In this document: one piece after another, positions 1 to 46,078 of the stretch
How positions within the stretch are numbered: position 1 is the stretch's first letter
Layout of the letters: each line of letters starts with the position of its first letter
IMG/VR virus record: IMGVR_UViG_3300036901_000105
Coordinates: 1-46,078 of that record
Strand: one strand, 5' to 3'
DNA from: a virus
DNA: 46,078 nucleotides
Program-made: the position numbers and the translations under genes
Notes under the pieces: generated by a model
The model's database searches: none
What the model was told of the DNA's origin: nothing
What the model saw: the letters and a program-made list of their open reading frames with translations, nothing else

Positions 1-1
1 T

Positions 2-529
2 GCGCTGATCAGTGATTATCTCGACCTGATGTATCCGAACGCCAAAATGGACATGTCGAATTTGTTCGTCAAGGACAAATTCGTGTCGGAAGAATTGCGT
101 GGATTGATGCATGAGACCAACACGTTTGGCGCTACCGCTTCACAGACCAACCGCGAAGGTGGCAAGCATGGCGATGAATTGGAGCAGGCGCATATAGGCG
201 GCGGTCTGTCGAAAATCAACACAACTGATAATTTGTTCGGCATTAATGCGCCATACAACATGAAAGAGCATGGCGAAGTTGAACTTATCCTGATAAAAAC
301 AAGAACATCCAAAGGCGTGGGGCAAAGACTCAGACTGGCCTATAACCCCGATAGCATGAAGATCAGTGATCTCGTGACCGTTGTAGACCCGGAGAAGCCA
401 CTCAGCCGACTGGAGATGTCGAAGATCGCCAAGGCACCGGTCGTGACGACAACGAAAGCCGAAGGGGAATTGACCGCGTTGTCGAGATTGCTGGCGGATA
501 AGAAGCCAAGGAGTGATGCCACATTATGA
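2..529 (+). CDS. Replicative DNA helicase, DnaB/T4 gp41 type (C-terminal part only)
   Basis: The reading frame is open from the window edge, so the start lies outside. The visible 176 residues look like the end of a RecA-fold hexameric helicase: ISDYLDLM resembles the Walker B strand, and ATASQTNREGG resembles the H3/H4 region of DnaB and gp41, where a Q-T-N/R motif senses nucleotide and DNA. The tail is basic and rich in small residues. DnaB-family helicases unwind DNA at the replication fork and work with primase. An internal ATG at 29 falls inside the conserved core and is not a start. The stop overlaps the next start (ATGA). The family call is fairly secure; the N-terminus cannot be judged. 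Confidence 0.8.
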   Translation, partial: ALISDYLDLMYPNAKMDMSNLFVKDKFVSEELRGLMHETNTFGATASQTNREGGKHGDELEQAHIGGGLSKINTTDNLFGINAPYNMKEHGEVELILIKTRTSKGVGQRLRLAYNPDSMKISDLVTVVDPEKPLSRLEMSKIAKAPVVTTTKAEGELTALSRLLADKKPRSDATL

Positions 530-1239
530 ACCCAGCCGACATTCGGGCACGCATTTACCAACTGGCCGACCATGATGATGCGAAAACCCGCATCATCATG
601 GGAGACGATCCACGGCTACCAGAGATGCCCGACGCTCCGATCCTGGCGGATTTCTTCCGGCTCCGCTTCAGCGACGACACCCAGCACCTTCTCCAGAGCG
701 CCAGGCTGGCCGCACAGTCCGGTCAGAACGAAAAGGTCATCATGGCCTGTCTGCTGCATGACATCGCCGTCTGTGGCTTCATTCAGGGCGATCATGGCTA
801 CTGGGGCGAGATGATGATTCTCCCTTATGTTGATGAAGAAATCGCCTGGGCCGTCAGAACCCATCAGGCGTTGCGTTTCTACGCCGATGAAAGTGTCGGC
901 TACACTTATCCGGATGTGTACAAGGAATGGTTCGGCGATGATTATCAGCCGGATGCCTACATCGAGCATGAGTATCAACAGGCGCGGAAGCACAAATGGT
1001 ACATGACCTCGCGACTGGTCACGCTGAATGACCATTATTCGTTCGACAAGAGAATGTCATCGTCGAACTGGATGAATTCACCGACATCATCGGTAGGAAT
1101 TTCAGGCAACCCTCGCAAGGTCTGGGATTTGACAACAGTTACTGCGCGCATTTGTGGCGCACCATCATTCGTCCCAACAAATTTCTTTGACTTGTCCGAC
1201 GCTGCCTTTCGCGCTATAGCGACCCATGAACTACAATGA
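526..1239 (+). CDS. HD-domain phosphohydrolase-like protein
   Basis: This 237-residue protein carries an HD-type metal site: H54 in QHLLQSA, then the H78-D79 pair in LLHDIAV, and further candidate ligands at H90 and near residue 114 (RTHQALR). HD proteins hydrolyse phosphomonoesters or nucleotides. The H...HD...H...H spacing also recalls the PhnZ/MIOX-like oxygenase branch, so the chemistry is open. The C-terminal ~80 residues show no motif I know. The start overlaps the helicase stop as ATGA, which implies translational coupling. In a phage replication neighbourhood a nucleotide-pool role is plausible but is only inference. Confidence 0.65.
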   Translation: MNPADIRARIYQLADHDDAKTRIIMGDDPRLPEMPDAPILADFFRLRFSDDTQHLLQSARLAAQSGQNEKVIMACLLHDIAVCGFIQGDHGYWGEMMILPYVDEEIAWAVRTHQALRFYADESVGYTYPDVYKEWFGDDYQPDAYIEHEYQQARKHKWYMTSRLVTLNDHYSFDKRMSSSNWMNSPTSSVGISGNPRKVWDLTTVTARICGAPSFVPTNFFDLSDAAFRAIATHELQ

Positions 1240-1630
1240 CGCGCTGAATTCGATCATCGACGACGGCATCGAGGCCGCGCGAAATGACTATTCGCGTCCG
1301 GATCAGAGCCAGAAACGTGAGGGGTCGATACTTGGGTTTGAGGAATGTCGCGGCCTCAATCCGTCGCAACTCGCCGCGTTACTGGCGGAATCCCACGCCA
1401 TGACGATGACCAAACATCGCAATCAGGCGTCAGATTATTGGTACTGGCGTTGCCGGGACATTGAGATAGGATGGGTCTGCAACGTGATAAGCGCCATTCT
1501 CGTGATCAATGAGATGCGACCGATCATCAATCCCACCGCGCGTGGTATGCTGAAAGCCGCCGACATTACTGGAGTCAGACATGAAGGTGGAAGCCCTAAC
1601 GATCACGGGGAGTCTCACGCGCCGGGATGA
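1226..1630 (+). CDS. Unknown phage protein
   Basis: A 134-residue protein of unknown function, starting 14 bases before the stop of the HD gene. The N-terminal half (IIDDGIEAARNDY, then EGSILGFEECRG and QLAALLAE) is helical and resembles a short conserved segment I associate with phage and proteobacterial hypothetical proteins. There is one hydrophobic stretch near residues 83-93 (VCNVISAILVI), too short to call a membrane span with confidence. The last ~25 residues overlap the next gene in another frame. Confidence 0.6.
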   Translation: MNYNDALNSIIDDGIEAARNDYSRPDQSQKREGSILGFEECRGLNPSQLAALLAESHAMTMTKHRNQASDYWYWRCRDIEIGWVCNVISAILVINEMRPIINPTARGMLKAADITGVRHEGGSPNDHGESHAPG

Positions 1631-2192
1631 GGCTGACCTGGCGAAGGTCTTTGCCGTCATCTCGGAACGACATCCGGACGTGGAGTTCCGGATGACCTTC
1701 GTCGAGCAACAGGACGCGCTTTTCGAGGGGGATTTCACCGAAGCGGATTTGATGGAACTGATCACGGTGTTTCGTGTCGTCGAGCGCCGCCAGTCAGAGA
1801 AGGACTTCTGGTTCACCTTCACCAGGGCGGATTTGGGCGCGGAAGCTGAAGCATTTATCAAGCGCCTCTTTATGCACATCAAACTTGAAGGCGAAGAGCC
1901 TTGGTTCGGGACCATACCATTGGACCCGCCGCAGCAGTTTTACGAGGAGCTTCATCTACAGGCGGTGGCGCAAGAATTACTTCCCATGTGGGTGGTCTGT
2001 AATCCGAACACGACCGATTTCCCTGGAAAATGGGTGGCCACGCTGCATCTCACGTTGCCCGAGAACAGGGTGACCGAACATCGGATCGTGCGGGACAGTC
2101 TGGATGAGGTGCGAAAGATGCTGCCGCTGGGACTGGAGAGATTGGAGCGATCCCCAAACGATGATCCAAACATCGTCGAGGTCTGGCTTTAG
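1581..2192 (+). CDS. Unknown protein
   Basis: A 203-residue soluble, acidic protein. No motif is recognised. It starts at ATG 1581, inside the end of the previous gene (50-base overlap), and is the last gene of this rightward run. Its stop overlaps by four bases the stop of the leftward gene at 2189-2431, so the two operons converge tail to tail with no room for a separate terminator. Confidence 0.6.
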   Translation: MKVEALTITGSLTRRDEADLAKVFAVISERHPDVEFRMTFVEQQDALFEGDFTEADLMELITVFRVVERRQSEKDFWFTFTRADLGAEAEAFIKRLFMHIKLEGEEPWFGTIPLDPPQQFYEELHLQAVAQELLPMWVVCNPNTTDFPGKWVATLHLTLPENRVTEHRIVRDSLDEVRKMLPLGLERLERSPNDDPNIVEVWL

Positions 2193-2431
2193 TACCATAT
2201 CTCAATGATTCGTTCATGGACGGCTTCCGGGATGGCGTCACATACGATTCGATAAATGAATCTCATCGCTCGCAACCTGACTCGAACATCCTCCAACGGA
2301 CCTTCGATGACCTCTGTTATTTTGTTGGGATCAGAGGTCCGTTCCTTGGCGATTACCTTTTGCGGATGCACTCTGAAAATGACCCAGTATTTGACAGCAT
2401 CAACACTACGCAGTGGGGGATGAAACGCCAT
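2189..2431 (-). CDS. Unknown small protein
   Basis: An 80-residue protein, last gene of a leftward five-gene cluster. The segment KYWVIFRVHPQKVIAKERT is followed by a charged helix (EGPLEDVRVRLRAMRF). No family is recognised. It overlaps the upstream gene by 26 bases, typical of the compact early-gene clusters of large phages. Confidence 0.5.
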   Translation of the reverse strand: MAFHPPLRSVDAVKYWVIFRVHPQKVIAKERTSDPNKITEVIEGPLEDVRVRLRAMRFIYRIVCDAIPEAVHERIIEIWY

Positions 2432-2642
2432 TTGACTCCTCCTTAAATTTCCCGTTGAAGATTTCTTTCAGGATTTTTTCCCGATGTTTTGCTTCTGTCA
2501 ATAGTAGATTTCTGCGATTTACCGCCAGGATGGCCGACTCGCCACCCTCGATTGCTTCATTCAAGTACAGCATCATGGCGAGCAATTCGTCATGCAGAGC
2601 CGTGTACGACAATTCCTCAACCGGCGTCGTCGAGATGTCCAT
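2406..2642 (-). CDS. Unknown small helical protein
   Basis: A 78-residue, mostly helical, charged protein (ALHDELLAMMLYLNEAIEG, then NRRNLLLTEAKHREKIL). It could be a small coiled-coil protein. No family is recognised. Its stop lies within the start region of the next leftward gene, and four bases separate it from the upstream membrane-protein gene. Confidence 0.5.
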   Translation of the reverse strand: MDISTTPVEELSYTALHDELLAMMLYLNEAIEGGESAILAVNRRNLLLTEAKHREKILKEIFNGKFKEESNGVSSPTA

Positions 2643-2645
2643 GAT

Positions 2646-2828
2646 TTAGCGTCCTTTTTCGAGCATTTTGCCTATGCCATGGAAGAACGGGCAACTGACG
2701 AGGCCAAGAATCGACACGAAAGGATTGATCATCATGATGTCGCCACACAGCCAAAGAACCAGCGAACCAAGAAACACGAGCGTGAAGATTTTACTGGCGG
2801 TTTTCACCACCTCATGCTTCGGGATCAT
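2646..2828 (-). CDS. Small membrane protein
   Basis: A 60-residue protein with two hydrophobic stretches: about residues 12-28 (SKIFTLVFLGSLVLWLC) and 30-46 (DIMMINPFVSILGLVSC). The topology suggests two membrane segments or a hairpin. Function is unknown. It overlaps the end of the upstream gene by 17 bases, so it belongs to the same leftward transcript. Confidence 0.5.
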   Translation of the reverse strand: MIPKHEVVKTASKIFTLVFLGSLVLWLCGDIMMINPFVSILGLVSCPFFHGIGKMLEKGR

Positions 2829-3192
2829 GGTACGTCAGTGTCGTGGTTTGCGCCAGTCCCGCGTAAACGAATCTAAAATGATCAAGGAAAGACCTACCGA
2901 GAATGACATCATGGCCCGCCGGATCGGTTGTTTCTCCCAATGTTTCCATGATATAGAGGGTCTTGTCCCTGTCAGTCAGTTCAATAAGACAGGTCAATCC
3001 AGCAGGGGGAATTTCCAGATTCAGCCTGCTATTAACAACGCTGGAGGCGCGTCCCGTGACGAGATAAGCAACGCCTTCATAGAGAACCACCCGAGACTTG
3101 TCAGAGTATCGCAAGATTTGGATGGGGACCGAGGGGGCACTATGCGTCGTGCCCTCGGCCCGCGTGAACGGTGCTGTCAGGCTGAACGTCAT
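2812..3192 (-). CDS. Unknown protein
   Basis: A 126-residue protein of probable beta-rich fold. The C-terminal segment DVILGRSFLDHFRFVY superficially resembles the second half of retropepsin-like aspartic proteases, but the catalytic DTG is absent, so I do not make that call. The start ATG overlaps the stop of the 52-residue ORF upstream as ATGA. Confidence 0.55.
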   Translation of the reverse strand: MTFSLTAPFTRAEGTTHSAPSVPIQILRYSDKSRVVLYEGVAYLVTGRASSVVNSRLNLEIPPAGLTCLIELTDRDKTLYIMETLGETTDPAGHDVILGRSFLDHFRFVYAGLAQTTTLTYHDPEA

Positions 3193-3347
3193 GATGGATT
3201 ATCGTCTCCCGCCGTGCCCTTGGCATAAGCGATTGTCGGGGTGACATCAATGCCAAGTATAGCCAATATCGCATCCAATTCCTCCTCGGACATGTTGTCG
3301 ATGTCCGAGGGTTTAAGTTGATCAAGCAATCGAATGATGTCCGTCAT
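3189..3347 (-). CDS. Small acidic ORF (52 residues)
   Basis: A 52-residue ORF beginning MTDIIRLLDQLKPSDI, continuing with an acidic helix (NMSEEELDAILAILG) and ending GDDNPS. The codon pattern is natural, and its stop overlaps the start of the downstream gene as ATGA; together these make it more likely a gene than chance. It is the promoter-proximal gene of the leftward cluster. Function unknown. Confidence 0.55.
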   Translation of the reverse strand: MTDIIRLLDQLKPSDIDNMSEEELDAILAILGIDVTPTIAYAKGTAGDDNPS

Positions 3348-3411
3348 TGTGAAGCCATTATCCCTCAGGATTCGGCAAAGTCAACCACGATTGATGTTAT
3401 CATGAATAACG

Positions 3412-3440
3412 TTGACTTATCCCTCTCGAATCTCTAAATA
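3412..3440 (+). promoter_or_regulatory. Promoter before rtcB
   Basis: TTGACT at 3412-3417, a 17-base spacer, then TAAATA at 3435-3440, 54 bases before the rtcB start. It reads as a sigma70 promoter, but the preceded box CTAAATA also matches the late-promoter-like motif seen elsewhere in the window, so early and late use are both possible. Confidence 0.55.
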
Positions 3441-3493
3441 GCGGATGTTCCTTGTGTTATCGCGGCTGCTGACCCGAAACATAAGAGAATAAC

Positions 3494-4957
3494 ATGTCTA
3501 ACTTCGTACAAACGGAACGCCTCGACCAGAACCGCATCCGCATCTTATCCGACCTAGAGATCGTCCTGTTCGCCAACGAACAGGTGCCGGTGGATCGTGC
3601 GTCCCTCCAAGAAACCCTCACCATCTCCGAGATCAAGGCGACCATCGCCGCCCTGAATCGCCTCCGCTTCTTTGGTGATTATGACGCCGCGATCAATCGT
3701 GCCGTGCTCACGCCGGATTTCCATAAAGGCTCCGGCATACCCATCGGCACAGTGCTCGATGCGGACGGCCTCGTGCTGCCGCAATGCGTGGGAACTGATG
3801 TGTCCTGTGGCATGAGGCTCATCACCACCGACATGACGCGAGAGGATTTCGCGCGCTGCGTCAATCTCGAAAATATCCTGAGACATGCTTTTTTCGAAGG
3901 CGGCAGGGATATTCCGTTCAGCGAGGCAGGCCGTCTCGGAATGCTGCGCGAAGGCGTCATCGGTCTCAAACCATTGAATGTCGGCATCTGGAACCATATC
4001 GATCAATCACAGATGTTCAACGAACTCGACCATACGCATCAATACGGCAGTTGGCCCACCAAGGATTTGTGGATGTTCGCCGACTATGTGAAAGGGAGCG
4101 GGGGTGTCAGCCGAGATTCCGCCATCGGATCAATCGGTGGTGGCAACCATTTTGATGAAATTCAGTACGTCGAGGAATGCCTCGATAAACCGACCTGTCA
4201 GGAATGGGGCATTCGCGAAGGCATGATCACGGTCATGGCGCATACCGGCTCGGTCGGTCTGGGCAGCATGGTTGGTGATCATTTCGTGCAACTGGCGCGT
4301 AAACTGCATCCGACATCGCTCAAGATGCCGAAGCACGCCTACCATCCGCTACCGACTGTGGGGCCTTTGGCGGCGCATGGCGATGCCTATTTGTCGGCGA
4401 TGGGACTGGCGGCGAACTTCGCCACTGTCAATCGTCTGATGATCGGCGCGGTGACCCTGCGATGCCTGTCCGACGCCTTGGGACGCGCGGTGCATGGACG
4501 GCTGGTCTATGACGCGCCGCATAACCTGGTCTGGTCCAAAGGCCAGCATCATCTGCATCGGAAGGGAGCCACACCGGCTGATTGCGATCCTGATGACGCG
4601 GTGTTTCCGAACGGCCATCCGGTCATCGTGCCGGGGTCCATGGGGGACGCCAGCTACATCCTGCGCGGGCGTGGCAGCCTCGCCAGTCTTTGCTCGGCAC
4701 CGCATGGCGCGGGTCGTTTGATGGCGCGTGGCGAGGCGCGCAAGGCGTCGCCGGATGAGATGCAGTTGATCCGGGTGGTGACCAAAATCGATCTGAATAA
4801 AGTTCGGCGTGACATCGCGGATGAATATCGCAGGGATTTGATGGAGGAAGCGCCGAGTCAGTACAAACCCGTGTTGCCGGTGATTGAAACCGTGGCGAAT
4901 GCTGGTATAGCTTCGCCAGTGGCTCGGTTGCGACCACTGTTGACGGTGAAAGGATGA
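3494..4957 (+). CDS. rtcB: RNA-splicing ligase RtcB
   Basis: A full-length 487-residue RtcB, the GTP- and Mn-dependent ligase that joins RNA 2',3'-cyclic-phosphate or 3'-phosphate ends to 5'-OH ends. The metal and catalytic residues are visible: D102 and C105 (TDVSCGM), H219 (GGGNHFDEI), H250 (AHTGSVGLG), H343 (DAPHNLVW), the HRKGATPA loop near 355-362, and the guanylylated histidine H404 in SAPHGAGR. Nothing essential appears missing. It heads a rightward cassette with a small ORF, a Nudix hydrolase and KptA. In a phage the obvious job is repairing tRNA or rRNA cut by host toxins or anticodon nucleases, the role T4 gives to Pnkp and Rnl1; that is inference. Confidence 0.95.
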   Translation: MSNFVQTERLDQNRIRILSDLEIVLFANEQVPVDRASLQETLTISEIKATIAALNRLRFFGDYDAAINRAVLTPDFHKGSGIPIGTVLDADGLVLPQCVGTDVSCGMRLITTDMTREDFARCVNLENILRHAFFEGGRDIPFSEAGRLGMLREGVIGLKPLNVGIWNHIDQSQMFNELDHTHQYGSWPTKDLWMFADYVKGSGGVSRDSAIGSIGGGNHFDEIQYVEECLDKPTCQEWGIREGMITVMAHTGSVGLGSMVGDHFVQLARKLHPTSLKMPKHAYHPLPTVGPLAAHGDAYLSAMGLAANFATVNRLMIGAVTLRCLSDALGRAVHGRLVYDAPHNLVWSKGQHHLHRKGATPADCDPDDAVFPNGHPVIVPGSMGDASYILRGRGSLASLCSAPHGAGRLMARGEARKASPDEMQLIRVVTKIDLNKVRRDIADEYRRDLMEEAPSQYKPVLPVIETVANAGIASPVARLRPLLTVKG

Positions 4958-4963
4958 ACGGAA

Positions 4964-5134
4964 GTGGCTGCATATGACGGCCTAATTCAGCAACTTGAGG
5001 ACAAAAATGACATGACCGCGCCAACCTCGCGTCGGGCGGCGATGATCATCGGGTATCTTCAGGAGACTGTTCGGCACTATAATTCGGATGATTCGATCTT
5101 CGATGATGAAAAAGAGAAGGTGACACAAGAATGA
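4964..5134 (+). CDS. Small ORF in the RNA-repair cassette
   Basis: A 56-residue ORF with a GTG start six bases after the rtcB stop, preceded by an AAGGA site embedded in the rtcB end. The product is helical and charged, with RRAAMIIGYLQETVRHYN in the middle and an acidic tail. Its stop overlaps the Nudix start as ATGA, so the reading frame is locked between two real genes. Function unknown. A later start at the internal ATG (5012, about 40 residues) is possible. Confidence 0.5.
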   Translation: MAAYDGLIQQLEDKNDMTAPTSRRAAMIIGYLQETVRHYNSDDSIFDDEKEKVTQE

Positions 5135-5661
5135 AAGTTGGTGAGACTAGAATGAAAGACGCGTTCTGTTCCTATTGTGGAGGTCCTCATACGGCCACCA
5201 GATATCCCAAAAAATGTGATCATTGCGGGAGCGAAACATATTTGAACGCTCCGGCTGTGGGCATCGGTCTCGTGCCAATCAATGGTGGTTTGTTGGTCAT
5301 TCAACGTGCTATAAAACCCTGTATTGGTGAATGGGCTCTGCCGGGAGGCTATAAGGAGATTGGTGAAACCTGGGAACAAGGCATCGCCCGTGAGATATTC
5401 GAGGAGGCGGGACTTCGGGTCGATCCACTTGGCATCACTCTGGCACCATCCGGGGTGAAAACCGCCAATAATGGTGGTGTGCTGGTTTTCGGATTATGCA
5501 AACCTTTGTTCATGGCACGTCCACTCCAGTTCAAATTCGACCATGAGACCTTAGACGCCAAAATAGTCACGGAGTCAGTACCTTTATGTTTTCCACACCA
5601 TCAGACAATGCTCGACTGGTTTTTTTCTCGTGACACCCAAACAGAAAATCAAGGCCAGTAA
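5131..5661 (+). CDS. Nudix hydrolase with N-terminal zinc ribbon
   Basis: 176 residues. A four-cysteine zinc ribbon (CSYC...CDHCG, residues ~13-33) precedes a Nudix box: GGYKEIGETWEQGIAREIFE with EEAG following, which fits G-x5-E-x7-R-E-x2-E-E-x-G. Nudix enzymes cleave nucleoside diphosphates linked to another group, for example NADH, ADP-ribose or capped RNA. The zinc ribbon is reminiscent of NudC-like NAD/NADH pyrophosphatases, although the NudC SQPWPFP-type motif is not seen. It lies between RtcB and KptA; KptA releases an ADP-ribose phosphate, so a linked role is conceivable. An alternative start at 5152 also has a plausible ribosome site. Confidence 0.85.
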   Translation: MKVGETRMKDAFCSYCGGPHTATRYPKKCDHCGSETYLNAPAVGIGLVPINGGLLVIQRAIKPCIGEWALPGGYKEIGETWEQGIAREIFEEAGLRVDPLGITLAPSGVKTANNGGVLVFGLCKPLFMARPLQFKFDHETLDAKIVTESVPLCFPHHQTMLDWFFSRDTQTENQGQ

Positions 5662-6235
5662 ATTTCTCTGCCTGATCCTCAGGCACAAACCGGAAGTTGG
5701 TGGAATTGTCGTCGATTCCGAGGGTTGGGCGAACTCTCAATCGGTCCTGCGAGCCTTGCAGGATAATTTCGCTGGGATGACAAACACCATCCTTCAGGAA
5801 ATCGTCGCCGAGGATGAAAAGCAACGCTATTCGTTCTCACCGCACATGGCCAACATCCGCGCCAATCAGGGACACAGCCTGCCGGTCGAACTTGGTCTCG
5901 TTGAAATCGAGCCTCCTGAGTTTCTGTTTCATGGAACCGCCAAGAAAACCGTTTGGATGATACGTCGTGATGGCTTGTTGCCGATGGACAGACAATATGT
6001 ACATTTGTCCGAAACCGAAGAAACCGCGATCAAGGTTGGCAAACGACATGGTGAACCGGTTGTTCTCATCGTGCGTGCATGGGAGATGTATGCCCTGGGG
6101 GGGTTGTCTTTTTTTCGCAGTGAAAATGGCGTATGGATGTCGCAGGCCGTTCCGTCAGACTATCTGATCTTTAGGGAACTATCAGATGATGAACAGGAAA
6201 CCGATCATCCATACGTTCTCAGCCAAAGAGGCTGA
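5630..6235 (+). CDS. kptA: RNA 2'-phosphotransferase KptA/Tpt1
   Basis: 201 residues, close to bacterial KptA length. This NAD-dependent enzyme removes an internal RNA 2'-phosphate at a ligation junction, producing ADP-ribose 1'',2''-cyclic phosphate and nicotinamide. All four signature basic residues are visible: R18-H19 in LILRHKPE, R77 in IRANQGHS and R121 in the DRQYVHLS region; FLFHGT (98-103) is the NAD-binding segment. The gene overlaps the Nudix gene by 32 bases. RtcB joints carry no 2'-phosphate, so KptA would be needed for products of another ligase type or for modified or ADP-ribosylated RNA ends. Confidence 0.93.
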   Translation: MTPKQKIKASKFLCLILRHKPEVGGIVVDSEGWANSQSVLRALQDNFAGMTNTILQEIVAEDEKQRYSFSPHMANIRANQGHSLPVELGLVEIEPPEFLFHGTAKKTVWMIRRDGLLPMDRQYVHLSETEETAIKVGKRHGEPVVLIVRAWEMYALGGLSFFRSENGVWMSQAVPSDYLIFRELSDDEQETDHPYVLSQRG

Positions 6236-6515
6236 GATACTCGGCAAGGCTTATCATAAGAAAATGGGTCAGCCAGTTCGCGGTGATTCCACGGCTGAAA
6301 CCGCCCGTCAGTTGGAATTGGTTGGACTGGTCTCAATCGAGGACATCGATTATGGCGGGGCACGAGAAAGAGAGAAATATCGCCGGAAAGGTAATCGCCT
6401 TCAAGGCGGAAAACATCAGGGTGGTATTCTCGTGAAAGTGACCAGTGCCGGTCGCGAAGCCTGGATCAACGCGGGTTTGATCGCGGCTGGTCGGCAACCA
6501 AAGTGTCTGGATTAA
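6186..6515 (+). CDS. Unknown protein ending the RNA-repair cassette
   Basis: A 109-residue basic protein starting 50 bases inside kptA (a second ATG follows immediately). The N-terminal half (TFSAKEAEILGKAYHKKMG, then AETARQLELVGLV) reads like a small winged-helix or helical domain, followed by a lysine- and arginine-rich middle. A role in RNA or DNA binding would fit but is unproven. Its last four bases overlap the convergent repeat-protein gene. Confidence 0.5.
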   Translation: MMNRKPIIHTFSAKEAEILGKAYHKKMGQPVRGDSTAETARQLELVGLVSIEDIDYGGAREREKYRRKGNRLQGGKHQGGILVKVTSAGREAWINAGLIAAGRQPKCLD

Positions 6516-9500
6516 GGTGCCAGGAAGAAGAACAATCTGGTCTGATCATCCTTGGTGTAGGATCGTGCGATGTCAATCGAACTTCCGGTCTCGATGATAG
6601 AGGCGATGAATTCCGAGGCGACAATGCTCACGAGGTCGGATGACGCACCGGTTTCGATGATGGAGGCGACAAATCTTGATGCCGCCTCACTGACCGTGTC
6701 GGTCGCCGCGCCGTTTTCCGACACGGTAGCATGAAAGCCCGATGGCGTGGCATCGCTCGTGTCGGATGTCGAGCCAGTCTCCGCCGCCCCACCGAGATAA
6801 GTTGAGATCGTGACCTCGACTGTATCGCTGGCCGCACCGGTCTCGATGTTGAACACATAGCCAAAATCAAAGGTATCAGGAGCATCGACCGCTGAACCGC
6901 TTTCGGTGATGACGGAGTTATAGATCGAGCCAGGCGCGTCCACGTCATCGTTGGCCAATGATGCGAATTCAAAGGTGGCCTTGTAAATGATGTCGTTGCC
7001 GTCCACGGCGTCAGAGGCCGCGCCACTTTCCGTGATCGCCTCCTGGCTGAAATCGACATCGCTGACCGTATCACTCGCGGTGCCCATTTCGGTGATGGCA
7101 GCAACATAGGTTGAAGCTGTTTCGTTGACAGAAACACTGGCCGATCCGCTTTCAGTGATGACACCCACATAAGTCGACGCGATGAAATTGACGCCATCGC
7201 TCGCGGAACCCGACTCGGTAATCGTCTCCTGACTCGAATCGACATCACTGACCGTATCGCTCGCCACACCGGCTTCAATGATCATCCCGACATAAGTTGA
7301 AGCAGCGAAATTCACCGTGTCATTCGCGGAACCCGACTCGGTGATCGTCTCCTGACTCGAATCGATATCGCTGACCGCGTCGCTCGCGGAACCAGCTTCG
7401 GTGATGACAGCAACATAGGACGAGGTCGTTTCGTTTACGGAATCAGACGCCGAACCAGATTCGACAATGGCTTCTTCACTCACGTCGATGACGCTGATGG
7501 TATCCTTAGCTGAGCCAGTCTCGATAATCATGCCAACGAAGGTCGAAGCTGTTTCGCTTACGGTGTCATTCGCTGATCCAACTTCTTGTGCTATTCCGGT
7601 ATAGACCGATGATATCGTAATTACGGAGTCGGATGCCGAACCGGTTTCTGTCACGACTTCGGAATAAACCGAATCAAATTCGTTCGCCGAATCCGACGCT
7701 GAACCGGACTCGGTTATCGCGCCCCCATAGACCGATGATGTTTCGCCCACCGCGTCGGATGCCGAACCGACTTCGGCCACGGCACTAACATAGGTCGAAT
7801 TCGTCTCATTGACGGTGTCGGTCGCGTTCGCGCCGCCTTGTTCGGATATTCCTTCGATGCTGAAATTCACGGCGCTGATGGTATCGCTCGCCGAACCAAT
7901 CTCGCTGATCGCTCCAACATACGTCGATGCGATGAAATTGACCGCATCACTAGACGAGCCAGACTCTGAATTTGCTCCAACATAAATTGAAACGGTGAAA
8001 TTCATCGAATCCGTTGCTGATCCGGTTTCTGCCACGACTTCAGTGAAATTATCTGTTGTATCCGATGCGAAACCAAATTCCGCAACGACCACCAGGTTGA
8101 CGTTTGAATCAACATTGTCACTCGTAGAACCATTTTCTACGATGGCCTGTGTGTTGACATCTCCCGCGCTGATCGCATCGCTCGCCGAACCAATCTCGCT
8201 GATCGCTCCAACATACGTCGATGCGATGAAATTGACCGCGTCACTCGCGGAGCCGGATTCTGATGTTATACCAACGTACGTTGAGGTGGTGAAATTGACG
8301 GCATCCGATGAGGAACCGGTCTCAGCGATTGTCTCCTGGCTGTAATCCACATTACTGACCGTGTCGTTCGCGGAACCAGCTTCGGTGAGGGCACCGACAT
8401 AGATCGAAGTTATTTCGTTGATGGAATCACTCGTGGAACCGGTTTCAGAAATGGCACCCATATAGGTGGAAGCTGTTTCGTTGACGGAATCACTGGCCGA
8501 TCCGGTTTCAGGGTTGGCTCCAACATAGGTTGAGGTGTTGAAATTGACCGCATCCGATGCCGACCCGGATTCGGTGATGACCTGAGCATTCGTATCAGCG
8601 CCATTGACTGCATCGCTGGCCGATCCGGTCTCGCTTATCGCCGCGCCATAAACCGAATTGGTCTCGTTCACGACATCCGACGCGGACCCGGCCTCGGTGA
8701 TGGTCTCCTGACTGGAATCGACATCGCTTACCGTATCGCTCGCGAAACCAGATTCCGCGATGGCACCAACATAGGTTGAATTCGCGAAATCGGCAGAGTC
8801 CGATGTTGATCCTGTTTCAGAAATGGCACCCACATAGATGGAAGCCGTTTCATTCATTGTATCGCTTGCTGAACCGGATTCGGTGATGGTCTCCTGACTG
8901 GAATCGACATCGCTTACCGTATCGCTTGCGGAACCAGATTCCGCGATGGCACCAACATAGGTTGAATTCGCGAAGTTGGCTGTATCACTCACCGATCCGC
9001 TTTCGGTGATCGCTCCAACATAGGTTGAAGCGCTGAAATTGTCAGCGTCCGCCGCTGAACCAGATTCCACGATGATCTGGATTGTCGTATCGACGGCGCT
9101 GATCGTATCGCTCGCGGAGCCGGTCTCCGAAATAACAGACAAGAAGGTCGATGCCGTTTCGCTCGCGGTATCGCTCGCGGAGCCGGTCTCCGAAATAACA
9201 GACAAGAAGGTCGATGCTGCTTCGGTGACAGTATCAGCCGCCGCGCCTGTTTCAGAAATTATCCCGACATAGGTTGACGTGGTGAAATTTACCGCATCAC
9301 TGGCTGAACCGGCTTCTACGATGAAGCCATTATAGCTGGAATTGCTTATACTGATCGAATCGCTGGCGGAACCAGATTCGGTGATCGCGCCAACGTAGGT
9401 TGAAGAAGCGAAATTGACCGCGTCACTCGCTGATCCGCTTTCGGTGATCGCTCCAACATAGGTCGAATTGGTTTCATTGACGACATCAGATGCTGAGCCA

Positions 9501-10996
9501 GATTCAGTTATGGTCTCCAGGCTGACATCGACAACACCGACCGTATCGCTTGCTGAACCTGATTCAGTTATGGTCTCCACGCTGGAGTCAACATCACTGA
9601 CAGCGTCGCTCGCTGAGCCACTTTCGCTGACCGCGCCAACATAGGTCGAAATCGTGAAATTAACCGCGTCACTGGCCGAACCGGATTCCGCGATGTTTTG
9701 ATAGTTCGCGTCTGATGAATTGCTGCTATCGCTGGCTGAGCCACTTTCGGTGATGGTGCCAGCCCAGGTCGATGTCGTGACATTGTCCGCGTCATTGGAC
9801 GAGCCACTTTCGGCGATGATGCCAGCCCAGGTCGAGGGCGCGAAATTTGACGCGTCAGTGGCTGAACCAGATTCGGTGATGACTCCGACATAAATTGATG
9901 TCGTTTCATTGACCGTGGCACTGGCCGAACCAGTTTCGGCGATGGCTCCAACATATGTTGAAGTTGTTTCATTGACCGTATCGATGGCCGATCCACTTTC
10001 CGTGACGGTAGTAGCCCAGGTTCCGCTCGCATTGACCGCGTCGCTGGCCGTTCCACTTTCGGTGATGGCCCCGACATAGGTCGAGGTCGTGAAATTAGCC
10101 GCATCGCTGGCCGATCCAGATACCGTGATGGTTCCAGCCCAGGTTGACGTGGTGACATTTGGCGTATCGCTGGCCGATCCAGATTCCGTGATGGCCGCGC
10201 CCTTCACATAGGAGTAGTTGACGCTATCAGTATCAGTTGATGTCGTGCCAGGCTTGAAAACCGCCATATTGGCGATGAAATCGTACTGGTTCGCCGTGGT
10301 GCTGAGCGTCCACATCGGGTTGGTCGCGATGGCGGAGGATTGCACGAGATACGCAAGCGCCGAACCACAGAAACTGCCGTAGGTCGATAAGTCCTGATTG
10401 GTGATGATGAAGCCAATATTCACCGAGGCGGTGGCACCAGTACCACCAGAGAAGTTGCCCTCATTGGTGATGATCAGGCAGTCGTTCTGTGATGGCGTCA
10501 GCGATCCCGGCTGAAGGGTTCCGCTACCGGTAGTGCCTGAATAAACACCGCTCGTCTGATCGAGTGGAGATGTGGTGGCGACGCCACTGAACGCGGCGAC
10601 CTGTTGACTACCATATCCTTGGTTCATCGCGCATGTGAAGGTATGACCGGTGCCAACCGTTGGGTTGGCGACATAGAATAAGTACTCCGCCTGATTTTGA
10701 CTGGCACCATTCGGCGGGTTGGCGTATCTGACCGCCAACGTCCAGGTGTTGCCATAAGAGTCAGATGGAACTGGAGCGGTTTCATTGATTGCGATGTACT
10801 GGCCAATTGACATCACCAGCAAGGTCGCGCCCGTGGTGTTTATCGAGGTGCTGGTGGTACTGGTGCTAGTGTTGCCGTTCCAGTCGACGTTCGAGACCAG
10901 CGCGATCTTACTCGCCTTGGTCTCGATGATCACGCCAAAGCCGGTTGGATAACCGCCGACCGTGGAAGAACTTAGGGGTTGACCGCCGAACATCAT
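6512..10996 (-). CDS. Giant repeat protein, probable tail fibre or virion adhesin (1494 residues)
   Basis: The first ~250 residues are rich in Gly, Ser, Thr and aromatics (GNTWTLAVRYANPP, AFSGVATTSPLDQTSGVYSG) and look like a jelly-roll or lectin-like beta domain. The remaining ~1220 residues are about 60 tandem copies of a 20-21-residue unit with consensus I-x-E-S-G-S-A-S-D-x-V-N-x-x-x-S-T-Y-V-G-A, in two interleaved flavours (STYVGA and VDSSQET endings). The last residues (TRLFFFLAP) break the pattern. Low-charge, Ser/Thr-rich repeats of this kind fit an extended beta-structured stalk. It lies 54 bases downstream of a collagen-like gene in the same direction, so both are probably host-contact or virion-surface proteins. 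No catalytic motif is seen. Confidence 0.75.
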   Translation of the reverse strand: MMFGGQPLSSSTVGGYPTGFGVIIETKASKIALVSNVDWNGNTSTSTTSTSINTTGATLLVMSIGQYIAINETAPVPSDSYGNTWTLAVRYANPPNGASQNQAEYLFYVANPTVGTGHTFTCAMNQGYGSQQVAAFSGVATTSPLDQTSGVYSGTTGSGTLQPGSLTPSQNDCLIITNEGNFSGGTGATASVNIGFIITNQDLSTYGSFCGSALAYLVQSSAIATNPMWTLSTTANQYDFIANMAVFKPGTTSTDTDSVNYSYVKGAAITESGSASDTPNVTTSTWAGTITVSGSASDAANFTTSTYVGAITESGTASDAVNASGTWATTVTESGSAIDTVNETTSTYVGAIAETGSASATVNETTSIYVGVITESGSATDASNFAPSTWAGIIAESGSSNDADNVTTSTWAGTITESGSASDSSNSSDANYQNIAESGSASDAVNFTISTYVGAVSESGSASDAVSDVDSSVETITESGSASDTVGVVDVSLETITESGSASDVVNETNSTYVGAITESGSASDAVNFASSTYVGAITESGSASDSISISNSSYNGFIVEAGSASDAVNFTTSTYVGIISETGAAADTVTEAASTFLSVISETGSASDTASETASTFLSVISETGSASDTISAVDTTIQIIVESGSAADADNFSASTYVGAITESGSVSDTANFANSTYVGAIAESGSASDTVSDVDSSQETITESGSASDTMNETASIYVGAISETGSTSDSADFANSTYVGAIAESGFASDTVSDVDSSQETITEAGSASDVVNETNSVYGAAISETGSASDAVNGADTNAQVITESGSASDAVNFNTSTYVGANPETGSASDSVNETASTYMGAISETGSTSDSINEITSIYVGALTEAGSANDTVSNVDYSQETIAETGSSSDAVNFTTSTYVGITSESGSASDAVNFIASTYVGAISEIGSASDAISAGDVNTQAIVENGSTSDNVDSNVNLVVVAEFGFASDTTDNFTEVVAETGSATDSMNFTVSIYVGANSESGSSSDAVNFIASTYVGAISEIGSASDTISAVNFSIEGISEQGGANATDTVNETNSTYVSAVAEVGSASDAVGETSSVYGGAITESGSASDSANEFDSVYSEVVTETGSASDSVITISSVYTGIAQEVGSANDTVSETASTFVGMIIETGSAKDTISVIDVSEEAIVESGSASDSVNETTSSYVAVITEAGSASDAVSDIDSSQETITESGSANDTVNFAASTYVGMIIEAGVASDTVSDVDSSQETITESGSASDGVNFIASTYVGVITESGSASVSVNETASTYVAAITEMGTASDTVSDVDFSQEAITESGAASDAVDGNDIIYKATFEFASLANDDVDAPGSIYNSVITESGSAVDAPDTFDFGYVFNIETGAASDTVEVTISTYLGGAAETGSTSDTSDATPSGFHATVSENGAATDTVSEAASRFVASIIETGASSDLVSIVASEFIASIIETGSSIDIARSYTKDDQTRLFFFLAP
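6580..10195 (-). repeat. Long tandem array of ~60/63-bp coding repeats
   Basis: About 60 degenerate copies of a 60- or 63-bp unit, in frame in the giant repeat gene. Some stretches are nearly identical at DNA level, for instance around 8690-8790 and 8880-8970, and around 9110-9150 and 9170-9210, which suggests recent duplication or conversion. Boundaries are approximate. Confidence 0.85.
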
Positions 10997-11050
10997 GACA
11001 GCGGCTGCCTAAGAATTACCACTGTTGGTCTGACAATGATCATCATGCGA

Positions 11051-11935
11051 TCAGAAACCGTATGACGTTGCTAACAAGCACCACTTGGTGATATTAGTGC
11101 AGTACTGAAACAATGCGTAATCGATCAGACCAGCCGATGTCGACGCGACGAATTCGATGACCGTGTCGCCGAATTGCACGCTACCATCAAATGAAACCGT
11201 GAAGTTGCCTCCCGTTCCCTGAATGAATTCAAGCAGGGCTATTTGACCATTGTTTCCGGCACTCAGTGTGAATGTCGTGGAATGGTTCAATGTGATACTG
11301 TACTTTCCCGCCGTCATCGGCAGGGTTTGTGTGGAAGATGAAACCGTCACGGAAGTGACGGTTGGTGTGCTGCCATAGGCTCCGAGCGGGCCGGTCAAGC
11401 CTATCGGCCCGGTTGGTCCTGTCGGTCCCGTAACGGTTGAGGTCGCTCCTGTCGCTCCGGTCGCTCCTGTCGCTCCGGTCGCTCCGGTCGCGAAAGCATT
11501 TCCCGGTATGCCCTGAGGACCGGTGACGCCCACGGCACCTGTTGGGCCGGTTGGCCCTGGCACGAGCGAGGCGGGTCCGGTGTATCCGGTGGGTCCAATC
11601 GGGCCGGTCGGCCCTGGCACATACGAGGCTGGTCCGGTGTATCCGGTGGGTCCAATCGGGCCAGTGATCGTGGAGACGGGTCCTTGAGGCCCGGTGGGTC
11701 CGGTGTAGCCGGTGGGTCCGGTGTAACCCGTCGCTCCGGTCGCTGACGCCGAACCTGCGGGACCTCTGGGTCCGGTCGGGCCGGTGGACCCCGTCGATCC
11801 AGTGGGTCCTGTCGGATTGGAACTGATTATTTCAGTCGATGTGCCACCTGGTGCTGGCGCAATACTCGTTGAACCGCCGCCTGGTATGACTTGTCCGGTT
11901 CCTGGAATGATAATAATCTGATTAATTGATGGCAT
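11051..11935 (-). CDS. Collagen-like virion or fibre protein
   Basis: 294 residues. A short N-terminal segment ([20 protein letters not shown]) leads into a collagen-type region of G-x-y triplets (~residues 42-185: [23 protein letters not shown] and similar, with several GAT triplets) and then a C-terminal ~100-residue beta domain ([20 protein letters not shown]) of the kind that trimerises such stalks. Phage collagen-like proteins usually form fibres or needles. The gene lies directly upstream of the giant repeat gene on the same strand. A TATAAATA box sits only five bases before the ATG. Confidence 0.8.
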
Positions 11936-11940
11936 GCTGA

Positions 11941-11948
11941 TATTTATA
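11941..11948 (-). promoter_or_regulatory. Late-promoter-like box, leftward
   Basis: TATAAATA on the minus strand, identical to the T4 late-promoter core, immediately before the collagen-like gene. Transcription would start near the ATG, making the mRNA almost leaderless. It forms an inverted pair with the box at 12016-12023 (shared 12-mer TATAAATATCAG). Confidence 0.5.
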
Positions 11949-12015
11949 AAAATCGTGATATTCAGCCAATGCTTCGAAGTGGTAACATGGAACCGACAAC
12001 GTCTATTACAAAGTG

Positions 12016-12023
12016 TATAAATA
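12016..12023 (+). promoter_or_regulatory. Late-promoter-like box, rightward
   Basis: TATAAATA on the plus strand with no -35 partner, as in T4-type late promoters. It lies 64 bases before the preferred start of the gene at 12088 and diverges from the box at 11941. Confidence 0.6.
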
Positions 12024-12087
12024 TCAGAATATGAGCAACCGAGAAAACATGATGGATGACTCGTTACTAACTATGAGGGAATATATT

Positions 12088-12336
12088 ATGGTCACAGAGG
12101 GTTTACTACAAACTGAACATGACCACTCAGAGATAGCAATTGAGAAAGCAACCTATCAGACCCCTCAATATGATGTGCGTCTGAGAGAAGAAATCAGCGA
12201 TGTCGTCTTCAAGTTACGTGCCTTCATGGAGTCGTCTGAAGGAGAACTCGGTTTAGGTATCGAAATGGGAATGCAGCGCGCCGCCGATATGATCGAAACC
12301 GTTCTTGACCGTTGCGTTCAGCAACAGGGAGAATGA
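12088..12336 (+). CDS. Unknown small acidic protein
   Basis: 82 residues from ATG 12088, chosen because GAGGG lies seven to eight bases upstream; in-frame starts further up (GTG 12013, ATG 12031, 12049) lack such a site and overlap the promoter. The product is acidic and helical (EISDVVFKLRAFMES, RAADMIETVLDRC). Function unknown. It opens the rightward structural run 12-14.5 kb. Confidence 0.5.
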   Translation: MVTEGLLQTEHDHSEIAIEKATYQTPQYDVRLREEISDVVFKLRAFMESSEGELGLGIEMGMQRAADMIETVLDRCVQQQGE

Positions 12337-12339
12337 CTT

Positions 12340-12609
12340 TTGGACACGAAACTTCGCGGAATTATAGATGAACTGCTTGATTATGCGCCGACCAAGGACA
12401 AGGAACTGTTCATAGAAAGTCGTGGCCAACAGGTCATAGCGAGCGCGGTGAATTTGATTCGTCTGATAAGGGAATCGTTCGACGATGAAACGGCGAATGA
12501 TCTGTCGAAACGACTGGTCAGGGCCATAGCGAGCGAAGATCAGGAGAAATTCACAAGGCGTCTACGTCAGTTGCGCGAGACAGTAAAGAGCAAATCCGAT
12601 GAAAAATGA
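12340..12609 (+). CDS. Conserved T4-like phage protein, unknown
   Basis: 89 residues with a TTG start, a GGGAG site upstream and three bases after the previous stop. The core (QQVIASAVNLIRLIRESF, then RLVRAIASEDQEKFTRRLRQL) resembles a small helical protein I recall from T4-like cyanophages near head genes, but I cannot assign a gp number. A prohead-core or assembly role is a guess from context. Confidence 0.55.
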   Translation: MDTKLRGIIDELLDYAPTKDKELFIESRGQQVIASAVNLIRLIRESFDDETANDLSKRLVRAIASEDQEKFTRRLRQLRETVKSKSDEK

Positions 12610-13771
12610 AATTTCAGAAAAAGGCGCATTTAACACGCTTGGCACCAGCATCAAGAGTGGTCTCGCCAAGAAACGAGATGCCGCTCTTGGAGATTTTGGT
12701 GGCGCAAAAGAACGCCTCGGCCTGCGGGTCGCCGCCGATCAGAACATGAAAACCTGGGTGAACTGGATCACGCGACAACGCTATGGTGGCGAAAAGGTTG
12801 AAGGCAACGCCGATGATCTGCGCCGGTTCATCAAGCAGACATATGGTGATTATGCTCTGCAACAGGTCGAGCCAGCGATCCAACGAGTCTCCCAACAGAC
12901 GACCCAGGCACCACCACAACAAATCCCTGCACCCGCCGCACCGGCTGCGGTCGCCAGTACTGCCACACCGGCCATAAGCGCTCCTGCGGCGAGCAACGCG
13001 GCTCCGGCTGCTGCTGCCACACCGGCATCAACTCCGGCTGCCGCCCCTGTCGCTGCGGCTCCAAAAGCACGGGCATCAAGGGCAAAGCCCGTGCCTGTCG
13101 CCCCTGCTAATCCGGAGGTTCCAGATTGGCTCGCCAAGCAGAGAAATGCCACGAGCACAGCCAATCCTCCGCCCATGGACATTCCGCCGACCCCCCGAGA
13201 ACGAATGAACCCCCCACCCGCGAAGGCGCGGGGACGGTCTCTGCCATCCTCGAACCAATACCCGCAGCGTTACACGCCAACCGCGCCAGTGGAAAGCACC
13301 CATGTCAAAGGCAATCTCATCGAAGACGCCCTGCCAAGATCAGCAATCGACATGGTGTTGAAGCAACTCGCAATCGCTCAGATGAATCATCGTGATTCGC
13401 AACAGCCGGGTCAGCAAATCCCGACACCGGGCAGTCAGACACAAGCGAACCCGACAGGTCAGGCACAGATAAGTCAGACACAGCAAACGCAAGGAACCCC
13501 AACAGGTCAGGCGCAGCCAAATCAGGCCGCTAATGGTCAGCAACAGCGCCAGCAATCCGCACCTATCAACGTTTCTCAGATATTGAGCGCACAGGTATCC
13601 GTAGCCGGGTTGAGACGAACCAACGCCAATTTGTCTCCAGTTGATAAAGGTCGTATCGATGACGCTTTGAGCAATGGCTCAACTTCATTGGAAGAACTTC
13701 TGAATCAGCTACCAGAATTGAGGGGAGCAACGGTTGTTGGGCTATTGAAAGCACTGGAACATAGCAACTAA
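12599..13771 (+). CDS. Pro/Ala- and Gln-rich protein, probable structural or scaffold
   Basis: 390 residues. The N-terminal ~95 residues look folded (KTWVNWITRQRYGGEKV, DLRRFIKQTYGDYALQ). A long Pro/Ala linker (~105-170) and a Gln/Pro/Thr-rich linker (~270-325) flank a short helical piece, and a C-terminal ~60-residue helical domain ends the protein (SPVDKGRIDDALSNGSTSLE). Multi-domain architecture with disordered linkers is common in phage scaffolds and virion-internal proteins. It starts inside the previous gene by 11 bases, and its TAA is immediately followed by the next ATG. Confidence 0.55.
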   Translation: MKNEISEKGAFNTLGTSIKSGLAKKRDAALGDFGGAKERLGLRVAADQNMKTWVNWITRQRYGGEKVEGNADDLRRFIKQTYGDYALQQVEPAIQRVSQQTTQAPPQQIPAPAAPAAVASTATPAISAPAASNAAPAAAATPASTPAAAPVAAAPKARASRAKPVPVAPANPEVPDWLAKQRNATSTANPPPMDIPPTPRERMNPPPAKARGRSLPSSNQYPQRYTPTAPVESTHVKGNLIEDALPRSAIDMVLKQLAIAQMNHRDSQQPGQQIPTPGSQTQANPTGQAQISQTQQTQGTPTGQAQPNQAANGQQQRQQSAPINVSQILSAQVSVAGLRRTNANLSPVDKGRIDDALSNGSTSLEELLNQLPELRGATVVGLLKALEHSN

Positions 13772-14461
13772 ATGTTCTCCTTCATCAATGATCTTAGCGA
13801 AAGCCATCTGATCGCGTCGCGAACCTCGCTGAAAAACTGGGACCTCACGAAACTCTCGCAACTGGCCTACCTTTACTTCCTTGGTCTGCGTATCCTGCTG
13901 ACCAGCGACAAAAACCAGAAATGGGCCACGAATTACTGCCAGAAAGCGGGGGAGCCAAACGATTTCTTTCAATGGCGGTCAACCGGCAACGACCTTTATG
14001 TGTTTCTGCATGCGCTCAGCGCCGACCCCGACAACGAAGATGTGAAGGCGAGCGGTGATGTTCACATAAATCCCGGCATCATCCGGACATGGCTGCGCCA
14101 TTCCGATGGCAAGACACATAATTTGTTCGCCCGACTGGACGCCATGTTTCACATCACGGATTCTTCGATGAAGTCAATGCGTCGGATCGTGTCAGAATGG
14201 GAGAGCGCGGATCAGACCGAGCAACAGGATGTCCTGACGAAACTGGTTCAGATGATCCACGCCCGCGCGCCATCGAACAGTGAAATTTTGCCGCAACTCA
14301 AGCAACTCATCAAAATTGATGAGAGCGCCTCATCTGGTGGTACCAGTTCTGCGAGCGTCGCCACCGTGGTCGGTGGCCTGGGAGCGGGGTTTGATCCAAC
14401 AGACTCTTGGCGGTCAGTCTATCCGAAGAAGAAGAAAAAGCCGGTCATTTTGCACAGATGA
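13772..14461 (+). CDS. Unknown phage protein
   Basis: 229 residues, starting directly after the previous stop. The first ~170 residues look globular and helical (KLSQLAYLYFLGLRILLTS, PGIIRTWLRHSDGKTHN), followed by a Ser/Gly/Ala-rich linker and a strongly basic end (PKKKKKPV). No family is recognised. Position among structural-type genes suggests a virion or assembly role. An inverted repeat follows the stop at 14463-14478. Confidence 0.5.
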   Translation: MFSFINDLSESHLIASRTSLKNWDLTKLSQLAYLYFLGLRILLTSDKNQKWATNYCQKAGEPNDFFQWRSTGNDLYVFLHALSADPDNEDVKASGDVHINPGIIRTWLRHSDGKTHNLFARLDAMFHITDSSMKSMRRIVSEWESADQTEQQDVLTKLVQMIHARAPSNSEILPQLKQLIKIDESASSGGTSSASVATVVGGLGAGFDPTDSWRSVYPKKKKKPVILHR

Positions 14462-14462
14462 A

Positions 14463-14497
14463 CTCCCTTCTAAGGGAGGTCGTAAGTATGATACAAT
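14463..14497 (+). promoter_or_regulatory. Hairpin plus extended -10 promoter before an HNH gene
   Basis: A 7-bp inverted repeat (CTCCCTT / AAGGGAG, 14463-14478, two-base loop) follows the upstream stop codon. Then TGATACAAT at 14489-14497 is an extended -10 element, seven bases before the HNH ATG at 14504. The endonuclease therefore probably has its own, nearly leaderless transcript. Confidence 0.5.
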
Positions 14498-14503
14498 AGC
14501 AAA

Positions 14504-15049
14504 ATGAATGATGAAGTATGGAAATTGATCGTTGGCTATGAAGGCTACTATGAGGTATCAAGCCTCGGAAACATTCGATCTGTTAACAGAACAGTATTGG
14601 ACAAAAATGGCCGACGAATTCAGTTAAGAGGTCGAATGCTTAAGCCTGAAAAATCTGGATATAACAGAAATTATCGTTCCGTGAATCTATCGAAGGAGCA
14701 TGTGATTGTACATCGAGAGGTGCACGTTTTAGTCGCTGGAGAGTTTTTAGGCGAAAAGCCCGATGGTACTGAAATTTGTCACAATGACGGTGTCGGCTAC
14801 CACAACGCCGTGGACAATCTAAGATACGATACTCCATCATCTAACAGTCAAGATGCCAGAGGACATGGATTGCTTGTGGTCGTTGAGTCATCTCAACAGT
14901 CCAAGTTGACGGAATTACAGGTAAAAGAGATTCGCGAACGACATAAAAATGGAACCGGAAAGAGCCTACGTCGGTTAGGTCTCGAATATGGCGTAGGCGG
15001 CGGTGCGATTCGAAAAATAGTATTGAATATTACTTGGAAGCATGTATGA
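14504..15049 (+). CDS. HNH homing endonuclease (NUMOD4-HNH)
   Basis: 181 residues. NUMOD4 at the N-terminus (EVWKLIVGYEGYYEVSSLG, residues ~4-22), an HNH core near 78-115 (VHREVHVLVAGEF, then ICHNDGVGYHNAVDNLRYDT), and a C-terminal helix-turn-helix (KSLRRLGLEYGVGGGAIRKI) for DNA binding. Freestanding endonucleases of this type cut an allele lacking the element and spread by repair. The gene is AT-richer than its left neighbours and carries its own promoter, consistent with mobility. It overlaps the methyltransferase start as ATGA. Confidence 0.88.
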   Translation: MNDEVWKLIVGYEGYYEVSSLGNIRSVNRTVLDKNGRRIQLRGRMLKPEKSGYNRNYRSVNLSKEHVIVHREVHVLVAGEFLGEKPDGTEICHNDGVGYHNAVDNLRYDTPSSNSQDARGHGLLVVVESSQQSKLTELQVKEIRERHKNGTGKSLRRLGLEYGVGGGAIRKIVLNITWKHV

Positions 15050-15831
15050 GTGTTATAGGGGACCAAGAGATAATAGTGGCAGATTGTCTCAGTTACATGA
15101 GAACAATGGCTGCTTGTTCTGTGGATGCCGTAGTTTACAGTCCTCCTTACAATATTGGTATAAAATACCACGTTTACAACGACAAGAAGCCGAGGGATGC
15201 CTACATCGCATGGCTTCGAGATATCAGCATTGAGATAGCCCGTATCCTCAGACCAGATGGCTCATATTTCCTGAACATGGGCTCCACGAACATTGATCCA
15301 TGGATGGAGATTGATGTGGCACAATCGCTACGCAACATAATGGTGTTGCAAAATCGTATCATATGGGTAAAATCGATCAGCATCGGAGACGATACGGTTG
15401 GTCATTTCAAGCCGATCAACAGCAAACGCTTTCTCAATCATAATCATGAAACGATCTTTCACTTCACGTTAACCGGCGAAGTTACAATCGACCGCTTGGC
15501 TGTCGGCGTGCCATTCAAAGACAAAAGCAATATTTCTCGGCGCGGACACGCCCAAGATAAACGATGCGCCGGGAACGTCCGATTCATCCCGTATGATACG
15601 GTTCAATCGAAGCAGGAGAAATTTGATCACCCAGCAGGGTTTCCGGTTGGCCTTGCTGAATTTTGTATTAAATTGAGCGGGATTCAGAGTGGCGTGGTAC
15701 TTGATCCTTTCGTTGGGACGGGCACGACCCTTGTCGCAGCCGCCAAACTGGGATGGAAGGGCATCGGGATCGAGATTGATCAAAAATACGCTGATACAGC
15801 ATTAGCAAGATTGAAACACGTGCATGCTTGA
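15046..15831 (+). CDS. Site-specific DNA methyltransferase, beta class (N4-C or N6-A)
   Basis: 261 residues from ATG 15046, which overlaps the HNH stop; an upstream TTG at 15034 is less likely. Catalytic motif IV is SPPYNIG (S32-P33-P34-Y35) near the N-terminus and the SAM-binding motif I is DPFVGTGTT near the C-terminus, the order typical of beta-class enzymes. SPPY favours N4-cytosine methylation, but N6-adenine is possible. No partner restriction enzyme is nearby, so it likely protects phage DNA or modifies host DNA. Linkage to an HNH nuclease may be accidental. Confidence 0.88.
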   Translation: MSVIGDQEIIVADCLSYMRTMAACSVDAVVYSPPYNIGIKYHVYNDKKPRDAYIAWLRDISIEIARILRPDGSYFLNMGSTNIDPWMEIDVAQSLRNIMVLQNRIIWVKSISIGDDTVGHFKPINSKRFLNHNHETIFHFTLTGEVTIDRLAVGVPFKDKSNISRRGHAQDKRCAGNVRFIPYDTVQSKQEKFDHPAGFPVGLAEFCIKLSGIQSGVVLDPFVGTGTTLVAAAKLGWKGIGIEIDQKYADTALARLKHVHA

Positions 15832-15833
15832 CA

Positions 15834-16388
15834 TCATCGTTGCTCGATCAGGGATGGAGTGTTCCAACGTTCCTTGAATTTCTCGACGCACAGTGTGTTG
15901 ACTGCGCAAGCCACCGTGGATGTCCAGATGGTCGACTCGAACACCGGTCGTGGTGTTGACAGTGGCGCGGTCGTGGGATGAATCCGCCACCCCGGAGGAA
16001 TGGCGGGATATTCATAGAGTCCGAAGATTATATCACGTTTTTCGTCATATTTCTGGCGCAGCACGGCGACATCTTCGACGATCACGTTGATCGGGATACG
16101 CATGGTGCTCTGCATGCTCACATCATAAGTCTTGCAACAGGTTTCGGCTGTTTTGACCGCTTCGGTCACCGAATTCATGAAACCACGGACATCGCGATAG
16201 GTAACCCCGTCCCTGACTTTCTCCGCTCCGTGCCAGAATGATACCGTGGGAATCACGCAGCGCACCCACAGAATTTCATGGGTGAACAGGTAGGCTTCCG
16301 TTTCACCCAAGCCTCTCGCGTCGACATGCCGCACCAGGTCCATGTTCTCGATGGATACGACAGGGCCAGCTAATTTCACTGTTTCCAT
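15834..16388 (-). CDS. Unknown protein
   Basis: 184 residues from the ATG at 16388, selected because GAGGAGGA precedes it; upstream in-frame starts would run through the neighbouring gene. The N-terminal ~110 residues are mixed alpha/beta (MDLVRHVDARGLGETEAYL) and the end is less structured. No family is recognised. It follows another unknown gene on the same strand with a one-base gap and ends two bases from the methyltransferase stop. Confidence 0.6.
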   Translation of the reverse strand: METVKLAGPVVSIENMDLVRHVDARGLGETEAYLFTHEILWVRCVIPTVSFWHGAEKVRDGVTYRDVRGFMNSVTEAVKTAETCCKTYDVSMQSTMRIPINVIVEDVAVLRQKYDEKRDIIFGLYEYPAIPPGWRIHPTTAPLSTPRPVFESTIWTSTVACAVNTLCVEKFKERWNTPSLIEQR

Positions 16389-16389
16389 T

Positions 16390-16986
16390 TCAATCCTCCT
16401 CGATAGGATCATCCCATCCATCGTAAATATTGAGAATGTCCACCGAGATTCGACGTTTGGTGACAGTATGTTCAGTGTAGCCGGACGGGATCGGTTTGTT
16501 CCAGCCATTTCTGCGAGCATCACCGATGGAGCTAAAGATGCCGACACGATGCATGAGATGCGCCATGGTGGCATGCTCATTGAACGTTGAAAACTTGTAC
16601 CCCGATGGGCCTTTGAAGAGCGTGTCCAGCCGGTCCATAAAGCCTTCCGTCTTCATGAAGTCCGCGTGCACGAAGATAAAGGACGGTGGCTCCGCCAGCG
16701 AGATCGGAGCGGACGGTAACACGAACGGCTGATCGGTCTCCACCAGTATGTCGTGTTTGATCAGTTCCGATACCTGCCATGGCGACCAGTCGCTGTTTTG
16801 GTTCGGGACGAACGGAAAACCGGAGAACGACAACCCGTTCTCCTGACCACGCACGACAACACGCTTGTCGTCGATGCGATGCTCATAATACATGCGATGG
16901 TCATAATAGCCGTGTCCGTGCGAGATGCATTCATAGACCGAGCCCTCACAGACATGTCTGGCCACCAAAAACGGATACCGCATCAT
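16390..16986 (-). CDS. Unknown phage protein with GWNKP motif
   Basis: 198 residues. AAAGGACGG precedes the tandem ATGs at 16986. The C-terminal section (SSIGDARRNGWNKPIPSG, then TVTKRRISVDIL) looks like a small conserved nucleic-acid-binding or substrate-recognition module I associate with phage hypothetical proteins, but I cannot name a family. The rest is rich in Tyr, His and Phe. First gene of a two-gene leftward unit. Confidence 0.55.
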   Translation of the reverse strand: MMRYPFLVARHVCEGSVYECISHGHGYYDHRMYYEHRIDDKRVVVRGQENGLSFSGFPFVPNQNSDWSPWQVSELIKHDILVETDQPFVLPSAPISLAEPPSFIFVHADFMKTEGFMDRLDTLFKGPSGYKFSTFNEHATMAHLMHRVGIFSSIGDARRNGWNKPIPSGYTEHTVTKRRISVDILNIYDGWDDPIEED

Positions 16987-17086
16987 TCCGTCCTTTCAAA
17001 TCGCGAACTTCTTAATCATGCGGTAGGCACTTTTTGTGGCGATGTCAAGCCGCGATGCCAATTACGCGCCTTTTTGATCCAATTCG

Positions 17087-17093
17087 CTAAATA
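17087..17093 (+). promoter_or_regulatory. Late-promoter-like box
   Basis: CTAAATA 37 bases upstream of the virion-type gene at 17130. No -35 hexamer is seen 16-18 bases upstream, as expected for a T4-type late promoter. Confidence 0.6.
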
Positions 17094-17129
17094 TACGTAA
17101 CAACATATTTTCCGAAAGGATTTTTTAAC

Positions 17130-17744
17130 ATGGCAGATTATTTGTTCGGCGTCGCCAATCAGGCGGTCTCCGATAACGTTACAAACGCGGTCGAAACAAT
17201 TGGGTCGCATCAGGAATTCATCACCATCGCCACCAACCTGGACATCCGTTCATTGGCCGATAGTGGCGGCACCGCGCTGTCTCAATCGCAACTCAACAAG
17301 CTGATTCAGGTCATCTCCGAGCGTGGCCAGCCGGTGATCATGGGCGATACCACGGGGACATCGTCACCGTTTGGCATCTTCGTGATGAGCGAGCATTATC
17401 CGGGATGGGGCGCGGTCGACCTCGCGGTCCCGCAGGCGCTTGGGACAGCACTCGCGGCGAAGATCGCTGCGGACGGCATCAACTATGGCTTCAACGGCGG
17501 AGTCTTCACCGGGTCCATCACCTCCACGACCATGACTATTACAGCCGTCACAAGCGGTTCCATTGGTCTTGGTTCCTCGATGACCGGTTCGGGCGTGACA
17601 TCATCTTCCTATGTCACCGCGTTCCTGACAGGAACGGGCGGCGTCGGAACCTACACGGTCGCGGCATCTTCGTCCGCAACCGGTTCGATCACGCTGACAG
17701 CCGCCGCTGGCAACACAGCGACCCTCACCTCCGTCCTGACCTAA
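17130..17744 (+). CDS. Probable virion surface or decoration protein
   Basis: 204 residues, preceded by GAAAGGA and a late-type promoter and followed by a strong terminator, so it is a monocistronic late gene. The first ~120 residues form a compact-looking domain (FITIATNLDIRSLADSG, PVIMGDTTGTSSPFG). The C-terminal ~75 residues are a Gly/Ser/Thr beta module (TITAVTSGSIGLGSS, TGTGGVGTYTV) of a type very common in phage fibres and decoration proteins. Its own promoter and terminator suggest high expression. Confidence 0.65.
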   Translation: MADYLFGVANQAVSDNVTNAVETIGSHQEFITIATNLDIRSLADSGGTALSQSQLNKLIQVISERGQPVIMGDTTGTSSPFGIFVMSEHYPGWGAVDLAVPQALGTALAAKIAADGINYGFNGGVFTGSITSTTMTITAVTSGSIGLGSSMTGSGVTSSSYVTAFLTGTGGVGTYTVAASSSATGSITLTAAAGNTATLTSVLT

Positions 17745-17772
17745 TCGGTTTAGACGTAGACTAAAAAGGAAA

Positions 17773-17807
17773 AGAGCCCACGGGGTAACCCGTAGGCTCT
17801 TTTTTTG
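17773..17807 (+). terminator. Intrinsic terminator
   Basis: AGAGCCCACGGG (17773-17784), a four-base loop, CCCGTAGGCTCT (17789-17800), then a run of T. Eleven of twelve stem positions pair. It ends the single-gene unit at 17130-17744. Confidence 0.92.
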
Positions 17808-17824
17808 TTCTGATGTGGTATTGA

Positions 17825-17831
17825 CTAAATA
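17825..17831 (+). promoter_or_regulatory. Late-promoter-like box
   Basis: CTAAATA just after the terminator and 27 bases before the ORF at 17858. No -35 partner. It probably drives the five-gene run to 19927. Confidence 0.6.
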
Positions 17832-17857
17832 TCTCATATTATGATGAGGTTTTCACG

Positions 17858-18016
17858 ATGGTGGCCGAAGAAATCTTCGAAACCGGGGTATCGATGACAA
17901 AGACCGTATGGCAGAAACGCGGCGACAATATTTCACGTCGAGAAGTTAAACGCATGATCGCCACGGGTCAGCCGCTTGAACGCGTCGATGGTAAGGACGC
18001 GACTAATGGAAGCTGA
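17858..18016 (+). CDS. Small ORF (52 residues)
   Basis: ATG 17858 in an ATGGTG context, encoding MVAEEIFETG... with a basic middle (RGDNISRREVKRMIATG). It sits directly behind a late-type promoter and its stop overlaps the next gene by 11 bases, which supports it being real. Function unknown. Confidence 0.5.
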   Translation: MVAEEIFETGVSMTKTVWQKRGDNISRREVKRMIATGQPLERVDGKDATNGS

Positions 18017-18761
18017 CACCGATGATTCTGGCTTCATGGATGGCATGCAATCCCTGCTTGGATTGCACGCGGACGCCGTTGAAGAGCTATTGGACATTCT
18101 CGACAATGACTCGCTGCTGGCGCTCACCGACGCGGTCGCGAACCAAGATAAGGAGGCGGCTGACGCCATCGTCAAGTCCTTCGATCACAGCCACGTCAGT
18201 TCCTTGTTCAAGGGAAAAGACATCGACCACGATGAGAAGAAAAGGCAATCAATCAAAAAGAAACCGATCAGACCACCCAAGGATCATGAGTTCGCCATCG
18301 GCGATGACGTGGCGATCAAAACCACCAATGAAGATACCGGTGAGGATGATTTCGTAAGCGCCACCGTTTTTCAGCCCAACGCTCCTGGGGATACAATCGG
18401 AGTTAAAATTGAAGGAAAACCAAAGATGGTCGATCAGGATGAGGTGTTCATGTTAAAGGAAATGGGAGTGATGGGGATGGTTGGCATTCCGGATATTCAA
18501 CGCATGCAACAGTTGGCCGGGATCGGTGGACAGGTCGTGCAGGAACCGGCTATAAATCAGGAAGAACCCGCCCCTCCGTTTGAAGTTCAAAGTCATTCCG
18601 CGCAGGCCGCGATGTCCGCGCTCGACGCGCTAGATCACGCGCTACCCAATGTGAGATTGTCTGATCTGAAATCCATTCGCCAACGTATCGTGGATATTCA
18701 AGCCAAGATGAATGAGTGCATCGTCTCCTCCATGCCAGCGGGTCGCCCGAGAAAACTATGA
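18006..18761 (+). CDS. Probable structural or assembly protein
   Basis: 251 residues from ATG 18006 with AAGGACG upstream; a TTG 30 bases earlier is a poorer start. An acidic helical N-terminus (LLGLHADAVEELLDILDND), a basic linker (KKRQSIKKKPIRPPKD), a small beta segment (~100-150) and a helical end (SDLKSIRQRIVDIQAKMNE) are visible. No family is recognised. Placement in a late operon next to virion genes suggests a head or core component. Confidence 0.5.
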   Translation: MEADTDDSGFMDGMQSLLGLHADAVEELLDILDNDSLLALTDAVANQDKEAADAIVKSFDHSHVSSLFKGKDIDHDEKKRQSIKKKPIRPPKDHEFAIGDDVAIKTTNEDTGEDDFVSATVFQPNAPGDTIGVKIEGKPKMVDQDEVFMLKEMGVMGMVGIPDIQRMQQLAGIGGQVVQEPAINQEEPAPPFEVQSHSAQAAMSALDALDHALPNVRLSDLKSIRQRIVDIQAKMNECIVSSMPAGRPRKL

Positions 18762-19093
18762 AGACCATTGGCATCAGCATAAACGAAGCGATAGATTGGA
18801 CGCAGGATCGTTTGCAGACGACGCGCCCGCTCGCGGAAAACACCCTGTTTTCATTGTTGCATACGCGCATCGTTGAAGAGACGGAAGATGGCTTCGTGCT
18901 ACTGGAAGCCGATGATGACGAAATAAAGAAACATTACAACAACGTGAAGAGCAATTTTCACAAAAACTATAAACGTTTCAGAATCAGGGGACGACTTAAG
19001 AAGCTCAAGATGAATGAAAATCAGCGAAATTTGCCTCCAGATGACGACTCAACTGACGACTCAACTGATGATGGACATGAGTCAGCCACATGA
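18758..19093 (+). CDS. Unknown protein with acidic tail
   Basis: 111 residues from ATG 18758, which overlaps the previous stop as ATGA. A helical body (ISINEAIDWTQDRLQTTRPL), a very basic segment (KNYKRFRIRGRLKKLK) and an acidic direct-repeat tail (DDDSTDDSTDDG). The strong charge split suggests nucleic-acid or capsid contacts. Function unknown. Confidence 0.5.
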   Translation: MKTIGISINEAIDWTQDRLQTTRPLAENTLFSLLHTRIVEETEDGFVLLEADDDEIKKHYNNVKSNFHKNYKRFRIRGRLKKLKMNENQRNLPPDDDSTDDSTDDGHESAT

Positions 19094-19317
19094 GATATCA
19101 TGAAATCGCTTCTGGGCTCAGACTTCCTGTCTCCGGCGAGGAACAGGAACTGTTGAACAAAGCGCCATTTGAGATCGACGATCTTGATGAGCGTGACGCG
19201 GAGGTCGCGCGTCTCATGGTCGGTCGCGGTGTGCTTCATCAGACGCGGAAAGATGATGGCGGGATAATTTACAAAGACAGTTCAGCTAAAGACATTTGGA
19301 GAGGTAGAGATGGTTGA
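19090..19317 (+). CDS. Unknown small protein
   Basis: 75 residues, start overlapping the previous stop as ATGA. Charged and helical (EEQELLNKAPFEIDDLDERD, then AEVARLMVGRGVL). No family is recognised. It overlaps the next gene by eight bases, so it is embedded in a coupled operon. Confidence 0.5.
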   Translation: MRYHEIASGLRLPVSGEEQELLNKAPFEIDDLDERDAEVARLMVGRGVLHQTRKDDGGIIYKDSSAKDIWRGRDG

Positions 19318-19927
19318 TCGCAGTGAAACGGATCAAATGCTAAAATACATGGCGATGCTGAATGGCACCGGGGGTGATTTTGCCGCGTCGAGTGCTCCAC
19401 AAACAGGCTCGAACGCGGCACTCTCCATGCCATCGGGCGACCCGAAGATCGCCGAGATGAGAACCATCCTGGAAAGATTTCATTCAGTGGCTGGCATCAT
19501 CATAGACGAAGCCCCGTCAGATCGCGATATCAGGGATTCGCTGAACATGGAACTCACGGACACCGGAGCCTCCTACGGCAATTGGGAAATCGTCGTCAAG
19601 AAAAACGGTAAGCGTAGTCTCTATGACGTGATTCACACGGAGTCGCGCGACAGGATCGCCTCCGATCTGATGCTCTACGAGGCTGCGATTGGCGTGGTAC
19701 GCCATCTCAACGAGGATGGCTGTATCAACTCGAAAGACTTGCTGGAGATGCTCCGATACGAGCAGGAGTACGCCGCCTCGATCAATGACATGGTGGTGTA
19801 TCGTCATCACCTCGCCAAATCGCCAGGCAGCCCGCGCAGGCCGATCTACGAGGATCGCTATGGCGCTGCCAAGCGCAAGGCCATTCTGTGCCGGGATCAG
19901 GTCTTCAGGCTCTCCGAACGGCTCTAA
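19310..19927 (+). CDS. Unknown conserved-looking phage protein
   Basis: 205 residues. A Ser/Ala-rich N-terminal 45 residues precedes a globular helical part (AEMRTILERFHSVAG, RIASDLMLYEAAIGVVRHL, LLEMLRYEQEYAASINDM) with a basic C-terminus. The sequence pattern recalls conserved hypothetical proteins of T4-like cyanophage late operons. Last gene of the 17.8-19.9 kb run; its stop overlaps the stop of the convergent gene. Confidence 0.5.
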   Translation: MVDRSETDQMLKYMAMLNGTGGDFAASSAPQTGSNAALSMPSGDPKIAEMRTILERFHSVAGIIIDEAPSDRDIRDSLNMELTDTGASYGNWEIVVKKNGKRSLYDVIHTESRDRIASDLMLYEAAIGVVRHLNEDGCINSKDLLEMLRYEQEYAASINDMVVYRHHLAKSPGSPRRPIYEDRYGAAKRKAILCRDQVFRLSERL

Positions 19928-20199
19928 CGGAGCTTGCAGAGCATCTCGCGAAATTTATCACAATATATCAGCGTCTCAGCGTCGTCGGTGACCCGTTTCA
20001 TGGGCTTCACGAAGCCGCTGGATTGGAATGACGTGCCATTGCACATTTCCCAGCCCTTCGGTGGCGCATCCCAGTAATGGACGAACACGGGAAGGCAGAT
20101 ATTCTTTGGTTGCGGCTCGCAGCAAATCGGCGTCTTCCCTGATGCTGGTAGGGCAGACGCCGATAGGGCGCACAACATGATCGCGAGGAACGTCTTCAT
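19924..20199 (-). CDS. Small exported cysteine-containing protein
   Basis: 91 residues with a classical Sec signal peptide (MKTFLAIMLCALSASALPASG, cleavage probably after the Ala/Ser-rich end near residue 21). The mature part has about five Cys (PICCEPQPKNICLP, EMCNGT, IYCDKF, MLCKL), suggesting disulphides in the periplasm. Function unknown; superinfection exclusion or envelope effects are typical of such phage proteins but unproven. It is coupled to the gene upstream, which ends at 20200. Confidence 0.55.
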   Translation of the reverse strand: MKTFLAIMLCALSASALPASGKTPICCEPQPKNICLPVFVHYWDAPPKGWEMCNGTSFQSSGFVKPMKRVTDDAETLIYCDKFREMLCKLR

Positions 20200-20502
20200 T
20201 TATTTCCGTTCTCGTTCCATGCGCTGCCGGTCAACATCCTCGGCGATGGCCGTCAATTCGTCGATCACCGACTGGACGCGTTTCAACCGACTCTCATGGT
20301 CCTGGATCGCCGACGCGAGAAGCATGGCTCCTCCGTGCACCTGATAATCCCGGCCATGAGGATGAGCCTCTCCCATTTTGGTCAGCGCGAGCCTAAGCGC
20401 GCGAATCGCCCTCAAGGTATCTTCGATCAGGCTTTCCGCGCTTGTCCCATTGAGGTTCACGATGGGGAAGATTGGCGGATTAACGACGGGAGATAGCGCC
20501 AC
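20200..20502 (-). CDS. Unknown phage protein
   Basis: 100 residues from GTG 20502, chosen for GGAAGGAA five bases upstream; a TTG at 20532 lies inside a hairpin. The segment NLNGTSAESLIEDTLRAIRA followed by LRLALTKMGEAHPHGRDY looks like a conserved phage module, and the C-terminus is a charged helix. Function unknown. Confidence 0.55.
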   Translation of the reverse strand: MALSPVVNPPIFPIVNLNGTSAESLIEDTLRAIRALRLALTKMGEAHPHGRDYQVHGGAMLLASAIQDHESRLKRVQSVIDELTAIAEDVDRQRMERERK

Positions 20503-20523
20503 TTGGGTTCCTTCCAGAAATTG

Positions 20524-20558
20524 AAAAGGCAATCGGCTCCGTTTCAGAACCGATTGCC
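20524..20558 (-). terminator. Hairpin with T-tail upstream of a leftward gene
   Basis: GGCAATCGG / CCGATTGCC (perfect 9-bp stem, 20528-20558), followed on the minus strand by TTTTC. It has terminator form but stands just before the GTG of the 20200-20502 gene, so it could also be an attenuator or mRNA-stability element. Confidence 0.55.
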
Positions 20559-20792
20559 CGAATCAAAAAGCGTTTTCGCGACCGTCTCCTTTCACCGCCA
20601 GAGGCGGAACATGTCGAAACGTATGCTTGAACACGATCACATCGTCGATCCGTCCACGAACATTTGTCAAAGCCCTTGATGGGCCTCGGCCTCTCGACAA
20701 GTCCGAACGTAGCTCAGTTCTGAGATTTGTCAAGAGAATATCGGGAAAAAAATCGCATCCCCGCTCATTTTCTATCCATTTGGGGCACCGGC
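20559..20792. other. Non-coding stretch with two leftward TTGACAAAT boxes
   Basis: No convincing gene. On the minus strand TTGACAAAT occurs twice (around 20660-20670 and 20727-20737), as would suit -35 elements of early promoters for the leftward genes at 19.9-20.5 kb; good -10 boxes are not obvious. A 93-codon minus ORF here is judged spurious. Confidence 0.4.
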
Positions 20793-20799
20793 ATAAATA
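20793..20799 (+). promoter_or_regulatory. Late-promoter-like box
   Basis: ATAAATA (in CATAAATA) 31 bases before the gene at 20830, with no -35 element. Same motif as other late-type boxes in the window. Confidence 0.6.
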
Positions 20800-20829
20800 A
20801 GTGGAATATACACTTCTGAGGCATACAGC

Positions 20830-21114
20830 ATGAATTATCGCCAATCGGCGACCAAGGCATTTTCTCTTCTCGATCTCATCGAGCGGCGATTTGATGTACG
20901 GGTCCCGACCGGCTCAATCGAACATCTGACGACCGTCCGCGAACACTACATGACCAAACGCAAGATGTTGCTTTGGGAACATGGACCAGCCGGAGTGTTG
21001 AAATGCGATGATTATACCAAAGCGGTTTTAATCAGCGAGGCAGCGGCCCTGATGTTGCGAGAAATTGATCCATGGCCGCGCCGAACGAAAAACAAAGGAC
21101 TTAAACATGGCTGA
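20830..21114 (+). CDS. Conserved T4-like phage protein, unknown
   Basis: 94 residues. The pattern LDLIERRFDVRVPTG, then HYMTKRKMLLWEHGP and DDYTKAVLISEAAALMLREI closely recalls a small helical protein preceding structural genes in T4-like cyanophages (a KR-x(n)-A-x-LISEA-x(n)-L-x-EI pattern). Function is not established. It is first in a late operon and overlaps the next gene by eight bases. Confidence 0.6.
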   Translation: MNYRQSATKAFSLLDLIERRFDVRVPTGSIEHLTTVREHYMTKRKMLLWEHGPAGVLKCDDYTKAVLISEAAALMLREIDPWPRRTKNKGLKHG

Positions 21115-23185
21115 TTATATTGCCCGCGTATCAGCGAAGGGCGGAAAGAAACTACATATCACCGAATCGTATTCAACACGGAAGGAAGCGGCGCGAGCGG
21201 CTTTCATCGCGAAGCCTGATGCGAAGCTCGTTAGCACTTGCATCGTTCATGAGGGAAACGAAACCCACAGAGACATTCAATGGCACAATAAGGAAGACAT
21301 AATGAAACAAAAAACCAACGAAGGCAAGCGTCCTCAGAAGGCTGTGAAGCAACCCGTCCGTGAAGGTATCGCTTATCTTATCGAAGACGTGATGCAAAAA
21401 TCGGAGGTGGTTCTGGCGGCACAGGGTATCGTTGATACACTGCAAAAAATGGCCGAGGACCTGTCAACGATGGAAGCGAAAGAAATCATGCCGTTGTATG
21501 ATTCTCTCGTCACCGCGTTCGGTCCCGCCGTGGCGGATCAGTTCAACAACGCCGCGACCGAACAGGTGCGTAATCTGATCACCGCCGTCCAGGGAGCCAA
21601 GTCAGCCCTCGATCAGGAAATTCTGCGCATGAAGAAAGGCGTCGAAGGAGGCGACATGTCCGACGTTGGCATGGATTCGATGGACGATGTTGATAACATG
21701 AACACCGTCGATGACGGTGGCACCGGCATGGACGCGCCACCGGGCTCGCCTGTACCTCCAGCTTCTGGTGGTCTGCCGGAAGTCCCAACTGGTCCCGAAG
21801 ATGAAGCACCGGATGAGATGGGTGCCATGGGCGGCGGCTTCGCGGGTCGCGCACGCAAGGAAAGCGCCAAGCCACGCGGCAAGAAAATCTCCGAGAAAAA
21901 GGTGGAAGAGGATTTCCTCAGTACGGATGGCATGAAGTCAGGTCGTCCAGGTGGTGGTCCTCCGGCCATCGACAAGCACCCGCACAAGAGCATCAATTTC
22001 GCTCCCAATCTGCACAACCTCGCGATTTTTCATGGACCATCCGGAAAACTGGCGACCAAAATCGAAAACATGATTGATAGTGAAGCACTGAGCGGTGAAG
22101 AACGCACGGCTCTGGCGAATACCCTGAGCCATTTCGCGGGGTTCGCCAGCGAACCGGCGCATTGGGCGGACGCGGAAACGAAATTGAACACGACGCTTCA
22201 AGGAGCCGGACTCTGGGATACCAAAGGTCCAGCCGTGGCGAAGATCGTTAATGAATTACGCAAGCTCGCACACCTGATTTCCTTCAAGCATGAAGGCATG
22301 ATCGAAAGCGCCATCAAGCAACTGAAAAACTCCGCTGATCCTGACGGTCTGATCTTCAGGTTGTTCCGGACGCATCTCGCGGAGACGCGCGACGCGCAAA
22401 CCGCCGCGATTCGCACGGCACGCACTTATGCCATCGACATTGAGGATATCGTGACAATCGTGCGGGAAGCCGCCAAGGATCGTGACAGATATGGCGCGGT
22501 CGCGGTCAGGGAAGCAGGGTTTGTCCCGTTCAAGAAGGGCCACAACAAAAAAGATGCCGATGCAGAGGACGATAAAGAACCCGTGGAGGAAGCGGAAGAA
22601 GAAGATTGCTCTCAATGTCATGGCACTGGCAAGGTCTTTCCAAATTCCAATTTTGGTAGGGAAAAGAAGTGCGTGAAATGCAACGGGACCGGCAAGAAAA
22701 AAGCCGTTACTGAAACCGCTGACGCCAAAGAGGCTCCCGCTAAAAAAAAGTGGGAAAAACCCTGGCTAAAGAAGGAAGAAGTAAGCGAGGATGACCAGGA
22801 GGTCAACAATTCTTCGTTATTCCCGATTGGTACTGGAACAACCTGGACACCGGAACGGGATGGCGCGAACCCACAACAAACCGGACAACCAACGGGTGCC
22901 GGTCCAAGCGTGCAATCAACGGCTCCGGTTGGGGGTCAGAACATGAATCCATCGACCAGGTCTGCCATGACGCCAGCCGACATGCGCGCCAGACAGCAGA
23001 CGCAGATGGCGAATAATCAGTCCCCCAACGCGAGGAACACGGCACCCCCACCGACCGGAGGCGCTACCATGGTGCCGCCATCGGAGAGTGAACAGGGTGC
23101 CAATGTTCCAGCATCCTCGCAAACCAGGATGGCACCGACGAACAACGTGCAAAGAAGACCTCAGTTTCAGCAGCGTCAACAGTAA
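21107..23185 (+). CDS. Large virion-associated or scaffold-like protein with DnaJ-type zinc motifs
   Basis: 692 residues from ATG 21107, preceded by AAAGGA; an earlier start at 21065 is unlikely. Recognisable parts: a ~65-residue N-terminal domain; a helical segment at ~95-200 (EVVLAAQGIVDTLQKMAEDL) like a conserved T4-like cyanophage structural protein; an Asp/Gly/Pro linker; a mid-protein helical domain (~290-460); then two DnaJ-type CxxCxGxG motifs (CSQCHGTGK and CVKCNGTGK, ~505-530) that should bind zinc; and a Gln/Asn/Pro-rich tail. Internal scaffold or virion protein is inferred. The zinc element is unusual in that setting. Confidence 0.6.
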   Translation: MADYIARVSAKGGKKLHITESYSTRKEAARAAFIAKPDAKLVSTCIVHEGNETHRDIQWHNKEDIMKQKTNEGKRPQKAVKQPVREGIAYLIEDVMQKSEVVLAAQGIVDTLQKMAEDLSTMEAKEIMPLYDSLVTAFGPAVADQFNNAATEQVRNLITAVQGAKSALDQEILRMKKGVEGGDMSDVGMDSMDDVDNMNTVDDGGTGMDAPPGSPVPPASGGLPEVPTGPEDEAPDEMGAMGGGFAGRARKESAKPRGKKISEKKVEEDFLSTDGMKSGRPGGGPPAIDKHPHKSINFAPNLHNLAIFHGPSGKLATKIENMIDSEALSGEERTALANTLSHFAGFASEPAHWADAETKLNTTLQGAGLWDTKGPAVAKIVNELRKLAHLISFKHEGMIESAIKQLKNSADPDGLIFRLFRTHLAETRDAQTAAIRTARTYAIDIEDIVTIVREAAKDRDRYGAVAVREAGFVPFKKGHNKKDADAEDDKEPVEEAEEEDCSQCHGTGKVFPNSNFGREKKCVKCNGTGKKKAVTETADAKEAPAKKKWEKPWLKKEEVSEDDQEVNNSSLFPIGTGTTWTPERDGANPQQTGQPTGAGPSVQSTAPVGGQNMNPSTRSAMTPADMRARQQTQMANNQSPNARNTAPPPTGGATMVPPSESEQGANVPASSQTRMAPTNNVQRRPQFQQRQQ

Positions 23186-23548
23186 ATGCTGATATTCGAA
23201 CTTTTTGACGAGACTGGTGGAGAAGTAATGAACCAAATGCGGCAGGATGCCTTGGATGTCATCACGCCGTTTTTGGCTCAGAATGTCCCGTTCATCACGG
23301 TCAATACGATCATTGATGGGTTGAGAAATTTCGATCTGGGGATCATGATCGACCGAAGCCTGGTCATGCAACTGCTCGATCCCGATGTGATCAAGGGAAT
23401 TGATCGGATCGAAGGCGACCGCGTGTACCTAACGAACCCAAACAACGCTGACAACAACGAATTCTCTGAAGATGACGCGGAAAAGCAGGCTGAACAAGTC
23501 AATGACATGGCGCAGAATCAGGCCAAGAAGCAAGTCCAGAATAATTGA
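23186..23548 (+). CDS. Conserved phage structural-operon protein
   Basis: 120 residues, directly abutting the previous stop; an internal ATG at 23228 (MNQMRQDALDVITPFLAQ) may be the real start. The core DVITPFLAQNVPFITVNTII, then IDRSLVMQLLDPD, is a small alpha/beta domain that I recall from T4-like cyanophage operons, followed by a charged Gln-rich helix. Function unknown. Confidence 0.55.
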   Translation: MLIFELFDETGGEVMNQMRQDALDVITPFLAQNVPFITVNTIIDGLRNFDLGIMIDRSLVMQLLDPDVIKGIDRIEGDRVYLTNPNNADNNEFSEDDAEKQAEQVNDMAQNQAKKQVQNN

Positions 23549-23580
23549 TTTTAGCAAGTCTTACGTGATATTATCGCACG

Positions 23581-24279
23581 ATGATCATTTTAGACCGTTT
23601 CGAATACAAGACATTAGAAAAGATCACCTACCCGAGCGGAGCGAGACACTACCTGTGTCCCGATACCGGACGGAAATTACCATCCGTCACCACGATCCTG
23701 GACCGCACGGCGGGTGAGAAAAAAGAGCTTGTCGAATGGCGAAAACGAGTCGGCGATAAAGAAGCCGACAGAATCAAGACCGAGGCTCTCGGTCTCGGCA
23801 CTCTGATGCACACGCATCTTGAACATTACATGCATGGCACGCCAAGACCAGGCGGCAACAACACGGTTCGTATCCTCGCCGAGAAGATGGCGGATCAGGT
23901 CATCGAACATGGTCTGGTCAACACCAGCGAGGTATGGGGCAACGAAATTCATCTGCACTGTTCTGGACTATACGCCGGAACCTGCGATGGCGTCGGCATC
24001 CATCGCGGCGCTGAATCCATTCTGGATTTCAAGACCGCCAAGAAACTCCGCACCAAGGACATGATCAACGACTACTTCTTGCAGGTTGTCGCGTACGCCG
24101 TCTGCTTCAACGAACTGTATAACACAAACATCAGCACGGGCGTGATCTTCATGGTGGATCGGGACTTCAACTTCAAGGAATTCATCGTCGAAGGTGACGA
24201 ATTCGAAGCCAAGAAATCCGAGTGGTTCGACCGGTTGGACATGTTCATCAAATTGAAGGATTTTCGCTATGAAAATTAA
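23581..24279 (+). CDS. PD-(D/E)XK exonuclease (RecB/Cas4-like fold)
   Basis: 232 residues with the full nuclease motif set: H77/H79 in GTLMHTHLE, E122 (NEIHLH), D136 (GTCDGV), D149 and K151 (ILDFKTAKK) and Q168 in YFLQVVAYAV. These coordinate metal and cut DNA, most likely as an exonuclease in recombination or DNA processing. T4-like cyanophages carry similar stand-alone RecB-family nucleases among late genes. A role in DNA packaging, repair or host DNA breakdown is possible. Overlaps the membrane-protein gene by 11 bases. Confidence 0.82.
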   Translation: MIILDRFEYKTLEKITYPSGARHYLCPDTGRKLPSVTTILDRTAGEKKELVEWRKRVGDKEADRIKTEALGLGTLMHTHLEHYMHGTPRPGGNNTVRILAEKMADQVIEHGLVNTSEVWGNEIHLHCSGLYAGTCDGVGIHRGAESILDFKTAKKLRTKDMINDYFLQVVAYAVCFNELYNTNISTGVIFMVDRDFNFKEFIVEGDEFEAKKSEWFDRLDMFIKLKDFRYEN

Positions 24280-24583
24280 TAGTTCCGTCGCGATCAAGGG
24301 TACAGTCGCGTTTCTGTGTCTGTTCGCTGTAACGCTGACAATTCCCTTGATCCTGCTGAACGCGTGGGTCATCACCAAGATTTGGGACTGGTACATCGTG
24401 CGGGCGTTCGGCATCGCTCCCATCACCATGATCACCGCTTTCGGCTTGTCGATTCTGATCAATATGTTGCACTTACAACAGTACAATGAAGATAAACGCG
24501 ACCCTTACGCACAGGCCGGTGGCCTTATCGCCGCACCGCTCGGCGCGCTGTTGATGGGATGGATAGGCACGTTTTTCATGTGA
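24269..24583 (+). CDS. Membrane protein with three or four segments
   Basis: 104 residues with hydrophobic stretches near 10-33 (VAFLCLFAVTLTIPLILL), 45-66 (AFGIAPITMITAFGLSILI) and 84-104 (GLIAAPLGALLMGWIGTFF). No signal peptide and no known motif. Holin or envelope functions are conceivable but nothing specific supports them. Translationally coupled to the nuclease gene. Confidence 0.6.
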   Translation: MKINSSVAIKGTVAFLCLFAVTLTIPLILLNAWVITKIWDWYIVRAFGIAPITMITAFGLSILINMLHLQQYNEDKRDPYAQAGGLIAAPLGALLMGWIGTFFM

Positions 24584-24592
24584 GGCCGTCGT

Positions 24593-24600
24593 CATAAATA
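24593..24600 (+). promoter_or_regulatory. Late-promoter-like box
   Basis: CATAAATA 23 bases before the virion-type gene at 24623, without a -35 element. Confidence 0.6.
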
Positions 24601-24622
24601 CCGCACAACATGGTGGTAATTG

Positions 24623-25255
24623 ATGTCGATAATTCAGATTTCCAAAATACAACTTCGTCGAGGCCCCGAAAGCGACCTTCCTTCGAACCCAACATTGGAC
24701 GATGGAGAATTGGGATTTACTGATGATACCGGCAGGCTCTTCATCGGTCAATCAACACCAACGGACGGTCAACCGAATTTCAATCGCGTCGCGTTTCCAT
24801 TCCAGAACATTGAAATTCTCACCGAGAACAGTCCGCTTGGACAATTGTTGGCACCGGTCGTCGCCGACAATCAGCAGATGTTCCTCGCGCCACCACCTCT
24901 CGTGGTCACCAATACGTTCCTGACCATCCAGTTGCCGGATTCGTCCAACGTCTTGCAGAATTACAACCTGGACCTTCCTGGCAGCGGCGTCAACGCGACG
25001 ATCTATTACTACATGTTCGATAACAGCAACAACGCGTTTCGCCTTGGTAAAATCAGCGTTATCTGGAATACCACCATGGTAACCGCGCCAATTTGCGCGG
25101 ATGAGGCCGAGGTCGCCTATGGTGATCCATCGGACTTCACCTGGACCGCGACACTGGTTGGCTCGTTCAGCAATCAACATGTCGTGCTGCAATACATCAA
25201 TCAAACGGGTTTGCCAGCACAGGTGTTTTTCCGCGTTGATCGTCCTCTAATTTAA
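24623..25255 (+). CDS. Virion structural protein (fibre-type N-terminus)
   Basis: 210 residues from ATG 24623. The N-terminus has the phage-fibre signature I-x-K-I-Q-x-R-R-G, then NPTLDDGELGFTDDTGRLFI, seen in many tail-fibre and receptor-binding proteins whose first ~40 residues dock to the virion. The remainder is beta-rich and Asn/Gln-rich. Expressed from its own late-type promoter. Receptor binding is possible but cannot be told from the sequence. Confidence 0.7.
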   Translation: MSIIQISKIQLRRGPESDLPSNPTLDDGELGFTDDTGRLFIGQSTPTDGQPNFNRVAFPFQNIEILTENSPLGQLLAPVVADNQQMFLAPPPLVVTNTFLTIQLPDSSNVLQNYNLDLPGSGVNATIYYYMFDNSNNAFRLGKISVIWNTTMVTAPICADEAEVAYGDPSDFTWTATLVGSFSNQHVVLQYINQTGLPAQVFFRVDRPLI

Positions 25256-25336
25256 CTCGTTCGTTTAATCGACCACCAGATGATGATAGGATGCACCCTA
25301 TCACATGAAGCCACATTTTACTCTCGAAGGAAATAG

Positions 25337-27733
25337 ATGACATACGTTACTAAAAGAGATGGTTCGAAAGAAGAACTGAATTTAGACAAAATGCATAAAG
25401 TTGTTTTCTGGGCCACGGAAGGTCTGACTGGCGTAAGCGCCAGCGAGGTCGAGATCAGTAGTCAGATACAATTTTATAATAACATCAAAACCAAAGACAT
25501 TCAGGAGACGCTGATCAAGGCGGCTGCCGATCTGATCTGCGAGGACACCCCCAATTATCAGTACGTGGCCGGAAGAATGGTCAACTATCTGCTGCGCAAG
25601 GAAGTCTACAAGAGATTCCAGCCAACCCGTTTGTACGATCTGATCAAGGAAAACATCAGTCTTGGGTTCTATGACACCAAGCTGCTGACCGAATACAGCG
25701 AAGAAGAATGGGATGAAATCAACGGTTTCGTCAATCACGAACGCGACATGTCGCTCACCTACGCCGCCATGGAACAGATGCGCGGCAAATATCTGGTGCA
25801 GAACCGAGTGACCGGTCAAATACTGGAAACCCCACAAGTGCTCTATATCCTCGTCGCCGCCAGCTTGTTTTCACGAGAACCAAAATCCACCAGAATGAGG
25901 TGGGTACACGACTATTACGAGGCGATCTCCCGACATGAAATCAGTCTGCCGACCCCCATCATGGCCGGAGTGCGTACACCCACCCGGCAGTTTTCCTCCT
26001 GCACGTTGATCGAGTGCGGCGATTCGCTGGAAAGCATCACGGCGACGACCTCGGCCATCGTCAAATACGTCTCCCAGCGGGCTGGCATCGGCATAGGAGC
26101 CGGTAGTATCCGCGCCCTCGGCTCACCAGTACGAAACGGTGATACCAGCCACACGGGTGTCACACCGTTCTTTAAATTGTTCCAGGCGGCGGTGAACAGT
26201 TGCAATCAGGGCGGTGTCCGCAAGGGCAGCGCGAGTCTTTTTGTGCCTTTTTATCACCTTGAAATCGAGACCATTTTAGTACTGAAGAACAATAAGGGCG
26301 TGGAAGACAACCGTGTGCGTCACATGGATTATGGCGTGCAGTTCAACAAGTTGTTCTATGAACGCGTGCTGTCCGGTGGCGACATCACCTTGTTCTCGCC
26401 AAACGATGTGGTGGAGATGAGCGAGGCGTTCTTCGCGGATTATGATCGGTTCAAGGAACTGTACGAGACCGCAGAACGAAACACGCGCATCCGCAAGAAG
26501 AGGCTCAAGGCCATCGATCTGTTCTCGATGTTCACGCAAGAGAGAAAGGATACCGGTCGAATCTATGTGATGAACGTCGATAACGCCAACATTCACTCAT
26601 CGTTTGATGAAAAAATCGCTCCCGTTCGAATGTCGAATCTCTGCGTTGAGATCGATTTGCCAACGACACCGATGGGAACAACAAAAACGGAAATTCACAG
26701 GGTTCCATTTGCTGATGCTCCTGCGTTCATGTTGGCAACAAACATCGCTGAAAAAACCATGCGGGTCATTGAGACTAACGACGAAGACATGACTATTGAA
26801 ACAACGGAGGATTTGAGTAGAATCGCACTTTGCACTCTCTCGGCGATAAACTGGGGCGTTATCAGGTCACCGGCTGATTTCGAGCGCATCGGCAGACTAG
26901 CGGTGCGTGCCCTGGATAATCTGTTGGATTATCAGGAATACCCGATCTACGCGGCGCGCAAACACACCGAGGAATATCGTCCACTCGGTATCGGTATCAT
27001 CAATTTCGCGTATTTCCTCGCCAAGAACGGGGTCAAGTACTCGGATGGTTCAGCCATTGAACTGGTGGATGAATGGGCGGAAGCCTGGTCGTACTCATTG
27101 ATCAAGGCATCGGTGGAACTAGCGAAAGAAAGAGGTCCGTGCAAGCTGAGCCAGAATACAAAATATGCCAAAGGCATCCTGCCCGTCGACACCAGGAAGA
27201 TCAGCATCGATGAACTGGTGCCGCACGAGGAACGCATGGACTGGGAAACTGTTCGTGCTGATCTGAAAGTCTATGGTATTCGCAACTCCACACTTATGGC
27301 GCTAATGCCGGGTGAGACCTCAGCGCAGATTTGCAATGGGACGAACGGGATTGAACCACCACGTGCTTATGTGTCCATCAAACAATCTAAGCACGGTGTG
27401 CTGAAACAGGTGGTGCCTGAGTTCCGCAGACTCAAGAACCGTTATGAACTGTTGTGGGATCAGAAATCACCCGAAGGATACTTGCATTTGTGCGCTATCC
27501 TCCAAAAGTACATTGACATGGGAATTTCCGTCAATACATCATACAATCCGAGATTTTACTCAGGTGGAAGCATTCCCATGAGTGAACTGATGAAGCATTT
27601 GTTGATCTCGTATAAATTTGGTCTCAAGCAACTGTATTATTGCAACACTAATGACCAAGCTGGAGAGGTCAACATCGATACCCTTAGTCATTCAGATGAC
27701 GAATCTGAAGACTGTGACGCTTGTAAGATTTAA
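25337..27733 (+). CDS. nrdA: Ribonucleoside-diphosphate reductase, class Ia large subunit
   Basis: 798 residues. Reduces ribonucleotides to deoxyribonucleotides with NrdB. The N-terminal ATP-cone-like region (~1-90) is followed by the catalytic barrel: C222 (RQFSSCTL), N434, C436 and E438 (SNLCVEID), C499 (ALCTLSAINWG), the radical-transfer tyrosine pair in LKQLYYCNT, and the C-terminal redox pair C793/C796 (DCDACKI). Odd: 63 residues separate C436 from C499, where E. coli NrdA has 23, so there is a ~40-residue insertion in the active-site region. GGAAAT precedes the ATG. It forms an operon with nrdB, an HNH gene and glutaredoxin. Confidence 0.96.
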   Translation: MTYVTKRDGSKEELNLDKMHKVVFWATEGLTGVSASEVEISSQIQFYNNIKTKDIQETLIKAAADLICEDTPNYQYVAGRMVNYLLRKEVYKRFQPTRLYDLIKENISLGFYDTKLLTEYSEEEWDEINGFVNHERDMSLTYAAMEQMRGKYLVQNRVTGQILETPQVLYILVAASLFSREPKSTRMRWVHDYYEAISRHEISLPTPIMAGVRTPTRQFSSCTLIECGDSLESITATTSAIVKYVSQRAGIGIGAGSIRALGSPVRNGDTSHTGVTPFFKLFQAAVNSCNQGGVRKGSASLFVPFYHLEIETILVLKNNKGVEDNRVRHMDYGVQFNKLFYERVLSGGDITLFSPNDVVEMSEAFFADYDRFKELYETAERNTRIRKKRLKAIDLFSMFTQERKDTGRIYVMNVDNANIHSSFDEKIAPVRMSNLCVEIDLPTTPMGTTKTEIHRVPFADAPAFMLATNIAEKTMRVIETNDEDMTIETTEDLSRIALCTLSAINWGVIRSPADFERIGRLAVRALDNLLDYQEYPIYAARKHTEEYRPLGIGIINFAYFLAKNGVKYSDGSAIELVDEWAEAWSYSLIKASVELAKERGPCKLSQNTKYAKGILPVDTRKISIDELVPHEERMDWETVRADLKVYGIRNSTLMALMPGETSAQICNGTNGIEPPRAYVSIKQSKHGVLKQVVPEFRRLKNRYELLWDQKSPEGYLHLCAILQKYIDMGISVNTSYNPRFYSGGSIPMSELMKHLLISYKFGLKQLYYCNTNDQAGEVNIDTLSHSDDESEDCDACKI

Positions 27734-27744
27734 GAGTTAACAAA

Positions 27745-28878
27745 ATGACGCACAGTGTATTCGACTCGGCCAATCGCTCCGATCATATGCAATCCCTCGC
27801 ATTTTTTGATCCAAATGGTGGAGTGACCATACAGCGGTACGACATGATGAAGTATCGTCAGTTTGACAAGTTGACCAAGAGCCAGCGCGGCTTCTTCTGG
27901 CAACCAGAAGAAGTCGATCTTGTCAAGGACTCAACTGATTTCAAGACGTTGACCGAGTTTGAAAAGCACATTTTCACGGCAAACTTGAAACGACAAATTC
28001 TGCTTGATTCCGTTCAGGGGCGTGCCCCGGCGATAGCTTTTCTCCCCATCGCGAGCTTACCGGAGATCGAAGCGTGGATAACGGCATGGACGTTTAGTGA
28101 AATGATTCATTCGACCTCATACACGCACATTATTCGTAACATCTACACTGATCCATCTAAAATCTTCGATGAAATTGGAGATATCAAGGAGATTGCTGAT
28201 TGTGCCAACGACATTTCTGTCCATTATGACAGATTGATCGAGTTATCGGGGTGGTATAGATTGCTTGGAGAGGGAACACACACTGTCAATGGAAATACAC
28301 TTGTTGTCGATCTGTATCAGATAAAGAAGGCCCTATGGCTGGCGATCAACAGTGTCAATATCCTTGAAGGTGTAAGGTTTTATGTCTCTTTTAGTTGCAG
28401 TTTTTCTTTCGCAGAGCTTAAGAGGATGGAAGGAAACGCCAAGATCATCAAGTTCATCTGCCGAGATGAGAATCTACATCTGGCAAGCACACAACTTCTT
28501 CTAAAACTCTTACTAAAGGATGATCCTGATTTTGTTGAGATCGCCAAAGAAACAAGAGACGCATGCATTCTGATGTTCCGAGATGCCGCCGAACAAGAAA
28601 AAACCTGGGCGCATTATCTCTTCAAGGATGGATCGATGATAGGATTGAATGATCAGTTGTTGTGTGAGTATGTTGACTGGATTGTCAATAAGAGGATGGT
28701 TTCTATCGGACTACCGACAATTTACAAAACTTCTTCAAATCCTTTGCCTTGGACACAGAAATGGATCGCTGGAGGTGAAGTACAAGTTGCACCACAAGAA
28801 TCAGAAATAGCGAGTTATATTTCTGGTTCAGTGACACAAGACATCTCTGATGATACGTTCAAAGGGATGTCTCTTTGA
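27745..28878 (+). CDS. nrdB: Ribonucleoside-diphosphate reductase, class Ia small subunit
   Basis: 377 residues, close to the E. coli NrdB length of 376. It holds the diiron-tyrosyl radical: D88, E119 and H122 (SEMIHSTSY), radical Y126, E209 (NILEGVRF), and E242 and H245 (RDENLHLAS). All six ligands and the tyrosine are present, so it should be active. The C-terminal tail (DDTFKGMSL) would dock to NrdA. Twelve bases follow nrdA. Base composition is clearly more A+T-rich than most of the window, a feature shared with the end of nrdA and the HNH gene downstream. Confidence 0.96.
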   Translation: MTHSVFDSANRSDHMQSLAFFDPNGGVTIQRYDMMKYRQFDKLTKSQRGFFWQPEEVDLVKDSTDFKTLTEFEKHIFTANLKRQILLDSVQGRAPAIAFLPIASLPEIEAWITAWTFSEMIHSTSYTHIIRNIYTDPSKIFDEIGDIKEIADCANDISVHYDRLIELSGWYRLLGEGTHTVNGNTLVVDLYQIKKALWLAINSVNILEGVRFYVSFSCSFSFAELKRMEGNAKIIKFICRDENLHLASTQLLLKLLLKDDPDFVEIAKETRDACILMFRDAAEQEKTWAHYLFKDGSMIGLNDQLLCEYVDWIVNKRMVSIGLPTIYKTSSNPLPWTQKWIAGGEVQVAPQESEIASYISGSVTQDISDDTFKGMSL

Positions 28879-29867
28879 ATTATCGTAAGTTTTACAAGAG
28901 TGTGCATGGAGCGATCCCAGTTGATGAACATGGCAGAACGTACGACATTCATCATGTGGACGGTGACCGGTCTAATAACTCGATAGACAATCTGGTAGCT
29001 TTGTCGATTAGTGATCACCTGGATGTTCATCTTAAGCAGGGGGATTTTCAGGCCGTTCATGCAATGCTGATGCGTGTAGAACATACTTCGGAAGAAATTT
29101 CGAGGTTCGCTTCTGCTGCTCAACATCGAAGAGTGCAGGAAGGCACGCATCATTGGCAGATGCCTGCACATGCTGAACGTGTTCGCCAGTCAAATATAAC
29201 CAACTTAGAGGCTGGTACTCATTTATTTCAGAATCCTCTCATACGGATGAAAACCAATGAGGCCAACCTGCGAAGAATAGCAGACGGCACGCATCCTTTT
29301 AAAAACGGGGTTGGTCCGGAAAATAGCAGACAACGTGTATCTGAGGGAGTTCATCATTTTCAAGATCAGATTGTCCAGACTTCGAATAGTGCAAAAACTC
29401 ACGTCAAAAATGACATTCGTGTTCAGAGGATTTCTGTCTACTCGAAGGAAAGTGTCCTTTTCCGTAGCCTCAGCGAAGCCATCGTACTGACTCCTAACGC
29501 CACTAGAAGGTTCATCGAATCTTCTGTAAGACGTGAACTGCCTTATCTTGGGTATAGATGGTTCATCCTCGGCAAAGGTATGACAGCACCATCCAACCTT
29601 GTTCCGATTGACGATGTTGACCTTTTAGATATGAACAGATATAATCGTCTGGGTCGGAAGATTGTCATCAAATCAACAAAATCGACAAAAACATGGGAAA
29701 TAACTTTTCCAGACGGCCACGTGGAGATAGCACAGGGACATCGAACCGATGTGTGCGAGCAGTACAATCTGTCCTACTCTGCCGTTAAGGACTGTAAGGG
29801 AAACACGATAACAAAAGGCCCTTCTAAGGGTTTTCGAGTTCGCATTCAAAAGGACATAAAATTGTGA
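28875..29867 (+). CDS. HNH homing endonuclease after nrdB
   Basis: 330 residues with a TTG start overlapping the nrdB stop. An HNH core is at the N-terminus (IHHVDGDRSNNSIDNLVALS, residues ~25-44, then HLDVH). Four copies of a short G-T-H-x-F-like element follow (EGTHHWQMP, AGTHLFQNP, DGTHPFKNG, EGVHHFQDQ), which look like modular DNA-binding repeats, and then two helix-turn-helix or NUMOD-like parts (SLSEAIVLTPNATRRFI, VCEQYNLSYSAVKDCKGN). Homing endonucleases repeatedly settle beside or inside phage nrd genes (for example mobE in T4-like phages). It is likely selfish and probably targets nrd sequence. Confidence 0.85.
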   Translation: MNYRKFYKSVHGAIPVDEHGRTYDIHHVDGDRSNNSIDNLVALSISDHLDVHLKQGDFQAVHAMLMRVEHTSEEISRFASAAQHRRVQEGTHHWQMPAHAERVRQSNITNLEAGTHLFQNPLIRMKTNEANLRRIADGTHPFKNGVGPENSRQRVSEGVHHFQDQIVQTSNSAKTHVKNDIRVQRISVYSKESVLFRSLSEAIVLTPNATRRFIESSVRRELPYLGYRWFILGKGMTAPSNLVPIDDVDLLDMNRYNRLGRKIVIKSTKSTKTWEITFPDGHVEIAQGHRTDVCEQYNLSYSAVKDCKGNTITKGPSKGFRVRIQKDIKL

Positions 29868-30109
29868 TCGCATTATACACACAACCAGGTTGCATTCACT
29901 GTGACCACGCCAAAACGCATCTGAACTTGCTTGAGGTGGAATTTGAAGAGATCAATATTCATGAACACGCCGATGCCTTGCAATTCCTCAAGGACAATGG
30001 GCATACCACGGTGCCGCAACTTTATCGTGACACCCTGCTGCTCGCGCCTGGTGGTAATGTCAGAATTCAGGAACTCACCAAACAACAACTCAACGAATGG
30101 AGCCAGTGA
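29864..30109 (+). CDS. Glutaredoxin
   Basis: 81 residues, GTG start overlapping the HNH stop. Thioredoxin-fold redox protein with active site C10-x-x-C13 (GCIHCDHAK) and the cis-proline loop TTVPQLY. It reduces the NrdA disulphide using glutathione, as T4 NrdC does. Its place at the end of the nrd operon, split from nrdB only by the homing endonuclease, fits that role. Confidence 0.92.
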   Translation: MIALYTQPGCIHCDHAKTHLNLLEVEFEEINIHEHADALQFLKDNGHTTVPQLYRDTLLLAPGGNVRIQELTKQQLNEWSQ

Positions 30110-30459
30110 TGGTATTTAAGCGGACAGCGGTAGCACTTCTGTCTTTAGTGATGGTCAGTTCCTGCGGGTATTCGGGACGTGACGCTGAACTGGTCGGTCA
30201 GGTCAAGAAGGTTTCTCGGCTCACGAATCTGATTTGTTCTGACTACTATGCGGTTGATGTCAGCCTTGGTGTCGTACGTAACGGCACCGGCTCGATGTCA
30301 ACCCAGGATGTCTGGATACAAATCACCGATGAGAGCCAATTGCCGATGCTGCGTGACGCGGCTGAGAAGGGCCTGTTGATCAAGGCCAAATATGACGAAC
30401 GCCGATTTCCGATCTGCACCGAGCCATACATCATGACCGAGGCGAGCGTCACACAATGA
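30109..30459 (+). CDS. Small lipoprotein
   Basis: 116 residues from ATG 30109, overlapping the glutaredoxin stop. The signal peptide ends in a lipobox (LVMVSSCGYSG; lipidated Cys ~19). The mature part is a beta-rich domain of ~95 residues with two Cys (LICSDYYAV, FPICTEPY). Likely anchored to the inner or outer membrane facing the periplasm. Lysis, superinfection exclusion or receptor shielding are options; none is shown. Confidence 0.6.
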   Translation: MVFKRTAVALLSLVMVSSCGYSGRDAELVGQVKKVSRLTNLICSDYYAVDVSLGVVRNGTGSMSTQDVWIQITDESQLPMLRDAAEKGLLIKAKYDERRFPICTEPYIMTEASVTQ

Positions 30460-30617
30460 TCCCCGCATGGCCAGACCTCGAACCGGAACGGCTAGATGCC
30501 GCCAGGGAGCGCGTGGCTCTCGCATCGGCGGAGGCCGTGCAATTGGCGATGGATGTGCTCCACGACCGCGCCATCTGTCAGGCATTATGGGAAAGAACCG
30601 AAAAGGAACTGAGATGA
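30456..30617 (+). CDS. Small helical ORF (53 residues)
   Basis: A 53-residue ORF locked by ATGA overlaps on both sides (start on the lipoprotein stop, stop on the next start). Product begins MIPAWPDLEPERLDAARERV and is an acidic/basic amphipathic helix. Function unknown, but the double overlap makes it a likely gene. Confidence 0.5.
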   Translation: MIPAWPDLEPERLDAARERVALASAEAVQLAMDVLHDRAICQALWERTEKELR

Positions 30618-30916
30618 AAATTTGCCAGGACCATTGGGACATGCTACGCGCTCAGATTGAGAATCTCGGACTCATGCATCTGGTCGCGGGCAATGAAGCG
30701 GAATTGATGGAAATCATCCGAGGCGATGGTTTTGAGCCATTGTGGATGGCCAATAATCTGATCTGGCAGAATGCTCTCGAATCCGGCATCGATGAAACCG
30801 ACCGGAGATTTTGTCCCTTGTGTGAATCTGACAGTGCTGATCAGTGGATTCAAGGCGCGACCACGGATGTCCTGAACGAAGCCAGAAGACGAAACTTGGT
30901 GCCACAGATTCAGTAA
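30614..30916 (+). CDS. Unknown protein with possible zinc site
   Basis: 100 residues from ATG 30614 (an earlier in-frame start would swallow the 53-residue gene). Possible metal ligands are C4 and H7 (KICQDHWD) and the pair in RFCPLCESD (~68-71). The C-terminus ATTDVLNEARRRNLVPQ is helical. The layout, with an N-terminal C-x-x-H and a later CPLC, recalls a small conserved phage/proteobacterial family of unknown role. Confidence 0.6.
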   Translation: MKICQDHWDMLRAQIENLGLMHLVAGNEAELMEIIRGDGFEPLWMANNLIWQNALESGIDETDRRFCPLCESDSADQWIQGATTDVLNEARRRNLVPQIQ

Positions 30917-30972
30917 TATTAAAATCTGGACATAATATCAAAAATAATCCAAAAGTTCGGTGGATAACCCTG

Positions 30973-31000
30973 TTGACGAAACTCACTTTTGTCATATATT
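30973..31000 (+). promoter_or_regulatory. Sigma70-type promoter
   Basis: TTGACG (30973-30978), a 16-base spacer, TATATT (30995-31000), 41 bases before the gene at 31042. A good match to a host housekeeping promoter, suggesting early expression. Confidence 0.65.
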
Positions 31001-31041
31001 CCGATTATGACTGAACCATAACAAGCGGAAAGGTTACAGCG

Positions 31042-31248
31042 ATGGCAAAAGTTTATGAATTAGTCGTTAAGCAACGAAAGGCGGACGGCAATTGGACCGT
31101 CGCACGCCCGAAGTCGAAAAAGCCCAGTGCGGTGCGCGAAACGCGAATGGAGGCACTCGCCCGCGCCAGGGAATTGGCGCATGATGGCAGCCTCATTTTT
31201 TTCCGCACCAGTACCGGCAGCCTGCGCCAGCACCATTTTCGTCCATAG
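31042..31248 (+). CDS. DUF2188-like small protein
   Basis: 68 residues with a GGAAAGG site upstream. The pattern (NWTVARPKSKKPSAVRET, then EALARARELAHDGS and a final basic strand RQHHFRP) resembles DUF2188, a ~60-70-residue beta-alpha-beta domain with a W-x-V strand and an EA-x(2)-AR-x-LA helix, common in phages and bacteria and of unknown function. A single-gene unit with its own early-type promoter. Confidence 0.6.
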   Translation: MAKVYELVVKQRKADGNWTVARPKSKKPSAVRETRMEALARARELAHDGSLIFFRTSTGSLRQHHFRP

Positions 31249-31249
31249 G

Positions 31250-31801
31250 TCAATTCGGGCGAAAAATCGTGAAGAGACTACTCGCTTGTGGCATCGAATG
31301 TTGATTCGATGCCATTTGCGTATATGGGACATCACCGACCGTTTTGTTGCGACCATCGCGTAGCAATGTCATGTATTCCAGCCGGGACATGTCGCCATGG
31401 CGTTCAGAGCGAGCCATCAGTGCTGGGTCGATGACCTCCGAGTAGACCGTATCAAGCCAAACGCCGCCCTTGCCATCGAGCCAGACATACTGGCCGGTGC
31501 GGATTTCGAGCAGGGTCTGGCGCTTGCCGATCTTGATGTAGGTGGTGTCGCCGAGCCATCGTCGGGTCTGGCCGATGGGATCGGCGACCACGGATGTGAC
31601 GATGTATTGCTCGATGTCGAGCGCCATTTGCGCCTGAGCGGCTTTGCCCTTCAATTCGAGCAACGCGGCGCGTATCCAGGGGAGCTTCTTAAGAGCACGA
31701 ATGTCGGATTCCGTGATGGAAGCAATGTTGGCGATGATCTGAGCCAGTTCTGGCGAGCGTTTCGCTTCATGCTTGAGTAGCGACTGACTGTCTCTGAACA
31801 T
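31250..31801 (-). CDS. Unknown protein
   Basis: 183 residues; mixed alpha/beta with a helical start (SPELAQIIANIASITESDIR) and a beta-rich later half (TTYIKIGKRQTLLEIRTG, VWLDGKGGVWLDTVYSEV). No motif is recognised. Last gene of a three-gene leftward unit whose stop is two bases from the stop of the convergent DUF2188-like gene. Confidence 0.55.
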   Translation of the reverse strand: MFRDSQSLLKHEAKRSPELAQIIANIASITESDIRALKKLPWIRAALLELKGKAAQAQMALDIEQYIVTSVVADPIGQTRRWLGDTTYIKIGKRQTLLEIRTGQYVWLDGKGGVWLDTVYSEVIDPALMARSERHGDMSRLEYMTLLRDGRNKTVGDVPYTQMASNQHSMPQASSLFTIFRPN

Positions 31802-31946
31802 TTTCTTCTTTTGCCTTGTCGTAATCCCGCTTCAGTATGATACAGGCGTCCTCCGAAGATAAAGCAAACAATGGTCTACCTGAATCATCATAGACAACCA
31901 CCGTCATCGTGCGTTGATCTTTTTGCTGCATCAATCCCAGCTTCAT
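31767..31946 (-). CDS. Small ORF (59 residues)
   Basis: 59 residues starting MKLGLMQQKDQRTMTVVVYD, followed by SGRPLFALSSEDACIIL: a beta hairpin plus helix pattern with natural codon use. It overlaps the start of the next leftward gene by 35 bases. A CTAAATA box lies 11 bases before its ATG. Function unknown. Confidence 0.5.
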   Translation of the reverse strand: MKLGLMQQKDQRTMTVVVYDDSGRPLFALSSEDACIILKRDYDKAKEENVQRQSVATQA

Positions 31947-31957
31947 GATTTTTTCCC

Positions 31958-31964
31958 TATTTAG
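31958..31964 (-). promoter_or_regulatory. Possible late-promoter-like box, leftward
   Basis: CTAAATA on the minus strand overlapping the stop codon of the 31961-32221 gene, 11 bases before the ATG at 31946. Could be coincidental because it includes a TAA stop. Confidence 0.35.
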
Positions 31965-32221
31965 TTGCGCAGCGGAATGGTCAGCGCACCGCTTAGTTTG
32001 TCACGCATGAATTGCTCATTGACTCGTTGCATGATGCGAGAGAATTCTGGTCTCTTCGATTTCGGAACCTCATAGGGAAACTTGATCACAGACGCCTGAT
32101 TGGTGTCGTCCTCGATGACGGTCACGAGCATCGGTATGCTCGCGTCGCATAAGGCACTCTCCATCAAACGACTCAGATGGTGCGCGGCAGTATAGGCTGC
32201 CATCTTGACTGGATCATCCAT
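31961..32221 (-). CDS. Unknown protein
   Basis: 86 residues. Helical start (MAAYTAAHHLSRLMESALC), a beta segment (PMLVTVIEDDTNQASVIKFP) and a basic helical end (EFSRIMQRVNEQFMRDKL). No family is recognised. Start at 32221; it is divergent from the neck-like gene at 32290. Confidence 0.5.
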   Translation of the reverse strand: MDDPVKMAAYTAAHHLSRLMESALCDASIPMLVTVIEDDTNQASVIKFPYEVPKSKRPEFSRIMQRVNEQFMRDKLSGALTIPLRN

Positions 32222-32261
32222 GTCAACATGATGCGGGCTTAAGGCGAATTGTCAACCCTCG

Positions 32262-32268
32262 ATAAATA
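32262..32268 (+). promoter_or_regulatory. Late-promoter-like box
   Basis: ATAAATA (in GATAAATA) 22 bases before the neck-like gene, no -35 element. Confidence 0.6.
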
Positions 32269-32289
32269 GGCTCACGAGAGGGTTTGATA

Positions 32290-33078
32290 ATGAGTGAGCC
32301 GGTAATAAGCGATCCACAGTTGGTACCACGCCAGAAGCTGATCAACGAAGTCCTGCGTCTACTGGGTGGTGGCAGCATGGTCGATCTTGAGCTTGATCCA
32401 GAAGATTTCGACCTCGCTTTCAACGTGGCGCTGGACGTGTACAGACAACGATCCGGTAATGCCATGGAAGAAGGCTTCGTGTTCCTCGACGTGCAACCAG
32501 ATGTCAATCAGTACCAACTGGATTCCAGCATTCAGGAAGTCAGGGAGATCAGTCGACGCACCATCGGTGGCACCGCAGGCGGCACGGCCATCGATCCATT
32601 TTCGTTGGCTTTTACCAACAATATTTACATGATCCAGAATCCTGGCGCGCTTGGTTCGACCGGTTCCGGAATTCTTGCGACTTATGATTTCGCCATGCAG
32701 TTTCAAATGCTGGCGGGTAGGATGTTTGGCATGTTTGTCAATTATCAGTACGATTCCGCGCTGCACATTCTGACCATCCATCGCAAATTCTCCGCCGTCG
32801 AAACGGTCGCTTTGCATGTCTACACGACCAGACCGGAAAATGTCCTGCTGGCCGATCCCTACGCGCGACCATGGTTGCGAAGCTATACCATCGCGATGTG
32901 CAAACAAATGCTCGGTGAGGCGCGGTCGATGTTCTCCACCATCGCTGGACCCCAGGGTGGTTTCACCATGAACGGTGAGGCGATGAAGACCGAGGCCAAG
33001 GAGATGATCGCCGACCTCGAAACCCAGTTGAAGGAATTCCTCGATCAGCATACCGGGATGCCTTTTTGTATAGGTTGA
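32290..33078 (+). CDS. Probable neck / head-completion protein (T4 gp13- or gp14-like)
   Basis: 262 residues from ATG 32290. The N-terminal pattern MVDLELDPEDFDLAFNVALD, YRQRSGNAMEEG, then an EVREISRRTIGGT turn, is typical of the phage head-tail connector family that includes cyanophage neck proteins: a helical start followed by a beta-rich domain and a helical tail (KTEAKEMIADLETQLKEFL). Such proteins close the filled head and bind the tail. Late-type promoter upstream fits. The choice between gp13 and gp14 needs alignment. The gene ends naturally and is followed by a mobile endonuclease. Confidence 0.55.
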   Translation: MSEPVISDPQLVPRQKLINEVLRLLGGGSMVDLELDPEDFDLAFNVALDVYRQRSGNAMEEGFVFLDVQPDVNQYQLDSSIQEVREISRRTIGGTAGGTAIDPFSLAFTNNIYMIQNPGALGSTGSGILATYDFAMQFQMLAGRMFGMFVNYQYDSALHILTIHRKFSAVETVALHVYTTRPENVLLADPYARPWLRSYTIAMCKQMLGEARSMFSTIAGPQGGFTMNGEAMKTEAKEMIADLETQLKEFLDQHTGMPFCIG

Positions 33079-33083
33079 GACTG

Positions 33084-33112
33084 TTGATTTTCAAGTAATG
33101 CTCATGTATAAT
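33084..33112 (+). promoter_or_regulatory. Strong sigma70 promoter before the tandem HNH gene
   Basis: TTGATT (33084-33089), a 17-base spacer and a perfect TATAAT (33107-33112). The predicted start of transcription is only a few bases from the ATG at 33123, so the message is nearly leaderless. Confidence 0.75.
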
Positions 33113-33122
33113 AGCCATATTG

Positions 33123-34133
33123 ATGATAAAATCTACATTAGACGCAGAAACACTGCGAAACCGTGTTGGATATGATCCTTTAACCGGCATTTTCACATGG
33201 AAACCGAAAAACAACGACAAGTGGTTCAACTCTCGTTTTGCTGGCAAACAGGCAGGGACGCTCCTTAATACGGGCTATTGGTTTATCAGCATTGGCAGGG
33301 AGAGTCATCTCGCTCATCGCTTAGCGTGGCTTTACGTTTATGACGAGTGGCCACAGTATGTCGATCACCGTGACCGGAATCCACTGAACAATGCCATAAG
33401 CAACCTAAAGAGCGTCACCGCAGCCGAGAACAACGTCAACAAAGGTCAGCGTCAAGGCACAAGCGGGTTCAAAGGTATTCATAAATCAGGCAACAAGTGG
33501 GTGACAGAAATACAGTATGAAGGCAAGCGATTGCGGGCAGGCCCATTCGACACAATCGAAGAAGCGACAGCGGATTACCAAATTAGCATAAGCAACATCG
33601 AAGAAGTCTTTCAACAGATGGAATTATCTCTGCCAGACAAGCCTAAGCAAAAAGCTGGCACCATCGTCATCTCCTATGAACAACTACTTCAAGTCATTCA
33701 TTATGATCCGTCAACGGGTGAATTTTTCCGAAAAGCCAATGGAACAATTTCCACAACAGTTTCCGGCCATTTGGAGACCAGTGGATATTATCGAATCGCG
33801 GTTGGCGGCAAGCGATTTCCAGCCCACGTTCTGGCAATGTACTACATGACGGGCATCATGCCTTCAGGAATCATAGATCATATCAATGGGATCAAGTCAG
33901 ACAATCGGTGGAGCAATCTTCGCGAGGTCACGAAGTCACAAAATGCCTTGAATAGACGCAAACACGATTACCGAGGTATTCGAGAGACCCGCAACAAGAT
34001 TACGAGATGGGAAGCCGCGATAACGCTTGAAGGCGCAAGACATCATATAGGCACGTACGACACCGAGGAACAAGCCAAGGATGCATGGGTAGCCTTCGTG
34101 AAGGAGCGGAATATCGACCAATATATCTTGTGA
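33123..34133 (+). CDS. Tandem-duplicated HNH-AP2 homing endonuclease
   Basis: 336 residues made of two homologous halves. Half 1 has an HNH core (VDHRDRNPLNNAISNLKSVT, ~80-99) and an AP2-like DNA-binding domain (GFKGIHKSGNKWVTEIQ, PFDTIEEATADY). Half 2 repeats the plan: YDPSTGEFFRK, then IDHINGIKSDNRWSNLREVT, then YRGIRETRNKITRWEAAI and TYDTEEQAKDAW. Single HNH-AP2 proteins are common phage homing endonucleases; two complete units in one chain are unusual and could act as a single-chain dimer. It follows the neck-like gene and has its own promoter. Confidence 0.85.
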   Translation: MIKSTLDAETLRNRVGYDPLTGIFTWKPKNNDKWFNSRFAGKQAGTLLNTGYWFISIGRESHLAHRLAWLYVYDEWPQYVDHRDRNPLNNAISNLKSVTAAENNVNKGQRQGTSGFKGIHKSGNKWVTEIQYEGKRLRAGPFDTIEEATADYQISISNIEEVFQQMELSLPDKPKQKAGTIVISYEQLLQVIHYDPSTGEFFRKANGTISTTVSGHLETSGYYRIAVGGKRFPAHVLAMYYMTGIMPSGIIDHINGIKSDNRWSNLREVTKSQNALNRRKHDYRGIRETRNKITRWEAAITLEGARHHIGTYDTEEQAKDAWVAFVKERNIDQYIL

Positions 34134-34139
34134 TAAATA
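34133..34139 (+). promoter_or_regulatory. Late-promoter-like box
   Basis: ATAAATA (in GATAAATA) overlapping the HNH stop codon and 25 bases before the small ORF at 34165; no -35 element. Confidence 0.5.
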
Positions 34140-34164
34140 TATTTTTTAGCGAGTTTCTCTCTCC

Positions 34165-34323
34165 ATGCCCACACTTCCCGATATCGTCGCGAAACGTTTC
34201 GAGCAAATGCTCTCTCCTCAAACGAAGCACCGGTTTGATGAAACCTATGAGATAATCAGGAACCGATTGGAACGATGGGATGACCCGTTTCGCAAATGGG
34301 TTAAGACCTTCGAAACTACATAA
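34165..34323 (+). CDS. Small basic ORF (52 residues)
   Basis: MPTLPDIVAKRFEQMLSPQT followed by a charged helix (YEIIRNRLERWDDPFRKWV). It sits behind a late-type box and before a terminator of the opposite operon. Natural-looking composition, no recognised family. Confidence 0.45.
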   Translation: MPTLPDIVAKRFEQMLSPQTKHRFDETYEIIRNRLERWDDPFRKWVKTFETT

Positions 34324-34351
34324 AAAAACAGCCGCTCCTACGAGCGGCTGT
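34322..34351 (-). terminator. Intrinsic terminator (leftward)
   Basis: ACAGCCGCTC / GAGCGGCTGT (10-bp stem, four-base loop, 34328-34351), followed on the minus strand by a run of T (34322-34328). It ends the leftward two-gene unit 34359-34861. Confidence 0.92.
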
Positions 34352-34358
34352 CAGTGGG

Positions 34359-34595
34359 CTAGTGTCGGATGTATCGCTTCTGTTTCGGAATTCCTTCAAT
34401 CGGCTGCACGCCATCCAATCTAAGCACGAGCCTTGCCATTTGAATGAGTTCTTTCGCGGTCGCTGATCCGTCTTCTAGTCTTTCATGAATCTGCCGTATC
34501 AGTAAGGCACGTATGCCTCCGTTCTCAAGTAGTTCTTCTGCCATTTCGCAGGTTTCTGCCGCCAACTTCAACATGTCCTGAAGAATGCCATCCAT
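34359..34595 (-). CDS. Unknown helical protein
   Basis: 78 residues, almost all helix (LKLAAETCEMAEELLENGGI, ATAKELIQMARLVLRL) with a basic end (PKQKRYIRH). Its ATG shares one base with the upstream stop. Followed directly by a strong terminator. Function unknown. Confidence 0.55.
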   Translation of the reverse strand: MDGILQDMLKLAAETCEMAEELLENGGIRALLIRQIHERLEDGSATAKELIQMARLVLRLDGVQPIEGIPKQKRYIRH

Positions 34596-34861
34596 CAGTT
34601 GGTGACCGCCGTGCCGGTGTGGGTCGGTTGTGGTTGTGTGATTGGCTTGACGTATGTTGGTGCTCCGTCAAGTACGTCGACCTTCGCGAAGGCGCTCATC
34701 AGACGCGATGCGTTCAGTGCGTTTGCATCACGCATTTTTGTGAGGCCAATCAAGGAATAGGCAGATTTCATCCCATTGAGTTGACCAGATTTGCGTAACT
34801 CGTCGACCAAGTCGCAGATCGCCGCTCCGCCATTCAGAAAGTCTATCATGTCTTTATCCAT
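34595..34861 (-). CDS. Unknown small protein
   Basis: 88 residues from ATG 34861, chosen for AAAGGA upstream; a longer reading to 34945 lacks a site. N-terminal helices (MIDFLNGGAAICDLVDELRK, then MKSAYSLIGLTKMRDANAL) precede a Pro/Thr-rich tail. Function unknown. First gene of the leftward unit. Confidence 0.5.
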   Translation of the reverse strand: MDKDMIDFLNGGAAICDLVDELRKSGQLNGMKSAYSLIGLTKMRDANALNASRLMSAFAKVDVLDGAPTYVKPITQPQPTHTGTAVTN

Positions 34862-35206
34862 TTCAACACATCCTTTGTGGGTTGTGATCCTGTTTGGATC
34901 GCTTTGATGTTTCGATGATACTCTGAAGATTTTCAACTCCATCAAAATAATCCGGGCTGATAGACGACTGATGAGTGTTTTATCTCCCCATTATTACGAA
35001 AAATTTAGAAAATTGTGTGAGTTTGACATTTCATGCGACTCAGAATAGTGTCACCGAAGCCGTAGACGAACGTGTATCCCCGACTCATCAGTGTGTATGG
35101 TAGCCGTCGTAAAAGGCGGCTACCAATCCTTTCGTAATCGGCTGATTTCCGCTTGACAGCCAATATTGGTTCGAGTAGAGGCCGCGCTCAAATCGAGGTG
35201 AGTGTT
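34862..35206. other. Intergenic region with two TTGACA boxes and a strong hairpin
   Basis: No convincing gene over ~345 bases. It holds two plus-strand promoter candidates: TTGACA at 35023 with TAGTGT 17 bases on, and TTGACA at 35153 with TAGAGG 17 bases on. Between them GGTAGCCG / CGGCTACC (about 35098-35124) forms a stable hairpin without a clear T-tail. A short regulatory RNA or a structured leader is possible. Confidence 0.45.
35153..35181 (+). promoter_or_regulatory. Promoter of the 35.2 kb gene
   Basis: TTGACA (35153-35158), a 17-base spacer, TAGAGG (35176-35181). The perfect -35 overlaps a TTG that would otherwise be read as the first codon, so the true start must be further downstream. 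Confidence 0.5.
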
Positions 35207-36571
35207 GTGAGCGACCAGGTTTTAAGAACCCTCTATGATGGTTTGTCGGGCCGTCCGATGCCGGAAACGGTAGCGGCGACCTTGCTTGACCTTGATGTCA
35301 TCAGTCGGGATTCCGTGCTCAGCCGCAAGGTTGGCGCGGCGGCTGGCGGGCGCAAACACTCGCATAGCTTCATGCGCGCCGAATGGTTCGAGCCCGTAGG
35401 AGCGCAAGCACAGATCACCACCGCCCTCGATATTTTCGCGGATTACATCGCGCGTACCCCATCGCCTGACGTGATCACGGCGACTGAAACGAATCCGGCG
35501 CGGATCGAGCGGTTCATCGCCTATTTGTCGCGTTACATCGTCAAGGAAGTCGGCCAGAACGATTTCAAGAACGACCGTGACAATCGGGAGATGCGTCGTC
35601 AGCAGAACGTTGGGAAGAGTTTTCCCGCCGTGATGGGCAACCACGCTTATAACAAGCGGTTCCGGTTCCTCGCACGGTTCGAGGCGAAACTCAAGACCTA
35701 CACCAAGGAAATGCGACTGCTGTCATATCGGATCGTCGGTAAAGGCGGTCTGATCGATGATATCAAGTTTGAGGAGTTTCTCGCGTCGCCCTCGGCTGCC
35801 GCGTTCGTGGCCTATTACGTGGCGCGCAAGAATCGTCGCAGCGTGTTCACCAATGAGAGTCAGTCGCGCCCGTTCGATACGGTGGCGAAGGCTTTGCTTG
35901 ACAAATGCTTTGACGATAAAGGCACCGATTGGTCCTTGATCGCCAGAGTGTATCCGGAGTCGGATGTCCTCAAGCGTCTTACGGATCAGACCAAAGGCAA
36001 ATTGCTCGGCAGTTGGTTGAATGTGCTCGTGTCGCTGGCCGGTGATCTCGAAACCGCGTGGCGTGTTGGTAGCATCAATCTGGAAACGATGATCGTGCAT
36101 CGTGGCAACGATTCCTCGACCTGGAATCTGGTGGCCCAGGCATGGAACACCTCTCGTACCGCGTGGATGGCGATGCTCGCCGACACCGGCCAGGAAGGGT
36201 TCCTGATCGACTGCTGCCCTGGCAAGGTGCTGCGCCTGATGGCCGGTGACGTTGCTTATTGGCATCGTGCTACAGGTGGTGACGTGCATCCGGATACCCA
36301 TGTGTGGAAGGCCCTGCCGAAACCGTGGGAGGTGTTGCGTGGCGAACGTCATTGCTCGCTCAACACGGTGATGGGTGCCTGCGCCAGAGCGGGACTGGAC
36401 CCGTTCACGTCGGGTTGGGTGGAGGGTCGGGTGGCGAAAAATCCCGTGCCGTTCACGCCGACACCGGAACTGGTTTATGGTGTCGAGGTCGCGTCCCCAT
36501 ATTTCGCCTTGATTTTGCGGAAGATGGGTGTATTCTCTGGTAAGGGTATCAAGGTACCCCATGATATGTAG
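35207..36571 (+). CDS. Unknown large protein upstream of two tRNAs
   Basis: 454 residues from GTG 35207, chosen because GAGGTGA precedes it and because earlier starts (35153, 35198) fall in or near the promoter. Largely helical and basic (RNRMRR-type patches such as NREMRRQQNVG, MGNHAYNKRFRFLARFE). Conserved-looking stretches include GSWLNVLVSLAGDLETAW and MAGDVAYWHRATGGDVH. I cannot place it in a family; the length and basic mid-region could suit a nucleic-acid or virion protein. Its TAG stop forms the first three bases of the following tRNA, so the two are on one transcript. Confidence 0.6.
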   Translation: MSDQVLRTLYDGLSGRPMPETVAATLLDLDVISRDSVLSRKVGAAAGGRKHSHSFMRAEWFEPVGAQAQITTALDIFADYIARTPSPDVITATETNPARIERFIAYLSRYIVKEVGQNDFKNDRDNREMRRQQNVGKSFPAVMGNHAYNKRFRFLARFEAKLKTYTKEMRLLSYRIVGKGGLIDDIKFEEFLASPSAAAFVAYYVARKNRRSVFTNESQSRPFDTVAKALLDKCFDDKGTDWSLIARVYPESDVLKRLTDQTKGKLLGSWLNVLVSLAGDLETAWRVGSINLETMIVHRGNDSSTWNLVAQAWNTSRTAWMAMLADTGQEGFLIDCCPGKVLRLMAGDVAYWHRATGGDVHPDTHVWKALPKPWEVLRGERHCSLNTVMGACARAGLDPFTSGWVEGRVAKNPVPFTPTPELVYGVEVASPYFALILRKMGVFSGKGIKVPHDM

Positions 36572-36641
36572 GGTGTAGCTCAGTGGTAGAGCATTTGGCT
36601 CTTGGGTCCGAATGGACGGAGGTTCGAGCCCTCTCACCCTG
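36569..36641 (+). tRNA. tRNA, probably Gln (TTG), with an enlarged anticodon arm
   Basis: Acceptor TAGGGTG pairs with CACCCTG (36635-36641; one U-G pair), D-arm GCTC/GAGC, T-arm GGAGG/CCTCT with loop TTCGAGC. The anticodon arm is two bases too long: TTTGG, nine bases CTCTTGGGT, CCGAA. The central triplet is TTG (Gln), in keeping with U at position 1. Reading directly after the first T would give CTT (Lys). No CCA is encoded. It overlaps the upstream stop codon. Confidence 0.75.
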
Positions 36642-36659
36642 CCCTCATTTCGTTGATGT

Positions 36660-36736
36660 GGCGACGTAGCTCAGTGGTAGAGCGGTTGGCTCCATAATCC
36701 GACTGGACGGAGGTTCGAGCCCTCTCGTCGCCCCCA
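36660..36736 (+). tRNA. tRNA, probably Met (CAT), with an enlarged anticodon arm
   Basis: Acceptor GGCGACG/CGTCGCC (all Watson-Crick), D-arm GCTC/GAGC, T-arm identical to the preceding tRNA, CCA encoded at 36734-36736. The acceptor and D-arm resemble elongator tRNA-Met. The anticodon arm is GTTGG, nine bases CTCCATAAT, CCGAC, again two bases longer than normal. Central triplet CAT; an alternative reading is CCA (Trp). Confidence 0.75.
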
Positions 36737-36755
36737 ACGAATCAGGAGATCGATC

Positions 36756-36887
36756 ATGTATGAAATCTGGTATTTGAGTGAGCGCGACAGCATCGTGTTC
36801 ATTCAAGCGTTGCTTAATCCTCCGGAGCCCAATGATGCTTTGAAGGCGGCTGCCGCCAGATACAAGGCGAGACGTATCAAATCGTGA
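36756..36887 (+). CDS. Small ORF (43 residues)
   Basis: 43 residues preceded by a perfect AGGAGA site seven bases before ATG. MYEIWYLSERDSIVFIQALL is followed by PPEPNDALKAAAARYKARRI. Natural amino-acid pattern; function unknown. Probably co-transcribed with the tRNAs. Confidence 0.5.
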   Translation: MYEIWYLSERDSIVFIQALLNPPEPNDALKAAAARYKARRIKS

Positions 36888-36905
36888 CGGCGATGGCTGA
36901 CAGGA

Positions 36906-37154
36906 TTATAAGTCAGGAACTCTCGGATCATTGGCACGCTCGATGAGGTCGGCGTAATCCCGTTCACTACCAGGCACCGCGACCCAGCCTTGTGCCGCCA
37001 TCTCCGGCGAAATTTCCGTTTTCGACCACGATGTCTCAATGCCATTCTCGGTCATCTCGACAAGCAAATTACGCGGATCACCAGCGAATGTGATCAGGAC
37101 ATTCTCGCCCATGGCAAGCTCGACAATCGGTCGATCCTCAATCAAAATCTTCAA
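36906..37154 (-). CDS. Unknown small protein
   Basis: 82 residues with CAGGAG before ATG 37154. Beta-rich start (MKILIEDRPIVELAMGENVL, ITFAGDPRNLLVEM), then a Trp-containing strand and acidic helix. No family is recognised. Confidence 0.55.
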   Translation of the reverse strand: MKILIEDRPIVELAMGENVLITFAGDPRNLLVEMTENGIETSWSKTEISPEMAAQGWVAVPGSERDYADLIERANDPRVPDL

Positions 37155-37176
37155 TTTTCATCTCCTGTTTTTCGTG

Positions 37177-37203
37177 ATGCGCGATCATGCAAGGATCGCG
37201 CAT
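37177..37203 (-). other. Perfect inverted repeat between two leftward genes
   Basis: ATGCGCGATC / GATCGCGCAT, a 10-bp perfect stem with a seven-base loop, in the 61-base gap between the acetyltransferase gene and the next leftward gene. There is no T-tail. It could be an mRNA processing or stability hairpin, or a dyad protein-binding site. Confidence 0.5.
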
Positions 37204-37215
37204 TGTTCCATAGTT

Positions 37216-37635
37216 TCAGGTGAGGTCAAGCCACATGATCGTGTCGACACCTTTCATGAAGCATCGTTTGAAATCCCACCATCTCTCATAGTATTCTGGA
37301 AGCGTCGTGGAGAGCATGATCACCGAGCCGACCGCCTGGATGTCATAGATGCACTGGGCCACCAGGGCGCGTCCCAGGCCAGTGCGTTGATAGGCTGGAT
37401 CGACGTTCACCCAGGTGATCTCCTGAATGCTGTAATGCATCCAGGAGGCCGCGTAACCGGCGAAGCCGACGACCCGTTGGTTTTCCTCGGCGACATAGAA
37501 ATTTGGTTTCCAGACGGCTGAGTTGAACGCCTGACCCAATTCGACATGACATGACTGGGCGATGTCGATACCCCAGTTTGCCTTCGCGATGTGGAGACAT
37601 TCTGGAATATCGTTTTGATTCAATCTACGAAGCAT
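37216..37635 (-). CDS. GNAT-family N-acetyltransferase
   Basis: 139 residues, the usual GNAT length. The acetyl-CoA-binding motif A is VNVDPAYQRTGLGRALV (Q/R-x-x-G-x-G/A type, ~76-92), after the beta-4 strand FAGYAASWMHYSIQEITW. Substrate unknown; phage GNATs can modify host proteins, toxins or nucleotides. It belongs to the leftward accessory operon. Confidence 0.85.
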   Translation of the reverse strand: MLRRLNQNDIPECLHIAKANWGIDIAQSCHVELGQAFNSAVWKPNFYVAEENQRVVGFAGYAASWMHYSIQEITWVNVDPAYQRTGLGRALVAQCIYDIQAVGSVIMLSTTLPEYYERWWDFKRCFMKGVDTIMWLDLT

Positions 37636-37638
37636 TGG

Positions 37639-37813
37639 TCACCAGAAATTGGGATTGAACGGTTGATACTTCAGTTCTTCGACTTCATGTTGCAGTTGTA
37701 TTACCGACTGAAACAGCAGCGGGATGAGGTCATCGGGAGAGACTGGAAACCAGCCTGCTCCCTCTATCAGGTATTGTTCGACGACCCCGTCAGTGACACG
37801 GTATTCAGTCATG
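37639..37813 (-). pseudogene. Small gene with apparent +1 frameshift near its start
   Basis: ATG 37811-37813 overlaps the upstream stop as ATGA, as most genes here do, but reading gives only MTEYPCH and a stop. Removing one C from the CCC run (GGG on the plus strand, 37800-37802) opens a 57-residue frame: MTEYRVTDGVVEQYLIEGAG followed by WFPVSPDDLIPLLFQ, ending at 37639. The shifted frame has natural gene-like composition. Either the gene is broken, a sequencing error is present, or the ribosome slips on the C run. Confidence 0.5.
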
Positions 37814-38156
37814 GCGTTGGCGCTTCCACCAGAGGCTCCAAGGCATAGAGCACCTCGACCTTGGTCACATCGAGGTTTTCGAACTCCTTTGTCGATTCGT
37901 CCACATACTCGATGTAGCTAGGTTCGAGAACCAGCTTGTAGACACCGGAGATCGTGTCCTCGGCATCGAGCCAGTTCTCGACCCATTCCTGATTGATGCT
38001 CGATTCATCGAGCGGCGTGCCATTGCAGAACGACATGACATCATCGTTCCTGGCGTCCTCGGAAAGCCGGAGTACCCTGGCATCATCCTTGTCATCGTTG
38101 ACGGAAACGATGCACCAGTATTCCTTGAGTTCTTCTAATGCGAAAGCTTCGCTCAT
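37809..38156 (-). CDS. Unknown acidic protein, paralogue of 38504-38800
   Basis: 115 residues, acidic. Begins with an EALKEYWC-like helix/strand (ALEELKEYWCIVSVNDDKDD) and has a central GVYKLVLEPSYIEYVDE segment. The same two elements recur in the gene at 38504-38800, so the pair arose by duplication. Function unknown. Confidence 0.6.
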   Translation of the reverse strand: MSEAFALEELKEYWCIVSVNDDKDDARVLRLSEDARNDDVMSFCNGTPLDESSINQEWVENWLDAEDTISGVYKLVLEPSYIEYVDESTKEFENLDVTKVEVLYALEPLVEAPTP

Positions 38157-38503
38157 CCTTCAAATCCTTGTGCAAAACAATAAATGTAAATGTCGCCAGT
38201 GCCCCCGATGATGTACCACACCACGGCGTGTCCGGTCGGATTCGGGCCACCGGTTTCGGTGTTACGCATGGCCGGTGGTGGTATCAGCTTCCAGTTGCCA
38301 TTTATTCTGACTTCATAACCGGAACCATTGGTTCGCCAATCGCTGTCGTCGAGAATATGGCCGTCCGCTTCATTGCAGCACCATCGACCATTGATGGAAT
38401 ATTGCTTCTCGAACCACGCATGGAATGCCGGATTGGCTCCTGGCGGTGGATCACTTCTGGCCTGAAATGCGAACAGTGAAAACAACAATACCCAATACTT
38501 CAT
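38153..38503 (-). CDS. Exported protein with WCCNEADGH motif
   Basis: 116 residues with a short Sec signal (MKYWVLLFSLFAFQARS). The mature part has FHAWFEKQYSINGRWCCNEA, then DGHILDDSDWR, a GYEVRINGNWKLIPP strand pair and a late Cys (IYCFAQG). I recall this W-C-C-N-x-x-D-G-H pattern in periplasmic hypothetical proteins of alphaproteobacteria and their phages, which hints at host range. Function unknown. Confidence 0.6.
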   Translation of the reverse strand: MKYWVLLFSLFAFQARSDPPPGANPAFHAWFEKQYSINGRWCCNEADGHILDDSDWRTNGSGYEVRINGNWKLIPPPAMRNTETGGPNPTGHAVVWYIIGGTGDIYIYCFAQGFEG

Positions 38504-38800
38504 TCAGACCTCATATAAACACTCAAATGAGACGACTTTGAAACAGTCGAAAACCTTGTTCTCTTCCGGCTCGAATTCGTCGAAAAAGGGTTCAAGAACC
38601 AGTTTGTAAAGTCCTGGCTCCTGAATCCGATAATCTGGCCACTGGATGACTTCCAAATACTCCAGGTCGTAGGAGACGCACTCATACTCAGGGTAATCCT
38701 TCAGGTCCTGCGACTCCCTGACCAGAAGATAGTGATCCTTATACTCGTTGATGCACACCATGCACCAGTACTCTTTAATGTCCTGTAATGCAAACGACAT
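38504..38800 (-). CDS. Unknown acidic protein, paralogue of 37809-38156
   Basis: 98 residues from ATG 38800 (AAAGGA upstream; longer reading to 38872 lacks a site). ALQDIKEYWCMVCINEYKDH at the start and GLYKLVLEPFFDEFEPEE in the middle match the gene at 37809-38156. The paralogues flank the exported-protein gene, suggesting duplication around it. Confidence 0.6.
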   Translation of the reverse strand: MSFALQDIKEYWCMVCINEYKDHYLLVRESQDLKDYPEYECVSYDLEYLEVIQWPDYRIQEPGLYKLVLEPFFDEFEPEENKVFDCFKVVSFECLYEV

Positions 38801-38810
38801 GTTCAATCCT

Positions 38811-39191
38811 TTATTGGAGTAAAATAACTCCGCCAACGGCTTCGACCTTCGCCTTAATCGCTTCGGCGTCAACCTTGCTGACGGTTTCGCGCAGCGTCTT
38901 CGGCGCGTTGTCCACCAGGTCCTTGGATTCCTTCAGACCGAGCCCGGTGATCGCCCTGACTTCCTTGATGACGTTGATCTTCTTCGCGGGATCGGTGACC
39001 GCCGATAGGATCACGGTGAATTCGGTTTGTTCCTCGACGGCTTCCACGGGTCCCGTCTGTGTCACTGGCGCGATCTGCGCCGGAGCGGCGGCGGACACAC
39101 CCCATTTTTCTTCCAGCAGTTTGGAGAGTTCTGCTGCTTCCAACACGGTCAGTTGCGATAGCATCTCCGCGATTTCGACAAGATTCGCCAT
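38811..39191 (-). CDS. rplL: Ribosomal protein bL12 (L7/L12)
   Basis: 126 residues from ATG 39191, eight bases after a perfect AGGAGG; E. coli L7/L12 has 121. All parts are present: the N-terminal dimerisation helices ([35 protein letters not shown]), an Ala/Pro/Thr hinge (~38-55), and the C-terminal domain that contacts translation factors ([49 protein letters not shown]). bL12 forms the ribosomal stalk recruiting EF-Tu, EF-G, IF2 and release factors. Phage copies of bL12 are known; they may exchange into host ribosomes to bias translation. Leftward operon, no other ribosomal gene adjacent. Confidence 0.95.
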
Positions 39192-39241
39192 ATTCAAGTC
39201 CTCCTGTTGTCAACGCATTTAGGATGCGCGTTGATCGCGAG

Positions 39242-39502
39242 TCAAGCGAGCAACTGTTCTTCCTTGGGGTCGAGTTTCATCTTTTTGGTGATGATGGTCG
39301 GGTATTCGTCGAGGCATTTCGGAAAGTTGGACCACGAGGCTATCGCCTCTTCCACGTCAACTCTCTCACGAAAGAAATCCAGATTGGCGGCAGCCTGATG
39401 AAATCCCCAGTAGCGGAGGATGTCACACAGATGCTTTTCCCGACCATGACGAACTCTCTCCTTCGGAAAGCGTCCTTCCGTCTTCTCACTGCGATAAACC
39501 AT
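39242..39502 (-). CDS. Unknown small protein
   Basis: 86 residues from ATG 39502, chosen for AAGGACGG upstream; ATG 39550 and GTG 39559 are alternatives that overlap the upstream gene more. Charged, helical (HGREKHLCDILRYWGFHQAA, NLDFFRERVDVEEAI). No family is recognised. Gene immediately upstream of rplL. Confidence 0.5.
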   Translation of the reverse strand: MVYRSEKTEGRFPKERVRHGREKHLCDILRYWGFHQAAANLDFFRERVDVEEAIASWSNFPKCLDEYPTIITKKMKLDPKEEQLLA

Positions 39503-39731
39503 GAAATTTGTCCGTCCTTCTAAAGCGGCTTTTGAAAATGCGTCGTCCATCCTTAACACTGATCACGACTTCGTTCGCGTGAAGCAATTCGTTGTACGTC
39601 ATGGTGCCATGGATGACATCCCAGGCACTGGTGTAGATGGTTGGATCGATGAGCCGTCTGATGATGTCTCCTGACGGCATCAGGAACTCAACATAGGATT
39701 CGCCATCCTGGTGATCATTCAGATCAAACAT
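39486..39731 (-). CDS. Unknown small protein
   Basis: 81 residues from ATG 39731, which overlaps the upstream acidic ORF stop; ATG 39755 is an alternative. Beta-rich (ESYVEFLMPSGDIIRRLI, NELLHANEVVISVKDG) with a very basic end (RRIFKSRFRRTDKF). Function unknown. Confidence 0.5.
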   Translation of the reverse strand: MFDLNDHQDGESYVEFLMPSGDIIRRLIDPTIYTSAWDVIHGTMTYNELLHANEVVISVKDGRRIFKSRFRRTDKFHGLSQ

Positions 39732-39858
39732 GGCTGCCAAAATTGGCGTCTTCATCGCCGAGAATGTCGGCCATGTCTTCGAGGAACTGTTCGAACATGT
39801 CATGAAACTCGTCATCGGAGATTATCTCGACTTCATCTTCAATTTCAAATTCGAACAC
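39724..39858 (-). CDS. Small highly acidic ORF (44 residues)
   Basis: GTG start at 39858 behind GAGGGG. The product is extremely acidic (FEFEIEDEVEIISDDEFHDM, FEQFLEDMADILGDED). Overlaps the next gene by eight bases. DNA-mimic behaviour is possible for such a peptide but is pure inference. Confidence 0.45.
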   Translation of the reverse strand: MFEFEIEDEVEIISDDEFHDMFEQFLEDMADILGDEDANFGSHV

Positions 39859-39869
39859 AACGCGCCCCC

Positions 39870-40106
39870 TCAGATGGATGTTATGTATACCGAGTCTTGA
39901 TCAGAGGATACAACAAAAAACACTTTGCCGCCGTCCTCCGCCGAGCAGAGGATCATGTCCCCCTTTCTGATCATGTCGTTCGCGTCCACGAAGTAATTTG
40001 AACTCGTGACATCGGTCAGTATCGTGGTTTTGTAATGCCATAGCGTGAAGCCGTTGGCGTAAGCCAATACGGATAAGCCACGAATGGAAAATGGAACTAA
40101 CATCAT
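39870..40106 (-). CDS. Small phage protein with GFTLWHY motif
   Basis: 78 residues. ANGFTLWHYKTTILTDVTSS followed by YFVDANDMIRKGDMI and a C-terminal strand SSDQDSVYITS. I recall this G-F-T-L-W-H-Y ... Y-F-x(2)-A-x-D-M-x-R-x-G-D pattern as a small beta domain common in phages and prophages of alphaproteobacteria, usually next to structural genes. Function unassigned. Confidence 0.65.
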   Translation of the reverse strand: MMLVPFSIRGLSVLAYANGFTLWHYKTTILTDVTSSNYFVDANDMIRKGDMILCSAEDGGKVFFVVSSDQDSVYITSI

Positions 40107-40188
40107 TGCTGAAATACACCCAGTTAATGAACCAAGACATAGATGGTCTCATGACAATGAGTCAATAGTCAAAATTCGTTCCGAAGAA

Positions 40189-40731
40189 CTAACCGGTGAT
40201 TGTCATCCGGGATGGCTGGTAGCCCTTGATCAGATACAGGTGCATGCCTTCCCACGATTGATGGATGGTGTCCCAACCTTTGAAGTCCTCGGCGCACCAT
40301 GTCGAGATGTGAGCTTCCGCCGCGTGACCTTCCCAGTCATCCTGGATGTAGGCGTCGGGATACACCACGCAAATATAGCCGCTACGATAGACCAGGAAAT
40401 TCAGCAGATCGACGCCGGAGGATTTCCTCATGTGTTCGATACAATCGCCTATGACAACGAAATCGAACCTGATCCTTGGCGTGGTCAGGAGATCGATGGC
40501 GTCACCCACGATGACCTTGTCATAGATGGTTTCGAGTTCGAACTGCTTAACGTAGGACTCGTCGATCTCTACGGCATACAACTGCGCGACGAACTGATGA
40601 TCCGCCATGCTTTGTCTGATCAGGTTCCCGTACTTCCCGGCTCCTGGCCCAATGTCGAGGGCGGTGGCGGGGCGAAGTAGTTCGACGAGAGTGCTGATAT
40701 AATGATCAAATGCGGCGGATGAATAAGGCAT
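40189..40731 (-). CDS. SAM-dependent methyltransferase, class I
   Basis: 180 residues. Motif I is LDIGPGAGKYG (~25-35), followed by YAVEIDESYV (acidic residue binding the SAM ribose) and a motif IV-like strand FDFVVIGDCIEHM. Substrate unknown: small molecule, RNA or glycan are all possible. It lies in the translation-rich leftward block. A minus-strand ATAAATA box lies five bases before the ATG. Confidence 0.8.
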   Translation of the reverse strand: MPYSSAAFDHYISTLVELLRPATALDIGPGAGKYGNLIRQSMADHQFVAQLYAVEIDESYVKQFELETIYDKVIVGDAIDLLTTPRIRFDFVVIGDCIEHMRKSSGVDLLNFLVYRSGYICVVYPDAYIQDDWEGHAAEAHISTWCAEDFKGWDTIHQSWEGMHLYLIKGYQPSRMTITG

Positions 40732-40736
40732 GATTT

Positions 40737-40743
40737 TATTTAT
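40737..40743 (-). promoter_or_regulatory. Possible late-promoter-like box, leftward
   Basis: ATAAATA on the minus strand, only five bases before the methyltransferase ATG, the same close spacing as at the collagen-like gene (11941). Confidence 0.4.
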
Positions 40744-40826
40744 CTTACGGTTTTTTCATGGTCAAGCGATTATTCGCTTGTCAATCACAGGCTCCGATCC
40801 CAAATCTGCGCCAACGGAGGTAACTC

Positions 40827-41069
40827 ATGGCGGAAATCGATGATCGCGTCGGAGTCATTCTCAGATACAAAGTTGATGAACTGAATGTTAGATTTCTTGG
40901 CTACGGCGTCTACCAGGGAAAGTTTAAGACCCCGGCGTACCCATCGTTCAGGGACATCTTCCGAAGAACACTGAACGAAACTCTAAACAACGTTAGCACT
41001 ATCGTCACTTGGTACAGGGGGTCGGATTCGAACCGACGAAATGAGCGCCTTATGAGGACGCGGCCTTAA
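40827..41069 (+). CDS. Probably truncated small gene running into an antisense tRNA
   Basis: 80 codons with an excellent GGAGGTAA site. Residues 1-~50 (MAEIDDRVGVILRYKVDELN, then FLGYGVYQGKF) look like the start of a known small phage-protein type with a G-Y-G-V-Y-x-G motif that normally continues to a conserved end. Here residues from ~62 onward (TWYRGSDSNRR) are simply the reverse complement of the tRNA at 41010-41088, a classic artefact. The gene therefore seems cut by tRNA acquisition. Confidence 0.45.
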   Translation: MAEIDDRVGVILRYKVDELNVRFLGYGVYQGKFKTPAYPSFRDIFRRTLNETLNNVSTIVTWYRGSDSNRRNERLMRTRP

Positions 41070-41088
41070 ACCACTTGGCGACCCCTGC
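41010..41088 (-). tRNA. tRNA with CAT anticodon (Met/Ile2-like), CCA encoded
   Basis: On the minus strand: acceptor GCAGGGG/CCCCTGT (one G-U pair), three-base-pair D stem GCC/GGC with a long loop, anticodon arm GCGTC-CTCATAA-GGCGC, seven-base variable region, T-arm GTCGG-TTCGAAT-CCGAC, discriminator A and CCA. The anticodon CAT could serve Met or, after lysidine modification, Ile. The D-arm looks more like those of Gln, Ser or Leu tRNAs, so identity is uncertain. Confidence 0.8.
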
Positions 41089-41107
41089 ATGCATCATTCT
41101 ATCGGGC

Positions 41108-41806
41108 TTACCACATTTTGTCCATCTTGCCCTTCATGAACTCGGTCGCCGACATGGACTTTCCGGTGACATGATCCTTCACCGTGTCATCCTGGAACCG
41201 AATGGTTCGCTTCTTATCGGATCGCTCACCGGTCCCTACCTGAGTTCGGCGCAGATTGTTTGTCGTCTCACCGGCCAGTTTCCCAGACAGGCGATCAAGC
41301 TCCTGGTTGATTGCAGCCAAGGCATTATTATAGCTGTTCTGACGACTTCTGGTCTGAGCCGTTCGAACTATGCCTGATGGCAGATGCGTTATTCTGGCAC
41401 AACAGGCTGTCTTCTGGTGATTTTGCCCACCCGCGCCAATGGTCCCGTTGAACCATTGAACCGAGAAATCATCCTCGGATCGGCTATCGTACTTTGTGCT
41501 TACCAAAACCTGATCGAGCACGGCGACAGTCACCGTGGAGGAATGAACCCGGCCTCGGTTCTCGGTTGGCGGGATACGCTGGAGCCTGATGGCCCCGGAT
41601 TCATTGATGAGGTTTTCGGCTCCTTTGCCCTCGATTTCGAGGGTGACAGACTGATGTCCGGCGTGCGTGTCCAGAGCCAGGCCGCACGAATACTTTCAAT
41701 TCAGGCGGTCGGCCAGTCTGATATAGGCGGCGGCAAGCTGGGCGACGAAGATTTTTGCGTCAGTTCCGCCCTCGCCCGAACGTATCTCAATCACATGCTT
41801 ACTCAT
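41108..41806 (-). CDS. RF1-like peptide chain release factor with in-frame UGA at codon 37
   Basis: One frame of 232 codons broken only by TGA at 41696-41698. Codons 1-36 (MSKHVIEIRSGEGGTDAKIF, then VAQLAAAYIRLADRLN) match the PCRF start of RF1. After the TGA come ESGAIRLQRIPPTENRGRVH (~69-88), whose I-P-P-T matches the RF1 P-x-T codon-recognition motif (UAA/UAG), the catalytic G126-G127-Q128 (GAGGQNHQKT), and the RF C-terminal region (RSDKKRTIRFQDDTVKDHVT). RF domain 1 is absent. At the TGA, other RFs often have Trp (RxGW). The ATG has AAGGA upstream and overlaps the zinc-ribbon gene by eight bases. Readthrough would give a full factor; a GTG restart at 41533 would give only the GGQ half. 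Confidence 0.8.
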
Positions 41807-42191
41807 TTATCTTATCCTTCCAGAACTGTCTTATCACATAATCCGCCCCACAAAAGCAACACCATATGATGGCCCTATTTACGAAATGTGGCCGAACCTG
41901 CAACATGGCGGAGCACCCCGTGCATTTCCTGAGGACATTGTCGGATAGTTGAAGGCCCGTCGCGAGATCGAAAAAGATGCCAATCCCTGGCGCGTCCGCC
42001 TTCCTCTCGACTTTTATGCTTGGGAAATCAGCGAGAACCTTCTTCCCAACTTCCCTGGCGGTCGCCCGTGACATGCGAACCTGACTAAACTCCTGCATGA
42101 TCGAAAACGCCGCCTGCATATGAGCGGGATTGCGTGGATCACGATCCAGCAGAATTCTCGGCGGCGATCTTCGTCTTGCTTGCGGCGGCAT
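41799..42191 (-). CDS. Zinc-ribbon protein coupled to the release factor
   Basis: 130 residues from ATG 42191 (TTG 42203 and ATG 42119 are alternatives). A basic N-terminus (RRRSPPRILLDRDPRNPAHM), a helical middle (MSRATAREVGKKVLADFPSI) and a C-terminal four-cysteine zinc ribbon (KCTGCSAML...WCCFCGADY). The stop overlaps the release-factor start by eight bases, so the two are probably co-translated and may act together. Nucleic-acid or ribosome binding is a reasonable guess. Confidence 0.55.
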   Translation of the reverse strand: MPPQARRRSPPRILLDRDPRNPAHMQAAFSIMQEFSQVRMSRATAREVGKKVLADFPSIKVERKADAPGIGIFFDLATGLQLSDNVLRKCTGCSAMLQVRPHFVNRAIIWCCFCGADYVIRQFWKDKINE

Positions 42192-42262
42192 TGACAGGTC
42201 CAAAGAGACGAATCATGCTTACCAAAGATGGTGCGAAACGTCAATGCCGGAAGGTGGAAACG

Positions 42263-42763
42263 ATGATGTATCCAGACAAGTACTGCATGGCCTATCCGGA
42301 AGCCGAGGAAGAATACAATCGGCGGCTGATCACCGATGATCTCTATGTCCTGGAGTCTGGCCCATTCATATATGAAGACAAAGAGTATCCGTACCGTGTG
42401 AGAACCATGGATGGGTCGGGTATGAGCGCCACGACACGTTCCGACATCAGAATCATCCTGCAACGTCTTCAACAGGCCGAGCATACCAACAAAATTCAAC
42501 ATATGCTGATGCTACAGGCGAGCACGGCACTTTCGCGAGCCATGGACTTCCTGCTCGCTTTCGACGTGAACCAGAGCTTAGCGAATGGACGAAAAAATCT
42601 TCTGGATGATGTCGCCGTGTTCGCGTGCGTGCTCATCCTTGTAGTGATGGCTTTCAATTCCGATTTTTCGATAGTTCGAGGGTTCGCTACTTTCATGTCA
42701 TCGGCGATTTTCATGTTTTATGTTATCGTGCGATTCGGAAGACGGTTGACTCGTAATTCGTAG
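42263..42763 (+). CDS. C-terminally membrane-anchored protein
   Basis: 166 residues from ATG 42263 with GGAAGGTGG upstream; ATG 42215 is an alternative. The soluble N-terminal ~110 residues contain charged strands and helices (LYVLESGPFIYEDKEYPYRV, RSDIRIILQRLQQAEHTN). Two transmembrane segments at the end (VAVFACVLILVVMAF and FATFMSSAIFMFYVIVRF) anchor it, with a basic tip. Function unknown. Confidence 0.6.
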   Translation: MMYPDKYCMAYPEAEEEYNRRLITDDLYVLESGPFIYEDKEYPYRVRTMDGSGMSATTRSDIRIILQRLQQAEHTNKIQHMLMLQASTALSRAMDFLLAFDVNQSLANGRKNLLDDVAVFACVLILVVMAFNSDFSIVRGFATFMSSAIFMFYVIVRFGRRLTRNS

Positions 42764-42775
42764 AATCTGTATGAA
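42746..42775 (+). promoter_or_regulatory. Sigma70-type promoter before pyrB
   Basis: TTGACT (42746-42751), an 18-base spacer and TATGAA (42770-42775), 22 bases before the pyrB ATG. It overlaps the end of the preceding gene. Confidence 0.5.
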
Positions 42776-42796
42776 TGCTTCGTTCAGGAGCATTTC

Positions 42797-43705
42797 ATGC
42801 ATATTCTTTCAGTCGATCAGTTCACAAAATCCATGGTTGAAGATTTCGTTGAGGATGCGGCACGTTATCAAAAACTCAGTCGTTATGAGTTGCTCGCCCG
42901 TCGCGGTCCCGCCCACGGAAAAATCCTCACCAATCTGTTCTATGAACCGTCGAGTCGAACTTACGCCTCTTTTCATTCCGCCATGGTGCGGCTTGGCGGT
43001 AGCGTGATCCCGATCCAAGAGGCTGAAGTATTCTCCTCCGCCGTCAAAGGCGAAAGCCTCGAAGACACCATCGTGGCGATGGCGAGTTATTCCGATGTGA
43101 TCGTGCTCAGACACAAGGAGAATTTCGCGGCATCCCGAGCCAGCGAAGTTTCCGAAGTTCCCGTCATCAATGCCGGAGACGGCACCAATGAACATCCAAC
43201 GCAGGCGTTGCTGGACTTCTTCACCATTCTGATGGAACGGGGCTGGCAACCGGATCAATCCATCGAACAATGTCTGAAAGGATTGATCGTCACCATGATG
43301 GGTGACCTCAAACATGGTCGAACCGTTAAGAGTCTGTCCAAATTACTTCGCAAATTTAAGATTCCCATCAACTGGGTGTCACCCGATGATCTCAGCATTC
43401 CAATGGAATTCTACCAGGATGGTGATTCAGAAAGTAATCATCTGAACGCTCTCATCGCACAAACCGATGTACTGTACGTGGTGCGCGCCCAGGCGGAACG
43501 GCATGATCAGGTTCATCAGGTTTCGTATGACGTGACTTTGGAGCATATGAAGCAAGCCAAGTCCGACATGGTGCTGATGCATCCGTTACCACGAAAATCA
43601 GAGCTTCCAACAGAGCTTGACTCTGATCCTCGCGCGGCCTACTTCAGGCAGATGAAATACGGCTTGTACATGCGAATGGCGATTCTCGAAACAGTTCTAT
43701 CGTGA
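42797..43705 (+). CDS. pyrB: Aspartate carbamoyltransferase, catalytic chain
   Basis: 302 residues, normal catalytic-chain length. It condenses carbamoyl phosphate and aspartate in the first committed step of pyrimidine synthesis. Active-site residues are visible: S52-S53-R54-T55 (EPSSRTYASFH), K84 (AVKGESLEDT), R105 (VIVLRHKE), H133 and Q136 (HPTQALLDFF), the GDLKHGRTVKSL strand, R near 232 (VVRAQAER) and the HPLPR loop near 270. A CAGGAG site precedes ATG. No regulatory PyrI chain is seen, so it should lack CTP feedback. Viral copies would raise pyrimidine supply for DNA synthesis. Confidence 0.95.
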   Translation: MHILSVDQFTKSMVEDFVEDAARYQKLSRYELLARRGPAHGKILTNLFYEPSSRTYASFHSAMVRLGGSVIPIQEAEVFSSAVKGESLEDTIVAMASYSDVIVLRHKENFAASRASEVSEVPVINAGDGTNEHPTQALLDFFTILMERGWQPDQSIEQCLKGLIVTMMGDLKHGRTVKSLSKLLRKFKIPINWVSPDDLSIPMEFYQDGDSESNHLNALIAQTDVLYVVRAQAERHDQVHQVSYDVTLEHMKQAKSDMVLMHPLPRKSELPTELDSDPRAAYFRQMKYGLYMRMAILETVLS

Positions 43706-43824
43706 ACCAGATTAGAGACCTCATCGTTGTTGGCTTTTACTTTTTCGTATTTTCTTCACTTCTCGTTTCTGGTATAATAGTGCTCGGAATGGGAGCGATG
43801 TGGCTGATGAAATTATCATGGTGA
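43702..43824 (+). CDS. Tiny membrane protein (40 residues)
   Basis: GTG start overlapping the pyrB stop (GTGA). One long hydrophobic segment (VVGFYFFVFSSLLVSGIIVL) of about 25 residues, short basic end. The reading frame is tied to pyrB and overlaps the next ORF. Function unknown. Confidence 0.5.
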   Translation: MNQIRDLIVVGFYFFVFSSLLVSGIIVLGMGAMWLMKLSW

Positions 43825-43964
43825 ATTTTAACTTTGGTGCATTCCTCCTGGCGGTCGTGCCATTCCTCGGATTTCACTTTTGGCTCCGTTGGCGATTGGA
43901 TCAAGACAGAGCCAGAGATTTGAAGAAGACAAAATTTAAGGAATCCGATGACTCAGATAATTGA
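43818..43964 (+). CDS. Tiny membrane protein (48 residues)
   Basis: ATG 43818 inside the end of the preceding ORF. One N-terminal membrane segment (FGAFLLAVVPFLGFHFWL) and a highly charged tail (RWRLDQDRARDLKKTKFKES). Overlaps folD by 17 bases. The pair of nested tiny membrane proteins between pyrB and folD is unexplained. Confidence 0.5.
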   Translation: MVNFNFGAFLLAVVPFLGFHFWLRWRLDQDRARDLKKTKFKESDDSDN

Positions 43965-44805
43965 CGGCAAGAAGATCGCCGAGGCGATTTGTCGCGACAT
44001 TGCCGAACAGGTGAAGACTCGCCACCGTGACCCGTATCTCGCCGTGATCATCGTTGGAAACGATCCGGCCAGCGAGATTTATGTTCGGCGCAAGGAACGG
44101 GTAGCCACTCAAATTGGCATCACCACGGACATCAATCGGTTCCCCTCAGATATCACGCAGGATGCTCTTGAGTCGTTCATCTGGGAACTCAATTCCAATC
44201 CATTGGTCGATGGCATCCTCATTCAGTTGCCATTGCCCAAGCACATCAATCGCAACTTCATCGTCGAGCAGATCGATCCCGAGAAGGACGTGGATGGGTT
44301 CCATCCGCTGAACGTGGGCCGGTTCACGGCTGGCGATCCGATCCACACGCCATGCACGCCCAAAGGCATCATGAAGCTCCTGGACGCCGCAGGAGCGGTC
44401 CTGAAGGGAACGGAAGCCCTGGTCATAGGAACCGGTGCCGTTGGTCGTCCAACCGCCCTGCTGCTCAGCCAGGCCGGAGCGACCGTGACGATGGCGAACA
44501 GTCAGACCCGCGATCTCGACGACCTTTGTTGGCGATCCGGCATCATCGTCGCGGCGGCGGGTTGTCCGAACCTCGTCAGGGGCAACCATCTCTGGGACGA
44601 AGGTCAAACCACCATCATCGATGTCGGGATCAATCGTCTCGCCGATGGCAGCATTGTCGGTGATGTCGCATTTGATGAATGCGTGGGGATCGTCAGAGCG
44701 ATCACACCGGTCCCCGGTGGTGTCGGGCCGATGACGATTGCGTGTCTGATGGAGAACACGCTGGAGTGCTATTCACGATTACGGATTTTGAAAAGGAACA
44801 TTTGA
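43948..44805 (+). CDS. folD: Methylenetetrahydrofolate dehydrogenase/cyclohydrolase FolD
   Basis: 285 residues (E. coli 288). A bifunctional enzyme interconverting 5,10-methylene-, methenyl- and 10-formyl-tetrahydrofolate with NADP. Catalytic residues: Y45 and K49 (IYVRRKERV), Q93 (GILIQLPLP) and D116 (DPEKDVDGFHP). The nucleotide-binding loop reads VIGTGAVGRPTA (usually a GRSxxVGxP-like form), and the signature TPVPGGVGPMT is intact. It supplies one-carbon units for thymidylate and purine synthesis. It lies in a nucleotide-metabolism operon with pyrB. Confidence 0.95.
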   Translation: MTQIIDGKKIAEAICRDIAEQVKTRHRDPYLAVIIVGNDPASEIYVRRKERVATQIGITTDINRFPSDITQDALESFIWELNSNPLVDGILIQLPLPKHINRNFIVEQIDPEKDVDGFHPLNVGRFTAGDPIHTPCTPKGIMKLLDAAGAVLKGTEALVIGTGAVGRPTALLLSQAGATVTMANSQTRDLDDLCWRSGIIVAAAGCPNLVRGNHLWDEGQTTIIDVGINRLADGSIVGDVAFDECVGIVRAITPVPGGVGPMTIACLMENTLECYSRLRILKRNI

Positions 44806-44806
44806 A

Positions 44807-45055
44807 ATGACTATGACAAAAGAAGAAGCATCTAAGGCCATCGCCGAGAAGATCAAGACCGCGCAGGAACTGATCGGCGAAGCAGAGACCATCGCTGATG
44901 AGGCTGGCGTCGATTTCAACTGGAGCGGTCCCTCATGGGGCATGGGTGGATGGTATACCGGCAAGGACTCCGAGGACTGGACCGAAAGCGATAGAGATGA
45001 ATTCGGTGAAGGTAGCGAAGGTGGCTACTGGCTGACCAGTTCGTCAAGATGCTAG
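44807..45055 (+). CDS. Conserved phage protein with GMGGWY motif
   Basis: 82 residues. A helical N-terminus (EASKAIAEKIKTAQELIGEA) is followed by VDFNWSGPSWGMGGWYTGK and a Ser-rich Cys end (WLTSSSRC). I recall this A-x-E-A-x(3)-A-D-x(2)-G-x(2)-F ... G-M-G-G-x-Y ... SSS-x-C layout from small proteins of T4-like and related phages. Function unknown. Confidence 0.6.
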   Translation: MTMTKEEASKAIAEKIKTAQELIGEAETIADEAGVDFNWSGPSWGMGGWYTGKDSEDWTESDRDEFGEGSEGGYWLTSSSRC

Positions 45056-45945
45056 CACTGATCGGCAGCACGGCGCTTAGGTATCATACGCATCATCTCA
45101 GTGAGCCAAAGGACATCGATCTGGTTGGTGATTATGATTCCGTGATGAAGTACGCTCACGCCCATGGAGAAGTGACGGAATGTTTTCCATTTCATGAGGG
45201 TAAGAAGTACTTCATTCGATCCGGTGGTGACATTATAGAGGCCGAGATCGCATGGGAAGGATCAAGCGCGGAGCGCTTGATCCAACTCATCACGATAGCC
45301 GATGAAACACGAACCGTGCAAAACAACAGCATCATGCTGCCAAGTCTCGACGTGCTTTACATGTTGAAGATGTCGCATCGGTTCCTGAGAAACTCACCGT
45401 TTTTCCTCAAGACGATGAACGACATCCATGTCATGCGCAAACTGGGCGCGAAAATACCTGACGAAGCGTTCTTGAAGGATCGTGAGAAGGCAACCTACAC
45501 TTATGAGCATCCCAAGCTGAACGTGAAGAAGGATGACTTCTTCACGGGAGATGGTGTTCAATACGTCTACCCGCACGATGACATTCACGAAATCGTCGCT
45601 CATCTGGATAAACCTGCTTACAAATTTTACCAGCCGGAGGATTCTCAGGTCAACGTGACGAAGGAAATGTTTTTCGCACAGCCTCGGATGATTCAGCTAT
45701 TTGGGGTTCTGGAAGAAGCGTACGTCCTCGCGCTTGAGCGGGCTCTCATACCGTTTCCAGGTAAGATGACACCGAAACGAAGTTTCGACATGGCGCTGAT
45801 GAAAGTTTGTAGTTCCATTACGTCCGGGTTTTTCCGAGAGTTTGCATGGGAAAATTACCACGAGGTCCAGTCTCTGTACAATGATGACTACGTGGAAAGG
45901 TTCTGGAAGGCTGTTGTTGATGGAATCGTGATTCCGTATCAGTGA
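45049..45945 (+). CDS. Nucleotidyltransferase-fold protein
   Basis: 298 residues, overlapping the previous stop by seven bases. The N-terminus has the polymerase-beta-superfamily signature: LIGSTALRYHT (G-S-x-A), then PKDIDLVGDYDS (D-x-D), with a third acidic residue in the strand DIIEAEIAW. The remaining ~200 residues are helical. Minimal nucleotidyltransferases move NMP groups to proteins, RNA or small molecules; a T4-like phage family of this kind exists with unknown substrate. No antitoxin-like partner is evident. Confidence 0.65.
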   Translation: MLALIGSTALRYHTHHLSEPKDIDLVGDYDSVMKYAHAHGEVTECFPFHEGKKYFIRSGGDIIEAEIAWEGSSAERLIQLITIADETRTVQNNSIMLPSLDVLYMLKMSHRFLRNSPFFLKTMNDIHVMRKLGAKIPDEAFLKDREKATYTYEHPKLNVKKDDFFTGDGVQYVYPHDDIHEIVAHLDKPAYKFYQPEDSQVNVTKEMFFAQPRMIQLFGVLEEAYVLALERALIPFPGKMTPKRSFDMALMKVCSSITSGFFREFAWENYHEVQSLYNDDYVERFWKAVVDGIVIPYQ

Positions 45946-45950
45946 TTTCG

Positions 45951-45980
45951 TTGCCTTTTCGTTACGATTTGTGTGATACT
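45951..45980 (+). promoter_or_regulatory. Possible sigma70 promoter at the right edge
   Basis: TTGCCT (45951-45956), an 18-base spacer and GATACT (45975-45980) preceded by a T, just before the last gene. A moderate match. Confidence 0.4.
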
Positions 45981-45987
45981 AAGCGTA

Positions 45988-46078
45988 ATGAAAAATCTCG
46001 TCACATTTGTTGGGTTCAAATCGAGTGGCAAAAATACCGCAGCAGAAGCCTTATTCCCGTTCGATTACGTTCCATTTA
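45988..46078 (+). CDS. Deoxynucleoside monophosphate kinase-like protein (N-terminal fragment)
   Basis: Only 30 residues lie in the window. They start with a beta strand and P-loop: MKNLVTFVGFKSSGKNTAAE, a Walker A (G-x-x-x-x-G-K) at residues 9-15. The arrangement resembles T4 gp1 dNMP kinase, where a GxxxSGKDT loop follows the first strand. Position after pyrB-folD supports a nucleotide-kinase role. Other P-loop enzymes are possible. Confidence 0.55.
   Translation, partial: MKNLVTFVGFKSSGKNTAAEALFPFDYVPF

Follow-up and report, generated by a model that had tools for sequence, protein, structure and literature searches.

Two tRNA-like RNAs with enlarged anticodon loops, encoded side by side in a viral DNA, were found to belong to a two-part module in which such RNAs are encoded next to the gene of a dedicated protein. 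The existence of this module is almost certain, and its unit is the protein together with the tRNA mimics rather than two phage tRNAs made nuclease-proof. Tentatively, we propose that it may represent an undescribed class of ribonucleoproteins of bacteria, plasmids and phages, in which a new protein family would be combined with tRNA mimics whose fast-diversifying loops serve as baits for, sensors of or guides to factors that act on anticodon loops. No protein family or RNA family describing the module was found, nor any paper in a search of the openly licensed literature; the module appears to be new, an earlier description elsewhere being possible. Annotation tools file the RNAs as odd or undetermined tRNAs (tRNA-??? 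in ARAGORN), and plasmid-borne homologues of the protein carry the label "hypothetical protein"; a conserved two-part system of six bacterial phyla, plasmids and phages thus seems to have gone unnoticed. As the module ties a tRNA oddity to a specific protein, and does so in culturable bacteria (Kordia algicida, Lacipirellula limnantheis and Ktedonobacter racemifer are cultured carriers), it offers a handle on the question of why such strange tRNAs occur in phages and mobile elements.

Two tRNA-like RNAs with nine-base anticodon loops

The stretch of DNA analysed (the window) is a linear viral record of 46,078 bases, whose gene content includes an RtcB ligase, ribonucleotide reductase subunits, HNH endonucleases and a tail fibre gene. 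The features of the module are listed below, the two loops having been assigned by direct reading and by comparison within the family.

35153..36571, + strand: partner protein gene, an ORF of 472 codons (~450 amino acids) whose homologues adjoin RNAs across the family
36569..36642, + strand: tRNA-like RNA 1, called Gln (TTG) by ARAGORN; C at position 73, G at position -1, CCA not encoded
36599..36607, + strand: nine-base loop of RNA 1, CTCTTGGGT; constant CTC followed by a "GG"-type variable segment
36660..36733, + strand: tRNA-like RNA 2, called Met (CAT) by ARAGORN; C at position 73, followed by CCA at 36734-36736
36690..36698, + strand: nine-base loop of RNA 2, CTCCATAAT; constant CTC followed by an "A"-type variable segment

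ARAGORN delimited these RNAs as tRNA-Gln(ttg) at 36569-36644 and tRNA-Met(cat) at 36660-36736, and the Rfam tRNA covariance model (RF00005) matched both far above its threshold of 29 bits (49.1 bits for RNA 1 and 53.9 bits for RNA 2). Both have the cloverleaf with seven of seven acceptor pairs, a D arm of four pairs, a T arm of five pairs, a variable loop of five bases and the conserved bases of the D-loop/T-loop elbow. The anticodon arms, TTTGG-CTCTTGGGT-CCGAA in RNA 1 and GTTGG-CTCCATAAT-CCGAC in RNA 2, count 19 bases by direct reading where 17 are normal. The original prediction had described two tRNAs with 19-base anticodon arms and otherwise normal arms, and ARAGORN, RF00005 and the reading of the bases all bear this description out. 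The two arms differ at pair 27-43 by a compensatory change, with T-A in RNA 1 and G-C in RNA 2, and the segments that follow CTC are TTGGGT (GG type) and CATAAT (A type). Folded as single sequences, the window RNAs did not come out as complete cloverleaves, a failure that is frequent when energy models are applied to tRNAs. The first base of RNA 1 is also the first base of the stop codon (TAG) of the partner gene, an overlap which suggests that protein and RNAs are co-transcribed in the window.

An RNA family spanning six bacterial phyla

Neither exact DNA patterns taken from the window nor queries with the single protein found close relatives. A relaxed RNA pattern, fixing mainly the spacing from the D stem to the variable loop, yielded 52 viral stretches; among many unrelated tRNAs with nine-base loops, three loci (L055, L047 and L034) had the nine-base loop architecture beginning with CTC, together with a TGGAC variable loop. 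A pattern built from these three then returned seven viral contigs and 37 bacterial loci. The resulting family spans viral contigs and six bacterial phyla, with RNA bodies strikingly similar from phylum to phylum and with one to four RNAs per locus; at least two are present in 27 of 53 loci, making the adjacency seen in the window a typical arrangement. In every member the anticodon arm reads GG-CTC-(variable)-CC. Although the search pattern itself required CTC in one RNA per locus, the triplet is also kept where the pattern did not select for it, in the tandem partners and in the remote loci L106, L120, L122 and L123. The family has no Rfam match other than tRNA. With the family covariance model (R1), RNA 1 and RNA 2 scored 85.1 and 87.7 bits, respectively. 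A third tRNA of the window (41010-41088, - strand), with anticodon CAT, a seven-base loop and an encoded CCA, reached 26 bits and is not a family member.

The 49 viral loci found by loop spacing alone lack the partner protein and are a separate matter. Nine-base loops in 19-base arms, with neither partner protein nor GG-CTC-CC arm, occur in L028, L056, L015, L012, L024 and L014, and likewise in L031, L043, L050, L020/L058, L011 and L018, apparently as a separate and common oddity of phage tRNAs. Several separate viral contigs (L010, L019, L042 and L057) share, in addition, an Asn-like tRNA that has the arm ACTGCTTCGTTAGAACGGT, a GTT anticodon and a mismatched stem.

A constant fold with a hypervariable loop

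When 30 RNAs of the family were aligned, all four helices were kept, with standard pairs in 99.7% of pair cells; 14 pairs had changed on both sides, and the covariation score was 0.684 compared with 0.19 after shuffling. Such covariation rules out random damage as the origin of the unusual arms, and the original prediction was right that the architecture common to both RNAs is a selected one. The alternative drawing of the window loops by ARAGORN, with seven bases and a C.T mismatch, was rejected, as the family shows almost no pairing between the first and last bases of the loop: G ends the loop in only 2 of 78 relatives. The loop is therefore truly enlarged, in agreement with the nine-base reading given in the original prediction.

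Loop length is not fixed: the 78 distinct RNAs have loops of eight (53 RNAs), seven (12), nine (11) or six bases (2), so that 66 of them depart from the seven-base norm. An RNA from the remote locus L106 has a loop of 14 bases, 11 of them after CTC, where the usual variable stretch is 4-6 bases long. The CTC, the D arm, the T arm for the most part and the two G-C pairs nearest the loop in the anticodon stem are nearly invariant, and hypervariability is found in the acceptor stem, which changes freely, and in the segment after CTC. Kordia, Aquimarina and Tenacibaculum possess RNAs with identical 64-base bodies and the loops CTCGATTA, CTCTTGGA and CTCTAGGA, respectively, and the same pattern was observed in two Planobispora species and in Planctomycetota. 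Bodies can be identical between genera and yet carry loops that differ at up to four of five variable positions. Differences per site amounted to 0.47 in the loop versus 0.059 in the body, a ratio inflated by the choice of pairs with similar bodies; the cases of identical bodies are striking on their own, apart from this ratio. Many loci with two RNAs, the window included, combine one GG-type with one A-type loop. The viral locus L118 contains four module RNAs, among them two with seven-base loops, CTCATAA and CTCGGGA, that resemble normal Met and Pro loops, respectively.

Linkage of the protein gene to the RNAs

Linkage was assessed from both sides. On the RNA side, an all-against-all comparison of the ORFs in loci found by their RNA revealed a homologue of the partner protein in 44 of 45 sources, window counted, the sole exception (L089) having its RNA at the very end of the contig. 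On the protein side, plasmid, genome and viral matches were collected and loci already known by their RNA were left out; in all 14 further loci (L103-L106, L110-L112, L118, L120-L123, L126 and L128, with the same RNAs in L122 and L126) a tRNA-like RNA, detected with ARAGORN or the family covariance model, directly adjoined the gene. The association of the protein with the RNAs is therefore solid. A weak protein match in L113, over 43 aligned positions and without an RNA, was set aside as due to chance.

In the usual layout the gene is followed by the RNAs on the same strand, no more than a few dozen bases away, and the RNAs lie upstream of the gene in L047, L055 and L062 among others. No conserved operon partner beyond the core protein was found among the neighbouring genes, nor are the neighbours consistently defence genes; near three loci, a type IV restriction enzyme, a YhcG nuclease and an nSTAND NTPase were noted as anecdotal cases. 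The most divergent module, that of L106 with its 14-base loop, is located on an 815-kb plasmid of Miltoncostaea, with genes for two peptidyl-tRNA hydrolases and for a protein of an RNA ligase family in its vicinity (8337-8789, 10153-10884, 11857-12906).

The partner protein and its distribution

The TTG start at 35153 is uncertain, similarity within the family beginning at about residue 20. The family alignment revealed the invariant motifs MIVxRGNDSSTWN, AWNxxR, GKVxRLMA, LPxPWxV and PTPELVxGV. A confident AlphaFold2 model of the protein (pLDDT 84.5, pTM 0.84) is almost entirely helical. No match to the protein was found in Pfam, NCBIfam, PHROGs, PADLOC or the sequences of the PDB; the PADLOC search was negative for six family members at E <= 0.1, and hmmscan against Pfam detected no TROVE domain in five members at the same threshold. 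Foldseek returned no PDB structure below E 0.001 for the model, and the best VIA score (Z = 5.8) is uninformative for a helical protein; fold matches were no better with the C-terminal part alone. The ring fold of Ro60 did not appear among the Foldseek and VIA matches, an absence from the list that does not exclude the fold. No enzyme motif was identified in the protein, and no toxin fold was present among its structure matches. The predicted fold is matched by two giant-virus proteins, A0A3G4ZSE3 from Edafosvirus and A0A5K0U9D9 from Yasminevirus (Foldseek E 2e-14 and 1e-12, respectively), which are uncharacterised and whose likeness to the partner protein is one of predicted fold.

The protein is a single-copy one where found, and it is rare, being present in about 0.5-1.5% of sampled genomes. 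Counting the queried genomes, it was detected in 2 of 199 genomes from the family of Aquimarina, in 4 of 296 from the class of Herbidospora (a fifth, weak match having been set aside), and in 2 of 199 and 1 of 190 genomes of two further samples. The module occurs on chromosomes, plasmids and phages, most members having been found in bacterial genomes. In the tree of the protein, viral members branch at four or more positions, which indicates that the module has crossed between phages and bacteria at least twice.

Acceptor end and decoding

The 78 RNAs use all four letters as discriminator base, and N73 can pair with the base at -1 in 82% compared with 41% after shuffling. The acceptor stem is extended by at least three pairs in 25 of 77 RNAs, against a shuffled mean of 6.4 and a maximum of 15, and in none of 234 other tRNAs from the loci collected. 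Moreover, the RNAs of L122, which recur in L126, lack the GG of the D loop and the TTC of the T loop and keep GGCTC...CC. Unfixed loop length, a spread discriminator base, an N73 that can often pair and the loss of the elbow in L122 all make decoding improbable, and as far as sequence can indicate it the family RNAs probably have a non-decoding role. The window's RNAs, taken alone, may have a translational role: the acceptor of RNA 1 is extended by one pair, that between N73 and -1, and that of RNA 2 by none, and the encoded CCA of RNA 2 fits an ordinary charged tRNA and counts against the module reading.

A possible function as bait or sensor

Our preferred explanation, which on sequence grounds we regard as possible and put forward tentatively, is that of an RNA-protein module whose RNAs could act as baits or sensors for enzymes attacking anticodon loops. 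An all-alpha protein of ~450 amino acids and its RNAs, encoded together and apparently co-transcribed, would assemble into a ribonucleoprotein; the RNA has the tRNA fold. The constant GG-CTC...CC of the anticodon arm would be the likely handle for the protein, putting the variable bases after CTC on display. Anticodon-like loops, often of one GG and one A type per locus, would then be offered to enzymes that cut or modify such loops, and the protein would protect the RNA, sense the outcome or act on it. A phage might carry the module within a tRNA-centred conflict with its host or with rival elements. The bait is preferred because only the displayed loop diversifies, because its anticodon-like character is kept and because the module behaves as a mobile accessory system; the evidence for bait function itself consists of the loop variability and the anticodon-like loops. 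Against it count the little or no acceptor extension in the window, the seven-base loops of some members and the lack of consistent defence neighbours. If the bait or sensor reading is true, the module would add a new layer to conflict centred on tRNA cleavage.

The main rivals are a guide ribonucleoprotein and a toxin-antitoxin system. As a guide, the segment after CTC would pair with a short target RNA sequence (a codon or a further anticodon loop, for example), on which the protein would then act. A constant handle followed by a short hypervariable segment is what such a guide would have, the segment varies in length up to the 11 bases of L106, and the protein is uncharacterised; however, the usual 4-6 variable bases leave little for specific pairing, and the GG-type and A-type patterns recur instead of varying freely, so we consider this function rather unlikely. 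As a toxin-antitoxin system, the protein would be a toxin held inactive by the tRNA-like RNAs, or the reverse. The module is a compact and self-contained pair, protein and RNA always occur together, and their distribution is patchy, in single copy, over chromosomes, plasmids and phages. Nevertheless, such a system by itself leaves the diversification of loops on fixed bodies unexplained, and with no toxin fold found it also appears fairly unlikely.

Recoding, with enlarged loops reading four- or five-base codons or causing frameshifts and the protein serving in charging or maturation, is quite unlikely. An expanded-loop frameshift suppressor tRNA, SufB2, is known (PMC7803779). Its anticodon loop has one extra base, as in the eight-base majority of the family (53 of 78), which in this respect resembles +1 suppressor tRNAs; the tRNA fold is intact, the base after the candidate triplet is a purine in 69-72% of the RNAs, and 4 of the 78 have an encoded CCA. 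SufB2 arose by mutation of a normal tRNA, whereas the family has loops of 6-14 bases, a constant CTC, an often-paired position 73 and a partner protein. Furthermore, a discriminator of four letters and a hypervariable acceptor stem provide no single charging identity, and the pairing of N73, the lost elbow of L122 and the range of loop lengths also speak against recoding.

The original prediction had viewed the window RNAs as phage tRNAs that could decode abnormally or, through their altered loops, escape host anticodon nucleases. Nuclease-evading loop mutations have been published for mycobacteriophage tRNAs (van den Berg et al. 2023, PMC10264068), and both cases involve phage tRNA genes, the window being from a phage, with an anticodon loop that departs from that of the host. 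However, that text speaks of loop mutations, the words "insertion" and "loop length" being absent from it, whereas the family described here has a changed loop length and a dedicated protein adjoining, and lies mostly in bacterial genomes. As the RNAs are a protein-linked family common outside phages, with loops of 6-9 bases (14 once), some of them of seven, that differ on identical bodies, with acceptor pairing past position 72 and with no elbow in one lineage, neither abnormal decoding nor resistance was supported, and evasion is very unlikely. Anticodon nucleases may still be involved, the RNAs serving as bait or sensor and not as replacement tRNAs, and a conflict that targets tRNA, to which the original prediction pointed, is a sensible place to look.

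In bacteria, the Ro60 protein Rsr is encoded beside YrlA, a tRNA-like noncoding Y RNA; bacterial Y RNAs contain tRNA-like modules, RtcB is often encoded near Ro60 genes, and the window has an RtcB gene, but a particle of this kind, in which a tRNA-like RNA regulates a ring-shaped RNA-binding protein, is highly improbable, as the family protein has no TROVE match by Pfam in five members, the family RNA is a full cloverleaf matching only tRNA in Rfam, and RtcB is 30 kb off.

Other genes in the window

The RtcB-type tRNA-splicing/repair ligase is encoded at 3494-4957 (Pfam PF01139, E 2.5e-87), 30 kb from the module. An ORF of 1,494 amino acids without a PHROG match (6512-10996, - strand) adjoins the tail fibre gene and possibly encodes a large structural protein. 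A phage-encoded tetrahydrofolate dehydrogenase/cyclohydrolase was identified at 43948-44805 (phrog_7320, E 1e-90).

Follow-up and report, generated by a model that had tools for sequence, protein, structure and literature searches.

Frameshifting in bacterial prfB is the classic case of recoding in a release-factor gene: an early in-frame UGA blocks the gene of the class-I factor RF2, and a +1 shift at CUU-UGA is needed for the full-length product. Few cases of programmed readthrough are documented in bacteria and their phages and, as far as we are aware, RF1 is held to be without recoding control. Across 8,164 genomes, a 2025 survey encountered neither programmed recoding of prfA nor a UAG at the prfB site (PMC12421855). 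The class-I release factor R726 (eRF1) of Mimivirus and Megavirus is expressed by readthrough of a UGA-C, with Trp proposed as the inserted residue, plus a frameshift; expression of the viral factor rises as host release factor falls, and compensation was proposed (PMC3521657). Bacterial prfB and the Mimivirus eRF1 are the closest precedents for the locus described here. The portions of the huge-phage paper that deal with release factors and stop codons list RF1 and RF2 among phage translation genes and make no mention of an interrupted gene (PMC7162821). The open-access literature yielded no report of this phage family or of a recoded RF1-type or phage factor; subscription papers were mostly outside this coverage, and priority is thus uncertain.

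The locus lies in a 46,078-nucleotide stretch of viral DNA (IMG/VR record IMGVR_UViG_3300036901_000105, hereafter the window), a 46-kb genome fragment. We regard it as highly probable that programmed recoding of an internal UGA governs the synthesis of an RF1-type release factor encoded here, a conclusion drawn from sequence without protein or ribosome-profiling data. The gene shares with prfB the early in-frame UGA that would make recoding necessary for a full-length class-I factor, but it is of RF1 type, the inferred event is in-frame readthrough that leaves the frame unchanged, and the site falls within the PCRF domain. The likeness to R726 is that there, too, a virus carries a release-factor gene whose expression depends on a readthrough UGA, together with a frameshift. 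However, R726 is a eukaryotic/archaeal-type eRF1 unrelated to RF1, combines both events in one gene and belongs to a virus with a eukaryotic host, whereas the phage family is bacterial and appears to divide readthrough and frameshifting between sister clades. The relevant features of the window are:

41108..41806, minus strand: RF1-type release-factor gene, 232 codons with the TGA counted as sense, without RF1 domain 1
41696..41698, minus strand: in-frame TGA, the putative recoding site, codon 37 of the release-factor gene
41699..41806, minus strand: N-terminal PCRF piece of 36 codons, the predicted product of termination at the UGA
41108..41695, minus strand: remainder of PCRF with PPT and the GGQ domain, predicted to be made only upon readthrough
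41684..41695, minus strand: 3' context of the TGA, nucleotides +4 to +15 (AAG TAT TCG TGC), with A at +4 and family-wide suppression of synonymous change
41564..41572, minus strand: PPT codon-recognition motif (RF1 P-x-T class), codons 79-81
41423..41431, minus strand: GGQ catalytic motif, codons 126-128
41662..41688, minus strand: potential hairpin CGTGCG-15 nt-CGCACG from a single fold, starting 8 nt 3' of the TGA; weak evidence
41799..42203, minus strand: upstream ORF of 134 aa without a Pfam match, whose end overlaps the release-factor start codon (AAATGAGTAA), making translational coupling possible
41010..41088, minus strand: tRNA gene with a CAU anticodon, 19 nt 3' of the release-factor gene, which may be a lysidine-type tRNA-Ile2 instead of a tRNA-Met

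The proposal of the sequence-only reading that an RF1-like gene runs in the same frame on both sides of the TGA is confirmed by translation, by a domain match across the TGA and by profile scores. The minus strand from 41806 to 41108 translates as MSKHVIEIRSGEGGTDAKIFVAQLAAAYIRLADRLN-stop-KYSCGL...RIPPTENRGRVHSS...GAGGQ...KMW-stop, with one in-frame TGA and an identical frame on either side. The Pfam PCRF match (2e-23) spans the TGA and covers residues 4-94, the Pfam RF-1 domain is recovered at 4e-14 (52.9 bits against a cut-off of 35), and the NCBIfam prfA (RF1) profile scores 160-166 bits against 97 bits for prfB (RF2). The prfA equivalog test is not met (166 bits against a cut-off of 400), with only profile positions 107 to 334 or 342 aligned, so that domain 1 is missing. 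The codon-recognition motif is PxT rather than SPF (PPT in the window and in 105 of the 110 clusters scored), and GGQ is invariant in 29 aligned sequences. The same reading had placed the TGA at the Trp position of release factors, and it indeed aligns with the Trp of the solved RF1s of Thermotoga maritima (AERKGWNLEV; structure entry 1rq0, which we take to be this protein) and S. mutans (NQGWKFEV), in RKGW; the window reads RLN-UGA-KYS and most relatives KG-UGA. An AlphaFold model with Trp placed at codon 37 has a pLDDT of 92.3, a helix (15-34) and a strand (38-46) flanking the UGA, and ribosome-bound RF1 as its best PDB matches (TM-score 0.86-0.87). The gene product thus shares with bacterial RF1 (prfA) the PCRF and GGQ domains, the PxT motif and the fold, and differs in lacking domain 1 and in its interruption by UGA. 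The gene encodes a short class-I release factor of RF1 type; the sequence favours, without proving, RF1 specificity, and action at UAA/UAG is predicted, with no release data.

Comparison of homologues for a conserved TGA or a TGG had been named as the test of the proposal, and its outcome is one-sided. An alignment search of IMG/VR recovered 397 relatives, and in every one of the best 80 (80/80), examined for an internal stop, the frame is broken once only, by a TGA at the same codon, which is far more than chance would give. The seed peptide patterns (EGG.D and R.PPTE) both lie outside the TGA site and the query had Trp at the TGA, so that TGG relatives would have scored higher; no UGG version was found among these best 80 even though the query favoured TGG. 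In a tree built from 113 representatives after clustering at 75% identity, the clade of the window (SH-aLRT 99) comprises 53 clusters, all 53 with a single UGA, and recoding state changes 15 times over the tree against 44 for shuffled labels. Three further scans were added, every scan keeping its best 80 matches, and the family-wide frequencies are therefore approximate: among 194 distinct genes typed there are 133 with a single UGA, 14 with a double UGA, 3 with UAG, 2 with UGA plus UAG, 15 with a UGA frameshift, 3 with a UAG frameshift, 1 with a UAA frameshift and 23 uninterrupted. Some 17 of the 112 phage clusters lack an internal stop, and recoding is hence not essential for every member; the uninterrupted members fall mostly in one clade, that of LR756511. 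In the named huge phages LR745206, LR756504, LR756501 and LR756502, the same domain is interrupted in frame by one TGA or by two. Single-sequence searches of IMG/VR found no relatives either with the window protein or with the control gene FolD, so that alignments were needed, and a megablast comparison of 16 kb of window sequence with named phages in general gave no near relative.

Copies with the in-frame UGA are also present in the assembled genomes of two cultured bacteria, Thalassospira xianhensis and Jiella sp., each of which additionally encodes two full-length RF1-family factors (about 356-368 aa). Two complete plasmids, pRlX5 of Rhizobium leguminosarum TP16 and pBSY19_1 of Bosea sp. 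RAC05, carry such copies as well. Plasmid 2 of Variovorax sp. WDL1 carries a related UGA-split gene, with similar matches in three more Variovorax strains. The internal stop makes annotation miss the gene: the Bosea site lacks a release-factor call, and in Variovorax two ORFs are called. As the copies come from independent sequencing projects, assembly error is excluded. The main alternative that had been raised for the window, in which one TGA breaks the frame by nonsense mutation, pseudogene formation or sequencing error and only a GGQ fragment is made from the GTG at 41533, is practically untenable given that the same TGA recurs in all of the best 80 relatives and in isolates and plasmids sequenced independently, together with purifying selection either side of it; such a restart would also lose the PPT motif. 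Judged by this conservation, the internal stop is kept in hundreds of large phages and some plasmids and is not decay.

The selection in question is apparent from pN/pS values, over 123 pairs of relatives, of 0.19 for the 33 codons before the UGA and 0.24 after it, which indicate purifying selection on both sides. Synonymous divergence among 54 representatives is about 1.0 of expectation along the gene, apart from the codons around the UGA, where it falls to 0.74 at codon -1 and to 0.25, 0.44, 0.61 and 0.52 at codons +1 to +4, and in nine-column windows the gene reaches its minimum across the UGA. A Lys immediately after the UGA is encoded by AAG in 21 of 21 cases, as against 338 of 725 Lys codons elsewhere in the same genes, where AAA is commoner (387; P about 1e-6). 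The A directly after the TGA (UGA-A), singled out in the sequence-only reading, is present in the window and in 44/54 of the clade, while U is found in 0/54, U at +4 being the base that lowers readthrough in bacteria (PMC5289835).

Two further explanations were weighed. The first is a split factor, in which a 36-residue N-terminal chain would be complemented by a C-terminal chain made by reinitiation. The conservation of both halves could be read in its favour, but no in-frame ATG, GTG or TTG exists within 20 codons 3' of the UGA in 36 of 53 clusters, the frameshift-type sister genes fuse the halves into a single chain, and the UGA cuts through a single PCRF fold, which leaves this explanation highly unlikely. 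The second is selenocysteine insertion, for which UGA is the codon and for which a hairpin can be drawn 3' of the UGA in the window. Single-sequence folds give good hairpins in the window and in loci L018, L021, L040 and L094, yet RNAalifold over 50 relatives predicts no base pair; the criterion of a conserved SECIS-like hairpin is not met, and no conserved stimulatory structure is claimed. In addition, the site is Trp in RF1, UAG or frameshift sites substitute for UGA in sister genes, and no tRNA-Sec was found in the regions scanned save for one doubtful UCA tRNA in locus L255, so that selenocysteine is barely tenable.

The sister clades depart from the window both in the position of the stop and in the way it would be passed. 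In one of them the N-terminal half lies in a different frame and is joined by a +1 shift at CTT-TGA after GGAGGGG or similar (GGAGGGGTCTTTGA), at the codon equivalent to the UGA of the window; this is the architecture of prfB, and the prfB-type criteria (slippery CUU-UGA, upstream Shine-Dalgarno sequence, frame change) are met there but not in the window. Other clades have the UGA at about codon 43-46 or 49-53 of the PCRF domain, sometimes two of them, or UAG. UAG or UAA takes the place of UGA in loci L109, L178, L195, L124, L196, L213 and L169; UAG in some members of the phage family contrasts with its absence from the prfB site in the bacterial survey (PMC12421855). We argue from these shifting positions and mechanisms that selection maintains the stop itself rather than a single residue, and infer that the rank order of internal stops, UGA > UAG > UAA, fits a choice of leaky stops. 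The family thus amounts to a large, deeply conserved group of RF1-type release factors whose genes are interrupted by a UGA or a prfB-like shift site; it spans several separate lineages, has two mechanisms and places the stop at three or more positions. It provides naturally occurring readthrough contexts that could be studied. One frameshift-type member (L007:1904-2555; LR745208) has TSN and not PPT (QRTSNGRIHSS), and may differ in which stops it recognises.

Phages with recoded stops are known, and those using code 15 or code 4 that carry RF1 or RF2 share with the present family a phage-encoded release factor and internal stops. They differ in that the code of the window genome is standard and recoding affects the release-factor gene itself. 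TGA terminates 32 of the 51 window ORFs of 100 aa or more. In four relatives it accounts for 12-46% of long-ORF stops: 42/214 in LR756501 and 23/191 in LR745206 (about 400 kb scanned in each), 93/204 in a 578-kb contig (about 400 kb) and 61/167 in a 364-kb contig (360 kb). Within the same scanned regions of these four relatives (360-400 kb each) there is no tRNA with a UCA anticodon and no other gene convincingly interrupted by TGA, and no suppressor tRNA occurs in the release-factor flanks of the first 80 relatives. The remaining candidates for a TGA interruption in the relatives appeared to be adjacent genes sharing one frame. Genome-wide reassignment of UGA to Trp (code 4) would account for the in-frame TGA and for an RF1-type factor, as code 4 would want, but against these stop counts and in the absence of the expected signs (in-frame UGA in many genes, a UCA tRNA) it has only a very slight claim; a late-infection code switch limited to a few genes is not excluded. 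These are standard-code phages and not instances of a code change, and there is no confirmed UGA-suppressor tRNA. Readthrough of the UGA of an RF1-type factor, as the sequence-only reading had suggested, is supported in that the marks of programmed readthrough are present: a conserved stop, coding constraint on both sides, nucleotide constraint on the 3' context and a codon that is otherwise a stop.

Over all loci scanned, one tRNA-like gene with a UCA anticodon was found (L255:4313-4384, plus strand), about 1.6 kb 3' of a UGA-interrupted release-factor gene; its acceptor stem is imperfect, and a UGA suppressor tRNA is a possibility resting on a doubtful gene. The 578-kb contig of locus L094 (G016; loci L353-L372) has two tRNAs with CUA anticodons (UAG suppressor type), yet TAG ends 42 of its 204 long ORFs. 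Phage tRNA-Trp(CCA) genes were observed at L016:3715-3788, L019:1199-1272, L023:3913-3985, L408:3033-3104 and elsewhere, and in some phages (L016, L023) they lie close to the release-factor gene. By simple position count 12 of 18 have A24, and several are without the top anticodon-stem pair. A24 is the feature of the Hirsh UGA suppressor, and both A24 and the missing stem pair are linked to UGA readthrough; A24 is also natural in some bacteria. Without a bacterial background rate, a role of A24 in favouring UGA readthrough is only suggestive.

In the mechanism that we propose, ribosomes would reach the UGA at codon 37, where most would terminate through host RF2 and release a 36-residue peptide, and a fraction would decode the UGA, likeliest as Trp by the near-cognate tRNA-Trp(CCA), and complete the 232-residue factor. 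Given that UGA is one base from the Trp codon of RF1 and that UGA-to-Trp readthrough is a known phenomenon, tRNA-Trp(CCA) is the simplest decoder; insertion of Trp is plausible and unproven. Such readthrough would compete with RF2, so that output would go up when RF2-dependent termination is limiting, supplying additional UAA/UAG termination capacity when RF2 is short. The terminator of the family's own genes is UAA in 71 of 78 readthrough clusters, and the factor would top up termination at UAA. A double UGA would steepen the response, and fairly efficient readthrough would be required in the members that have it. The making of the factor probably depends on how well the cell stops translation. 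The occurrence of readthrough, the identity of the inserted residue, the sensing of RF2 and any advantage to the phage are all inferred.

The sequence-only reading had cast the arrangement as release-factor autoregulation; the recoding part of that claim is supported and the autoregulatory part is not established, since by its sequence the factor has RF1 specificity (UAA/UAG). With such specificity the UGA most simply senses host RF2, a form of cross-regulation, unless the factor also reads UGA; we consider the case for this RF2-sensing reading evenly balanced. True autoregulation, in which the factor would also recognise UGA despite its PPT and repress its own readthrough as RF2 represses prfB frameshifting, seems to us unlikely while remaining a serious possibility. 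Sister genes do use a prfB-like frameshift site with UGA, UAG or UAA replaces UGA in a few genes, which would fit if any stop that the factor reads suffices, some members have Gln instead of the conserved His of RF1, and most have a Glu in the alpha-5 tip (AEGG instead of GTGG). Nevertheless, PPT and the Gln181-type residues match RF1, the HMM score is higher for RF1 than for RF2, and the dominance of UGA is equally explained by its being the leakiest stop. Returning to RF2 sensing, we suggest, at about even odds of being right, a widespread phage and plasmid device in which an RF1-type factor is gated by a UGA that RF2 reads; the element would thereby gauge host UGA termination and contribute termination of its own during RF2 shortage, with readthrough of one or two UGAs and +1 frameshifting as interchangeable gates at one point, in convergence with giant-virus eRF1 and bacterial prfB. 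The reason why large phages carry release factors thereby becomes testable, whether as compensation for a host RF2 shortage or as its exploitation.

The window also encodes ribosomal protein L7/L12 with both Pfam domains (38811-39197, minus strand), in the same genome as the release factor. RtcB RNA ligase (3494-4957, plus strand) and the KptA/Tpt1 RNA 2'-phosphotransferase (5630-6235, plus strand) form a neighbouring RNA-repair pair, and an aspartate/ornithine carbamoyltransferase gene (42797-43705, plus strand) adjoins FolD (43948-44805, plus strand), these being genes of nucleotide and one-carbon metabolism. A 1494-residue protein (6512-10996, minus strand) contains many degenerate repeats (ESGSASDxVNETxSTYVG) and probably has a structural or adhesion role.
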